This document shows positions 1-46,182 of a stretch of 46,182 bases of DNA, one piece after another. The notes under the pieces are model-generated. The model did not search any database, was not told the DNA's origin, and worked only from the letters and a program-made list of their open reading frames with translations. The stretch is from Acidobacteria bacterium RIFCSPLOWO2_12_FULL_65_11 (GTDB lineage: Bacteria; Acidobacteriota; Vicinamibacteria; Vicinamibacterales; CAVVIG01). The stretch lies in assembly GCA_001767495.1 (NCBI GenBank), contig MELA01000122.1:1-46182 (forward strand), given 5' to 3'. How positions within the stretch are numbered: position 1 is the stretch's first letter; the number at the start of each line of letters is the position of its first letter. The translations under genes were made by a program, and so were the position numbers.

Positions 1-264
1 GATGAGCGCGGGCACATAGTCGATACCCGTGACGTCGCAGAAGCGCCGGGCCGCCACGAGCGCCGTGTTGCCGCTGCCGCAGGCGATGTCGAGCACCTTC
101 TGGCCGGCGTGCGGATTGACGGCGGCGACCACCGCCTCCGACACGGGCACGATCGTCATGGCCACGGCGTTGAAATCGCCCGTCGCCCAGGTCTGCTGCT
201 GCCGGCCGGTGATGGCCTTGAAATCCAGCTGAGCGCTCGTTCTCACGGTCTTGTCGTTCGGCAC
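1..264 (-). CDS. Class I SAM-dependent methyltransferase, N-terminal part only
   Basis: The gene reads leftwards out of the window, so only its first 88 codons are visible. The start is a GTG at 264, preceded by a strong GGAGGAG ribosome binding site 6-12 bases upstream. Around residues 57-68 the protein has the glycine-rich SAM-binding motif I of Rossmann-fold methyltransferases (VLDIACGSGNTAL), followed by a VTGIDYVP stretch where the acidic residue that binds the ribose hydroxyls would lie. The region before it (TGRQQQTWATGDFN) resembles the UbiE/Methyltransf_11-type enzymes that begin with a short helix over the cofactor. The substrate cannot be told from this fragment. Fold assignment is confident; function beyond methyl transfer is not. 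Confidence 0.8.
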   Translation of the reverse strand, partial: MPNDKTVRTSAQLDFKAITGRQQQTWATGDFNAVAMTIVPVSEAVVAAVNPHAGQKVLDIACGSGNTALVAARRFCDVTGIDYVPALI

Positions 265-350
265 GGTCGTTTCTCCTCCGCTGACCGGACGGCGGCGCCG
301 CGCCGGCGGGTTTCACTATGCCGACAATGTGTTGCGATCCTCCGCCAGGC

Positions 351-623
351 TCAGTACTCCGTGACGATGTCGTCTGGATAGCAGTACAGCCACCGCTCGC
401 TCGGTTCGGCCGAGGCGACGACGGGGTGGCTTCGGGCCTGGGCGTGTGCGCGAGCATGTCGATTGGGCGAGGCGTCGCAGCAGAGGGTGGCGCCGCAGGA
501 TTGGCACGTGCGCAGGTGCACCCACTTCGCGCCGGTCTTCACGCACTCGTCGCACTGGCGCACCTGCGGCGGCTTGACGTTGGCAATCCCATAGACATGT
601 GGACAGTGCGTGTCGGCGCCCAT
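351..623 (-). CDS. UBP-type zinc-finger protein
   Basis: This 90-residue protein is essentially one zinc-binding domain. It has CPH near the N terminus, CDEC (residues 24-27), the WVHLRTCQSCGATLCCD block (residues 34-48), SPNRHARAHAQARSHP with several histidines, and a terminal WLYCYPDD. That layout matches the bacterial stand-alone ZnF-UBP family (PF02148), whose eukaryotic relatives bind the free C terminus of ubiquitin. Bacteria of this kind have no ubiquitin, so the ligand is unknown. The gene is monocistronic on the minus strand, between the methyltransferase and the divergent DUF5916 gene. Length is normal for the family. Family assignment is secure from the motif order; the role is unknown. 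Confidence 0.85.
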   Translation of the reverse strand: MGADTHCPHVYGIANVKPPQVRQCDECVKTGAKWVHLRTCQSCGATLCCDASPNRHARAHAQARSHPVVASAEPSERWLYCYPDDIVTEY

Positions 624-764
624 ACGGCCCTCTCAACCTCCGCGCGGCGATCATATCCTGTAACCTTTTCCGGTTTCCGGGGTTTTCACCCCCAGGAGCG
701 GGCCGAGGAAGAGAAACAGCAAACTATCCGGCGCCGCATACGTCTATACTGAGCACGCACGCGG

Positions 765-3512
765 ATGTCCGAGCACCCAAATACCTCGGCACCTCAGCAC
801 CTGAGCGCCGCTGCATGCCCGCACTGTCGCTCCATCGCCCCACTGCACATCTGCGCGCTCGTGACGGTGCTCGCACTATGGTCCGTCGATGGTGCCGCCG
901 GTGAGGGTTCCCAGGGACCGGTCCGCGCGGAGCACGCGCACGCCACGCTGCAAGCCATGCGGGCGCCTCTGCCGCCGGTCATCGACGGCCGGCTGAGCGA
1001 CGAAGTCTGGTCGCTGGCGCGGCCGGCGGCGAGCTTCACCCAGCGGGATCCAGATGAGGGGAAGCCTGCCAGCGAGCGCACGGAAGTTCGCGTGCTCTAT
1101 GACGACGACGCCCTGTATGTGTGTGCGCGCCTGTTCGACAGCCAGCCGGCGCTCATCTCGCGGCGGCTCTCCAAGCGAGACGACAGTTCGGACGCGGACC
1201 AGGTGACGATCTATCTCGATCCCCTCCTCGACCACCTGACCGGTGTGTCCCTGCGCGTGAGCGCGTCGGGCGTGCAGAGGGATTCGACCATCTCGAACGA
1301 CACCTTTGAGGACTCGACCTGGGACGCCGTCTGGCAGTCTGCCGTGTCGATAGACGAGGAGGGCTGGTCCGCCGAAGTGCGGATTCCGTTGTCGCAGCTT
1401 AGGTTTAAGGTTGCCGAACAGCAGACCTGGGGGATTAACGTCGAGCGGTATATCCGCCGGAAGAACGAGACCACCTGGCTCGAGTTCGTGCCCAAGCAGG
1501 AGGCCGGTCTCGCGTCACGGATGGCTCACATCGACGGCTTCGATGGCTTCCGCCCCAAGACCCATGTACAGGCGCTGCCGTACACGGCGGCACGCACCGA
1601 GTTCGTCCGGCCGAGGCCCGGTGATCCGTTCAACGACGGCTCGCGCGGGTTTGGCGCGGCCGGCGTGGACGTGAAGTGGGGCATCACCAGTACCTTCACG
1701 CTCGACGGGACCATCAATCCAGACTTCGGTCAGGTCGAGGTGGACCCGGCGGTCGTCAACCTCTCGGCGTTCGAGACGTTCTTCCAGGAAAAGCGGCCGT
1801 TCTTCCTCGAAGGCAGCCAGATCTTCAACAACTTCGGTAGCAACGGCGCCAACAGCAACTGGGGGTTCAACACCTCGGACCCGCAGATCTTCTATTCGCG
1901 GCGCATCGGCCGATCGCCGCAGCTGCAGGCCTCTGGCGATTTCGTCGATCCGCCGACCGCCACGACCATTCTCGGCGCCGCGAAGCTCACCGGAAAAACG
2001 CCGAGCGGATGGAGCGTCGGACTGGTGAATGCCGTCACCGATCGCGAGTTTGCGAGCACCGCGACGGGCTCGGTCCGTGGCGAAAGCGAAGTCGAGCCGC
2101 TCACGAATTACTTCGTCGCGCGGGTGCAGCGCGATGTCGGCCGCCGCGGCGGCCTTGGGGTGATGACGACGGCGGTGACGCGCAGCCTCCGGACGCCCGC
2201 GCTTGGTAACACGCTCTCGGACAACGCCGACATCGTCGGCGGCGACGGCTACTGGTTTCTGAGCGACAAGCGCGAGTGGGTCGTCAACGGCAAGCTTGCG
2301 GTGAGTCGCATCAGTGGGTCCACCGCCGCCATCACGCGCGCGCAGCGGGCGTCCCAGCGGTACTACCAGCGTCCAGACGCGTCGCACGTCTCCCTTGACC
2401 CGAACCGGAAAGCACTCGCCGGGTTCGCCGGACGGACCAACCTCAACCGGAACAGCGGGCTCTGGCAGGTGAACGCCTCCCTGTGGGGCGTCAGCCCCGG
2501 GTTCGAGTCGAACGATCTTGGATTCATGGGCACGAGCGATCGGGCCGGCGGGCACGTCGTCTTTCTGCGGCGCTACGTGACCCCGGACCGGTTCACGCGA
2601 TCGAAAACGTGGTGGGTGGCGAAGTCGTGGACCTGGAATTTCAACCAGCAGATGCAGAGCGACGCCGTGCAGGGCCAGGCATCCTTCACCTTCCTGAACT
2701 ACTGGTACTTCAACGGGGGCGGCAACTGGTTCGCCCGTACCCAGGACGATCGGCAGACGCGCGGTGGACCCTCGATGGTCTCTCCGTCCGGCAACTTCTG
2801 GAACCTCAACGGAGGCACCGACTCGCGCCGGTGGCTGTCGCTCCAGGGCTACGTCAGTGGCTTCTCGAACGAGGCCGGCAGCTGGAACCGCAACGTCGGC
2901 ATGACGGTCAACCTCAAACCGTCGCCGATGTTGACGATCTCGACAGGTCCGCAGCTCACGCGGTCGCTGACCATCGCGCAGTACGTCAGGACGGTCGCCG
3001 ATGCCACGGCGGTGGACACGTACGGCGAGCGCGACGTCTTCGGCTCGCTCGATCAGACGCAGCTGTCGATGACCACGCGCGTCAACGCCATCCTGACGCC
3101 GAAGGTGTCGCTCCAGGTGTACATGCAGCCGCTCCTCGCCGTTGGCCGGTACAGCAGTTTCAGGGAGCTGGCCAGGCCACGCACCTTCGACTTTCGCTAC
3201 TACGGCAGCCCCGGCACGCTGCTCGGCTACGACGCTGCGTCACAGACTTTCACGGCCGATCCCGACGACGTGGGGCCGGCCGCCCCGTTTACGTTCAGGA
3301 ATCCCGATTTCAACTTCAAGTCGCTGCGCGTCAACACCGTGTTCCGCTGGGAGCTCAGGCCCGGGTCGGCCTTCTACGCGGTGTGGACGCGCCAGCAGCA
3401 GGACCAGGCGTATCCCGGTGATTTCACGCTCGGTCGGGATGCGGGCGCGCTCTTCTCGGCGCCCGGAGACGACGTGTTCCTCGTGAAGATCGCCTACTGG
3501 ATCGGGCGGTAA
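765..3512 (+). CDS. DUF5916 outer-membrane protein with CBM9-like N-terminal domain
   Basis: A 915-residue exported protein. A hydrophobic stretch at about residues 30-46 fits a signal peptide, although the N-terminal region before it is long (about 29 residues), so the true start is uncertain; no better ATG was found. Residues about 65-250 form a carbohydrate-binding-module-9-like beta-sandwich (PPVIDGRLSDEVW, VRVLYDDDALYVCARLFD, DQVTIYLDP, WSAEVRIPLSQLRF). Residues 260-915 match the DUF5916 domain, including the FFLEGSQIFNN and FYSRRIGRSPQ regions, and alternate aromatic and polar residues as outer-membrane beta-barrels do. Known members occur in Acidobacteriota, Gemmatimonadota and Bacteroidota; their substrate is unknown. 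Monocistronic, with a 140-bp upstream region shared with the zinc-finger gene. Confidence 0.85.
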   Translation: MSEHPNTSAPQHLSAAACPHCRSIAPLHICALVTVLALWSVDGAAGEGSQGPVRAEHAHATLQAMRAPLPPVIDGRLSDEVWSLARPAASFTQRDPDEGKPASERTEVRVLYDDDALYVCARLFDSQPALISRRLSKRDDSSDADQVTIYLDPLLDHLTGVSLRVSASGVQRDSTISNDTFEDSTWDAVWQSAVSIDEEGWSAEVRIPLSQLRFKVAEQQTWGINVERYIRRKNETTWLEFVPKQEAGLASRMAHIDGFDGFRPKTHVQALPYTAARTEFVRPRPGDPFNDGSRGFGAAGVDVKWGITSTFTLDGTINPDFGQVEVDPAVVNLSAFETFFQEKRPFFLEGSQIFNNFGSNGANSNWGFNTSDPQIFYSRRIGRSPQLQASGDFVDPPTATTILGAAKLTGKTPSGWSVGLVNAVTDREFASTATGSVRGESEVEPLTNYFVARVQRDVGRRGGLGVMTTAVTRSLRTPALGNTLSDNADIVGGDGYWFLSDKREWVVNGKLAVSRISGSTAAITRAQRASQRYYQRPDASHVSLDPNRKALAGFAGRTNLNRNSGLWQVNASLWGVSPGFESNDLGFMGTSDRAGGHVVFLRRYVTPDRFTRSKTWWVAKSWTWNFNQQMQSDAVQGQASFTFLNYWYFNGGGNWFARTQDDRQTRGGPSMVSPSGNFWNLNGGTDSRRWLSLQGYVSGFSNEAGSWNRNVGMTVNLKPSPMLTISTGPQLTRSLTIAQYVRTVADATAVDTYGERDVFGSLDQTQLSMTTRVNAILTPKVSLQVYMQPLLAVGRYSSFRELARPRTFDFRYYGSPGTLLGYDAASQTFTADPDDVGPAAPFTFRNPDFNFKSLRVNTVFRWELRPGSAFYAVWTRQQQDQAYPGDFTLGRDAGALFSAPGDDVFLVKIAYWIGR

Positions 3513-3544
3513 GCCGCCGACCACCGACCGTCAGAGTCATGGAG

Positions 3545-3799
3545 CTACCCAACTGCGTATCCGAGCGCTCGGGCGTTATCTCGAACCCGCGCGTCTCGCG
3601 TCACAATCGTCACCAGTTGCGGCGGTTCGCCGAGCAACTAGGCGGTCGCAAGGTGCACGGCGTCGAGCGTGCGAATCGGCTCCACCGGAAACGGACGGCC
3701 AACACGGGCAAGGACGGCATCCGTGATACGGACAAGGTTGCAGCGGCGCGCGAACACCTGCAGCGCTCGTACCGCTGCCCGCTCGTCGGCGAGGCTCAC
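3545..3799 (-). pseudogene. VapC-like PIN toxin remnant
   Basis: Starting 4 bases after the antitoxin stop, an open frame from GTG 3799 encodes what looks like the second half of a PIN-domain ribonuclease: an AVRALQVFARRCNLVRIT region, then VLARVGRPFPVEPIRTLDAVHLATA with the conserved aspartate of RTLDAxHLA, then VTRDARVRDNARALGYAV, the usual C terminus. Two lesions are visible. The first half of the domain, with the N-terminal catalytic aspartate (LDTSA-type motif), is missing, and an in-frame TAG lies at 3640-3638 inside the conserved block. Without the N-terminal aspartate the enzyme should be inactive. The homology continues in the same frame after the stop, so this is decay and not a different gene. 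Confidence 0.75.
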
Positions 3800-3802
3800 A
3801 CG

Positions 3803-4090
3803 TCACGCTTCGCCACGGTCGGCGTCGATCAATTTCGCAGCCGTCCCTCGCGGGAGCCGGATGTCTGGCCACTCCTCGAGGGGGTCGCCACCTTCGAGTG
3901 CGGGCCGGATGACCCCTGTCGCGACCAACTCGTCATATCGGCTCCGTCGAGCGGCCTTCGACGCCTTGGATGGGGGCACCAGCTCGGCCACCACACGACC
4001 GTGCGCCGTCACCGCGATACGCTCGCCAGACTCGATCCGACGTATGTAGCGGCTCAAGTTGTCCTTGAGCTCACGGATTCCAGTTTCCAT
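3803..4090 (-). CDS. Phd/YefM-type antitoxin
   Basis: A 95-residue protein opening with METGIRELKDNLSRYIRRIE, then GERIAVTAHGRVVAELVPP, the signature of Phd/YefM antitoxins: a DNA-binding dimerisation domain. A charged C-terminal tail follows that would wrap the toxin. An upstream in-frame ATG at 4159 exists, but 4090 is preferred because a -35/-10 pair ends 6 bases upstream of it. The adjacent PIN toxin gene is broken, so this may be an orphan antitoxin acting only as a repressor or protecting against a related toxin elsewhere. The frame is intact and the conserved residues are present. Confidence 0.85.
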   Translation of the reverse strand: METGIRELKDNLSRYIRRIESGERIAVTAHGRVVAELVPPSKASKAARRSRYDELVATGVIRPALEGGDPLEEWPDIRLPRGTAAKLIDADRGEA

Positions 4091-4096
4091 CGACCG

Positions 4097-4125
4097 AATA
4101 TAGCCACATGTGGCCACATTGGCAA
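4097..4125 (-). promoter_or_regulatory. Antitoxin promoter with overlapping palindromes in the spacer
   Basis: On the minus strand TTGCCA (4125-4120) and TATATT (4102-4097) are separated by exactly 17 bases. The spacer contains two overlapping perfect 12-bp palindromes, ATGTGGCCACAT and GCCACATGTGGC. The antitoxin ATG begins 6 bases after the -10 box, so transcription would start at or next to the A of the ATG, giving a leaderless mRNA. The palindromes are the expected site for autorepression by the antitoxin dimer. The sequence features are direct observations; the regulatory role is inferred. Confidence 0.7.
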
Positions 4126-4180
4126 GTCTGACGCAGAGGCTCGCCTTCGTCCGAGCCATGGTCGTACCGTCCGCGTGCGG

Positions 4181-5540
4181 TTAGTGGATCGTGGCGGCTG
4201 TCTGCGCGTCGAGGGTGGCGGGCAGGCTCACGATCACCTCGGTGCCGCACTCGACTTGGCTGCGGCAGGTGATGCTGCCACCGTGGTCTTCGACGACGCG
4301 CTTGGCAATCGCCAGCCCGAGGCCGGCGCCCCCGACTTTCCTCGTGCGCGCCTTGTCGGCGCGGTAGAAGCGGTCGAACACCTTCGGCAGCTCATCGGCG
4401 GCAATCCCGATTCCGGTGTCCTGCACCCGGACGTAGGCGGTCGAACCATCGCTCCATACCTTGACCGCGACCCGTCCACCTTCGCGGTTGTACTCGATGG
4501 CGTTCTTGAGAAGATTTCCCACCGCGTCGCCGAGCCGAGCCGGGTCGCCCATCACGTAGGCCGGCTCGCATGCCGCTTCGACCGCCACGCGCCGCTCAGC
4601 GGCCATCGGCTGCAGCAGCCCGATGGCATCCCGCACGACGGAGGCGAGCGCCACCTCTTCGCGCCACGCCTGCCGCTCCCCATCCCCGCGCGCCAGCGTC
4701 AGCAGTTCGTCGACGATGTGCGTCATGCGGTCGGAGGCTCGCCGGCAGGTCTCGAGCGTCTCGGTGTAGTCAGCCGGCGTGCGGGGACGACTGAGCGCCC
4801 AGTCCAACTGCACGCGCAGTGTGGCCAACGGCGTGCGGAGCTCGTGCGACGCGTCCGCCGTGAAGCGCCGCTGGAGGTCGGCCGCGTGGCTCAGCCGGTC
4901 GAAGGCTTCGTTGAGCGCACGCGCCACCTGCTCGAGCTCGCTCTCGGTCCGTTCGACGGCAATCCGCGTGGAGAGGTCGCCTCCGGCCATCGCGCTCGCG
5001 GCCCGGCTGATTCTGGCCACAGGCGCGAGCGCACGCCCCGCGAGGAACCACCCGCCGAGCAGCGACAGCAGGAGCACCGCGCCGCCAGAGGCTCCGACCG
5101 TGGTGGCGAGCGACCGCACCTCGCGATGAGCCTCGCTCAGATCCCGGCCGACCAGAATGAGCGATCCACTTGAGGCGTCGATGATCGTCTCCCGCTGACC
5201 GTCCCGGATGCGGGTCCCAGTCTGGCGGCTTGAGGGGAGCACGGCATCCGGATCGGAGCGATCGACGAGCTCGCCCCGGCTGTTCCAGACGGCGTAGTAC
5301 GTGTGCGGCGATCGGTTGACGAACTCGGATTCGCGGTACTGGGCAGACAGCTCGAGATCGAAGTCGCCCGAAGGGACGGCACGCAGGACACTCGAGATGG
5401 CGCGGGCATCCGCCTGGAGATCTCTATCGATGTCTTTCAGCAGGGAGCGCCAGTACAGGTAGCACACCGTGCCGGCGAAGGTGACGATCACCAACGCGAG
5501 AATCAGCGCGTACGAGAGCAGCAGCCTCGAGCGGAGGGAG

Positions 5541-5548
<8 letters not shown>
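4181..5548 (-). CDS. Sensor histidine kinase
   Basis: A membrane kinase of 455 residues. One transmembrane helix lies at about residues 8-32 and a second at about 152-175, bounding a sensor region of roughly 115 residues. A HAMP linker follows (LAPVARISRAASAMAGGDLSTRI), then the HisKA domain with SHELRTPL (phospho-acceptor H235). The HATPase domain has an N box (GNLLKNAIEYN), G1 box (VQDTGIGI), F box (FDRFYRAD) and G2 box (GGAGLGLAIAKRVVEDHGG). I chose the ATG at 5548, whose ATGCTTGA overlaps the response regulator stop; an in-frame start at 5587 would lie inside that gene. It is the last gene of a three-gene operon and presumably phosphorylates the regulator encoded just before it. The signal is unknown. 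Confidence 0.92.
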
Positions 5549-6193
<645 letters not shown>

Positions 6194-6197
<4 letters not shown>

Positions 6198-6898
6198 CGG
6201 GCCGGCTCCGGGAATTCGTCGATCTTGAGGTCGTCGAACCAGGTGGAGGCCGCGCCACCCGACCAGACGCCGGCGCGCCCGCTGTCGAATCCACGATCGG
6301 TGGCATGAAGGATCGCGATGCCGTCGAGGTGCACGCGAATCTGGTCGCCCTGGTGCACGACGCCCAGCGCGTGCCAGGCTTCGGGATCCACTTCGAGATC
6401 GCTCGAGTGGTCCAGCTGGATGCGGTTGCCGCCCATGATGCGGTGCAGCGCCGCCTCGTGCCGCTCAAGATTGATCCCGACGGCGTAGTAGTTGCTGCCG
6501 TCGCGGTACCGCCAGACGAGGCCCCCGGCGCGCCCTCCGTCCACGAGCCGGATGCGCGACGTGACCCTGACGTTGGCGGGCGCGGGGGCGGCGAGAACCG
6601 CTATCGACAAGCCGCCGGCTGAAGCGTCGGCCACGTGCGCGAGGTGACGTCGCCCTCCGGCGCCCTGCACCTCCCACGTGCCGGGCGACGTCTGGCGGGC
6701 GGCCGCGAACAGGAAGCCGCGCGGCGCCATTCCCGGCACGTCATCGTCGAACCCGATGCTGAGTCCCTGGGCGGCAAGACCGAGGCCGGCAAGGACGAGG
6801 GCGACGATAGTGGGGAAGAACTGTGGCGTGTGACGCGTCCGCAAGGGTGACTCCTCGGGAAATTCTATCCGAAGGTTCGGATTCAGTTCTTCATTCAT
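6194..6898 (-). CDS. Membrane-anchored LamG/DUF1080-like lectin-fold protein
   Basis: A 234-residue protein with a short polar N terminus, one hydrophobic helix (about residues 28-50) and an extracytoplasmic domain. Blocks such as VRVTSRIRLVDGGRAGGLVWRYRDGSNYYAVGINLERHEAALHRIMGG, EAWHALGVVHQGDQIRVHLDGIAILHATD and GRAGVWSGGAASTWFDDLKI are typical of concanavalin-like DUF1080/LamG domains (3-keto-disaccharide hydrolase family in databases), with strand order and the terminal FDDLKI well preserved. Catalytic residues cannot be judged. It is the first gene of the operon and overlaps the response regulator by 4 bases, so it may feed sensory information into the two-component system. That link is inference. 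Confidence 0.7.
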
Positions 6899-6959
6899 CC
6901 TTCATGTTGGCCGGTTAGACTGTTCGACCTTAAGTCCAACCAACACCGGAGGCTATGCA

Positions 6960-8519
6960 ATGCGACGATTGACTCTCTTCTTCCTGCTCGCGATGTTCAC
7001 GCTGGCGTCGGTTCCATCCGCGCAGCAGTCTGGCGTGCTCAAGGCGGCCGCCGACGCGCTTGGCGTCGCCAACATCAAGACCCTGCAGTTCACCGGATCG
7101 GGTGCTGCCTATCAGCTCGGACAGAACTACACGGCGAACGACGTGTGGCCGCCTGTCATGGTGAAGTCCTACGCCGCTTTCATCAACTACGACACAGCCA
7201 GCATGCGCCAGGAACAGCTCCGCGACCAGGGCGTGCCCCAGCCGCGCGGCGGCGGCGCGGCGTTCAGCGGCGCCGAACAGCGGCTCATCCAGGTCGTCTC
7301 GGGCGACTACGCGTGGAACGTGCCGGTCCCGGCGCCGGCTCCAGCCGGTGGCGCTCCGGCGGCTGCGCCGGCAGCGGGTGCTCCCGCCGGTGGTGGCGGT
7401 CGCGGTCCCGCGGCTCCTCCGCAGCCCGCGGCGGCCCCGGCCAATCAGCTCGAGCGGATGCTGATGCTGTGGGCAACCCCGCAGGGGTTCATCAAGGCCG
7501 CGATGGCGAACACCGCGACCACCAGGAGGGTGGCCGGCGGCACCGAGGTGTCCTTCACCATCGGCGGCAAGTACAAGATGACCGGTCTCATCAACGCGAG
7601 GAATCAGGTTGAGCGCGTCCAGACCTGGATCGACCAGTCGATCGTGGGCGACATGCTCGTCGAGACCGAGTACAGCGGCTACTACGACTTCGGCGGCGTG
7701 CTGTTCCCGTCGCGCATCGTGCAGAAGCAGGACGGCTTTCCGTTCCTCGACCTCTCGATCGCGTCGGTCACGCCCAATGCGCCCGTTGACATCACGGTGC
7801 CGGACAACGTACGCACGGCGCAGCCGGCGCCCTCTCCCATGGTCACGTCGACCAGGCTGGCCGACGGCGTCTTCTACCTGACGGGCGGTACGCACCACAG
7901 CCTGGCTGTCGAGATGAGCGATCACATCGTTCTGGTCGACACACCGAACAACGAACCGCGCGCGCTCGCCGTGATCGCCAAGGCCAAGGAAGTCATCCCG
8001 AACAAGCCCATTCGCTTCATCGTCACGTCGCACCACCACTGGGACCACCTCGGCGGGATCCGTGCGGCGATGGATGAAGGCGCGACGATTGTCACGCACG
8101 AGACGAACAAGGCGTTTCTCGAGCGCGTCGCGAAATCCCCCCACACCATCAATCCGGATCGGCTGGCGGCGTCCAAGAAGCCCGTCAAGATCCAGACCGT
8201 CGGGGCCATGAGCACGTTGACCGACGGCACGCGGACAATCGAGCTGCACAACCTGACCAACTACCGGCACGTGGGCGACATGCTGGTCGTCTACCTGCCG
8301 AAGGAGAAGATTCTGGCCGAGGCGGATGCGTTTACGCCGCCGGCAACGCCGACGACCCCGTTCAACCGGAACGCCGTAGGCTTCGCGCAGACGTTGTATG
8401 ACAATATTCAGCGTCTGAAGCTGGACGTGCAGACGATCGCGCCGTTCCACGGCGCGCGGACGGTCGACCTCGCCGAGGTCGCGCGGCATGCCGGCAGGGC
8501 CGCGGCCGGATCGAACTAG
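6960..8519 (+). CDS. Secreted MBL-fold metallo-hydrolase
   Basis: 519 residues with a signal peptide (residues 1-21, cleaved after VPSA), an N-terminal domain, an Ala/Pro/Gly-rich linker (about residues 122-162) and a C-terminal metallo-beta-lactamase fold. The metal site is clear: HHHWDH at residues 358-363, a later histidine in NYRHVGDMLVVYLP and the bridging aspartate in ILAEADAF. The start follows a GGAGG box by 7 bases. It is divergent from the LamG/two-component operon, sharing 61 bp of upstream DNA, so co-regulation is possible. The hydrolysed substrate is unknown; periplasmic location is inferred from the signal peptide. The low-complexity linker is common in acidobacterial exported proteins. 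Confidence 0.85.
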   Translation: MRRLTLFFLLAMFTLASVPSAQQSGVLKAAADALGVANIKTLQFTGSGAAYQLGQNYTANDVWPPVMVKSYAAFINYDTASMRQEQLRDQGVPQPRGGGAAFSGAEQRLIQVVSGDYAWNVPVPAPAPAGGAPAAAPAAGAPAGGGGRGPAAPPQPAAAPANQLERMLMLWATPQGFIKAAMANTATTRRVAGGTEVSFTIGGKYKMTGLINARNQVERVQTWIDQSIVGDMLVETEYSGYYDFGGVLFPSRIVQKQDGFPFLDLSIASVTPNAPVDITVPDNVRTAQPAPSPMVTSTRLADGVFYLTGGTHHSLAVEMSDHIVLVDTPNNEPRALAVIAKAKEVIPNKPIRFIVTSHHHWDHLGGIRAAMDEGATIVTHETNKAFLERVAKSPHTINPDRLAASKKPVKIQTVGAMSTLTDGTRTIELHNLTNYRHVGDMLVVYLPKEKILAEADAFTPPATPTTPFNRNAVGFAQTLYDNIQRLKLDVQTIAPFHGARTVDLAEVARHAGRAAAGSN

Positions 8520-8544
8520 CAAGGACGGACGCAAAGCAACCGCA

Positions 8545-8575
8545 GGGAGGGCCGGCGCCGCACGCCGGCCCTCCC
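8545..8575 (+). terminator. Strong hairpin after the MBL gene
   Basis: A perfect 13-bp stem (GGGAGGGCCGGCG with its complement at 8563-8575) around a 5-base loop, 26 bases after the stop codon. There is no run of T after it, so it is a hairpin terminator or mRNA 3' stabiliser and not a classical intrinsic terminator. Confidence 0.6.
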
Positions 8576-8675
8576 GTACGTACGATCACGCCAGAAATAC
8601 CGCGCCCGCCGCGACGCCAGGGCCGCCGCGTGCTACAACTTGTCGGGATCTCCTCTCCAGACTCTGGTAGCTCGG

Positions 8676-9104
8676 ATGAATGTACCTCGGAATCTCGGCC
8701 TTCGTGCCCTTGCGTGTAGCCTCGCCGTGTCGGCTCTGGGTTGTGCCGAACCCGGTCCCCGTACGGCGGAGGTTGCCGCCAACGCCACGTACGAGGATGT
8801 GTCGCTTGCCGATCTGGTCGGCGATCCGGCGCGGTACGATCGGAGACTGGTTCGCGTGTCAGGCGTGAGTCAGATCCAGTACGGCGGGAGCAGCCTGTGG
8901 GCGAACGAGCAGGACAAAGAGGGCGGTAAGTTTCAGAAGGGCGTCTGGCTCGACATCCGCTGGCCGTTAACCGAGGAGATTCGCGGCCTGACAGGACAGT
9001 GGGTGGTTGTCGAAGCCCGGTTCGATCGGTACTCGCGCGGGCGCACGGGCTGCTGCCGCGCCATGCTGGCCGACATCCACGCCATCCGGCGTGCTACCCC
9101 GTAG
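8676..9104 (+). CDS. Small lipoprotein of unknown function
   Basis: 142 residues from the ATG at 8676, chosen because it places a normal signal peptide at the N terminus (NLGLRALACSLAVSALGCAEP) with a lipobox LGC giving a lipid-modified cysteine at residue 23. The mature part contains SLADLVGDPARYDRRLVRVSGV, which resembles the start of OB-fold domains in small periplasmic proteins, then WLDIRWPLTEEIRGLTGQWVVVEARFD. Two adjacent cysteines occur near the C terminus (GCCRAM). No firm family match; a membrane-anchored OB-fold protein is a guess from the strand pattern. It stands alone between the MBL gene and sdpR. Confidence 0.65.
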   Translation: MNVPRNLGLRALACSLAVSALGCAEPGPRTAEVAANATYEDVSLADLVGDPARYDRRLVRVSGVSQIQYGGSSLWANEQDKEGGKFQKGVWLDIRWPLTEEIRGLTGQWVVVEARFDRYSRGRTGCCRAMLADIHAIRRATP

Positions 9105-9135
9105 CGCATCCCCCGGTCGTGAGAAGAGATTGTCG

Positions 9136-9173
9136 TTGACAGGCCGTCTGTAATTAGCTAGTTTGCTAATTAC
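9136..9173 (+). promoter_or_regulatory. SdpR-type promoter and operator
   Basis: A consensus -35 TTGACA (9136-9141) is followed after 17 bases by TAGTTT (9159-9164) as the likely -10. The -10 sits in the 6-base gap of a perfect inverted repeat with 9-base arms, GTAATTAGC (9150-9158) and GCTAATTAC (9165-9173). The ATG of the ArsR-family gene begins at 9176, so the mRNA would have only about 4-5 leader bases. The AT-rich palindrome matches the size of ArsR/SdpR operators; binding there would block RNA polymerase. Confidence 0.8.
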
Positions 9174-9175
9174 AA

Positions 9176-9496
9176 ATGGTCGCATCAAGCGCTGCCTTTC
9201 GTGCTCTGGCCGACGAGACCCGCCGCGACATCTTGCGGATGCTCCGGAGCGGTCCCCGTACATCGGGCGAAATCGCCGACCGCTTCGATTCCAGCTGGCC
9301 GACGATTTCGCGGCATCTGGCCATCCTTCGCGACGCAGACCTTGTCAGCACGACACGCAAGGGTCAGGAGATTCACTACGAGCTGAATACGTCGGTGTTC
9401 GAGGATCTGGTCCAGCACTTGATGGAATGGGTCAAACCGGCGATGGGGAAGGGGAGTGCGCGCTCGCGTCGGGCCCCACGCGGACAGGAGGTGTGA
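9176..9496 (+). CDS. sdpR: ArsR-family autorepressor, SdpR type
   Basis: 106 residues forming one winged-helix domain: AAFRALADETRRDILRMLRSGPRTSGEIADRFDSSWPTISRHLAILRDADLVSTTRKGQEIHYELNTS. The recognition helix is in PTISRHLAILRDADLV. No ELCVCDL-type metal site is present, consistent with the SdpR branch, which responds to the state of the partner SdpI in the membrane and not to metal. A 9+9 palindrome lies just upstream and the sdpI-like gene starts 1 base after this stop, so the two are cotranscribed and the protein probably represses its own operon. Confidence 0.88.
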   Translation: MVASSAAFRALADETRRDILRMLRSGPRTSGEIADRFDSSWPTISRHLAILRDADLVSTTRKGQEIHYELNTSVFEDLVQHLMEWVKPAMGKGSARSRRAPRGQEV

Positions 9497-9497
9497 C

Positions 9498-10142
9498 ATG
9501 GCTCGACTCGCACGCTGGCGACATCTCATCGTCGTCGCAGCCGGATACCTGGTGAGCCTCACGACGTTTTCGAGGCTGCCCGGCTTCGAACCTGACGGCG
9601 GTCCACTGTCCGCTCGGCTGCTCATCGCTTTGCTGCTCCCCACGGCCGCCGGCCTGATGTACGGCTTGGTCTGTCGCGTGTGGGCTCGAGATCCCATCCG
9701 AGATGCCGACGGGGCGTTCGAGCCGACCTATAGCGCCATCGTCTTTGCCCTCGTTCTGTACGTGGTTGTTATTCACGCCATGGTGGTGACGACGCTGGCG
9801 GGCGTCATTACCGAGCGGGGATGGCAAGCTCGAGCCACGGTCGTGCTGTTCGGTCTGCTCATGGTCAGGATTGGCAATCTCCTGCCCCGGACAAGGCCGA
9901 ACCTCGCCCTCGGCATCCGGACGCCGCGAACGTTGAGAAATCGCTGTCTGTGGATGCAGACGCACCGGATGGCCGGCTATGTAACGGTCGGCCTCGGCCT
10001 GGTGTTCGCGCTGTCTGGAGCCTTCTTGTCAGATCCGATCTTCGAGCCGGTGATGGGCTCGGCGATGTTCGGTGCGGCGGCTCTGTTCGTCGTCTCGTAC
10101 TGCCTTTATTCGTTGCGCTTGCGCAACCTCGGGTCCGGCTGA
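9498..10142 (+). CDS. sdpI: SdpI-family membrane protein
   Basis: 214 residues with about six transmembrane helices. The diagnostic SdpI stretch is present: GNLLPRTRPNLALGIRTPRTLRNRCLWMQTHRMAGY. The ATG at 9498 follows a GGAGG box at the end of sdpR. In Bacillus subtilis SdpI gives immunity to a killing factor and sequesters the SdpR repressor; most bacterial homologues occur without any toxin genes, as here. The stop codon lies inside the first palindrome of a REP-like cluster, so the last residues are encoded by repeat sequence, which may have altered the original C terminus. Function here is likely envelope-stress sensing or immunity, by analogy. Confidence 0.85.
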   Translation: MARLARWRHLIVVAAGYLVSLTTFSRLPGFEPDGGPLSARLLIALLLPTAAGLMYGLVCRVWARDPIRDADGAFEPTYSAIVFALVLYVVVIHAMVVTTLAGVITERGWQARATVVLFGLLMVRIGNLLPRTRPNLALGIRTPRTLRNRCLWMQTHRMAGYVTVGLGLVFALSGAFLSDPIFEPVMGSAMFGAAALFVVSYCLYSLRLRNLGSG

Positions 10143-10226
10143 AGCCGGACACTACTGAAGGACGAAGGGTCCGGCTGATGCCGGACACTACTGTCCTAAC
10201 ATGTAGTGTCCGCCTTTAGGCGGACC
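10131..10226. repeat. Cluster of three REP-like palindromic elements
   Basis: Two direct copies of a 27-base unit (10131-10157 and 10167-10193) with the palindromic core GTCCGGCTGAAGCCGGAC differ at one base (A or T in the loop). A third, related unit lies in opposite orientation at about 10202-10226 with core GTCCGCCTTTAGGCGGAC, its flank reading TAGTGTCC as the complement of the GGACACTA flank of the first two. Copy spacing and head-to-tail plus inverted layout are typical of REP/BIME-like elements. The cluster fills the sdpI-ABC transporter junction. Confidence 0.85.
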
Positions 10227-10246
10227 GTGGACGGACGGCCCCCAAA

Positions 10247-11020
10247 GTGCTCGAAGCGCGTAACCTCAGCAAGCGTTATCAAGCGCTGCTCGCGGTCGAC
10301 AACGTCAGCTTCACCATCAATCCGGGCGAGATCCTCGGCTATCTTGGTCCGAACGGCTCCGGAAAGAGCACCACGATCAACATGGTGGTCGGCCTGCTCG
10401 ACGCGACGAGCGGCTCGCTGTCGCTGTTCGGGCAGCGGCTCACGGCCGACCCCGAGGAATACAAGCGTCGGATCGGCTACGTGCCGGAAGAGCCACACCT
10501 CTATACCTACCTGACGGCTCCCGAGTACCTTCGTCTCGTCGGGCAGCTTCGAGGCCTGCGCGGGCCGGACCTCGACAGAAAGATCGAGCAATTGCTCAAG
10601 GCGTTCGGCTTGTGGGAGAGCCGCTACGCGTCGATGTCCGCGTTCTCGAAGGGCATGCGTCAGCGCGTGCTGCTGTCGGCGGCCCTGCTTCACAATCCGC
10701 AGTTGCTGGTGCTCGACGAGCCGTTTGCCGGGCTCGACGTGAGCGCCGGTCTCCTGTTTCGGACGCTCCTGCGCCTGTTCGTTCGCGACGGCCGCCTGGT
10801 CCTCTTCAGCTCGCATCGGCTCGACGTGGTCGAGCAGCTCTGTTCGCGCGCCGTCATCCTTCACGGCGGCCGCGTCGTTGCCGTTGAAAATATCGAGAAC
10901 GTCGGACACGTGCGCGGTCCGGAGGCGTCGCACTCGCTCGAGGACGTGTTCGCGCGGGTCACGCGGCAGGAGGACTACACGAGCGTCGCGGAGAACATCC
11001 TCGAGGTCGTCCGATCGTGA
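10247..11020 (+). CDS. ABC transporter ATP-binding protein
   Basis: 257 residues, a single nucleotide-binding domain of the ABC-2 (DrrA/CcmA-like) class. Walker A is GPNGSGKST (34-42), the Q-loop region is IGYVPEEPHLYTYLT, the signature is the divergent AFSKGMRQRVLL in place of LSGGQ, Walker B is LLVLDEP and the H-loop histidine lies in LFSSHRLDVVEQL. The signature variant is common in exporters and sodium/antibiotic efflux pumps of this class. GTG start at 10247. It overlaps the permease gene by GTGA, so the two form one transport complex. The substrate is unknown. Confidence 0.9.
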   Translation: MLEARNLSKRYQALLAVDNVSFTINPGEILGYLGPNGSGKSTTINMVVGLLDATSGSLSLFGQRLTADPEEYKRRIGYVPEEPHLYTYLTAPEYLRLVGQLRGLRGPDLDRKIEQLLKAFGLWESRYASMSAFSKGMRQRVLLSAALLHNPQLLVLDEPFAGLDVSAGLLFRTLLRLFVRDGRLVLFSSHRLDVVEQLCSRAVILHGGRVVAVENIENVGHVRGPEASHSLEDVFARVTRQEDYTSVAENILEVVRS

Positions 11021-12675
11021 TCCTGACGCGTCACTTCTTTCAAGCCTTCTTCCGGCTGAGCTTTCTGGACGATGCCGGCGAGGAATCGTTCAGGCGGGCG
11101 ATGATCGGGGTGCTCTCGGGAATCGTCGCCTTCGGCATGCTCCTCATGCGCTTGTATCTTGGCAAGTATGCCGGTCTGCCGAACGTCGACGTGTACAGAA
11201 TGATGGTGCAGGCGGATCGGCTGCTCATGATCTCGCTGCCGATGGTAGTCACCGCGTTTGTGATTGCCCTGGTGTCGCGCTCGCTCTTTCCCGACGAGAC
11301 GGACTTTCGCATTCTGATGGCGCTTCCGGTGCCTCGGCGGAGAATCTTCGCCGCCAAGCTGGCAGCGCTCTTTCTGTTCTCCGGCCTCTTCATCGGGTTC
11401 GCGAACATGGTGATCGGGCTGCCGTTCGCGCTGGTGTCGGGCGGCCACTGGGCGGAGAGCACGCTTCTCTCTCGCGCCCTTGCCCAGACGGTGACGGGCA
11501 CGCTGGCTTCGGTCTTCACCGTCGCGACCATCGTCGCAGTCCAGGGCGTGATCACCGTGCTGCTGCCGCGCATGTGGCTGCGCGGCGCCTCGGTCGTGCT
11601 GCAAACGGGCATGATCTGCGGCATCGTGCTGTCCTTGCCCCTCGTGAACCGCATCCCGACCATCGCGCCCTCTCTGCGCGCGAAGGCGAGCTGGCTGTAC
11701 TTCGTCGCTCCCGCCTGGTTTCTTGGCGTGCAGGAGTGGCTGCTTGGCAGTCGAGAGCCGTATTTCATCCGGCTCGGGTTCACGGCAATTCTGGCTACGG
11801 CGGCGGTGTCCCTGACTGCCGCAGGTTGTTATCTGGTCTTGTATCGCCGATTCGATCGCGTCGTCGTCGACGCGACACGCACGGGAACGCCGCGCGCCTG
11901 GCACATGCCGTTGGCGCGACCCCGGTGGCTGCCGAAGAGACACCCCGCCTATGAGGCCGTTCAAGCCTTTACGGGAGCCACCCTGCGGCGGAGCAGTCTC
12001 CACCAACTGGTGTGCTTCGGTCTATTTGCGGCGGGCTTCGCCCAGGCCGCGAACAGCGTGCTCGGGAGCGTCGGCCTTCAGGAGCGATGGCTCACAAGCG
12101 CCGTGCTCACAGCGCCCCTCACGCTCATCGTCGCGACCGTGGTCGGACTTCGCGAAGCGATGCTCCTGCCCGCCAACCTTCGGGCTGCCTGGATCTTTCA
12201 ATTCACCGAAGCCGAGGCCTGCCGCCACCGCCAGCTCGGCGCCGTCAGAGACACCCTTATCGGCGTCGGCGTGATGGCTCCTGCGGCTCTTGCGTTTCCG
12301 GTTCAGGCCGCTGTGCTGGGCCTTCCGGGCGCGCTGGCGTGCCTGCCCGTGGTCGTCCTGCTCGGCTGGATGTTTGTCGAAGTGATGCTGGGCAGCTGGC
12401 GCAGACTTCCGTTCACCTGCACCGTGTTGTTCGCCAAACGGCCCGCGGCCCACACGCTGCTGCTGGCCATCTTCGTGCTCTTCTGGCTGGTGCCTATCGG
12501 CGGAGTGCTCGAGCAACTTGCGATCTCCGGTCTGTGGCGATGGCTGGCGGTCACAGTCGTTCTGTTGCTGATATGCGCCGGCCTGAGGTGGCTTCGCCTC
12601 CAATCGTGGGGCCGCCTGCCACTCGAGTTCGAGGACTATCTGCCGGACACCATCGAGCCGCTCGGTCTGCGCTAA
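11017..12675 (+). CDS. ABC-2 type transporter permease
   Basis: 552 residues, mostly hydrophobic, with about twelve predicted transmembrane helices in two sets separated by a cytoplasmic loop near residues 285-330 (TRTGTPRAWHMPLARPRWLPKRHPAYEAVQ). The first third contains LPMVVTAFVIALVSRSLFPDETDFRILMALPVPRRRIFAAKLAALFLF, where the LPVPRR...AKL segment is typical of ABC-2 permeases and would contact the ATPase. The GTG start overlaps the ATPase stop. The size suggests both membrane halves are fused in one chain. Substrate not predictable. Confidence 0.85.
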   Translation: MILTRHFFQAFFRLSFLDDAGEESFRRAMIGVLSGIVAFGMLLMRLYLGKYAGLPNVDVYRMMVQADRLLMISLPMVVTAFVIALVSRSLFPDETDFRILMALPVPRRRIFAAKLAALFLFSGLFIGFANMVIGLPFALVSGGHWAESTLLSRALAQTVTGTLASVFTVATIVAVQGVITVLLPRMWLRGASVVLQTGMICGIVLSLPLVNRIPTIAPSLRAKASWLYFVAPAWFLGVQEWLLGSREPYFIRLGFTAILATAAVSLTAAGCYLVLYRRFDRVVVDATRTGTPRAWHMPLARPRWLPKRHPAYEAVQAFTGATLRRSSLHQLVCFGLFAAGFAQAANSVLGSVGLQERWLTSAVLTAPLTLIVATVVGLREAMLLPANLRAAWIFQFTEAEACRHRQLGAVRDTLIGVGVMAPAALAFPVQAAVLGLPGALACLPVVVLLGWMFVEVMLGSWRRLPFTCTVLFAKRPAAHTLLLAIFVLFWLVPIGGVLEQLAISGLWRWLAVTVVLLLICAGLRWLRLQSWGRLPLEFEDYLPDTIEPLGLR

Positions 12676-12742
12676 GGAGCGCCGAATCCTTGTATATCGC
12701 CGCGTGACCCGCGAACCGGTTAGAATGCGCGGTGAGGCATCG

Positions 12743-12937
12743 ATGTCGGACCAGACGCTGATCGAGAAGATTCAGAGCCTTCCCCCTGAACGCGTTGAGG
12801 AAGTCGAGGATTTTGTCGATTTCCTGAAGACGCGCGACCAGGACCGCGCTCTCGTCCACGCGGCTGCCCGACTCTCAGAGGGCGCGTTCCGCGAGGTCTG
12901 GGACAATCCGGACGATGCCGAATACGATCGGCTCTAA
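12743..12937 (+). CDS. DUF2281-like antitoxin
   Basis: 64 residues from ATG 12743, which follows a GAGG box by 6 bases. The sequence TLIEKIQSLPPERVEEVEDFVDFLKTRDQDRAL matches the helical core of DUF2281/VapB-like antitoxins, and the acidic C terminus (WDNPDDAEYDRL) is suited to binding a basic toxin. A TAGAAT -10-like box lies at 12721-12726; I see no matching -35. The last 23 bases overlap the start of the toxin gene, which is usual for such pairs and keeps antitoxin translation ahead of toxin translation. Confidence 0.8.
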   Translation: MSDQTLIEKIQSLPPERVEEVEDFVDFLKTRDQDRALVHAAARLSEGAFREVWDNPDDAEYDRL

Positions 12938-13265
12938 GTTCGGCGACGTCGTCCTCGTCCCGTTTCCCTTCACGGACCAGACGGTTTCCAAGAAACGCCC
13001 GGCGGTCGTCGTCAGTTCCGACGCTTATCACCGAGATCGCCCCGACGTCATTGTGGCCGCAATCACCAGTCGAATTGCCAAGACCGCTGTGAGCGTCGGC
13101 GACGTGCTCATCGAAGACTGGCGCGAAGCGGGGCTCGTGAAGGCGTCACTGATCAAGCCGGTGTTCACGACCGTCGAGCAGCGCTTGATCCTGAGAAAGC
13201 TCGGAGCGTTGCAGCCGACAGACCTCGTGGCTCTCCGTACCGCGATTCAGCAAGTCATCGGCTGA
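12915..13265 (+). CDS. PemK/MazF-family endoribonuclease toxin
   Basis: 116 residues with the PemK fold: GDVVLVPFPFTDQTVSKKRPAVVVSSDAYH at the start, with the conserved arginine of KKRPAVV and the loop between strands 1 and 2, then DVIVAAITSRI, and a C-terminal LIKPVFTTVEQRLILRKLGAL, which includes the region of the catalytic Thr/Ser. MazF-type toxins cut mRNA at short sites. Frame, length and motifs are intact, so unlike the PIN module at 3.5-4.1 kb this pair looks functional. It stands immediately before the HNH/helicase genes, on the same strand. Confidence 0.88.
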   Translation: MPNTIGSKFGDVVLVPFPFTDQTVSKKRPAVVVSSDAYHRDRPDVIVAAITSRIAKTAVSVGDVLIEDWREAGLVKASLIKPVFTTVEQRLILRKLGALQPTDLVALRTAIQQVIG

Positions 13266-13317
13266 GCGTTGGCCGTCGCTGGCGCGCGTCACTCACACGA
13301 AGTGGGATTCGAGCCAC

Positions 13318-14136
13318 ATGAGAAGGGTGATATCTACCAGGGAGTCGGTGCGAATCGGACGCTGCATCTACTGCGGAACGGCCGATGGCGGACTCTCTGA
13401 GGAACATGTAACGCCGTATGGCCTCGGCGGACGGCTGACGCTCCTGGAAGCAAGCTGTAGCCGTTGCGCCAAGATGACCTCCGGCATCGAGAATACCGTC
13501 CTCAGGAACAGTCTCTTCGCGGCCCGTGCCGCCCTTCGTACGCCGACGCGACGACCGAAAGATCGATTGAAGCCTCAGCCGATGAGGGTCGAAAGGGACG
13601 GAAAGACTCAGATCATTCACGCGCGGTGGCAGGACCACTGGAAGGTGATCCATTTGCCGATCTTCCCGGTGCCAGCGCACATCGACCGTCGTGCCTACAG
13701 TAGCGGGATTGAATCTACTTCTATGGACGTGTTCGAACTCGAAGAAAAGGGCGAGGATGTTGCCCGACGATTCGGCGCGGACAAGGTGCTCCCGCCGGCC
13801 TCTCGCCTCGAAGACTTCGCCCGTTTCATTGCCAAGATGGCCTACGGATATGCGGTGGAGAAGTATGGACTTAACGCCTTCGACGAGGTCTACGTCTTGC
13901 CTGCCATTCTCGGCAAGTCTGATGACATCGGCCGCTGGGTTGGCTGTTCGGACCGGCGTGAATTCCCTGTACGAGACTGCAACATCTCGGTTGGCTTCGT
14001 GATTCTTCCTGAGGACGAACTCGTCGTCAAGATCAAGATGTTTCCGCGCTTTGACGGCGCGGAGTACATCGTTGTCGTCGGCAGAGTGAAGGCTCTTTAC
14101 AGGGACTGGGTTCACTCGCGGGGTGAGCGAGGATAA
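13318..14136 (+). CDS. HNH endonuclease domain protein
   Basis: 272 residues. The N terminus is an HNH_5-type zinc and nuclease module: CIYC (C16, C19), SEEHVTPYGLGG with the catalytic-type histidine H30, and CSRC (C47, C50), followed by KMTSGIENTVLRNSL, a stretch usual just after the module in this family. Residues about 95-272 have no domain I recognise; they contain HWKVIHLPIFPVPAHIDRR and the strand-rich VEKYGLNAFDEVYVLPAILG and DCNISVGFVILPEDELVVKIKMFPRF. The domain should cut DNA with a single metal ion. It lies 53 bp after a toxin gene and 143 bp before a helicase-nuclease gene on the same strand, suggesting a shared accessory island. Confidence 0.75.
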   Translation: MRRVISTRESVRIGRCIYCGTADGGLSEEHVTPYGLGGRLTLLEASCSRCAKMTSGIENTVLRNSLFAARAALRTPTRRPKDRLKPQPMRVERDGKTQIIHARWQDHWKVIHLPIFPVPAHIDRRAYSSGIESTSMDVFELEEKGEDVARRFGADKVLPPASRLEDFARFIAKMAYGYAVEKYGLNAFDEVYVLPAILGKSDDIGRWVGCSDRREFPVRDCNISVGFVILPEDELVVKIKMFPRFDGAEYIVVVGRVKALYRDWVHSRGERG

Positions 14137-14279
14137 TCGTTACGCCGGTGCCCCTGAATCCTATCAGGCCGCGTGAACGTGCCGATTCGCCAGTGCTCAT
14201 GCCACCTCCGAGGATGGTCCTGGAAACACGCGTTGCCCTAAGAGGAGCGCTTTTCCGGTAGATTACTCATCGGAAACCC

Positions 14280-17200
14280 ATGTCAGATCGCCTCCGAGAA
14301 CGGGCCATTGCCCTTTACACGTTCCTGAAGGAGTTTGCGGAGCTTCGCTCCGAGGTCGTCCGTCATCTGGATCGCTACGACGAAGTACTTTGGCTGGACG
14401 AGATCCCGCGCGAGCGGGAATGCTATTCCGCCGCATGGCGGGGTGGCCGAGATGAAGCGGAGACCGAGGCGTGGATTGAGATCCGGAAGCCGAGACTCGT
14501 CAGGGCGCCAACACCACCGGACGAACTGAGACCTTGGCTGATCGAGAGTGAGTGGCAAGACTCGGAGAATGAGCTACCAAGGCTCCGCGATGAGGTCGCC
14601 CTCCTTCCACCTGAGGAGGGCGAGCACGCTATTCAGGCGCGACTGGCGGAGAACCCGAGAGTGCAGTCGCTGTGGGAGCACTACATTGAGGACCGGTGGT
14701 GGCCATGGCGTGAGGAGGATCGCAGGGCGCAAGCGGTCCAACGTGTCTATACGAACTTGTTCCGGGTTTACCAAAAGCAGCAACGTCTCGGGGAGCAGTA
14801 CGAGGTAGTCGTCGGGCTCGGTCTGTTGAAATGGGCATTGGCCGGCGGACTGGCCGTGGAGCGGCACCTTGTGGTGACGACCGCAAGCGTTCAGTTCGAC
14901 GCGAAGCGCGGTGTCATTGCGGTTGGCCCTCCGGCAGACGGTGTCAAGCCGCGCCTTGAGCAGGACATGCTCGAACCCAGCGAGCGGCCGCCGGTCGATG
15001 ATCTCCGAGCGATTGAAGCGCAGATGGATGGGATTGGGGATGGGATCTGGGATCCAATCCAAGTGGATGCAGCCCTGGCATCATGGGCGAACTCAGCTTC
15101 ATCACTCGGATCGTATAGCCGCGAGGGTTCACGAACAGATCCAGTAACGCGCAACCCTCAAGTGGTCTTCAGTCCGGCGCTCATTCTCAGACGACGCACG
15201 GAGCGCTCATTCATCCGCGCATTTCAAGAAATCCTGCGACAGCTTCAGTCAGGTGCCCCCGTGCCCGATGCGGTCGCGCGATTCGTTGATGTCACAGAGG
15301 TGAAACGCGCAACGGGGGACGTCGGCGAGGTCAGGCGCGCTCAGGACGTCACCGAAACCTACTTTCCACTCGAAGCGAACGACGATCAGCTAAGGATCGT
15401 TGAGCGGCTGTCCGGGCACGATGGTGTACTTGTACAAGGCCCGCCGGGAACCGGCAAGTCGCACACGGTAGTAAACCTCGTCTGCCACCTATTGGCGAGC
15501 GGCCAGCGCGTCCTCGTCACGAGCCACACGGCGCGCGCTCTCCAGGTCCTCAAGCGCTACATCGCGACGCGTGTGCCAGAGATAGCCCCCCTCGCTGTTC
15601 TGCTTTTGGGCGAAGGCAGTGACGCGCTGCAAGCGATGGAGGATTCGGTCCAGGGCATCACGCAAAAACAGAATCATTGGGACAATAGCCAGGCCGCCGT
15701 GGAAATCGGACGAGCGGAAAAGACGCTCACCGAAGCCCGCGAGCAAGAGGCGCGGGTGCTCCGTGACCTTCGCTCCATCCGCGAACGAGAGACCTTCCAA
15801 CACACCGGAGTCTTTGACGCGTATGACGGCAGCCTCTCCAAGATCGGCGACCGGTTGCGTGCCGAGGCTACAACGCTCGACTGGATCGGGGACGCAATTC
15901 CGGAGGATCTTGAACGTCCACTATCGCAGGACGAATTTATCGAGCTTGTTGCGCTCGAACGTCGTCGCGACGTGCGTAAGTTCGAGGACGCGGCTTGGCG
16001 ACTCCCAGGTTCTGACGATGTTCCCTCCGCGACGGACTTTGAGGCACTGCTCGCGCGCGAGGATGAGGCTCGCCGATCCGTTCAGAGCTCTCTCCCGGGA
16101 CGCGACCACCAAGATTTCACGGCGCTTGCGGCGGCGCCTCCAGACGCGATTGCCGCGCTTCAGGACGCTGTCTCTCGCCTTCTCCGTACGTTCGACTCGC
16201 TTGCCAGACACTTCCAAAGACACTGGGCGGAGCGCGCGGGCATCGAGGTCCTCGGTGGCAACGAGCGCACGTGGCGAGAACTGCGCGAAGCGACCTCAGC
16301 CCACATCGCAGTCTTGAAACCGCGCGCGGCATGGGCTGACGACAACCCGATCGCTGGAATCGAACGTCATGGTTCACTCGAACTGAAACGGGATGCCGAA
16401 GACCTGCGCTCTCACCTCGAACAGGGCGGAAGGCTTGGGTGGGGTCCGTTTCGGACGAGAACGGTAAAGAAGAGTCTCTATATCGTCGAGGGTGTTCTCG
16501 TGGGCGGCCGCCGTTGTCGCACGCTAGAAGCCGTGACGGACCTCGCGGAACGCCTCGTTCAACAAGAACGGCTCAAGTCGCTCCGAGGTATGTGGAACTC
16601 CGTCTGCCCACTAAGAGGACGGACAGTCGTTAGTGTGGTCGCGGAGCTAGAGGACCTGTCCGAGCCGCTTGAAACCGCGCTTTCGCTCCATGAACAGGCG
16701 TCCGCCGTGCGTGCCACGTTGAACGGAATCCGAGACGTTTCGCCGCTGCCTTGGCACGAGATATCTACTGTCAAGGAGTTCTCCGTTTGTCTGCAGGCGG
16801 TTTCAGCCAAGCGGACGATGCAAGGAGTCGAACAAGAGGCCGCGGTTCTGCTGACGCGCCTCACAAGCGTGGCGTCCGTACCGAACATCACACCCGCTCT
16901 ACTGGACCTGGCGCAGGCATTCAACCGGCGAGATGCCGCAGCATATCGCGCAGGTTTGCGCACTTTGGCCGACCAGAGCGTACTGGGGAGCGCCTTAGAA
17001 AGGCAGAAGGATTTGCAGGGTCGACTCAGCGCCGTGGCTCCACGCCTCGCTGAATCCCTCCGCGCTGACGCGGAGGCGGCAATCTGGGATAACCGAGCCA
17101 GTCAGTTTGAGACATCGTGGCTCTGGTCTCGGGCTAAGAGTTGGCTGACGCGCCTGGCCGATCCGGCGATGGAGCAACAGCTTCAAGTTCGGCGATCTGC

Positions 17201-19451
17201 GGCGAGAGAACGGGTCAAGAAGATGCTCGCCGAGATCGCTGGCCTACTCGCTTGGCGACACTGCTTCAGCCGGATGACTGAACATGAACGGCAGCACCTC
17301 GTCGCATGGGCAAAATCCGTCAGGGCAGTCGGCAAAGGCACCGGCAAGTACGCGCCGCTCCATCGTGCCAACGCGCGCGAGCATCTGAATGAATGCCGGT
17401 CCGCCATTCCAGCTTGGGTCATGCCGCTCTATCGCGTCGCCGAAACGATCCAACCAGGAAGCGAGCTCTTTGACGTGGTGATCGTGGACGAGGCGAGCCA
17501 ATCGGGGCCTGAAGCCCTCCTGCTCGCCTACCTCGCGAAGAAATTGATCGTCGTCGGGGACGATAAACAGATCAGCCCGTCCCACGTAGGCGTCGACCGA
17601 GAAGACGTAATCCATCTGCGCAATCGACATCTCACGGATCTGCCACACCGGGACGCCTATGGACTGGAACAGAGTTTCTTCGATCTCGCCGAGATCCGTT
17701 ATCCAGGACGCATCCGTCTCCGCGAGCATTTCCGGTGCATGCCGGAAATCATTCAGTTTTCGAATCGGCTCTGCTATGCCGCCGAGCCATTGATTCCCTT
17801 GCGACAGTACGGGGCGAACCGACTCGATCCAGTCGTGATGACGAGACAGGTAGGCGACGGGTATCTCAAAGGGGTTCGCGCGTCCGTTATGAATCCGCCA
17901 GAGGCGGAGGCCGTTGCAACGTGGGTTCAGGAGGCCCTGCAAGATCCCAAGTACGCAGGCAAGACCTTCGGAGTGATCAGCCTGCTGGGTGAGGCGCAGG
18001 CGGCTCAGATCCAGCAGCTACTACTCCAACGAATCGGGCCAGAGGAAATGGAGAATCATGAGCTAGTTTGTGGTGATGCCTATGCTTTCCAGGGCGACGA
18101 ACGCGACGTCATGGTACTGAGCTTGGTCTCGGCGCTCGATTCCGAGCGCAGGATTGGAACGTTGACGACTGAAGCAGACCGACGTCGATTTAATGTTGCG
18201 GCGAGCCGCGCGCGGGATCAGATGGTTCTTTTTCACAGCGCGTCTCTGGGCGATCTGAGTCCAAAGTGCTTCCGATATCAACTGCTTGACTATTGCCAGA
18301 ACCCGGCGCCTGGATGGGGCGACGTTCCGGGCGTGTCGCTCGAGCAAATCGCTCAACTCGCGGCGACTGCCGACCGTAGATTCGTTCGGCCCCCGGACCC
18401 GTTCGACAGTTGGTTTGAGGTGGACGTCTATCTCAAGATCTGCGGCAAAGGGTACCGGGCCTTGCCGCAGCATGAAGCTGCCGGATATCGACTCGATCTC
18501 GTGGTCGAGAGCATGCGAAGCCGGGTCGCAGTCGAGTGCGACGGTGATTTTTGGCATGGTCCCGAACGATATGAGCAGGACGCCGCACGTCAGAGGGTAC
18601 TGGAGCGATGTGGTTGGACGTTCTGCCGAATTCGAGGGAGTGCGTTTGCAATCGATCCCGAAGCCGCGATGGAGCCAGTCTGGAAGACCCTAGCTGCACA
18701 AGAAGTCCAGGCTTCTCAAGCCAGACGCCCCACCCCTTGGGTAGCCGAGGCGAACCTCCCACGGGAACCCAGCGCTCAGGTTCCTGTCCCTGCCCCATCG
18801 CGAGACCGGGAGCGACAGCCGAATCTGGCTGGAGTCGTCCTCGATCTTCTCGACGAGGCCGAGGCGGAGCAACCGGACCCGCCCATGGCCAGGGCGGAGT
18901 CCGCTGCCTACTCCGAATGGCCAATCAGGCCGCTCCCCGATCCGACGGAGGCGCGCCTCACCGATGTCGTTGCCGGTCTCGTTTCGATCGTCGAACACGA
19001 GGGGCCGATGACTGTGCAGCGCGCCTGTCAAGTGTTCGTCAAGGCCTCTGGCGGCCAGCGCGTCGGCAAGAATTACCGAACAGCATTGCACCGCGCCCTG
19101 CATCGTGCTGAGCGCGACGGATACCTCGTGACTCGGGATGAACTTCACGTTCGAGACTTCGACGAATGGATCGTGCGCCTGACCGGTGCCCCGGTCGCTA
19201 TCGTCAGGCGTCGCGGCCCGCGTGAGTTTTCGGAGATACCTGCCTCGGAGCTGGCCGCCCTCATGCAAGAGCTGTCGGCGAAGGAGCCCGCACTCACCGG
19301 CATCGAGTTGTACCGGGAGGTTCTCGGATTTTACGAGACGCGCCGCATGACGGAAAACATCGCTAAGACGCTGCAGCACGTCGATAACAACCGACACGTT
19401 CTCCTGTTCGGTGCTGCGCCGGGTCCGGACAACACGCCTGCGAAGAGCTAG
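14280..19451 (+). CDS. Giant SF1 (Upf1-like) helicase fused to a Vsr/DUF559-type nuclease
   Basis: 1723 residues. Residues 1-370 have no clear family. Helicase domain 1A starts with [31 protein letters not shown] (Walker A 387-394), motif Ia is [10 protein letters not shown], and motif II [9 protein letters not shown] (D1070-E1071) with motif [13 protein letters not shown] comes about 680 residues later, so a large insertion with coiled-coil (around 465-520) splits domain 1. Domain 2 has [17 protein letters not shown] (motif V) and [16 protein letters not shown] (motif VI). Residues about 1375-1475 are a PD-(D/E)xK nuclease of the MTES_1575/DUF559 kind: E1380 in FEVDVYL, D1406 in [10 protein letters not shown] at 1419-1421 and [8 protein letters not shown]. 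A DUF3320-like winged helix follows (about 1560-1620). All key residues are present. The layout fits large helicase-nucleases found in defence islands; no named system is claimed. Confidence 0.85.
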   Translation: [1723 protein letters not shown]

Positions 19452-19496
19452 AAAGAATTTCTCAAGAGCGAAGGGGAGTGTAAAAGGGTTCTTCCC

Positions 19497-19916
19497 TCAC
19501 TCCCAGCCCCATTTCTTCGCTGCCGGGTCCCAGAGCGCCCAGCAGTCCTGGGCCAGGCCGCCGACTGTGAGGTCCGCCGGGAGATTGGAGTCCCGGCCGC
19601 TGCTGCTCGGCCGGACGATTTGATCGTTCGCATACCACGACGACTTCACGGTGCCCTTGTAGGGCGCCCGAGCGTCGTCGATGGCTTCGATGACAGCCGA
19701 ATCGATGTGGACGCGCCATTTGGCAACGCCGCCCTCGACGCCTGGGCCCGAGAAGGTCAGGTCATCCCCGTTTCGCTGAAAGTCCCGAACGGAACGATTC
19801 GAGGCGAGCTGTTGCGCAAACGACTCCCGCAGGCCATCCACGCCAGGCTTCCCGCAACCCGCCATCGTCAGCGCCGCGATGACTGCCGCAACCCGAAGAA
19901 CTCGATTCTTAGTCAT
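19497..19916 (-). CDS. Small lipoprotein, unknown function
   Basis: 139 residues with a lipoprotein signal (VLRVAAVIAALTMAGCGKP, lipidated cysteine at residue 21). The mature chain contains FAQQLASNRSVRDFQRNGDDLTFSGPGVEGGVAKWRVHIDSAVIEAIDDARAPYKGTVKSSWYANDQIV, which looks like a small beta-rich domain, and ends in WALWDPAAKKWGWE. No family recognised. It is the second gene of a two-gene operon: its ATG overlaps the AIM24 stop as TAATG, so translation is coupled. Confidence 0.75.
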   Translation of the reverse strand: MTKNRVLRVAAVIAALTMAGCGKPGVDGLRESFAQQLASNRSVRDFQRNGDDLTFSGPGVEGGVAKWRVHIDSAVIEAIDDARAPYKGTVKSSWYANDQIVRPSSSGRDSNLPADLTVGGLAQDCWALWDPAAKKWGWE

Positions 19917-20716
19917 TAGCTGTTGTCTCCGTCGAGGATGTTTCCCAGGCCGCCGAGGATGGAGCCCTCTTCACGCCCGCCGCGCCCCAGGCCCGGCACG
20001 GCGGAGACGATGCGATTGGCCAGCCGGCTCAGGGGAAGCGACTGCAGCCACACACGTCCGGGTCCTCGCAGCGTGGCGAAGAAGAGTCCTTCGCCCCCGA
20101 AGAGCGCCGACTTGATCTTGCCCACGTACTGAATGTCGTAGTTGACCGAGGGTTGCATACCCACGATGCACCCGGTATCCACGCGAATCAGTTCACCGGG
20201 AGCCAGCGTTCGTTCGTGCAGCGTGCCGCCGGCGTGGACAAACGCCCATCCGTCACCCTGCAGGCGCTGCATGATGAATCCCTCGCCGCCGAACAGGCCC
20301 ACGCCGAGCTTCCGCTGAAACGCGATGCCGATGCTGACACCCTTGGCCGCGGCGAGGAACGAGTCCTTCTGGGCGATCAACTCGCCGCCGATCTCGCTGA
20401 GGTGGATGGGAACGATCTTTCCGGGATACGGCGCGCCGAACGCGACCTTTCTCTTCTGGCCGCTCGTGTTGAGAAACACCGTCATGAACAGGGATTCCCC
20501 CGTGAGCAGGCGCTTGCCGGCACCCACGAGCGCGCCAAGAAATCCGCCCTGCTGGGGTGATCCGTCGCCAAAGATCGTCTCCATCTCGATGCCGTCGTCC
20601 ATGTACATCATGCCGCCGGCTTCGGCCACGGCGGCTTCGCGGGGGTCGAGCTCGACTTCCACAAACTGCATGTCGTCGCCATGAATCTTGTAATCAATCT
20701 CGTGCATTGGGGCCAT
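19916..20716 (-). CDS. AIM24 / TIGR00266 family protein
   Basis: 266 residues. The beta-rich AIM24 fold is evident from [39 protein letters not shown] at the start, [99 protein letters not shown] and the closing [65 protein letters not shown]-type region. The ATG at 20716 has AGAGGA 8 bases upstream. Family members are soluble, of unknown biochemical role; the yeast relative acts in mitochondrial inner-membrane organisation. Coupled to the lipoprotein gene downstream. Confidence 0.9.
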
Positions 20717-20813
20717 CTGGTTCCTCTTGGCAGCGTGTGAGGCGTAGGGTGCGATCGTCGGCCGCCATCATACACAAACGGCACTCGGGCTGGATCACGG
20801 CAGGCGTGAGGCA

Positions 20814-21296
20814 TCAGCCGCGGATCTTCGGTGTGAATCCGATCTGCCGGTGCGGCTTGCCCACAGGCTCGAGGAACGCGCGGAGGGCGGTGAACACCTG
20901 CCGCAGCTTCGCGTCGTGCCCGCCAACTCTGCGTTCAACGACGGCGAGCTTGGCAGCCAGTTCCGCACGCGTACGGGCGAACTCGCGAAGACGCAGGAAG
21001 GCGCGGACGACGAACACGCTCATTTCTACGGCACGGGAACTGTTCAGAACGGACGCCGCCATGATGGCGCCGTGCTCCGTGAATGCCCAGGGACGGACCG
21101 CCGAAAACCTCAGGCCGCGAAGGTGGTCACAATTTGTGACCACCTCGTCCCGCTCCACCTGGGTCAGTTGAAACCGGAAATCAGGCGGGAAGCGCTTCTC
21201 GTTGCGCTTCACCGACTGGTTGAAGGCCTTCGTCGTGACGCCGTAATTACCTCGTACTTCAGCTCTGGCGCCGTTGCAACTTCCGCGATCTGTCAT
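20814..21296 (-). CDS. ORF6N-domain protein, probably 5'-truncated
   Basis: 160 residues. From residue 18 the sequence NYGVTTKAFNQSVKRNEKRFPPDFRFQLT, then RFSAVRPWAFTEHGAIMAASVLNSSRAVEMSVFVVRAFLRLREF, matches the ORF6N DNA-binding domain found in phage and mobile-element regulators. Intact members begin with about 25 more residues ending in a DLAxLYGV-type stretch; here only the NYGV remains and the preceding 16 residues look unrelated. The C-terminal part is a helical tail. The gene may thus be a remnant or may use a non-standard N terminus. It is divergent from the hydrolase gene with a 36-bp gap. Confidence 0.7.
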   Translation of the reverse strand: MTDRGSCNGARAEVRGNYGVTTKAFNQSVKRNEKRFPPDFRFQLTQVERDEVVTNCDHLRGLRFSAVRPWAFTEHGAIMAASVLNSSRAVEMSVFVVRAFLRLREFARTRAELAAKLAVVERRVGGHDAKLRQVFTALRAFLEPVGKPHRQIGFTPKIRG

Positions 21297-21332
21297 TGGT
21301 TGGTGGTCGGTGCATCGTGCTTTAATAGCCGC

Positions 21333-22469
21333 ATGCTTCCACTGTTGCTGCTGCTCGCCGCCTCGGCCACCCTCGCCCAGAATCTACCGGCGGGTCAGAT
21401 CGTCGACGACGTGAAGTGCGCCGCGGACCCGGCGCAGAGCTACGCGCTGTACGTCCCATCCAGTTACACACCCGATCGCGAATGGCCGGCGATCCTCGCA
21501 TTCGACCCCGGTGGCCGCGGTCGCAATGGGGTGGAGCGCTACCAGGCCGCCGCCGAACAGTACGGCTTCATCGTCGCCGGGTCGAACAACTCGCGGAACG
21601 GACAGGCGAGCACCACGGCCGTGACGGCGATGTCGACCGATGTGATGACGCGCTTTCACATCGACATGAAGCGCGTCTATACGGCCGGCATGTCGGGCGG
21701 GGCGCGCGTGGCACTGGGCGTGGCCCTCGCTTCGTCTACCAAGATCGCCGGCGTCATGGCGTCGAGTGCCGGATACCCGGACGGCGTGGTGCGCAAGACG
21801 GTACCGTTTCCGATCTTCGCGACCGCAGGAACGGAAGACTTCAATCTCTACGAAATGCGCGAGCTCGATCGCGATCTCGCGACGCCGCACCGGCTGGCGA
21901 TCTTCAAAGGCGGGCACCTCTGGCTCTCGAGCGCACTGGCGCTCCAGGCCGTGGAGTGGATGGAGATTCAGGCGATGAGGACCGGTCTGAAGCCTCGCGA
22001 CGCGGGAGAGATCGATCAAATCTTCGACAAGCGCGTAGCGGTTATCGGCGCGGGGAACGACAAGGACACGTTTCTCGCTCTGCAGGGTCTGGTTGCGGAT
22101 TTCGAAGGGCTGAAGGACGTGTCGGCATTCAAGACTCGAGCCGCAGTGCTCGGTCGTGACAAGCGTGTGCTCGACGCGTTCAAGAACGATCGGGAGGATG
22201 ACGTGCGCGAACGAAAGACCTTGGCGTCCGTGTGGTCTGCGGAAGAGCGCCTCGATCTTCCAAAGCAGCGAGAGAATGCCCTGATTGAGCTTCGCCAGAA
22301 ATGGCAGCAGCTCTCGATGCAGGCCAACGGACCGGACGACTCCGTGGAACGGCGTCTCGCCCGTCGAGTGCTGAGCGGGCTCAGTGCCGGCGCGAGGACC
22401 ACCGACGAGGACTACCTGAAGATCATCCGCGAATACCGCGTAGCCCGTGGTGGGAGAGGCGGCAGATAG
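21333..22469 (+). CDS. Secreted alpha/beta-hydrolase (PHB-depolymerase/LpqC-like)
   Basis: 378 residues from ATG 21333, chosen because it gives a signal peptide directly (MLPLLLLLAASATLAQ). The hydrolase core shows SYALYVPSSYTPDREWPAILAFDPGGRG (oxyanion-loop region), the nucleophile elbow GMSGGAR (GxSxG), the acid region PIFATAGTEDFNL and a histidine in KGGHLWL, completing a Ser-Asp/Glu-His set in the expected order. The second half (about 220-378) is helical and charged (DKDTFLALQGLVADFEGL, KQRENALIELRQKWQQL) and not part of the usual fold. Esterase or peptidase activity in the periplasm is likely; the substrate is not known. Confidence 0.78.
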   Translation: MLPLLLLLAASATLAQNLPAGQIVDDVKCAADPAQSYALYVPSSYTPDREWPAILAFDPGGRGRNGVERYQAAAEQYGFIVAGSNNSRNGQASTTAVTAMSTDVMTRFHIDMKRVYTAGMSGGARVALGVALASSTKIAGVMASSAGYPDGVVRKTVPFPIFATAGTEDFNLYEMRELDRDLATPHRLAIFKGGHLWLSSALALQAVEWMEIQAMRTGLKPRDAGEIDQIFDKRVAVIGAGNDKDTFLALQGLVADFEGLKDVSAFKTRAAVLGRDKRVLDAFKNDREDDVRERKTLASVWSAEERLDLPKQRENALIELRQKWQQLSMQANGPDDSVERRLARRVLSGLSAGARTTDEDYLKIIREYRVARGGRGGR

Positions 22470-22519
22470 CGCGTTCACCTCAGGCCCTGATCGCTCGCGC
22501 TGCGTTGGGCCAGACGCGC

Positions 22520-23818
22520 GTGCATCGGACGCCCAAGCCTCTACCGCGCGGCGCCGTCACGCACGACTGGGCCTCGTTTCTGGGTCCGTCGCATAATGGC
22601 GTCTCCACCGAGACCCGGCTGAGCCGCACGCTGCCGCATCCCCTCGTCTGGGAATTCCCGAAAGGCACCGGATACGCGTCGCCGGCCGTCGCGGGCGGGC
22701 GCCTGGTGTGCATCCATCGTGTGGCCAACGAAGAGATCGTTGAGTGTCTGCACCCGGAGACCGGTGCAACCCTCTGGCGGTTTCGGTACGCGACGGCATT
22801 CGAGGACCGGTACGGGTACAACAACGGCCCGCGGTCGAGCCCGGTCATCGATGAGGGACGCGTCTACATTACAGGAGCAGAAGGGAAGCTGCACTGTCTG
22901 GACCTCGCATCCGGAACGCTGGCGTGGAAGCGGGATCTGCGTGCGGAGTACAAGGTCCCGCAGGATTTCTTCGGCACCGCCTCGACGCCGCTCGTCGAAG
23001 GGCGATTGCTGATTATCAACGTCGGCGCGCCAGGTGGACCGTCGGTGGTAGGTCTGGACAAGGCGACGGGGCGCGAAGTCTGGCGTGCAGGCACCGAGTG
23101 GGGCCCGAGCTACGCCTCACCGGTTCCGGCAGTGATGCACGGCCGGCGGCGCGTGTTTGTGTTTGCCGGCGGCGAGTCCCAACCTCCGACCGGCGGCCTG
23201 ATGTCGATCGACCCGGCGACCGGACGCGTAGACTTCACGTTTCCATGGCGAAGCCGCACCCACGAGTCGGTGAACGCCTCCTGCCCGGTGGTCTTCGACA
23301 GCAAGGTGTTCATCTCGGCGAGCTATCGCACGGGAAGCGCACTGCTCGAAGTGAGGCCGGACTTCACGCACCGCGTGGTGTGGACGACACAGGAGTTCGG
23401 ACTGCATTTCAACACGGCGATCCACCGCGACGGGCACCTGTACGGGTTTGACGGACGGAATGAACCGGATGCATCGCTCGCCTGCGTGAACGCAGCCACC
23501 GGCAAGATCGTGTGGCGCGAGACGCCCGAGTGGCCCGAGACGCTCGAAGGTGGCGGGATGAGGCAGCAGATCCTGGGAACCTTCAGGGGGTCGCTGCTCG
23601 CGGCCGACGGACAGTTCCTCTGCCTCGGAGAGCTCGGTCACCTGCTGTGGATGGACCTCACGCCCAAGGGCTACGAGCGCGTGTCGCGGGCGTGGCTGTT
23701 CCCCGCGCGCGAGTCGTGGACGCTGCCGGTCCTCAGCCGCGGCCTCCTGTACGTCGTCCAGAACACGCGGAATCTGCTGACGCCGCGGCGTTCGTGTACG
23801 CAGAAACTGCCACGGTAA
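22520..23818 (+). CDS. PQQ-like beta-propeller protein
   Basis: About 432 residues of repeated propeller blades of the PQQ/BamB type, each with the pattern VxALDxxTGxxxWR: ECLHPETGATLWRF, HCLDLASGTLAWKRDL, VGLDKATGREVWRAG, MSIDPATGRVDFTFPW, ACVNAATGKIVWRETP. The domain opens with HDWASFLGPSHNGVSTE, the usual beginning of this family. The start is uncertain: the frame is open far upstream into the hydrolase gene, and GTG 22520 is the first reasonable codon after that gene's stop. No signal peptide can be drawn from it, although most relatives are exported, so the 5' end may have been lost. The C-terminal tail also departs from relatives. Confidence 0.7.
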   Translation: MHRTPKPLPRGAVTHDWASFLGPSHNGVSTETRLSRTLPHPLVWEFPKGTGYASPAVAGGRLVCIHRVANEEIVECLHPETGATLWRFRYATAFEDRYGYNNGPRSSPVIDEGRVYITGAEGKLHCLDLASGTLAWKRDLRAEYKVPQDFFGTASTPLVEGRLLIINVGAPGGPSVVGLDKATGREVWRAGTEWGPSYASPVPAVMHGRRRVFVFAGGESQPPTGGLMSIDPATGRVDFTFPWRSRTHESVNASCPVVFDSKVFISASYRTGSALLEVRPDFTHRVVWTTQEFGLHFNTAIHRDGHLYGFDGRNEPDASLACVNAATGKIVWRETPEWPETLEGGGMRQQILGTFRGSLLAADGQFLCLGELGHLLWMDLTPKGYERVSRAWLFPARESWTLPVLSRGLLYVVQNTRNLLTPRRSCTQKLPR

Positions 23819-23891
23819 CGGGCCGAACCCTTAGAAATCCGGCGATTCCCGCAGGTTCTCCGTTGGCACGCCGCTCGCCACACCGCGGCGC

Positions 23892-24155
23892 GTGGCGCTG
23901 CCGTCCGCCCGCTACGAACCGCGGTGTCCCGCCGGGAGTGTGCTGTACCAAGTCGTGCGGGATCAGTTCGAGACCTTCCGCGCGCAGGGCGCGAGTCTGC
24001 GCGACGGGGACCGGCTGCCGCGGTTCGTCGAGCGGGAATTTCGCGCGTTTCTCCGGTGCGGCTGGCTGGCCGGCGGGTTCGCGCGGTTCGGCTGCGCGGC
24101 GTGCGGCCTGGATCGGTTCGTCGCGTTCGTGTAAGGGGCGCGGCTTTTGTCCGAC
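23892..24155 (+). pseudogene. IS91-type transposase, N-terminal zinc-binding fragment
   Basis: The frame from 23892 encodes VLYQVVRDQFETFRAQGASLRDGDRLPRFVEREFRAFLRCGWLAGGFARFGCAACGLDRFVAFV, the N-terminal zinc-binding domain (PF14319-like) of IS91/ISCR-type transposases. At about 24128 the frame is broken: a small deletion turns the expected FSCKGRGFCP into a stop, while CKGRGFCP continues one frame over up to about 24155. The catalytic HUH/tyrosine part is absent. It ends where the attC-like structure begins, so the rest was probably replaced by the cassette. Not functional. Confidence 0.8.
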
Positions 24156-24219
24156 GTTGCGAATGAGCCGCGCGCCGTCGCACTCTCAACGGCGCGTCGG
24201 CTCCATTCGCGTGTTGGCC
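24149..24219 (-). other. attC-like recombination site (integron cassette end)
   Basis: On the minus strand an imperfect hairpin with arms at 24210-24189 and 24178-24159 (20-22 bases, 10-base loop) has an extra base in one arm and a mismatch, as attC sites do. Its L-box-like parts AGCCGACGC and GCGCGGCT closely resemble those of aadA-type attC sites. Outer sequences GGCCAAC (24219-24213) and GTCGGAC (24155-24149) approximate the RYYYAAC and GTTRRRY cores with one mismatch each. It spans the 3' end of the DUF2442 gene, where cassette genes normally carry attC. No integrase or second site is seen in the window. Confidence 0.5.
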
Positions 24220-24530
24220 CGCGGGTCGACCGGTGGATCGGAAGTCGCAGCCCAACGACGAACCATCGCGGCGAGTTCCTCGCGATACTTCGGCCAGTCG
24301 TGGAGCGTTTCGGGATCGAAATCCGCACCGTTGGGCCACTGCAACGTCCCAAAGGTTGGATCGAGTTCAACGGTGTTGAATATCTGCAGATCCTGAAGCG
24401 GCCCAAATACTTCGCCTTCCAAGACCGGGCGGAAATCAATTCGTTGCTGACTCCCATCCGCGAACCGGAGTGTCAGCGTATACGGCCCCACGATTTCAAA
24501 TTGCTCCACGCGATGGATGGCGTGCCCCAT
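24186..24530 (-). CDS. DUF2442 domain protein
   Basis: 114 residues from ATG 24530 (a GGGAG box lies 8 bases upstream; a GTG at 24548 overlapping the previous stop is an alternative). The sequence VGPYTLTLRFADGSQQRIDFRPVLEGEVFGPLQDLQIFNTVELDPTFGTLQWPNGADFDPETLH is a textbook DUF2442 domain. The last residues (ARANTRMEPTRR) are encoded by the attC-like element. DUF2442 proteins commonly pair with DUF4160 proteins, as here, in a toxin-antitoxin-like arrangement of unproven activity. Confidence 0.88.
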   Translation of the reverse strand: MGHAIHRVEQFEIVGPYTLTLRFADGSQQRIDFRPVLEGEVFGPLQDLQIFNTVELDPTFGTLQWPNGADFDPETLHDWPKYREELAAMVRRWAATSDPPVDPRANTRMEPTRR

Positions 24531-24544
24531 GCGATTAGCTCCCT

Positions 24545-24814
24545 TCACCGCAATGGCTCAATCTTGAGCGGACGCCGGCCGGATTGCAAGAGTTCCCAAT
24601 CTCGCAGCAGTTCCGCATGATGGATCTCGGCCCAAGCCTCGACAAGGCGTTGCTGCGTCCGAGGAAGCCCGCCGCCAATACATTCGATTGGGTCCAGAGC
24701 GAACGTGGCCAGCGCGTCTTGATACAACGCATGGAAATGAGGCCGATGGTGAGGGGCGCCGACCTCCACGAACATTCGAATGACGATTCCGAAGAACCGC
24801 GACAGTTCCGGCAC
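24545..24814 (-). CDS. DUF4160 domain protein
   Basis: 89 residues, GTG start at 24814. PELSRFFGIVIRMFVEVGAPHHRPHFHALYQDALATFALDPIECIGGGLPRTQQRLVEAWAEIHHAELLRDWELLQSGR matches DUF4160, including the HHRPHFHA motif and the terminal EAWAExHxxEL helix. It is the upstream gene of the DUF4160/DUF2442 pair, and the two are separated by 14 bases or overlap by 4 depending on the start chosen. Proposed as a toxin-antitoxin-like module; its biochemical activity is unknown. Confidence 0.88.
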   Translation of the reverse strand: MPELSRFFGIVIRMFVEVGAPHHRPHFHALYQDALATFALDPIECIGGGLPRTQQRLVEAWAEIHHAELLRDWELLQSGRRPLKIEPLR

Positions 24815-25224
24815 GGCGATACGTTACATCGTCGGCGCGTCGGTTTTCACTTCGTCGGGCCAACTTGTTACTGGAGTAGACCGGAAGCGACCGCTCACTG
24901 CGTATGACGGCGCAGCAATCGGTCCCCTGGCCACCTCCATCTCCAACAGACGCCGGATGAGAGCACGCCCAAAACGCTCGCTTCGATGCCGTCGTTGGCC
25001 CGCCAGCACGGACATACACGCGAGCGCTGCAGGTATCCACCGCATGGATTCAGCGTGCGCGTTGAGGTTAACTGCTGATCGTGGTGAGGTCGCCGTCGAC
25101 TGAGGGACTGCGCGCCAGCAGCCGATACCTGCGAGCCACGCAGGTATCTGAGCAGCCTAACCTCCATCACAGCCGATCGAACGGACTGCGGACGCCAAGC
25201 GCACCGCTGTGCCCTAATCCAGAG
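24815..25224. other. Region without a recognisable gene
   Basis: Between the DUF4160 gene and the inverted repeat I see no conserved protein. A minus-strand frame at 24824-25045 (73 residues, ERFGRALIRRLLEMEVARGP and following) could be a small cassette gene but resembles nothing known to me. A short GGTATCCACCGCATGGATTC partial palindrome is near 25030-25050. The stretch is likely the 5' flank of the cassette and insertion debris. Confidence 0.5.
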
Positions 25225-25306
25225 CGTTTTTCGGTCGGCGGCGCGGCGCCGGAGCGTGGCGAATGCGCAATGGTTGCGGGCTCGCCGCGCCGGTGACTGA
25301 AAAACG
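25225..25306. repeat. Long imperfect inverted repeat
   Basis: Arms of 24 bases at 25225-25248 and 25283-25306 match at 21 of 24 positions when one is reverse-complemented, around a 34-base middle. Each arm begins or ends with CGTTTTTC/GAAAAACG and contains GGCGCGGCG. Flanks CCCTAATCC and GGATTGGAC extend the symmetry weakly. Lacking a T run on either side, it is not an ordinary terminator. It lies directly upstream of the intron fragment. Confidence 0.7.
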
Positions 25307-25324
25307 GATTGGACGAAACCGCTG

Positions 25325-25904
25325 GCCGAATGCGTCGCCTACGTTCGCAGCGAGCGGGCGGGTCAACGAGTGATGGAGAGCGTGACGCGATTCATCACAC
25401 AACAGCTCAAGCTCAAGGTGAACGAGACCAAGAGTGCGGTGGCGCGACCGCAGGATCGAAAGCTTCTTGGATTCAGCTTTACGGCCGGACCAGAGGTGAA
25501 GCGCACGATTGCGCCGAAGGCTCTCAACCGGTTCAAAGCCAGGGTTCGAGAGATCACGCGACGGGCCAAAGGCGTCAGCATCGAGACGACGATAGCGGAA
25601 CTGGCTCCCTATCTGCGGGGCTGGCGAAACTATTTCGGCTTTTGCGAAACGCCCGAGGCGCTAGTGTATCTCACCCGCTGGGTCCGGTTGCGATTGCGAG
25701 CGGCGTTGTGGCGGCAATGGAAAACACCGCGCCGCCGCCGGGCGGTTCTCATCGCACTGGGGGTCCGTCCGCGACTGGCCCGCAACACGGCCGGCAGCGG
25801 CCTCGGTCCTTAGGTATCTTGCCAGGGCCAAGGCCCTCTCGGTCGGGCTTTCTAATGCGTACTTCACCTCACTCGGACTTCCGACGCTGATCGACGGGGC
25901 TTAG
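25325..25904 (+). pseudogene. Group II intron maturase, C-terminal fragment
   Basis: From about 25328 the frame reads ECVAYVRSERAGQRVMESVTRFI, where intact maturases have the reverse transcriptase YADD site, so the homology begins just after the catalytic aspartates. It continues with ETKSAVARPQDRKLLGFSFTAGPEVKRTIAPKALNRFKARVREITRRAKGVSIETTIAELAPYLRGWRNYFGFCETP (thumb/domain X) and VRLRLRAALWRQWKTPRRRR. A frameshift near 25800 shifts the last block, ALSVGLSNAYFTSLGLPTLIDGA, to another frame, ending at TAG 25902-25904. The fingers and palm with YADD are missing, so no reverse transcription is possible. Confidence 0.88.
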
Positions 25905-25911
25905 CGCCACC

Positions 25912-25990
25912 GACTCGAACCGCCGTGTACGGACCCGTACGCACGGTGGTGTGGCAGGGGTCGGCGGGCAACCGTCGCCCCTATGCCGAT
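25912..25990 (+). ncRNA. Group II intron 3' end (domain V and VI-like hairpins)
   Basis: Directly after the maturase stop, ACCGCCGTGTACGG (25919-25932) pairs with GTACGCACGGTGGT (25937-25950), resembling a domain V stem with internal bulge. A second hairpin, GGGGTCGGCGG, GCAA loop, CCGTCGCCCC (25957-25981), is in the domain VI position, and the sequence ends ...CTATGCCGAT, agreeing with the 3' AY of group II introns, at about 25990. The 5' domains are missing, so the ribozyme is inactive. Exact domain boundaries were judged by eye. Confidence 0.55.
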
Positions 25991-26666
25991 CAATGTTTCC
26001 TATCATCTCACGTTGGTCGCTTCGACCGTCAGAATCCCCAGATCTCTGCCGATGCTGGTCAGAATGAACGAGAATTCCCCAATCTGCGCGAGCGCAATCG
26101 CGACCGCTAACGCCACTCTGAAGGGGTACCGGAGTGCCCGGACAATCAGCAGCGCGATCAGGGGTTTCCCGATGAGCACGACCGCGAGCGTTGCCCCGAT
26201 CAGGGCCGGCGCCTGAAGCAGGTACATCGGATTCAGCAGCATTCCGACGGATACGAAAAAGAGCACGGCAAACGCGTCTCGCATCGGCAGCGCTTCCGAT
26301 GCGGCCCGCAGGCTGTAATCCGAGCGCCCGACGACGAGCCAAGGCGCGTGCAATCACCGCCCCCAGCACCGTGGCGACGCCACTCTGCACCATCGCGCCC
26401 GGCACGGCGACGCGGCGGACCGCCAGCAGTTCCTCTATCCTGAACTGCAGACCAACTCCAAACATCAGGAGTACGACGCCGACCTCTGCGAGCTGCTCCG
26501 CGATGCCGACGTTCGCCACGAAACCCGGCGTGTAGGGTCCCACGGCCGTTCCCGCGAGTAGGTATCCGACGAGCGGCGATAGGTCCAGACGCTGCGTGAC
26601 GTATCCCAACACGAGCGCGGCAGAGAGCCCGATCGACAGGAGCAGGATAAGGTCGAGGTTATGCAC
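25991..26666 (-). pseudogene. KefB-type cation:proton antiporter with internal deletion
   Basis: From GTG 26666 the protein begins as a Kef-type antiporter: HNLDLILLLSIGLSAALVLGYVTQRLDLSPLVGYLLAGTAVGPYTPGF, then EQLAEVGVVLLMFGVGLQF. Near 26350 it jumps, with a frameshift, from the equivalent of about residue 130 straight to VVGRSDYSLRAASEALPMRDAFAVLFFVSVGMLLNPMYLL, which belongs some 200 residues further on. The frame then stops at 26003, where relatives continue, a few bases before the intron end. The transporter core and the C-terminal TrkA-N domain are missing. Confidence 0.85.
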
Positions 26667-27064
26667 GGATATCCCTGTAGACACGGCGGCCGCTCTTCCG
26701 TTCCCACCGCACGACGGCTCGACGCCCTCGCGCGTGCTCGAGCCCGTGGCATCTCCCTCCACGAGCTACGATGCGGACGACATGATGCTGCGGGAGCATG
26801 ATGATCACGGGGACGAGCACCGTGGCTTCGCAAGAGCATGCCAGTGTCAGTCTGTCGCCAGCATGCGCCAAGCTGCGATGATTTTCCATGGACGCCTCGA
26901 TAGTCAAAAGGCCGCCGAAGTGCAGCAGGCTGGGAAACGCCTCGCGGACGACTGGGGCCTGAAGATAGCAGTCGCGCTTGTCGTCGAACGCGGGGTCGGA
27001 AGGGCGCGGGACACTCCAGCCAGGCGGCAGAAGGCACACGGATCCGACCGCCTTCGGCCTGGCC
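26667..27064. other. Gap without a recognisable gene
   Basis: About 400 bases between the antiporter remnant and the OtsA fusion gene. All long frames here are shadow frames without conserved sequence. No repeat, tRNA or clear promoter was seen. Confidence 0.5.
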
Positions 27065-29824
27065 TCAGACCGACGTCTCCTCCCACCCGCGAACCGCGTA
27101 GAGCAACGGCTTGGTCCAGAGGCTCTCGAGCCCCTGCAGGATGTCCGACGCCCAGTTGAAGACATTCCGTCCGGCGACGACCTTCCGCATGGCCCGCATG
27201 CGCGCCATCTGCTCGTCACCCGTCATGTCGATCGCCCGTGAGAGGGCCGCCGCGAACGCCTCGACGTCGTAGGGGTTGATGATGACTGCGCTATCGAGTT
27301 CCTGCGCCGCGCCGGCGAGCGCGCTCAGCACCAGCACGCCGCGCTCATCGTCGCGCGCCGCGACGAACTCTTTCGCCACCAGGTTCATCCCGTCGTGGAG
27401 CGAGCTGACGACGCAGACGTGCGCCAGACGGTACAGCGCCACGAGACTGAATGCCGCGAGCGGCGTCGTGTGATAGCAGACGACCGGCGCCCCACCCGGC
27501 ACCGCGTGCTTGGCATTGACCGCCGCCACCCGCCGCCCGATTTCGGCCTCCATCGCGGCATAGCTCTCGAGATCGGAACGGGACGGCACGCCAATCTGGA
27601 CGAAGGTCATCCTGCCGCGAAGCTCCGGCCGCCGCTCCATGAGCGCATCGAGCGCGTCGAGGCGCTCCGGGATGCCCTTGGTGTAGTCGAGACGGTCGAC
27701 GCCGAGCCCGATCAGGCCGGCCCGAAGGTCGAGCAGGTCCCGCAGGCGCCGCTGTTCGTCCGCGAGCGCCGGGTCGGCGGCAAAGTTCTGGATGCGGTCG
27801 TAGTCCACGCCGATCGGCACCGAGACGACGGTGGTGGAGCGCCCGCCGAATCGGACTCGTGACGACTCGATCTCCACCTCGGCGTTCAACTCCTCTTCGG
27901 CGGCCATCAGAAAGTTTCGGCGATCGCGCTCCAGTTGAAACGCGATCAGATCGTTGGCGAGCAGGCCCGCGACAATCTCGCGCCGCCACGGGCAAATGCG
28001 GAGCCGATCCGGATACGGCCACGGGATGTGCCAGAAGAGCGCGGTTCGAGCGGCGGGCCGCAGCGCACGCAGAGCCGGCGCCACGAGCGCCAGGTGATAG
28101 TCCTGGAGGAATACCGGCGCCTCCGACGATCCGAGCTCCGCGTGAGCCGCGGCGGCGAAGCGCGCGTTCACGTCCTGATACGCCGCCCAATCCTCGCTCC
28201 GGAACTTCGGGCGGACGTCGACCACATGGCAAAGCGGCCAGAGGCCCTCGTTCGCAAAACCCCCATAGTACGCGGAGAAGGTGGGTTCCTCGATCCACAA
28301 GCGGCGAAGCACGTACGAAGGATTCTCGGGAGGCACGCGCAGTTTGTCGTTCGCGTCGACCACCAGACGGTCCGCCGAGCCGGCCCCGTGCGCGATCCAC
28401 ACCCCGCCTCGCTCGCGCATCAGCGCGTCCAGCGCGACGGCGACCCCACCCGTCGCGGCCTTCACGACAATCCGGCCCTCCTCATCCTGGTTGTGGAGGT
28501 ACGGCTCGCGGTTGGACACGACCACGAGAGGGCTGGGCACGTGCGCATCGACCTCGCCCGCCTGAACCAGGCCATGGCGAAAGAGGATCGGCCCCACGAG
28601 CTCGTGAATCGCGATCGACGCGACCACCAGCAGCTGCAGCTGGTTGCCCCATCCCGGGAACTCGGTGGCGACGACGGAGGCAAACCCCAGGGTGATGCCT
28701 GCTTGGGAGACGAGCCCCGTCCACGCGTACTGCCCGATCGCCGCAGGCAGCCCGGAATGCTTCATGCCGGCTCCAACGCCCAATCGGATGAATCCAAGCC
28801 GGACGGCGGACAAGGCGACAGCGCTCAACCCGATGGCCGACACCGCATCGAGTCGAAGCGACGTGCCCACCGCGACAAAGAAGACCACCAGCACCGGCGG
28901 GGCGCCCCGGCGCACGGCCGCCCGCAGCGTGTCGCCCTGCGCGACCGCCAGGTTCTCGATGACGAGGCCCGCGGCGACGGCCGCGAGCAGCGGCTCGAGC
29001 TGCTGTGTGGTGCCGACCTGACTGAGCACGGCGCACACCGCCAGGAGGACCAGCGTGATCTCCCGGCCGATGTAGCGCATGTAGAGCGCGAAGAGGACGC
29101 CGACGATCACGCCGAACGCGACGGCCCCCCCGATCTCCCACGCGAGGCGTGCCAGCACCTCGGCCCCCTGGCCGTCGCCGGTGCCAAACACGACGCGCGT
29201 CGCCTGCATCGACACCGAGAAGAGCACCAGCATCGCGAGGTCGGCCAGCACGACCATGGCCAGCACCGTATCGCTCAGCGGCCCGCGCGCTCCCGAGTCC
29301 GCCACAATCGCGGCGGTCATCGTCGGCGAGAAGGACACGACGATGATGACGAGCAGGGCCAGCATGGCCAGCCGCTCGAACCCCGCGGCCTCGGCCGCGA
29401 TGGGGAGCCACGGCCAGAGCATCCAGCCCACGGCCGCCAGACCGGCGATCGCGACACCCAGCGTGGTCCCGGTCATGCGCGCGATGGCCGCGAGCCGCGA
29501 ACCGAGGCGTTCGATGCTCAACGTCAGGCCGGCGATGAGCGCAATCAGCGTCGTGGCGATCCCCGTGACCACTTGAAGCTGGGCCGCCATCGATTCCGTG
29601 ATCAGGTTGCCCACATACGGCCCGACAATCACGCCGAAGACGAGGTACCCGGTGACGCGCGGGAGTCTGAACCGCCGCAGCGCGTCGCCCGTCACCGACG
29701 CGCCCATCAGCGCGAACCCGAGCGCCAGCGCCGTGGCGGCCGAACCGGCCGTCGCGCGAATGCCGAGGTCGCGCACCCAGACCATGGCGGCAACCGCCAG
29801 CGCAAGAGCGAGCAGGCGCCTCAC
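27065..29824 (-). CDS. Cation:proton antiporter fused to trehalose-6-phosphate synthase
   Basis: A single 919-codon frame from GTG 29824, which overlaps the previous stop (GTGA). Residues 1-about 425 are a polytopic Na+/H+-exchanger domain with some 12 helices (FRLPRVTGYLVFGVIVGPYVGNLI, VSFSPTMTAAIVADSGARGPLSDTVLAMVVLADLAML). After a short linker (FRHGLVQAGEVDAHVPSP) residues 430-919 form a full OtsA (GT20) enzyme: VVVSNREPYLHN, LQDYHLALVAPALR, FWHIPWPYPDRLRICPWRREI, VPIGVDYDRI, GVDRLDYTKGIPERL (about 710) and SSLHDGMNLVAKEF (about 808). Family-conserved substrate residues are all visible, so both halves look functional. It would join ion/proton exchange with UDP-glucose-dependent trehalose-6-phosphate synthesis at the membrane. 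Last gene of a three-gene operon; no trehalose phosphatase is in the window. Confidence 0.9.
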   Translation of the reverse strand: MRRLLALALAVAAMVWVRDLGIRATAGSAATALALGFALMGASVTGDALRRFRLPRVTGYLVFGVIVGPYVGNLITESMAAQLQVVTGIATTLIALIAGLTLSIERLGSRLAAIARMTGTTLGVAIAGLAAVGWMLWPWLPIAAEAAGFERLAMLALLVIIVVSFSPTMTAAIVADSGARGPLSDTVLAMVVLADLAMLVLFSVSMQATRVVFGTGDGQGAEVLARLAWEIGGAVAFGVIVGVLFALYMRYIGREITLVLLAVCAVLSQVGTTQQLEPLLAAVAAGLVIENLAVAQGDTLRAAVRRGAPPVLVVFFVAVGTSLRLDAVSAIGLSAVALSAVRLGFIRLGVGAGMKHSGLPAAIGQYAWTGLVSQAGITLGFASVVATEFPGWGNQLQLLVVASIAIHELVGPILFRHGLVQAGEVDAHVPSPLVVVSNREPYLHNQDEEGRIVVKAATGGVAVALDALMRERGGVWIAHGAGSADRLVVDANDKLRVPPENPSYVLRRLWIEEPTFSAYYGGFANEGLWPLCHVVDVRPKFRSEDWAAYQDVNARFAAAAHAELGSSEAPVFLQDYHLALVAPALRALRPAARTALFWHIPWPYPDRLRICPWRREIVAGLLANDLIAFQLERDRRNFLMAAEEELNAEVEIESSRVRFGGRSTTVVSVPIGVDYDRIQNFAADPALADEQRRLRDLLDLRAGLIGLGVDRLDYTKGIPERLDALDALMERRPELRGRMTFVQIGVPSRSDLESYAAMEAEIGRRVAAVNAKHAVPGGAPVVCYHTTPLAAFSLVALYRLAHVCVVSSLHDGMNLVAKEFVAARDDERGVLVLSALAGAAQELDSAVIINPYDVEAFAAALSRAIDMTGDEQMARMRAMRKVVAGRNVFNWASDILQGLESLWTKPLLYAVRGWEETSV

Positions 29825-30906
29825 GTGCCCGCTCCCTGAGGCGGGAGGAAGAGCGCGACCAGCTCGGATCCGATCGTGCCAATCACGACCATCGTCAGGA
29901 GAATCGAGGCGTCCGAGCCGACGGCCCGGACCGCGTTGAGCGCGAAGGCCACGCCGAATACGCCCGGCGAGAGCAGGTGCAGCCCGAGATCGCTTGGCAC
30001 CCTGGCCCCAACCGCTTGTCTCGCCATGAGGCCGCCGGCAAGCGTGCCCGCGACTCTCAGCGCCGCGTAGGCGCCTCCGAGTCCCAGTGAGAGGGGTAAG
30101 AGGTCCGTGTGCGCCCCGGCGACCAGCAGGACGAGAACAAGCAGCGGGTGCTGCACGAAGAGCACATCGCGACTGACAGCTTCGCGGGGCAGCCGCCCGG
30201 CATACCGCCAGAAGACGCCGGCGACCAGTCCGCCGAGCAACGCGGAGACGGAAAGGGCGTCCGTGACCCCGCCGACGAGCAACAACACCGCAATGGCAAA
30301 CACGCGCTCCTCTGTTTCGCCAGAGGCCCGTGTCAAGAGCAGCCACCCGGCGGCGGCCAGGACCAGCGTGACGCCGGAAGCCTGGGCTACGAGGATAAGG
30401 CCCGCCGCCGGGGCGCCCTCGCGAAGCGAGGCGATGAGGGGCCCGCCCGCCACGATGGGGAGCAGGACGCCGAGCTCGGCGACGCGCGCGGCCGCGGTTC
30501 GGGGCTCCAGCGGATTGCCGGTCGGCAGCGTGAGCGAGGTGGCGGCACAGAGGCCGGCGGCCAGCGGCAGCGTCCAGACGGGCCAGCTCGTCGACGCGAT
30601 CGTGGCGGACAGGACAAACGCGGTCCCACCCGCCACCACGATGGCTGTCGCCGCCGTCTCGAGGCACGCCGCGGCGAACATGTACCGATCGCCCGCCCGA
30701 TGATGGCCCGCCCCCAATCCCACGAGCACGCCAAGGGCGGCGAGCGCCACGGGGACGACCGAATCGAGAACAGACAACACGGCCTCGGACAACAGGTTGA
30801 TTCCCTGAGGGCCGACGGCGATTCCCGACAGGAGGAGCAGGGCCACCGGCGCCGACGTGGCCGACCATCCAAGCGATCCGCGCCAGCTGGCCGGACGGAA
30901 CCTCAT
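29821..30906 (-). CDS. Polytopic antiporter-like membrane protein
   Basis: 361 residues, about 11 hydrophobic helices. The opening (LLLLSGIAVGPQGINLLSEAVLSVLDSVVPVALAALGVLVGLGAG) resembles the first helices of Kef/Na+-H+ exchangers, where GPxGxxLL is the typical loop; later ELGVLLPIVAGGPLIASL, VSALLGGLVAGVFWRYAG and LLSPGVFGVAFALNAVRAVGSDASILLTMVVIGTIGSELVALFLPP agree with such a protein. The ATG overlaps the PDZ gene stop (ATGA) and its own stop overlaps the fusion gene, so all three are translated together. It may be a second antiporter subunit; family is less certain than for its neighbour. Confidence 0.7.
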   Translation of the reverse strand: MRFRPASWRGSLGWSATSAPVALLLLSGIAVGPQGINLLSEAVLSVLDSVVPVALAALGVLVGLGAGHHRAGDRYMFAAACLETAATAIVVAGGTAFVLSATIASTSWPVWTLPLAAGLCAATSLTLPTGNPLEPRTAAARVAELGVLLPIVAGGPLIASLREGAPAAGLILVAQASGVTLVLAAAGWLLLTRASGETEERVFAIAVLLLVGGVTDALSVSALLGGLVAGVFWRYAGRLPREAVSRDVLFVQHPLLVLVLLVAGAHTDLLPLSLGLGGAYAALRVAGTLAGGLMARQAVGARVPSDLGLHLLSPGVFGVAFALNAVRAVGSDASILLTMVVIGTIGSELVALFLPPQGAGT

Positions 30907-32189
30907 CGGTCCAACGTGAGGACGTGGTGGGTGTCGGCGCGCGTGACGGCAATTATCACGCGCTGGCCCTGAGGCATCGAGGAGAACGACCGCGCAATTT
31001 GCGCCGGCGTTGGCGCCGCGATCTCGCCAATCAGGGTGATCAGGTCTCCGGCGGTCAGTCCGGCAAGGTCGGCCGCCGACACCCGCTCGACACGGACCAC
31101 CTCACTGCCGATTCCGGGCCGCCCGCGCAGGGTGAGGCCCAGCGGCCGGGCGGCAGGCTGCGCCGCGGGGGCACTCGCGACCAACACGACCTCGCGAACC
31201 TCGCCGCGGCTGCGCACACCAAGCGTGAGTCGATCGCCCGCCGACAGACGAGCCATGCGGGCGTCCCACTCGTCCCGGGTCACGAGCGCGCGGCCGTCCA
31301 CGGCTTCAATGACGTCGCCGGCCCTTAACATCCCATTGGCGGCGCCCTCCATGTCGATCCACGTGACGACGACGCCCACCGAGGCGCCGGTCACGGCCGA
31401 GAGCGCCGGGGTCAGCGGCTGTACCTCAACGCCAATCGCTCCCGCTGGTCCACTCGGTCTCTCAAGCAAGCGCTCCACGTCGGCGAGAAGCGTCCCGCCA
31501 GGGACGATCGCCAGCCCGGAGCCGTGCTCGATCGCCAGACCCACCAGCTCCGCGGCGTCGGTGAAGAGGAACGATCCGCGCACGAGGCCGCTCTGCGCCG
31601 GCACGGCCCACAGGGGCTCGGCCCACTGCGGGCTCTCGGCCGGATCGAGCGATCCCACAAACGCCGGGCGCAACGAAACGCCCAGTGGCGACACGTCGGT
31701 CGCGATGAGGTAGCGTGGTTGCCGCGCCCGTCGGAGCGTCCACGGCACCGGAGGCGCTGGCGGCGGCTGGCCAGCCACGCGCACCACCGTCAGGCCGGAA
31801 GCCCGATCGGTGGCCTGGACGCTGATGCCGTCCGGCGCCAGCACGTTGGGCCAGGCTGGCAGCAGGGTGACGGCGAGATCGTCCCGGAGCCTGAGCGCGA
31901 CGATTCGCCGCGGCGGCTGCAGCGGGCCACGCGCAGCCGGCGGCATGTCAAGCGCCAGGAGAAACGGATCCAGACGAGTCTGCGCCTGCGCGATCTGTGA
32001 CGCCAGGTCGTCGTACTGTGGACCACTCGCCAGCTGACTGAGCACCGAGGGGACCGGACTTGGCGCGGCGGGCAACTCAGGGAATCGGATGCGAGCCAGG
32101 ACCCACAGCGCGGCGACCGCCAGCACGCCGGTCGTGAGCAGCAGCCGCGTTTCGCGTGACACTCGAGGTCGATAGTGGCTGAACTCCAT
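30903..32189 (-). CDS. Membrane-anchored, protease-dead HtrA-like protein with two PDZ domains
   Basis: 428 residues from ATG 32189, preferred over an upstream frame extension because the membrane anchor (LLLTTGVLAVAALWVLARI, about 16-34) then lies normally near the N terminus. Residues 90-240 resemble a trypsin-like domain (RRIVALRLRDDLAVTLLP, GLTVVRVAG), but the serine loop reads RGSFLFTDAAELVGLAIEHG where active HtrA has GNSGGPL, so catalysis is lost. Two PDZ domains follow (about 258-340: GVEVQPLTPAL...GAANGMLRAGDVIEAVDGR; about 350-428: ADLAGLTAGDLITLIGE). First gene of the operon; perhaps a scaffold binding C-terminal tails near the antiporters. The gene is divergent from hflK. Confidence 0.75.
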   Translation of the reverse strand: MEFSHYRPRVSRETRLLLTTGVLAVAALWVLARIRFPELPAAPSPVPSVLSQLASGPQYDDLASQIAQAQTRLDPFLLALDMPPAARGPLQPPRRIVALRLRDDLAVTLLPAWPNVLAPDGISVQATDRASGLTVVRVAGQPPPAPPVPWTLRRARQPRYLIATDVSPLGVSLRPAFVGSLDPAESPQWAEPLWAVPAQSGLVRGSFLFTDAAELVGLAIEHGSGLAIVPGGTLLADVERLLERPSGPAGAIGVEVQPLTPALSAVTGASVGVVVTWIDMEGAANGMLRAGDVIEAVDGRALVTRDEWDARMARLSAGDRLTLGVRSRGEVREVVLVASAPAAQPAARPLGLTLRGRPGIGSEVVRVERVSAADLAGLTAGDLITLIGEIAAPTPAQIARSFSSMPQGQRVIIAVTRADTHHVLTLDR

Positions 32190-32392
32190 CGCTTTCTGAA
32201 ATCCCGATCGCACCGGCCAATTGTAGGCGGAATCGATCTCGGCCGGGATGTTGGCCCGCGATCGCGGCATGACGGAGGGACGCGTCCCCGATTCCGATTG
32301 ACCTGCGGGTTCGCTGGTATAAGCTCTAAGACCGGATGCCTTTTTCGCGCTTCGAGAGTCCACCACGGGCGAATGATCGATAAGGAGCCCTT

Positions 32393-33514
32393 ATGAGCAG
32401 ATTTGACGACGACGACGGCGACGACAGAAATGAAGAAGGCAAGGACCAGTTCAACTGGTCCCACCGGCACGACCGGTCTCGCCACTTCGACCAGTACGTG
32501 CGCGCCCTCGACGTCTGGCGGGCCCGCGCCGCGCGCTCCGGCGGGAGCCTTCTCTGGATCGCGGCCGGGCTGCTTCTGCTGGTGTTGCTCGTCGCGACGG
32601 CGTATCAGGTACAGCCCGAGGAAGTCGGCGTGGTCGTCCGACTCGGCAAGTACGTGCGGACCGCGGAGCCTGGCCTACGGCTGAAGATTCCCTTTGTCGA
32701 GCAGGTGTACAAGATCCCCGTCCAGCGGCAGCTCAAGGAGGAATTCGGCTTTCGTACGACCCAGGCCGGTGTGCGCAGCACCTTCAGCGAGCAGAGCTTC
32801 GACACCGAGGCGGTGATGCTGACCGGAGACCTCAACGTTGCCGTGGTCGAGTGGATCGTCCAGTACCGCGTCGCGGACCCGTACCTCTATCTCTTCAAGG
32901 TCCGCAACGTCACCGATACCTTCCGGGCGATGACCGAGGCCATCATGAGGCAGGTGGTTGGCGACCGCACCGTGACAGAGGTGCTGACTGTCGGACGGCA
33001 GGCGATCGAGACGCGGGTGGAAGAGCTGCTGCGGGGGCTCACCGAGCAGTACGAGATGGGCATCACGATCGAGCAGGTCGTGCTGCAGGACGTCAATCCG
33101 CCGGATCCCGTCAAGCCGTCGTGGGACGAGGTCAACCAGGCGCAGCAGCAGCGCGACCGCATGATCAACGAGGCGCGAGCCGAGTACAACAAGGTGATTC
33201 CGCGCGCGAAGGGCGAAGCGCTGCAGGCGGTGCTCGAAGCCGAGGGCTACGGCCTCAATCGCGTGAACCGCGCGCAGGGCGAGGGCGCGCGCTTCCGATC
33301 GATCCAGGCGGCCTACGGCCGCGCGCCGGACGTGACTCGCGAGCGTCTGTACATCGAGACGATGGAGCGCGTGCTGCCTCGAGTAGGAAATAAGCTGTTT
33401 CTCGATCCCGACGTACGGGGCCTTGTGCCGCTGCTGTCGCTCGATGGGCTGAAAGCCACCGCGGCACCAGGCGCCGCCCCGCAGCCGGCATCGCCCGCTG
33501 GAGGTGCCCGATGA
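32393..33514 (+). CDS. hflK: HflK, membrane SPFH protein regulating FtsH
   Basis: 373 residues. Acidic Asp/Glu-rich N terminus, one transmembrane helix (about 53-70), then the SPFH/band-7 domain: VQPEEVGVVVRLGKYVRTAEPGLRLKIPFVEQVYKIPVQRQLKEEFGFRT, and MLTGDLNVAVVEWIVQYRVADPYLYLFKVRN. The coiled-coil C-terminal part (NQAQQQRDRMINEARAEYNKVIPRAKGEALQAVLEAEGYGLNRVNRAQGEGARF) is characteristic of HflK, ending in an Ala/Pro tail. The AAGGAG box is 6 bases before the ATG. In E. coli HflK and HflC surround the FtsH protease. Overlaps hflC by 4 bases. Confidence 0.93.
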   Translation: MSRFDDDDGDDRNEEGKDQFNWSHRHDRSRHFDQYVRALDVWRARAARSGGSLLWIAAGLLLLVLLVATAYQVQPEEVGVVVRLGKYVRTAEPGLRLKIPFVEQVYKIPVQRQLKEEFGFRTTQAGVRSTFSEQSFDTEAVMLTGDLNVAVVEWIVQYRVADPYLYLFKVRNVTDTFRAMTEAIMRQVVGDRTVTEVLTVGRQAIETRVEELLRGLTEQYEMGITIEQVVLQDVNPPDPVKPSWDEVNQAQQQRDRMINEARAEYNKVIPRAKGEALQAVLEAEGYGLNRVNRAQGEGARFRSIQAAYGRAPDVTRERLYIETMERVLPRVGNKLFLDPDVRGLVPLLSLDGLKATAAPGAAPQPASPAGGAR

Positions 33515-34440
33515 ATCGCAGATACCTGGTGGTCGGAATCGTGCTGGCCGTCCTCGTCGCAGCCGCGGCTTCCGCGTTCCGCGTCGGCGAGACCGAGCAG
33601 GTCATCATCACCCAGTTCGGCGATCCGATCGGCGTGCCGATCAAGGATCCCGGGCTGCACTTCAAAGTGCCGTTCATTCAGCAGGCCAACTATTTCGACA
33701 AGCGGTTCCTGGAGTGGGACGGCAATCGCAACCAGGTGCCGACAAAGGACAAGCGGTTCATCTGGGTCGACACGTACGCGCGCTGGCGCATCGTGGATCC
33801 GCTGCGCTTCTTCCAGCGGCTGCGCGACGAGCGGGGCGCCCAGTCGCGCCTCGACGACATCCTCGACGGAGAGACCAGAAACGCCGTCGCCCGGTACGAT
33901 CTCATCGAGCTCGTCCGCAACACCAATCGGAATCCGGCCGATATTCCCATCGAGGCGCAGGAGGAGGAAGTCATTCTCAACAGGATCGAGAAGGGACGCG
34001 ATCGGGTCTCACGGGAGATCCTCGAGCGGGCCTCCAGCCGGACGGCGGATCTGGGCATCGAGCTGCTCGACCTCCGGATCAAGCGCATTAACTACGTCGA
34101 TGAAGTGCAACGCGACGTGTTCGCGCGGATGATTGCCGAGCGCCAGCGGATCGCCGAGCTGTACCGGTCCGAAGGGCAGGGCGAGGCGGCGCGCATCGAG
34201 GGCGAGCGCGAACGGGACCTGCAGCGGATCCAGTCCGAAGCCTTCAGGATGGCCGAGGACCTGCGCGGGAAGGCGGACGCCGAGGCCACCGCCATCTACG
34301 CGGCGGCCTACGGCCGCGACGCCGCCTTCTATTCGTTCACGCGGTCGCTCGAGATGTACGAGAAGATGATCGATCCAGGAACGACGATCATCCTGGGGAC
34401 TGACAGCGAGTTGCTGAGGTACCTGGAGCGGGCACGCTAG
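33511..34440 (+). CDS. hflC: HflC, membrane SPFH protein
   Basis: 309 residues, one N-terminal membrane helix (about 4-24), SPFH domain: VGETEQVIITQFGDPIGVPIKDPGLHFKVPFIQQANYFDKRFLEWDGNRNQVPTKDKRFIWVDTYARWRIVDPLRFFQRLRDERGAQSRLDDI. The hallmark HflC section follows: ELLDLRIKRINYVDEVQRDVFARMIAERQRIAELYRSEGQGEAARIEGERERDLQRIQSEAFRMAEDLRGKADAEATAIYAAAY. Ends with an SLEMYEKMIDPGTTIILGTDSELLRYL region. The ATGA overlap with hflK shows an operon. The pair sits beside stress and trehalose genes, which fits a role in envelope quality control. Confidence 0.95.
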   Translation: MNRRYLVVGIVLAVLVAAAASAFRVGETEQVIITQFGDPIGVPIKDPGLHFKVPFIQQANYFDKRFLEWDGNRNQVPTKDKRFIWVDTYARWRIVDPLRFFQRLRDERGAQSRLDDILDGETRNAVARYDLIELVRNTNRNPADIPIEAQEEEVILNRIEKGRDRVSREILERASSRTADLGIELLDLRIKRINYVDEVQRDVFARMIAERQRIAELYRSEGQGEAARIEGERERDLQRIQSEAFRMAEDLRGKADAEATAIYAAAYGRDAAFYSFTRSLEMYEKMIDPGTTIILGTDSELLRYLERAR

Positions 34441-34565
34441 GCGAAGGCCAGACGCGATCCGTCTGCCGTCCGCAATCGGGGCCGGGGCGTCTTCTGGCGC
34501 TCGCGCACACTCGTGCCGATATCGTCAGAGTCGACCATCACATCCGCGTCGGAGGAGCCTGAGTC

Positions 34566-35777
34566 ATGTACAAAACACGCGTACCGCGCTACCTGAGATT
34601 CTTCCTGGCCACCGCCGTGTTGATCGGGCCTGCGGCCCCCGCCGCGGCGGCCGATGACGCGACGCCTGGCCCGGCGGCTCTGCCGGTATCGGTGCCGCTC
34701 GAGGAGTTTTCCCCGGGCTTCCTCGGCATGTACCGGAAGATGATGGAGATCGAGGACGAGATTGTCAGGTATTCCCTCAAGTACGGCGTGGACACGTCGC
34801 TCTCGAAGGCGGTGTGCCTGTATGAATCGGGCGGCAACGCCAACCTGACCTCGTCGGCTGGCGCCAAGGGCTACTTTCAGGTCATGCCGGCCACGTTCCG
34901 CTTGCTGCGCGTCCCCAGCAACATCGAGGCTGGCATCAAGTATCTCGGCCAGCTTGTCAGGCAGTTCGGACGCGAAGACTACGCGCTCGCCGCCTATAAC
35001 GGCGGCCCGAGGCGGGTGTCGCGCGGTGGGATCATGCCGCTCGAATCGCTGCAGTACGTCCTTGGCGTCGGCAGCTATCGCGCCGTGCTCAGGATGTACG
35101 AGCCCGCCGTGCGCGCGTATGCCACCGAACTGGCGCTCCTGACGACGGGCGCGGGCGACGATTGGTGGACGCTGTCCCAGCGCCTGAAGGTTCCCGTTGT
35201 GCAAGTGAGACTGCATAATCCGTTTCTGGCGGCACGATCGCTGCAGCCCGGCCGGATCGTCGCCTATCCCCGGGAGCCCCGCAGCGACTTGTTCGACGGC
35301 GGCGGCAGTGAGCTGCAGTACCGGGCCAGGATTGGCGACAATTTTCTCAAGCTGGCCTTCACGCTCGAAGTGGACGCCGATCGCCTTCGCGAAACCAACG
35401 GGTTGTGGCGGCTCGAGCCGCTCCTGCCCGACACGGTCCTGACCATCCCGCTGGGCCCGCCGGGCAAGTACACCGAGTACCGCGTGGCGGCGGGTGACGG
35501 GCTCTTTGAGATTGCCGGCCGTCTGTCGGTCGATCCCTGGTGGATCATCCGGGACAACGGCCTCTGGGATGAACAGGTCCGCGCGGGCACGACCCTCCGC
35601 ATCCGCGTACCGCCGCCGAGGCCGACGTATCGAACGCACATGGTGAGACCGGGCGACAATCTCACGGCCATCGCCCGGCGGTACAGTGTCACCGTATCGG
35701 CCATCCAGGCCGCCAACTCGCTCGGCAACCGTACGATCATTCGGCCCGGCGAACGCTTACGGATCCCCCTCAGCTAA
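34566..35777 (+). CDS. Lytic transglycosylase with LysM domains
   Basis: 403 residues with a signal peptide (cleaved near residue 27, AAAA). Residues about 65-200 are a transglycosylase SLT domain: YSLKYGVDTSLSKAVCLYESGGNANLTSSAGAKGYFQVMPATF has the catalytic glutamate in YESGGN and the GAKGYFQVMP loop, and DYALAAYNGGPRRV is the conserved AYNxGP motif. Two LysM-like repeats follow: YRVAAGDGLFEIAGRLSVDPWWIIRDNGL (about 300-340, divergent) and THMVRPGDNLTAIARRYSVTVSAIQAANSLGN (about 358-400). GGAGGAG lies 6-15 bases before the ATG. It would cut peptidoglycan in the periplasm. Confidence 0.9.
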   Translation: MYKTRVPRYLRFFLATAVLIGPAAPAAAADDATPGPAALPVSVPLEEFSPGFLGMYRKMMEIEDEIVRYSLKYGVDTSLSKAVCLYESGGNANLTSSAGAKGYFQVMPATFRLLRVPSNIEAGIKYLGQLVRQFGREDYALAAYNGGPRRVSRGGIMPLESLQYVLGVGSYRAVLRMYEPAVRAYATELALLTTGAGDDWWTLSQRLKVPVVQVRLHNPFLAARSLQPGRIVAYPREPRSDLFDGGGSELQYRARIGDNFLKLAFTLEVDADRLRETNGLWRLEPLLPDTVLTIPLGPPGKYTEYRVAAGDGLFEIAGRLSVDPWWIIRDNGLWDEQVRAGTTLRIRVPPPRPTYRTHMVRPGDNLTAIARRYSVTVSAIQAANSLGNRTIIRPGERLRIPLS

Positions 35778-35854
35778 GGCGCGACTGCAAGACCGCTCAT
35801 CCCAGGCGCCTCGCGAAAGTGGATGTTCGACGAGGACTGCTGTCAGAATGATCC

Positions 35855-37522
35855 ATGCCCGACATGAGACGAACCGGGTCCGCGCACGATCCGCTGTGGT
35901 ACAAGGACGCCATCATCTACGAGCTGCCCGTCAAGTCGTTTTGTGACGCCAACGCGGACGGCATCGGCGATTTTCAAGGTCTGCATCAGAAACTCGACTA
36001 TCTCCAGAGCCTGGGTGTGACGTGTCTCTGGTTGCTGCCGTTCTTTCCCTCGCCGCTCAAAGACGACGGGTACGACATCGCCGACTACGTGAACGTCCAT
36101 CCGAGCTATGGGACGATGGAGGACTTCAAGACGTTTCTGCAGGCCGCCCACGAGCGCGGCCTGCAGGTGGTCGTCGAGCTCGTGCTCAACCACACATCGG
36201 ACCAGCATCCCTGGTTCCAGCGGGCACGGTCGGCGCCGGCCGGATCGCCGGAGCGCGACTACTACGTGTGGAGCAATACGAAGCAGCGCTACGAGCAGTC
36301 GCGGGTCATCTTCGTGGACGCCGAACCCTCGAACTGGACGTGGGATCCCGTCGCAGAGGCGTACTACTGGCACCGATTCTTCCATCATCAGCCGGATCTC
36401 AACTACGACAACCCGGCCGTCGTCCGCGAGATGCTCGCGGTGCTGGACTTCTGGATCGATCTGGGTGTCGACGGCTTCCGTCTCGACGCGGTGCCGTATC
36501 TGGTCGAACGCGATCAGTCGAGCTGCGAGAACCTGCCAGAGACGCATGCCATCATCAAGGCGATTCGGCGGCACATCGATGAGCGGACTCCCGGCCGGAT
36601 GCTGCTGGGCGAGGCGAACCAGCTGCCGGCGGACGTGCGGTCGTATTTCGGCGACGGCGACGAATGTCACATGGCCTATCACTTTCCGCTCATGCCGCGC
36701 ATCTTCATGGGGCTGCACCTGGAGGATCGGCAGCCGATCGCCGACGTCATGGAGCGGACGCCATCCATCCCTGACAGTTGCCAGTGGGCGCTGTTCCTGC
36801 GGAACCACGACGAGCTGACGCTCGAGATGGTGACCGACATCGAGCGCGATTACATGTACCTTGCGTACAGCATGGACCCGCAGGCTCGGCTCAATATCGG
36901 CATTCGCCGGCGATTGGCGCCACTGCTCGGCAACGATCGTCGCCGGATCGAGCTGCTGATCGGCCTGCTGTTCTCCTTTCCGGGCACGCCGATCGTCTAC
37001 TATGGCGACGAAATCGGCATGGGCGACAATCTCTATCTCGGCGACCGCAACGGCGTCCGGACGCCGATGCAATGGACCGGCGATCGCAACGCCGGTTTCT
37101 CGCGCTGCAACCCGGCGCGACTGTACAGCCCGGTCATCATGGACGCGGTATACGGCTACGACGCGGTCAGCGTCGAGGCGCAGGACAGCGATACGGCGTC
37201 GCTTCTGTACTGGATGCGGAATATGATCCGGCTGCGGCAGCTGTTCAAGGTCTTCGGGCGGGGCACGATGGAGTTTCTGTCGCCGTCGAACCGCAAGGTG
37301 CTGGCCTACGTCCGCCGGTACCGCGATGACACGATTCTCTGCGTGGCCAACCTCTCCCGCGCCGTGCAGCCGGCCGAACTCGATCTGGGAGCGTTCGTGG
37401 GCCTGGTGCCGGTGGAAATGCTGGGCTACACGGAATTTCCCGCCATCGGCACGCTGCCGTACTTTCTGACGCTTGGCCCGTATGCCTTCTACTGGTTCGA
37501 ACTCCAGCGTCCAAGAAGCTGA
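35855..37522 (+). CDS. treS: Trehalose synthase (maltose alpha-D-glucosyltransferase)
   Basis: 555 residues of GH13 subfamily 16. LWYKDAIIYELPVKSFCDANADGIGDFQGLHQKLDYLQSLGVTCLWLLPFFPSPLKDDGYDIADY is typical of TreS. Catalytic set: nucleophile D211 (GFRLDAVPYL), acid/base E253 (MLLGEANQ) and D319 (FLRNHDEL). Length corresponds to TreS without a fused maltokinase. It interconverts maltose and trehalose. Weak ribosome binding site; an ATG three codons later is possible. The glycosyltransferase starts 1 base after its stop, so the two are cotranscribed. The separate maltokinase at the right end would use its maltose, leading to the GlgE route, although glgE is not in this window. Confidence 0.9.
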   Translation: MPDMRRTGSAHDPLWYKDAIIYELPVKSFCDANADGIGDFQGLHQKLDYLQSLGVTCLWLLPFFPSPLKDDGYDIADYVNVHPSYGTMEDFKTFLQAAHERGLQVVVELVLNHTSDQHPWFQRARSAPAGSPERDYYVWSNTKQRYEQSRVIFVDAEPSNWTWDPVAEAYYWHRFFHHQPDLNYDNPAVVREMLAVLDFWIDLGVDGFRLDAVPYLVERDQSSCENLPETHAIIKAIRRHIDERTPGRMLLGEANQLPADVRSYFGDGDECHMAYHFPLMPRIFMGLHLEDRQPIADVMERTPSIPDSCQWALFLRNHDELTLEMVTDIERDYMYLAYSMDPQARLNIGIRRRLAPLLGNDRRRIELLIGLLFSFPGTPIVYYGDEIGMGDNLYLGDRNGVRTPMQWTGDRNAGFSRCNPARLYSPVIMDAVYGYDAVSVEAQDSDTASLLYWMRNMIRLRQLFKVFGRGTMEFLSPSNRKVLAYVRRYRDDTILCVANLSRAVQPAELDLGAFVGLVPVEMLGYTEFPAIGTLPYFLTLGPYAFYWFELQRPRS

Positions 37523-37523
37523 C

Positions 37524-38759
37524 GTGCCGGACGGCGGCGCCGGCGTCGACGTCATCGTCGGGTTGACGAGCCACAACGACGTGGGCACGGTCGGCGCGGT
37601 CGTCCGCGCCCTGCAGGACGGCCTGGCGCGGTACGCCGCGTCGAGCGCCGTGCGATTCGTCCTGGCGGACGCGGGATCGACCGACGGCACCCGCGAGGCC
37701 GTGCGGGAAGCGGTGGGGCCGTCCGCGCTCGTGGAAGTGGAGTCCGGGCGCGGCGCGGAGCTTGGCGAACCGCCGTATCACGGCCAGCACGGGCGCGAGG
37801 CGGCGTTGCGGGCGATTATCGAGACGACGCACCGCCTGGGCGCCAGGGCCTGCACCGTCATCGATGCGCGCCTCCAATCCGTGGAACCGGAATGGATCGA
37901 CCGGCTCCTCGTGCCCGTCCTGGCCGACGGGTTCGACTACGTCTCGCCGTATTACGCCCGGCCGGTCGCCGAAGGGGCGATCACCAAGGGCATCGTGTAT
38001 CCGATGTTCAGGGCCCTGTACGGCGTCCGGCTGCGTCAGCCGGCCGCAGGCGAGTTCGGCTGTTCCGGGCGACTGGCGGCGCACTACCTGGAACAGGACT
38101 TCTGGGACGCCGAATTCGCGCCAGTCGGGATCGACCTCTGGCTGGCCGTCGCCGCCGCCTGTGGGGAGTTCCGTTCCTGTGAGGCGGTGCTGGGGACTCG
38201 GGGGGCGGTGTCGCGCGGCGCACCGACCGACCTCAGCACGACGCTCAAGCAGGTCGTGGGTTCGCTGTTTGCCGATCTGGAACGTCGGGTCGACGTCTGG
38301 CAGCGCGTCCGGGGCTCCAGGGCGATCCCGATTCGTGGCGCGGTCGGCGGGATGGATCCGCAGGCGCCGACGGGGAACGTCGACGGGTTGATGGAATCCT
38401 TCCGGCTCGGTTACCGCGAGCTCCGTGAGATCTGGACGTGGGTCTTGCCGCCGCGGTCGATCGTCGAACTGCGCACGCTGACCGAGACGGCCGCGGAGCG
38501 CTTTCGGTTCGACGATCGGCTCTGGGCGGGCATCGTCTACGACTTTGCGGTGGGCTACAGCCTTCGCGTCATGCCCCGCGACCACCTCCTGCGCTCCCTG
38601 ACGCCGTTGTACAGCGGCTGGCTGGCGTCGTTCGTGCTCCAGATGGAGGGAGCCTCGCTGCAGGGAATTGAAGAGCGCGTCGAGCGGGTGTGCCTGGCGT
38701 TCGAGTCGGAGAAGCGCCACTTGATCTCACGGTGGCGATGGCCGGAGCGCCTTCGATGA
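37524..38759 (+). CDS. Glycosyltransferase, GpgS/glucosylglycerate-synthase-like
   Basis: 411 residues from GTG 37524. GT-A fold: VDVIVGLTSHNDVGTVGAVVRALQDGL (UDP-sugar site), LADAGSTDGTREAV, GRGAELGEPPYHGQHGREAALRAI, and ACTVIDARLQSVEPEWIDRLL containing the metal-binding D-x-x type motif; then KGIVYPMFRALYGVRLRQPAAGEFGCSGRLAAHYLEQDFWDAEFAPVGIDLWLAVAAA, a region conserved in glucosyl-3-phosphoglycerate/glucosylglycerate synthases. The C-terminal part is helical. The product may be a compatible solute such as glucosylglycerate; the precise acceptor cannot be read from the sequence. Follows treS by 1 base. Confidence 0.75.
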   Translation: MPDGGAGVDVIVGLTSHNDVGTVGAVVRALQDGLARYAASSAVRFVLADAGSTDGTREAVREAVGPSALVEVESGRGAELGEPPYHGQHGREAALRAIIETTHRLGARACTVIDARLQSVEPEWIDRLLVPVLADGFDYVSPYYARPVAEGAITKGIVYPMFRALYGVRLRQPAAGEFGCSGRLAAHYLEQDFWDAEFAPVGIDLWLAVAAACGEFRSCEAVLGTRGAVSRGAPTDLSTTLKQVVGSLFADLERRVDVWQRVRGSRAIPIRGAVGGMDPQAPTGNVDGLMESFRLGYRELREIWTWVLPPRSIVELRTLTETAAERFRFDDRLWAGIVYDFAVGYSLRVMPRDHLLRSLTPLYSGWLASFVLQMEGASLQGIEERVERVCLAFESEKRHLISRWRWPERLR

Positions 38760-38816
38760 CGGCCAACGGCCGGGCTGCCGACACCAGGCGCGGCGAACAC
38801 AAGAAAAGGAGCAGCC

Positions 38817-39518
38817 ATGTGGGCAGAAATTGATCAGATCCTGCGGCAGGCGACCAGGCAGATTGCCGACCACGTCGCGAGCTTCCTGCCCGGCGTGCTG
38901 GTGGCACTGGTGCTGATCCTGGCGACCGTGGTGGCCGCGGCGCTCGTCCGCGCGCTGCTCGGCCGCGCACTGCGCGGTCTCGAGTTCGACCGGCACGCCG
39001 ACCATCTGGGCCTGGCGGTGCTGCTCGGCTGGCCGTCGTCGACGACCAGTCCGTCGCAGACCTTGACGCGCGTCGTCTATTGGACGGTCGTCGTCCTCGG
39101 CCTGCTCCTCAGCCTGACCGCGCTCAACGCCACCATCCCGTCGCGGTTCGCGCTGTCGGTGTTCCAGTACCTCCCGAACCTCCTGGCCGCCCTGATGATC
39201 CTGGTCGTCGGGGCGATTGCGGCGCGGTTCCTGTCGCGATCGGTGCTCATCGGCGCCGTCAACATGCAGATCCGATCGGCGCGCCTCCTCAGCCTCGCCG
39301 TCAGATGGCTCGTGCTGCTCATCGCGGTCGCCATGGCTCTCGATCACCTCAGCATCGGCCGCAATGTCCTGCTTCTGGCCTTTGGCATCCTGTTCGGCGG
39401 GATCGTCCTTGCGGCGGCGCTCGCGGTGGGGCTGGGGGCGAGAGACGCCGTCAGTCGGGCGCTCGAACGCCAGCTCCAGGAGCCGCCGCGCGGCGATGAC
39501 GAGGTGAATCACGTCTGA
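38817..39518 (+). CDS. Mechanosensitive-channel TM-helix-repeat protein
   Basis: 233 residues, about five transmembrane helices. Repeats of the conserved-TM-helix type (PF05552) are seen: FLPGVLVALVLILATVVAAALVRALLGRAL, then YLPNLLAALMILVVGAIAARFLSRSVL, where the P-N-L-L-A-A-L pattern precedes a helix. These domains occur in mechanosensitive channels, often without the MscS beta domain. The tail is charged (ALERQLQEPPRGDDEVNHV). AAGGAG is 6 bases before the ATG. It may release osmolytes on hypo-osmotic shock, which suits the setting. Its last 18 codons are duplicated 3.18 kb downstream. Confidence 0.8.
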   Translation: MWAEIDQILRQATRQIADHVASFLPGVLVALVLILATVVAAALVRALLGRALRGLEFDRHADHLGLAVLLGWPSSTTSPSQTLTRVVYWTVVVLGLLLSLTALNATIPSRFALSVFQYLPNLLAALMILVVGAIAARFLSRSVLIGAVNMQIRSARLLSLAVRWLVLLIAVAMALDHLSIGRNVLLLAFGILFGGIVLAAALAVGLGARDAVSRALERQLQEPPRGDDEVNHV

Positions 39519-39635
39519 GTGATGGGCGGCGGGCTGCGCGAGACTCATGGCCGCCTGCCCTCGAGCTCGCGCTTCAGAATGATCGCGGACGGCCTGGCGA
39601 ACCGAATCCTCACCGCCAGCGGCGTGCCATCGATC
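39461..39635 (+). repeat. Direct repeat, copy A
   Basis: 175 bases, about 95 percent identical by eye to 42639-42812, in the same orientation. It covers the last 18 codons of the channel gene, the intergenic part and the last codons of treZ on the opposite strand. The final 90 bases are identical in the two copies. Confidence 0.93.
39545..39635 (-). pseudogene. TreZ C-terminal fragment
   Basis: Reading on the minus strand, IDGTPLAVRIRFARPSAIILKRELEGRRP and a stop reproduce the last 28-29 residues of TreZ at 42722-42811, with a single change at the last residue. The rest of treZ is not present here; it is part of repeat copy A and not an independent gene. Confidence 0.9.
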
Positions 39636-40240
39636 CCCGCGCCGCAGCCTGCCCGCGCGCCGCCGCTCCCCGCCGGAGATCCCGACGTGGTCTGGCAGGC
39701 CGACGAGTCCCTGGTGGTCGACCCCTGCTCCTGACCGACGGCCGACGGCGCGCCGAAGGTGTGCCCTGCGGTAGTGCCGCACGTCGAACGAGGTGGTTGG
39801 TCTTGATTCTCCGTCGCCAGCGTCACACAATCGGCGCGTCAGGGTGGGGCCAATCCGCCCTGTTGTCGGAGGGGAGGACGGAGCTGAGAACGGGCCTTCC
39901 GTTAACCCCACCCCCTAATGTTTCCTATCGTCCTCGTCATCGTCAATCGTCCCACCTTGTGGCGGTAATGGTCCGCAGTGCGACCGCATCATCACGTTCA
40001 CGGGCAAGGTCAATGCTGATGAGATTGCATTCAGCCGCGACGTCGAGTTCGGGAGGGTGGCGACCCCGGTGCCAATGGACTCTTTGGCGCAGGGGAGGGA
40101 GCCGTACGCGAGTTCACCGCGAAGCGCGTGCGGTAGCTGCTGATCATTGCTCGCAGCTCATGGCTTGCGGCTCAGAGCCCGCCGCAAGTCGTGAGCCTCG
40201 CCAACCTCGACATCCCGATTACAATGCTCCTCCAGGTGTG
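39636..40240. other. Gap without a recognisable gene
   Basis: About 600 bases between repeat copy A and the DUF5674 gene. No conserved protein is seen in any frame; a plus-strand frame running through it up to 39734 is an extension of repeat sequence. No RNA gene noticed. Confidence 0.5.
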
Positions 40241-40588
40241 ATGAGGAGAGCCACCAAGGCGGACCCCGTGTCGATGGACGAACTCCGGCAGCTTGCCGAA
40301 CGGCGTTTCGGTGACATGGTCAAGGCGGTCGTGGACCTCAGGCGCGGCATCCTGCTGCTCGACGCCGAACTCCATGCAGACCAGGAGGCGGAACTGCTGG
40401 CCGAGGGGTCGGCGCAGGGAGACCTGTGGGGGATCAATCTCTATCCTGCGGCTGACGGCGCCGATTGGCTGGAATTCGATTCCATGATCAATCTCCGTCC
40501 TTCATTCGGCAATCGGTCCCGTGGCGTGGACGAACCGGCGACTCGTGAGGCCATCATCGCTCTCGTGGATCGTGTGGTGCGCCGATGA
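40241..40588 (+). CDS. DUF5674 family protein
   Basis: 115 residues from ATG 40241 (an alternative ATG lies at 40274). MDELRQLAERRFGDMVKAVVDLRRGILLLDAELHADQEAELLAEGSAQGDLWGINLYPAADGADWLEFDSMINLRPSFGNRSRGVDEPATREAIIALVDRVV matches DUF5674: FGDMVKxVVD, ELHADxEAxLLxxGS, DLWGxNxYP and INLRPxxGN are its conserved blocks. Function unknown. It overlaps the next gene by ATGA, as toxin-antitoxin-like pairs often do. Confidence 0.88.
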   Translation: MRRATKADPVSMDELRQLAERRFGDMVKAVVDLRRGILLLDAELHADQEAELLAEGSAQGDLWGINLYPAADGADWLEFDSMINLRPSFGNRSRGVDEPATREAIIALVDRVVRR

Positions 40589-40938
40589 GTCACATTCAGC
40601 ATCGAGATCTGGCCGGCGGGCGCTGGTGGCAGCTGTCCCTGGCCGAGCAGCTGGGCCATGTGGGCAGCGAGATCAGTCGTGCCCTTCGTTGGACGTCGCG
40701 CAATCCCGATGTGGCGCGTGGAGCGGTGTACCGCGCGCTCGAGCTGCTGGATCTCACGCTTGCAGACCCTCGACAGCGACAGTCACCGGCACGCCTCCGC
40801 GAAATTGCGCGGGCGCGGGAAGTGGTGGCGGACTTTTTCGCTGGGCCCAACCAGTACGGTTCGACGGGTCCCTCCATCCAGAAGTACTTCGACGCCTATG
40901 CCGTCGCGGCCCGAAGGCCTGCCCTGACACAAACCTGA
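40585..40938 (+). CDS. Hypothetical partner of DUF5674 protein
   Basis: 117 residues, helical. GGRWWQLSLAEQLGHVGSEISRALRWTSRNPDVARGAVYRALELLDLTLADPRQRQSPARLREIARAREVVADFFAGPNQYGSTGPSIQKYFDAYAVAARR looks like the small helical proteins often found beside DUF5674 genes, with a conserved NxYGST...KYFxAYA end. No catalytic motif is evident. The ATG overlaps the DUF5674 stop (ATGA), showing translational coupling. Possibly a HEPN-like or antitoxin-like partner; I cannot tell which. Confidence 0.75.
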   Translation: MSHIQHRDLAGGRWWQLSLAEQLGHVGSEISRALRWTSRNPDVARGAVYRALELLDLTLADPRQRQSPARLREIARAREVVADFFAGPNQYGSTGPSIQKYFDAYAVAARRPALTQT

Positions 40939-41109
40939 CACTTCTCTGACGCCGGGCGGGATCCTTACCGCTTAGGTGACTTCGCAAACCGCAGCGCGCA
41001 CACGCACTGGTGGGCCGCGAAAACAACGGGATGAGCCGATTTCCTAAGGGGAAAACTACTTTCCGCCGCTGCTCGTTGGCGTCTGGCTGAAGTGACCGCT
41101 TGTTTGCCG

Positions 41110-42438
41110 TCAGAATCCGCGGAAACCACGAAACCTGCCAGCGCGGCGTGAAGGCGCGAGCGGCGACGTCATGATCGGCGTGCTGACCCTTGGCAGGATG
41201 GCGCTCGTGACCACCGTCTCGCCTGGTTCGAGAGGCCCCTCGACGAGCTCCGTGTACAGATCGCCTTGGACCCCGGTCACGACCGCTTCCGGCTTGAGCT
41301 CGCCGTCTTCGTAGTGCCACAGCGTGGCGGTGGCATCGTCGGGCGTCGAGGTGGGCAGCGCGTTCACCGGAATCTGGTCCTGATCGAGCGTCTCGAGGAC
41401 TGTGACCGAGGGCCGGAACGCCAGGGCGTCGTTCGGTATCCGCACGCAGTCTTCACAACGTGGAATGACGAAGGTCGCAATGGCCGTCATGCCCGGGACC
41501 AGCCGCCCTTGCGCTTGGGGCACGTCGATGATCGCGTTGTACGTCACAGTGGCCGGCGGGTTCGTATTGCGTGTGGTCGTCGTGGCGGAGGCCACCAGTA
41601 CCGGCTCGAGACGGACCTGCGAGACGACGCCGGCAAACGTTTCGGCTGGATGCGCCGCGACCTGAAACGTCAGCGGCTGTCCCCGCGAGATCTGGCCGAT
41701 ATCGGCCTCGTCAATCGACAGGTTCAGCTCCATCCGGTCGAAGCCGGCCGCGATCGTGAAGAGCGTCGGCGTCTCGAAGCTCGCGGCCACCCGCTGGCCG
41801 ACTTCGACCTCTCTGGACAGCACGACGCCATCGAGCGGCGATCGGATGATCGTATGGGCCAGATCGACTTGTCGCTGTTGAACGGCGGCGTCCGCCTGGG
41901 CCACGGCGGCTTCGGCCTGTTTCACCGCCGCGGCCTGGGAAGCCGCGCTGGCCCGAAACGAATCGACGGCGGTCTGGGCCGCGTCACGATCGCTCCGGGG
42001 CACGAGGTGTTTGTCGAAGAGCCGTGTGGCCCGCTCGTACTGCCGCCGCGCGTTCTGAAAGAGCACCCTGAGGCCCTCGAGATCGCTCCGAGCCTTGGAG
42101 AGAGCCGCGCGTGCGCGTTCGAGGCTGGCCCGGGCTGAGTCGAGCTGGGCACGGATCAGCGAAGGCTCGATTCTCGCGATGACCTGCTCCTTCCTGACGA
42201 TGGAGTTGAAGTCGGCGCCAAGCCACTCGATCATGCCGGACACCTGGGTGCCGACCTCCACGGTCCGCACGGGCTGGAGCGTGCCGGCGGCCACGACGCG
42301 ATGGACGATCGGCCCGCGGGTGATGAGAGCCGTCGTCACCTCGACCTTCGGCGTACGATCCGCGCAGGCGGTGTGAACCACGCCGACCGCCGCGGCGACG
42401 GCCGCCAAGCGCGCGACGGCACGAAGCGACAGAATCAT
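41110..42438 (-). CDS. RND efflux periplasmic adaptor (HlyD/MacA type)
   Basis: 442 residues from ATG 42438 with GGAGGAG 6-12 bases upstream. An N-terminal hydrophobic stretch ends in a TACAD lipobox-like sequence (VHTAC). Lipoyl halves flank a coiled-coil hairpin: GTQVSGMIEWLGADFNSIVRKEQVIARIEP, then about residues 115-200 (LDSARASLERARAALSKARSDLEGLRVLFQNARRQYERA to QADAAVQQRQVDLAHTIIRSPLDGVVLSREVEVGQRV). Then the beta-barrel ETFAGVVSQVRLEP and the membrane-proximal domain near GETVVTSAI. The expected MacB/RND pump genes are absent downstream (40939-41109 is empty), so the operon is cut off. Confidence 0.9.
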   Translation of the reverse strand: MILSLRAVARLAAVAAAVGVVHTACADRTPKVEVTTALITRGPIVHRVVAAGTLQPVRTVEVGTQVSGMIEWLGADFNSIVRKEQVIARIEPSLIRAQLDSARASLERARAALSKARSDLEGLRVLFQNARRQYERATRLFDKHLVPRSDRDAAQTAVDSFRASAASQAAAVKQAEAAVAQADAAVQQRQVDLAHTIIRSPLDGVVLSREVEVGQRVAASFETPTLFTIAAGFDRMELNLSIDEADIGQISRGQPLTFQVAAHPAETFAGVVSQVRLEPVLVASATTTTRNTNPPATVTYNAIIDVPQAQGRLVPGMTAIATFVIPRCEDCVRIPNDALAFRPSVTVLETLDQDQIPVNALPTSTPDDATATLWHYEDGELKPEAVVTGVQGDLYTELVEGPLEPGETVVTSAILPRVSTPIMTSPLAPSRRAGRFRGFRGF

Positions 42439-42638
42439 TGCAGCTCCTCCCTCGTCGATCGCGTGAGCGCCGGTGATGGGGACTCTTGATCGCCGTCCCG
42501 CCGGACCAGGGTCCGGATGGGGAACGGGATCGTGATGCCTTCGCGCGTGTACCGCTCGTGCAGCCGTTTGATGAATTCGTGCTTGAGCAGGTACTGGTCC
42601 ACGTACTCGCGCGCGCGCAGGATCACGGTGAAGTTGAT
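42435..42638 (-). pseudogene. MscS channel C-terminal fragment
   Basis: The frame begins abruptly at the repeat boundary with INFTVILRAREYVDQYLLKHEFIKRLHERYTREGITIPFPIRTLVRR, the C-terminal beta/alpha segment of MscS-family channels. The pore and beta domains are missing because the sequence is cut at 42638/42639, the junction with repeat copy B. Its stop overlaps the adaptor ATG as ATGA, so the two were once an operon. Confidence 0.85.
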
Positions 42639-42812
42639 GCTCGAACGCCAGCTCCAGGAGCCGACGCGCGGCGATGACGACGTGAATCACGTCTGAGCGG
42701 TGGGCGGCGGCCGCGCGGGACTCATCGCCGCCTGCCCTCGAGCTCGCGCTTCAGAATGATCGCGGACGGCCTGGCGAACCGAATCCTCACCGCCAGCGGC
42801 GTGCCATCGATC
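42639..42812 (+). repeat. Direct repeat, copy B
   Basis: 174 bases matching 39461-39635. It contains the channel-protein tail LERQLQEPTRGDDDVNHV with its stop codon and the intact 3' end of treZ on the other strand. Left boundary is the cut MscS fragment, an abrupt junction. Confidence 0.93.
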
Positions 42813-44644
42813 TTGAGCGGCGCTGGATCGGGGCTGAAGGCGGGATCCTCGGTCGTCAGGACTTGCTGCCACGGCCCCGTCAGCGCCTCTGTGCGGCCCG
42901 CCCGCCCGCCGAGCCGCTCAACAGGCTCAACAGGGAAGTCGACCACGCCAGCTCCCGTCAAGCACACGACAATGAGAAACGTGCTGTCCGATCCGTCCCG
43001 CCGGATCGCGATTGTGGCGTCATTCAGAGAGGCGACGTGAAACGTCGACGCGCCGTGAAGCGTCGGCTCGTGCCGGCGAAGCGTGAGAAGGGCCTGGTAC
43101 AGCCTTGCGGTGGCCGCATGCGGTTCGCGGTGGCGCTCGTCCCAGATGAGCCTGCTGGAGAGAAACGTCGATGGCGCCTGCGGATCGGGAATCTGCTCGC
43201 GGGCGTTGGGGTCTGAAAATGCCGCAAAGTGGCGGAACTCTTCCCGGCGCCCCGCGGTCACCAACCGGCCGAGCTCGTGATGATGGTCCGAAAAATAGAG
43301 AAACGGCGTGCTGGCCGCCCATTCCTGCCCCATGAACAGCAGCGGCGTTTCCGGGGCCATGAGCAGCAGGACCGACGCGGCGCGGTACGCCGCCGGATCG
43401 ATCTGCTGGTGCAGGCGCTCGCCGAGCGCGCGGTTGCCGATCTGATCGTGGTTTTGGAGACAGATCACGAATCGATTCGGCGGGAGACCGGTCGGGTCGG
43501 TGCCGCGGGAGCGGCCGAGATGGATCGAAAACTCTCCGGCGAAGAACCACCCCCGGCGGATGGTCGTCGCCAGATCCGCGGTGCGACCGCTGTAGTCGCG
43601 ATAGTACCCCTCCGAATCGCCGGCGAGCAGACGCCGGCACTGGTGATGAAAGTCGTCGGCCCACACCGCGTCGAGGCCCCAGCCCCCCTCGCGTTCGGGC
43701 CTCAGCATCCCATCGAGGTTGCGGTGATCCTCCGCCACGACCAGCACGCGCCGACCGGTCGCTGATTCGCGCACCCGCGCGGCCAGCTCGGCGAGGACAT
43801 GGCGCGGGCCCTCGTCGGCGATGGCGTGCGTGGCGTCGAGCCGAAGGCCGTCAACGTGATATTCGTGGACCCAGTGCAGCGCGTTTTCGATAACGAACTC
43901 GCGCACGGCGGCGCTCTGATCGCCGTCGTAGTTCACGCCCGCGCCCCAGGGCGTCTGATGGCGATCGGTGAAGTAGTACGGGCTGAACGCCGAGTGATAC
44001 GCCCCGTCCGGCCCCAGATGGTTGTACACCACGTCGAGAAACACACCGAGGCCGAGACCGTGCGCGGTGTCGACCAGACGCCGCAGATCGTCGGGCGTGC
44101 CGTAGCATCGGGCGGGCGCAAAGAGCGCGACGCCGTCGTAGCCCCAGTTGCGCGCTCCCGGAAAGTCGGCCACCGGCATCAGCTCGATCGCCGTCACGCC
44201 GAGCGTGGCGAGCTGGGCCAGCCGCGACGTGACGCCGGCGAACGTGCCCTCGGGACTGAACGTGCCGACGTGGAGCTCGTAGAAGACGATGTCGTCGAGC
44301 GCGAGGCCCGTCCAGCGATCGTCGGTCCAGCGAAACGATCGCGGGTCCACGACCTGCGACGGCCCGTGCACGCCATCGGGCTGAAACCTCGATGCCGGAT
44401 CGGGCAGCAGGCGGTCGCCGTCGAGACGATAGCGATAGCGGTCGCCGGCGCGAACGCCGGGAAGCACAGCGGAGAAGGCGCCATCCGGCGACGGGGCGAG
44501 GGCATACGCGAGGGGTCCGCCGGGACGCTCAACGATCACATCGACGTCGGTGCTCGACGGCGCCCAGACTCGAAACGTGGTGCCCTCGGAGGCGACGTGC
44601 GCCCCCAGCGACGGTGTCCACGTGCCGGGGATTGGCGCGGTCAT
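42722..44644 (-). CDS. treZ: Malto-oligosyltrehalose trehalohydrolase
   Basis: 640 residues of GH13 subfamily 10 from ATG 44644, which overlaps the maltokinase stop as ATGA. N-terminal CBM48-like domain (GTTFRVWAPSSTDVDVIVE), then DDIVFYELHVGTFSPEGTFAGVTSRLAQLATLGVTAIELMPVADFPGARNWGYDGVALFAP, the TreZ signature. Catalytic residues: D270 in GLRLDATHA, E305 in VVAEDHR and D400 in LQNHDQIGNR. It frees trehalose from maltooligosyl-trehalose made by TreY, which is not in the window. Its last codons are duplicated at copy A. Confidence 0.93.
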   Translation of the reverse strand: MTAPIPGTWTPSLGAHVASEGTTFRVWAPSSTDVDVIVERPGGPLAYALAPSPDGAFSAVLPGVRAGDRYRYRLDGDRLLPDPASRFQPDGVHGPSQVVDPRSFRWTDDRWTGLALDDIVFYELHVGTFSPEGTFAGVTSRLAQLATLGVTAIELMPVADFPGARNWGYDGVALFAPARCYGTPDDLRRLVDTAHGLGLGVFLDVVYNHLGPDGAYHSAFSPYYFTDRHQTPWGAGVNYDGDQSAAVREFVIENALHWVHEYHVDGLRLDATHAIADEGPRHVLAELAARVRESATGRRVLVVAEDHRNLDGMLRPEREGGWGLDAVWADDFHHQCRRLLAGDSEGYYRDYSGRTADLATTIRRGWFFAGEFSIHLGRSRGTDPTGLPPNRFVICLQNHDQIGNRALGERLHQQIDPAAYRAASVLLLMAPETPLLFMGQEWAASTPFLYFSDHHHELGRLVTAGRREEFRHFAAFSDPNAREQIPDPQAPSTFLSSRLIWDERHREPHAATARLYQALLTLRRHEPTLHGASTFHVASLNDATIAIRRDGSDSTFLIVVCLTGAGVVDFPVEPVERLGGRAGRTEALTGPWQQVLTTEDPAFSPDPAPLKIDGTPLAVRIRFARPSAIILKRELEGRRR

Positions 44645-46182
44645 CGGCCGCGGACCTGCCCGACGGGTCCGCTCAGAATCTGGAGGATGCCCGCGAGCGG
44701 GATGCCGACCCACTGAGGCCGGCTCGCCAGCTCGTACGCCAGCTCGTAGAGCACCTTCTCGAGGATGAAGGTGTCGAGCAGCTGCCCGAAGCGTTGATCG
44801 TCGACAGGCACGGGCGCCGCATCCGCCATCGTCTGCCGATAGCGGCTCAAGAACGCTGCCCGAATCCCTGTTTCCCACAGAAGCGCCCGTTCTTCAAACC
44901 GCTCGCGCAGCTTCGGCTGGCGATCCGATACGGCGGCCAGCGCCGCGTACGCGGCATAGCTGAACGAACGCAACATGCCAGCCACGTCCTTGAGCGGCGA
45001 CTGCTTCGCGCGGCGTTCGGCGAGCGATCGCGCCGGTTCCCCCTCGAAATCGATGATCACGAAATCGTCCCCGGCGCACAGGACTTGACCGAGATGGTAG
45101 TCGCCGTGCACGCGCGTCCGCATCGAAGAGGCGGGGACGGTCGCCAGGGAGCTGATGTGGGCATCGAGCCGGGCACGCAGGCTGAGGACGGCGCGTGCGC
45201 GCTCTTGTACCGGTGGCGGCAATGAGTCCAGGCGCCCGGCCAGCGCGGTCAGTGACCGGTGGGCGTCCTCCTGCAGCCGCGCCACCAGGGCTGCGACATG
45301 CGCCGCCGTCAACGCCTCGGGAGCGAAGTCGGGACTGCTGCCCTCGCCGGCGAGGGCGATGTGCAGTTCGGCGGTGCGTTGCCCGAGCAGGGCCGCAGAC
45401 GCCAGAAACGGGATCGTGTCGGTGGCGGGGCCGCGGCGCCTGTCTCGCAACAGGAACTGTTGCACCTCGCCGACCGCGCGATCCCAGGCCGTTCCGCTGT
45501 GTGGGACGAACCCTTGCAGCAGCGCGAGCAGCATCGGCTCTTCACCGGGCCGGGCATACTCGAGGGTGGCTACCAGTGGCGCGATCTGCGTGAATCGCTG
45601 GCGCGACAGGAACACGGCGACTTCGAGCTCAGGGTGCGGGCCCGGCTCCAGACGGCGAAGCAGCTTCAGCACGTAGCGATCGCCGAACCGAATCGAACTG
45701 TTGCTTTGCTCGGCGACGCCGCCGACGATCGGCAAGCCATCAGACGTGGCGTCGCGCCGATAGGCCCTGGCGCGGGCGATACCGTTGTGCAGCGAGATCG
45801 AACGCCCGGTGAGCATGGCGGCCAGCAACGCCCGGCACGCCGCATCGTCCTCGAGCGCGTCGACGAGAGCCGCTCCGGCTCGTCGCGCGATCGTCTCCAC
45901 ACCGAGCGCGCGTTGTACGTCGGCCTCAGACAGGACGGCGAGCGGCGTGAAGTACCGCTCTTCGCCGCCGTCGGCGTATGTCACGCCGGCAATGGCCGGC
46001 ACCAGACCCTCGGGCATCGATCCGACCGGCGACCAGTCCACGAGATGCGTTGCCGCGATCGTGCGCGCCTTTCCCAGGAACCATCGCTGCCTTTCGAGAA
46101 ACGGCCCGAGGGCCTCGCCGAGATCGGTCGCGAGATCGGGGACCCGGAATGGAACCTGGAGGACATGGGCCACGCTCACGAG
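44641..46182 (-). CDS. Maltokinase (5' end at or beyond the window edge)
   Basis: At least 512 codons, open to the right edge; a GTG at 46179 is the first possible start, so it may be complete or the tail of a TreS-maltokinase fusion. N-terminal cap: LGPFLERQRWFLGKARTI, the usual RQRWFxGK motif. Kinase core: SSIRFGDRYVLKLLRRLEPGPHPELEVAVFL (lysine site), MRTRVHGDYHLGQVL (catalytic HGDYHLGQ) and FVIIDFEGEPARSLAERRAKQSPLKDVAGMLRSFSYAA, all hallmark maltokinase motifs. It makes maltose-1-phosphate for GlgE. Forms an operon with treZ (4-base overlap). Confidence 0.9.
   Translation of the reverse strand, partial: LVSVAHVLQVPFRVPDLATDLGEALGPFLERQRWFLGKARTIAATHLVDWSPVGSMPEGLVPAIAGVTYADGGEERYFTPLAVLSEADVQRALGVETIARRAGAALVDALEDDAACRALLAAMLTGRSISLHNGIARARAYRRDATSDGLPIVGGVAEQSNSSIRFGDRYVLKLLRRLEPGPHPELEVAVFLSRQRFTQIAPLVATLEYARPGEEPMLLALLQGFVPHSGTAWDRAVGEVQQFLLRDRRRGPATDTIPFLASAALLGQRTAELHIALAGEGSSPDFAPEALTAAHVAALVARLQEDAHRSLTALAGRLDSLPPPVQERARAVLSLRARLDAHISSLATVPASSMRTRVHGDYHLGQVLCAGDDFVIIDFEGEPARSLAERRAKQSPLKDVAGMLRSFSYAAYAALAAVSDRQPKLRERFEERALLWETGIRAAFLSRYRQTMADAAPVPVDDQRFGQLLDTFILEKVLYELAYELASRPQWVGIPLAGILQILSGPVGQVRGR

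Follow-up and report, generated by a model that had tools for sequence, protein, structure and literature searches.

In bacteria, gene regulation and the effects of ions on soluble enzymes are the usual explanation for the coordination of ion extrusion with the synthesis of compatible solutes. OtsA, the first enzyme of trehalose synthesis, is normally soluble and free-standing; in the bifunctional OtsA-OtsB (TPS-TPP) enzymes its partner is a phosphatase. Antiporters of the CPA2 type (NapA, NHA2, and KefC) share a fold of 13-14 helices with two broken helices, an Asp in helix 5, and the Pfam domain Na_H_Exchanger, and they have either no tail or an RCK domain at the C terminus. Within the antiporter superfamily, C-terminal ligand-binding domains occur in KefC and SLC9C1. 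The cyanobacterial GT20 enzyme GgpS, which also makes an osmolyte, is under direct ion control: nucleic acid binding inhibits it, and inorganic ions free and activate it (PMC4390839). Myxococcus xanthus Q1D5P4 is classified as TC 2.A.37.6.1 and has 432 aa and 14 TMS (PMC3924187).

Here we describe a gene from Acidobacteria bacterium RIFCSPLOWO2_12_FULL_65_11 that joins a CPA2-type antiporter to an OtsA-like GT20 domain. It lies in a 46,182-nucleotide stretch of DNA (contig MELA01000122.1), the whole of which we call the window. The membrane part shares the CPA2-type features listed above, but it differs in having Ala-Asp at the helix-5 motif, a divergent paralogue as partner, and a GT20 tail. 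The GT20 part shares its whole fold and substrate-binding residues with OtsA of E. coli and M. thermoresistibile, but it stands C-terminal to a membrane antiporter and scores under the NCBIfam cut-off for OtsA. Like the TPS-TPP enzymes, the protein fuses GT20 to a partner related to trehalose or the osmotic response, here an N-terminal membrane antiporter; unlike GgpS, which has no link to a transporter, it is attached to one. Size and helix number liken Q1D5P4, which has no GT20 domain, to the M. xanthus homologue found in this study (L161), and among named proteins TC 2.A.37.6.1 is probably closest to the membrane part, within the same subfamily. The first-pass annotation of the window knew of no described protein of this kind, and our full-text literature searches found none (most subscription journals lay outside their scope, and automatic annotations may exist). 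Both component families are already known; the domain architecture is new.

One Gene Encodes an Antiporter and a GT20 Domain

The features of the gene are as follows.

27065..29824, minus strand: fusion gene, CPA2-type antiporter plus OtsA-like (predicted trehalose-6-phosphate synthase) domain; 919 aa, GTG start
28562..29824, minus strand: antiporter domain, residues 1-421, about 14 predicted membrane helices, two of them broken and crossing (Pfam Na_H_Exchanger and model matches)
29240..29242, minus strand: codon of Asp195, the predicted ion-binding residue of helix 5, which falls at the NHE6 ND and NapA DD motifs in alignment
28529..28561, minus strand: linker, residues 422-432
27125..28528, minus strand: GT20 domain, OtsA-like, residues 433-900 (Pfam and structural match to M. 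thermoresistibile OtsA)

A minus-strand frame without stop codons runs from 30952 to 27065, and within it the fusion starts at a GTG at 29824 and ends at a TGA at 27065. The only Pfam domains of the protein, both in this frame, are Na_H_Exchanger (PF00999; residues 48-409, E 5.6e-20, 72 bits against a cut-off of 26.2) and Glyco_transf_20 (PF00982; residues 433-900, E 1.6e-108, profile positions 3-472 of 473); the Pfam search found no C-terminal NAD-binding RCK domain of the KefC type. These results confirm that 27065-29824 is one antiporter-GT20 gene of 919 codons, as had been proposed from its uninterrupted frame. The accompanying claim of a complete GT20 enzyme agrees with the nearly whole profile match, but the domain has about 470 residues rather than the 490 first given.

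An AlphaFold model of the fusion (30 sequences) had a mean pLDDT of 81 and a pTM of 0.58, a value at which the relative placement of the antiporter and GT20 domains is unreliable. The last membrane helix of the model spans residues 392-421 and the first GT20 strand begins at 433, so the linker has about 11 residues and is short, as first described. Structure comparison matched residues 430-903 to M. thermoresistibile OtsA (5jij) with a Z score of 44.2, and the membrane part to NHA2 (Z 32.5) and NapA (Z 31.6) over 376-379 residues. The membrane part is modeled with the NapA/NhaA fold, in which the broken helices 148-177 and 361-388 cross. With the full model as query, one Foldseek search gave GT20 matches alone, and a second structural comparison recovered both domains.

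The Fusion Is Conserved in the Vicinamibacterales

We found the full-length fusion in 27 of 162 Vicinamibacterales genomes, that of the window included, with 48-85% identity to the protein of the window; one further copy is cut by a contig end, which brings the carriers to 28. They are uncultured soil and groundwater Acidobacteriota, and the fused orthologues are spread over six family-level groups of the order. The chance that sequencing or assembly had joined two separate genes is negligible: the junction lies at an identical position in all 27 full-length fusions, none of which contains an internal stop, and we regard an artefact as ruled out by these orthologues. Homologous genomes thus do not always encode two separate proteins. 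Comparison with five close relatives gave dN/dS values of 0.15-0.19 in the antiporter half and 0.10-0.14 in GT20, and both halves are under purifying selection.

No fusion was found in other orders of the class, among 297 genomes sampled across the phylum, among 195 Myxococcota, or on the plasmids searched. The scan of the whole collection used only the antiporter of the fusion's family as query and retained the 80 best of 169 matches, so a GT20 domain joined to other or distant antiporters would escape it.

Three genomes carry unusual copies. One (G297; L085/L164) has a gapped remnant of the fusion, 80-86% identical over residues 303-534 and 850-919, beside an OtsB fragment, which reflects decay or misassembly. 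Two others (G054 and G343; L044 and L081) carry both fused and unfused copies of the antiporter operon, with otsB near the unfused copy.

Operon Context and Origin of the Fusion

The fusion is the last gene of a minus-strand operon in the order PDZ protein, antiporter paralogue A, fusion. The two genes upstream of it are as follows.

29821..30906, minus strand: antiporter paralogue A, divergent, 361 aa (identified with hhalign and Foldseek; no Pfam match)
30903..32366, minus strand: PDZ protein, encoded by the opening gene of the operon and apparently anchored in the membrane by its N terminus (true start uncertain)

Homology between paralogue A and the antiporter of the fusion extends along the full length of A (hhalign E 5.7e-16); in Foldseek, the paralogue A model matched NapA (2.3e-6) and KefC. 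It overlaps the fusion by GTGA (29821-29824), and the PDZ gene overlaps it by ATGA (30903-30906). These overlaps would allow the translational coupling to two upstream membrane genes that the first-pass annotation had described, but of the two genes one encodes the antiporter paralogue and the other a PDZ protein that appears to have a single N-terminal anchor. Wherever the sequence extends far enough, paralogue A precedes the fusion, and in most cases the PDZ gene is also found upstream.

A gene of the OtsB (trehalose-phosphatase) family is present in 24 of the 28 carriers. In 11 genomes it lies directly downstream of the fusion on the same strand, giving the arrangement PDZ-antiporter A-antiporter B::OtsA-OtsB; in the genome of the window it is on a different contig. 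The fusion is the sole GT20 gene of that genome, and likewise of 18 of the 28 carriers.

Several other genes lie near the operon. A YbaL/KefB-like K+ efflux antiporter gene (25869-26762, minus strand), 300 bp downstream of the fusion, is frame-broken: about 115 N-terminal residues match, after which the match continues in another frame at 26003-26353. It is adjoined by the C-terminal part of a group II intron maturase (25370-25813, plus strand). An HflK/HflC-like Band 7 pair (32393-34440, plus strand) is divergent from the PDZ gene, with 26 bp between them. Genes for TreZ and the C-terminal maltokinase of TreS (42722-46179, minus strand), which belong to further trehalose metabolism, lie about 13 kb from the operon.

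The tandem antiporter pair occurs without GT20 in other Vicinamibacteria, Myxococcota, and Gemmatimonadota, and in eight Myxococcota and Gemmatimonadota genomes GT20 and the antiporter are encoded by different genes at different loci. In G299 and G344, two genomes of the Vicinamibacterales with unfused genes, otsA-otsB stands head-to-head with a PDZ gene; beyond that gene comes the complete antiporter operon in G299 and the end of the contig in G344. The otsA genes of both branch close to the base of the GT20 clade in the tree. The fusion probably arose from a neighborhood like theirs, with otsAB beside the antiporter operon. Together with otsB directly downstream of the fusion in 11 relatives, this head-to-head arrangement with the unfused operon also bears out the osmotic theme proposed at the outset.

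Free trees place family f2 outside the main fused group, so two fusions, or one fusion followed by splits, are possible. Two independent fusions are unneeded as an explanation, however, as neither tree rejects a single fused clade (p-AU 0.52 in the GT20 tree and 0.30 in the antiporter tree).

The adjacency of unfused otsAB and antiporter operon in two relatives, the short linker, and the lack of an extra regulatory domain would also suit a fusion that serves co-expression only, giving equal amounts and membrane placement of two working halves with no regulatory coupling between them. We hold this doubtful, though a serious contender: the join is kept across six family-level groups, which suggests that it brings some benefit, of whatever kind.

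The GT20 Domain Is OtsA-like

To assess the GT20 domain, we mapped the donor- and glucose-6-phosphate-binding residues listed for M. thermoresistibile OtsA (PMC6879718) onto the fusion by alignment. R439, Y520, D575, R749, R711, K716, D811, and E819, at acceptor and donor positions, are invariant in the 23 fused proteins aligned. Judged by this alignment, the GT20 domain is complete and has all of the donor- and acceptor-binding residues of OtsA. The domain missed the cut-off of the OtsA equivalog (412 vs 564.85 bits; NCBIfam TIGR02400), and we therefore class it as an OtsA-like GT20 rather than an OtsA equivalog; it also missed that of GgpS (279.8 vs 569 bits; TIGR02398). Because of the former score, the acceptor, the donor, and trehalose-6-phosphate synthesis are predictions, and we infer, with support from the neighboring otsB, that the domain makes trehalose-6-phosphate.

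The shortfall against the OtsA cut-off, and the presence of His479 where M. thermoresistibile OtsA has an active-site Trp (GAWIGW), could instead point to another glucoside phosphate as product, such as glucosylglycerol phosphate. Such a product is distinctly unlikely, given that the OtsA score exceeds that for GgpS (412 against 280 bits), that the glucose-6-phosphate contacts are retained, and that a trehalose-phosphatase family gene lies downstream. It is more improbable still that GT20 senses metabolites to regulate the antiporter and has no need of catalysis. KefC and SLC9C1, whose C-terminal ligand-binding domains provide the precedent, were both among the PDB matches of the paralogue A model, but the invariant substrate-binding residues, the adjacency of otsB, and the status of the fusion as the only GT20 in 18 of 28 carriers all argue for a working enzyme.

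The Antiporter Half and Its Paralogue

In alignment, D195 corresponds to the Asp in the NHE6 ND motif and in NapA DD. Across the 88 gene sets compared, the equivalent Asp is kept in all 61 unfused antiporters and in 24 of the 27 fused proteins, including that of the window. The three exceptions, all of family f2, have Gln or Glu at this position, and their paralogue A retains DD. The converse was seen in ten other fused sets, including that of the window, whose paralogue A has ELG where its relatives have the helix-5 DD: in these, the fusion keeps D195 and its partner has no Asp at that place, reading ELG or similar or missing the stretch altogether. In no fused set was the Asp lost from both partners. 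In G314 (L117/L101), paralogue A is without the central stretch that holds the helix-5 motif and the fusion retains the Asp. Alignment did not support equating the invariant R342 of helix 10 with NapA K305.

Together with the pairing of the two genes, this pattern suggests an A-B heterodimer in which one functional site is required. By our reading of the comparison and the antiporter tree, the Asp was lost about four times in A and once in the fusion; with so few independent losses, the heterodimer is suggestive rather than proven. The three f2 proteins imply that the fused subunit need not transport ions in all carriers, and transport by the fused antiporters of this side branch is uncertain.

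The same three substitutions could mean that the antiporter half no longer transports and instead anchors OtsA in the membrane or senses ions for it. We consider this unlikely, since the remaining 24 fused proteins, that of the window included, and the 61 unfused homologues in the alignment all retain Asp195, and since the antiporter half is under purifying selection. The first-pass annotation had also placed GT20 where exchangers of this type normally carry a regulatory domain. This did not hold: the closest unfused antiporters of the fusion's family end soon after the last helix, so GT20 is not a replacement for such a tail.

A Proposed Role for the Fusion

We lean slightly toward a reading in which a paired CPA2-type antiporter has the fusion as its second subunit, with a complete and active OtsA tethered on the cytosolic side. 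According to this model, A and B would pair as a heterodimer, and at least one of the two protomers would retain the helix-5 Asp and exchange Na+ or K+ for H+. The OtsA domain would convert NDP-glucose and glucose-6-phosphate to trehalose-6-phosphate, from which OtsB would produce trehalose, and the operon would serve in salt or osmotic stress. In the weakest step of the model, the tether would set a 1:1 stoichiometry and would put OtsA where its activity could be set by a change in ions or pH at the membrane or by the antiporter's state, so that osmolyte synthesis and ion extrusion would increase together.

The physical link of antiporter and OtsA-like synthase stands as first described, with complete domains in a fixed order in one conserved frame, and it suggests that ion exchange and osmoprotectant synthesis take place within one machine. 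Direct coupling of ion transport to enzyme activity is plausible. In its strongest form, which we offer as a tentative possibility, the fusion would be an ion-gated osmolyte synthase: the transport state of the heterodimer would directly switch the attached OtsA, making sensing, extrusion, and synthesis one event.

An antiporter pair in which the key Asp is lost from either one partner or the other would be a rare division of labor within a CPA dimer. With OtsA at the first step of trehalose synthesis, its conserved covalent link to an antiporter provides a testable case of coupling at the level of the protein.
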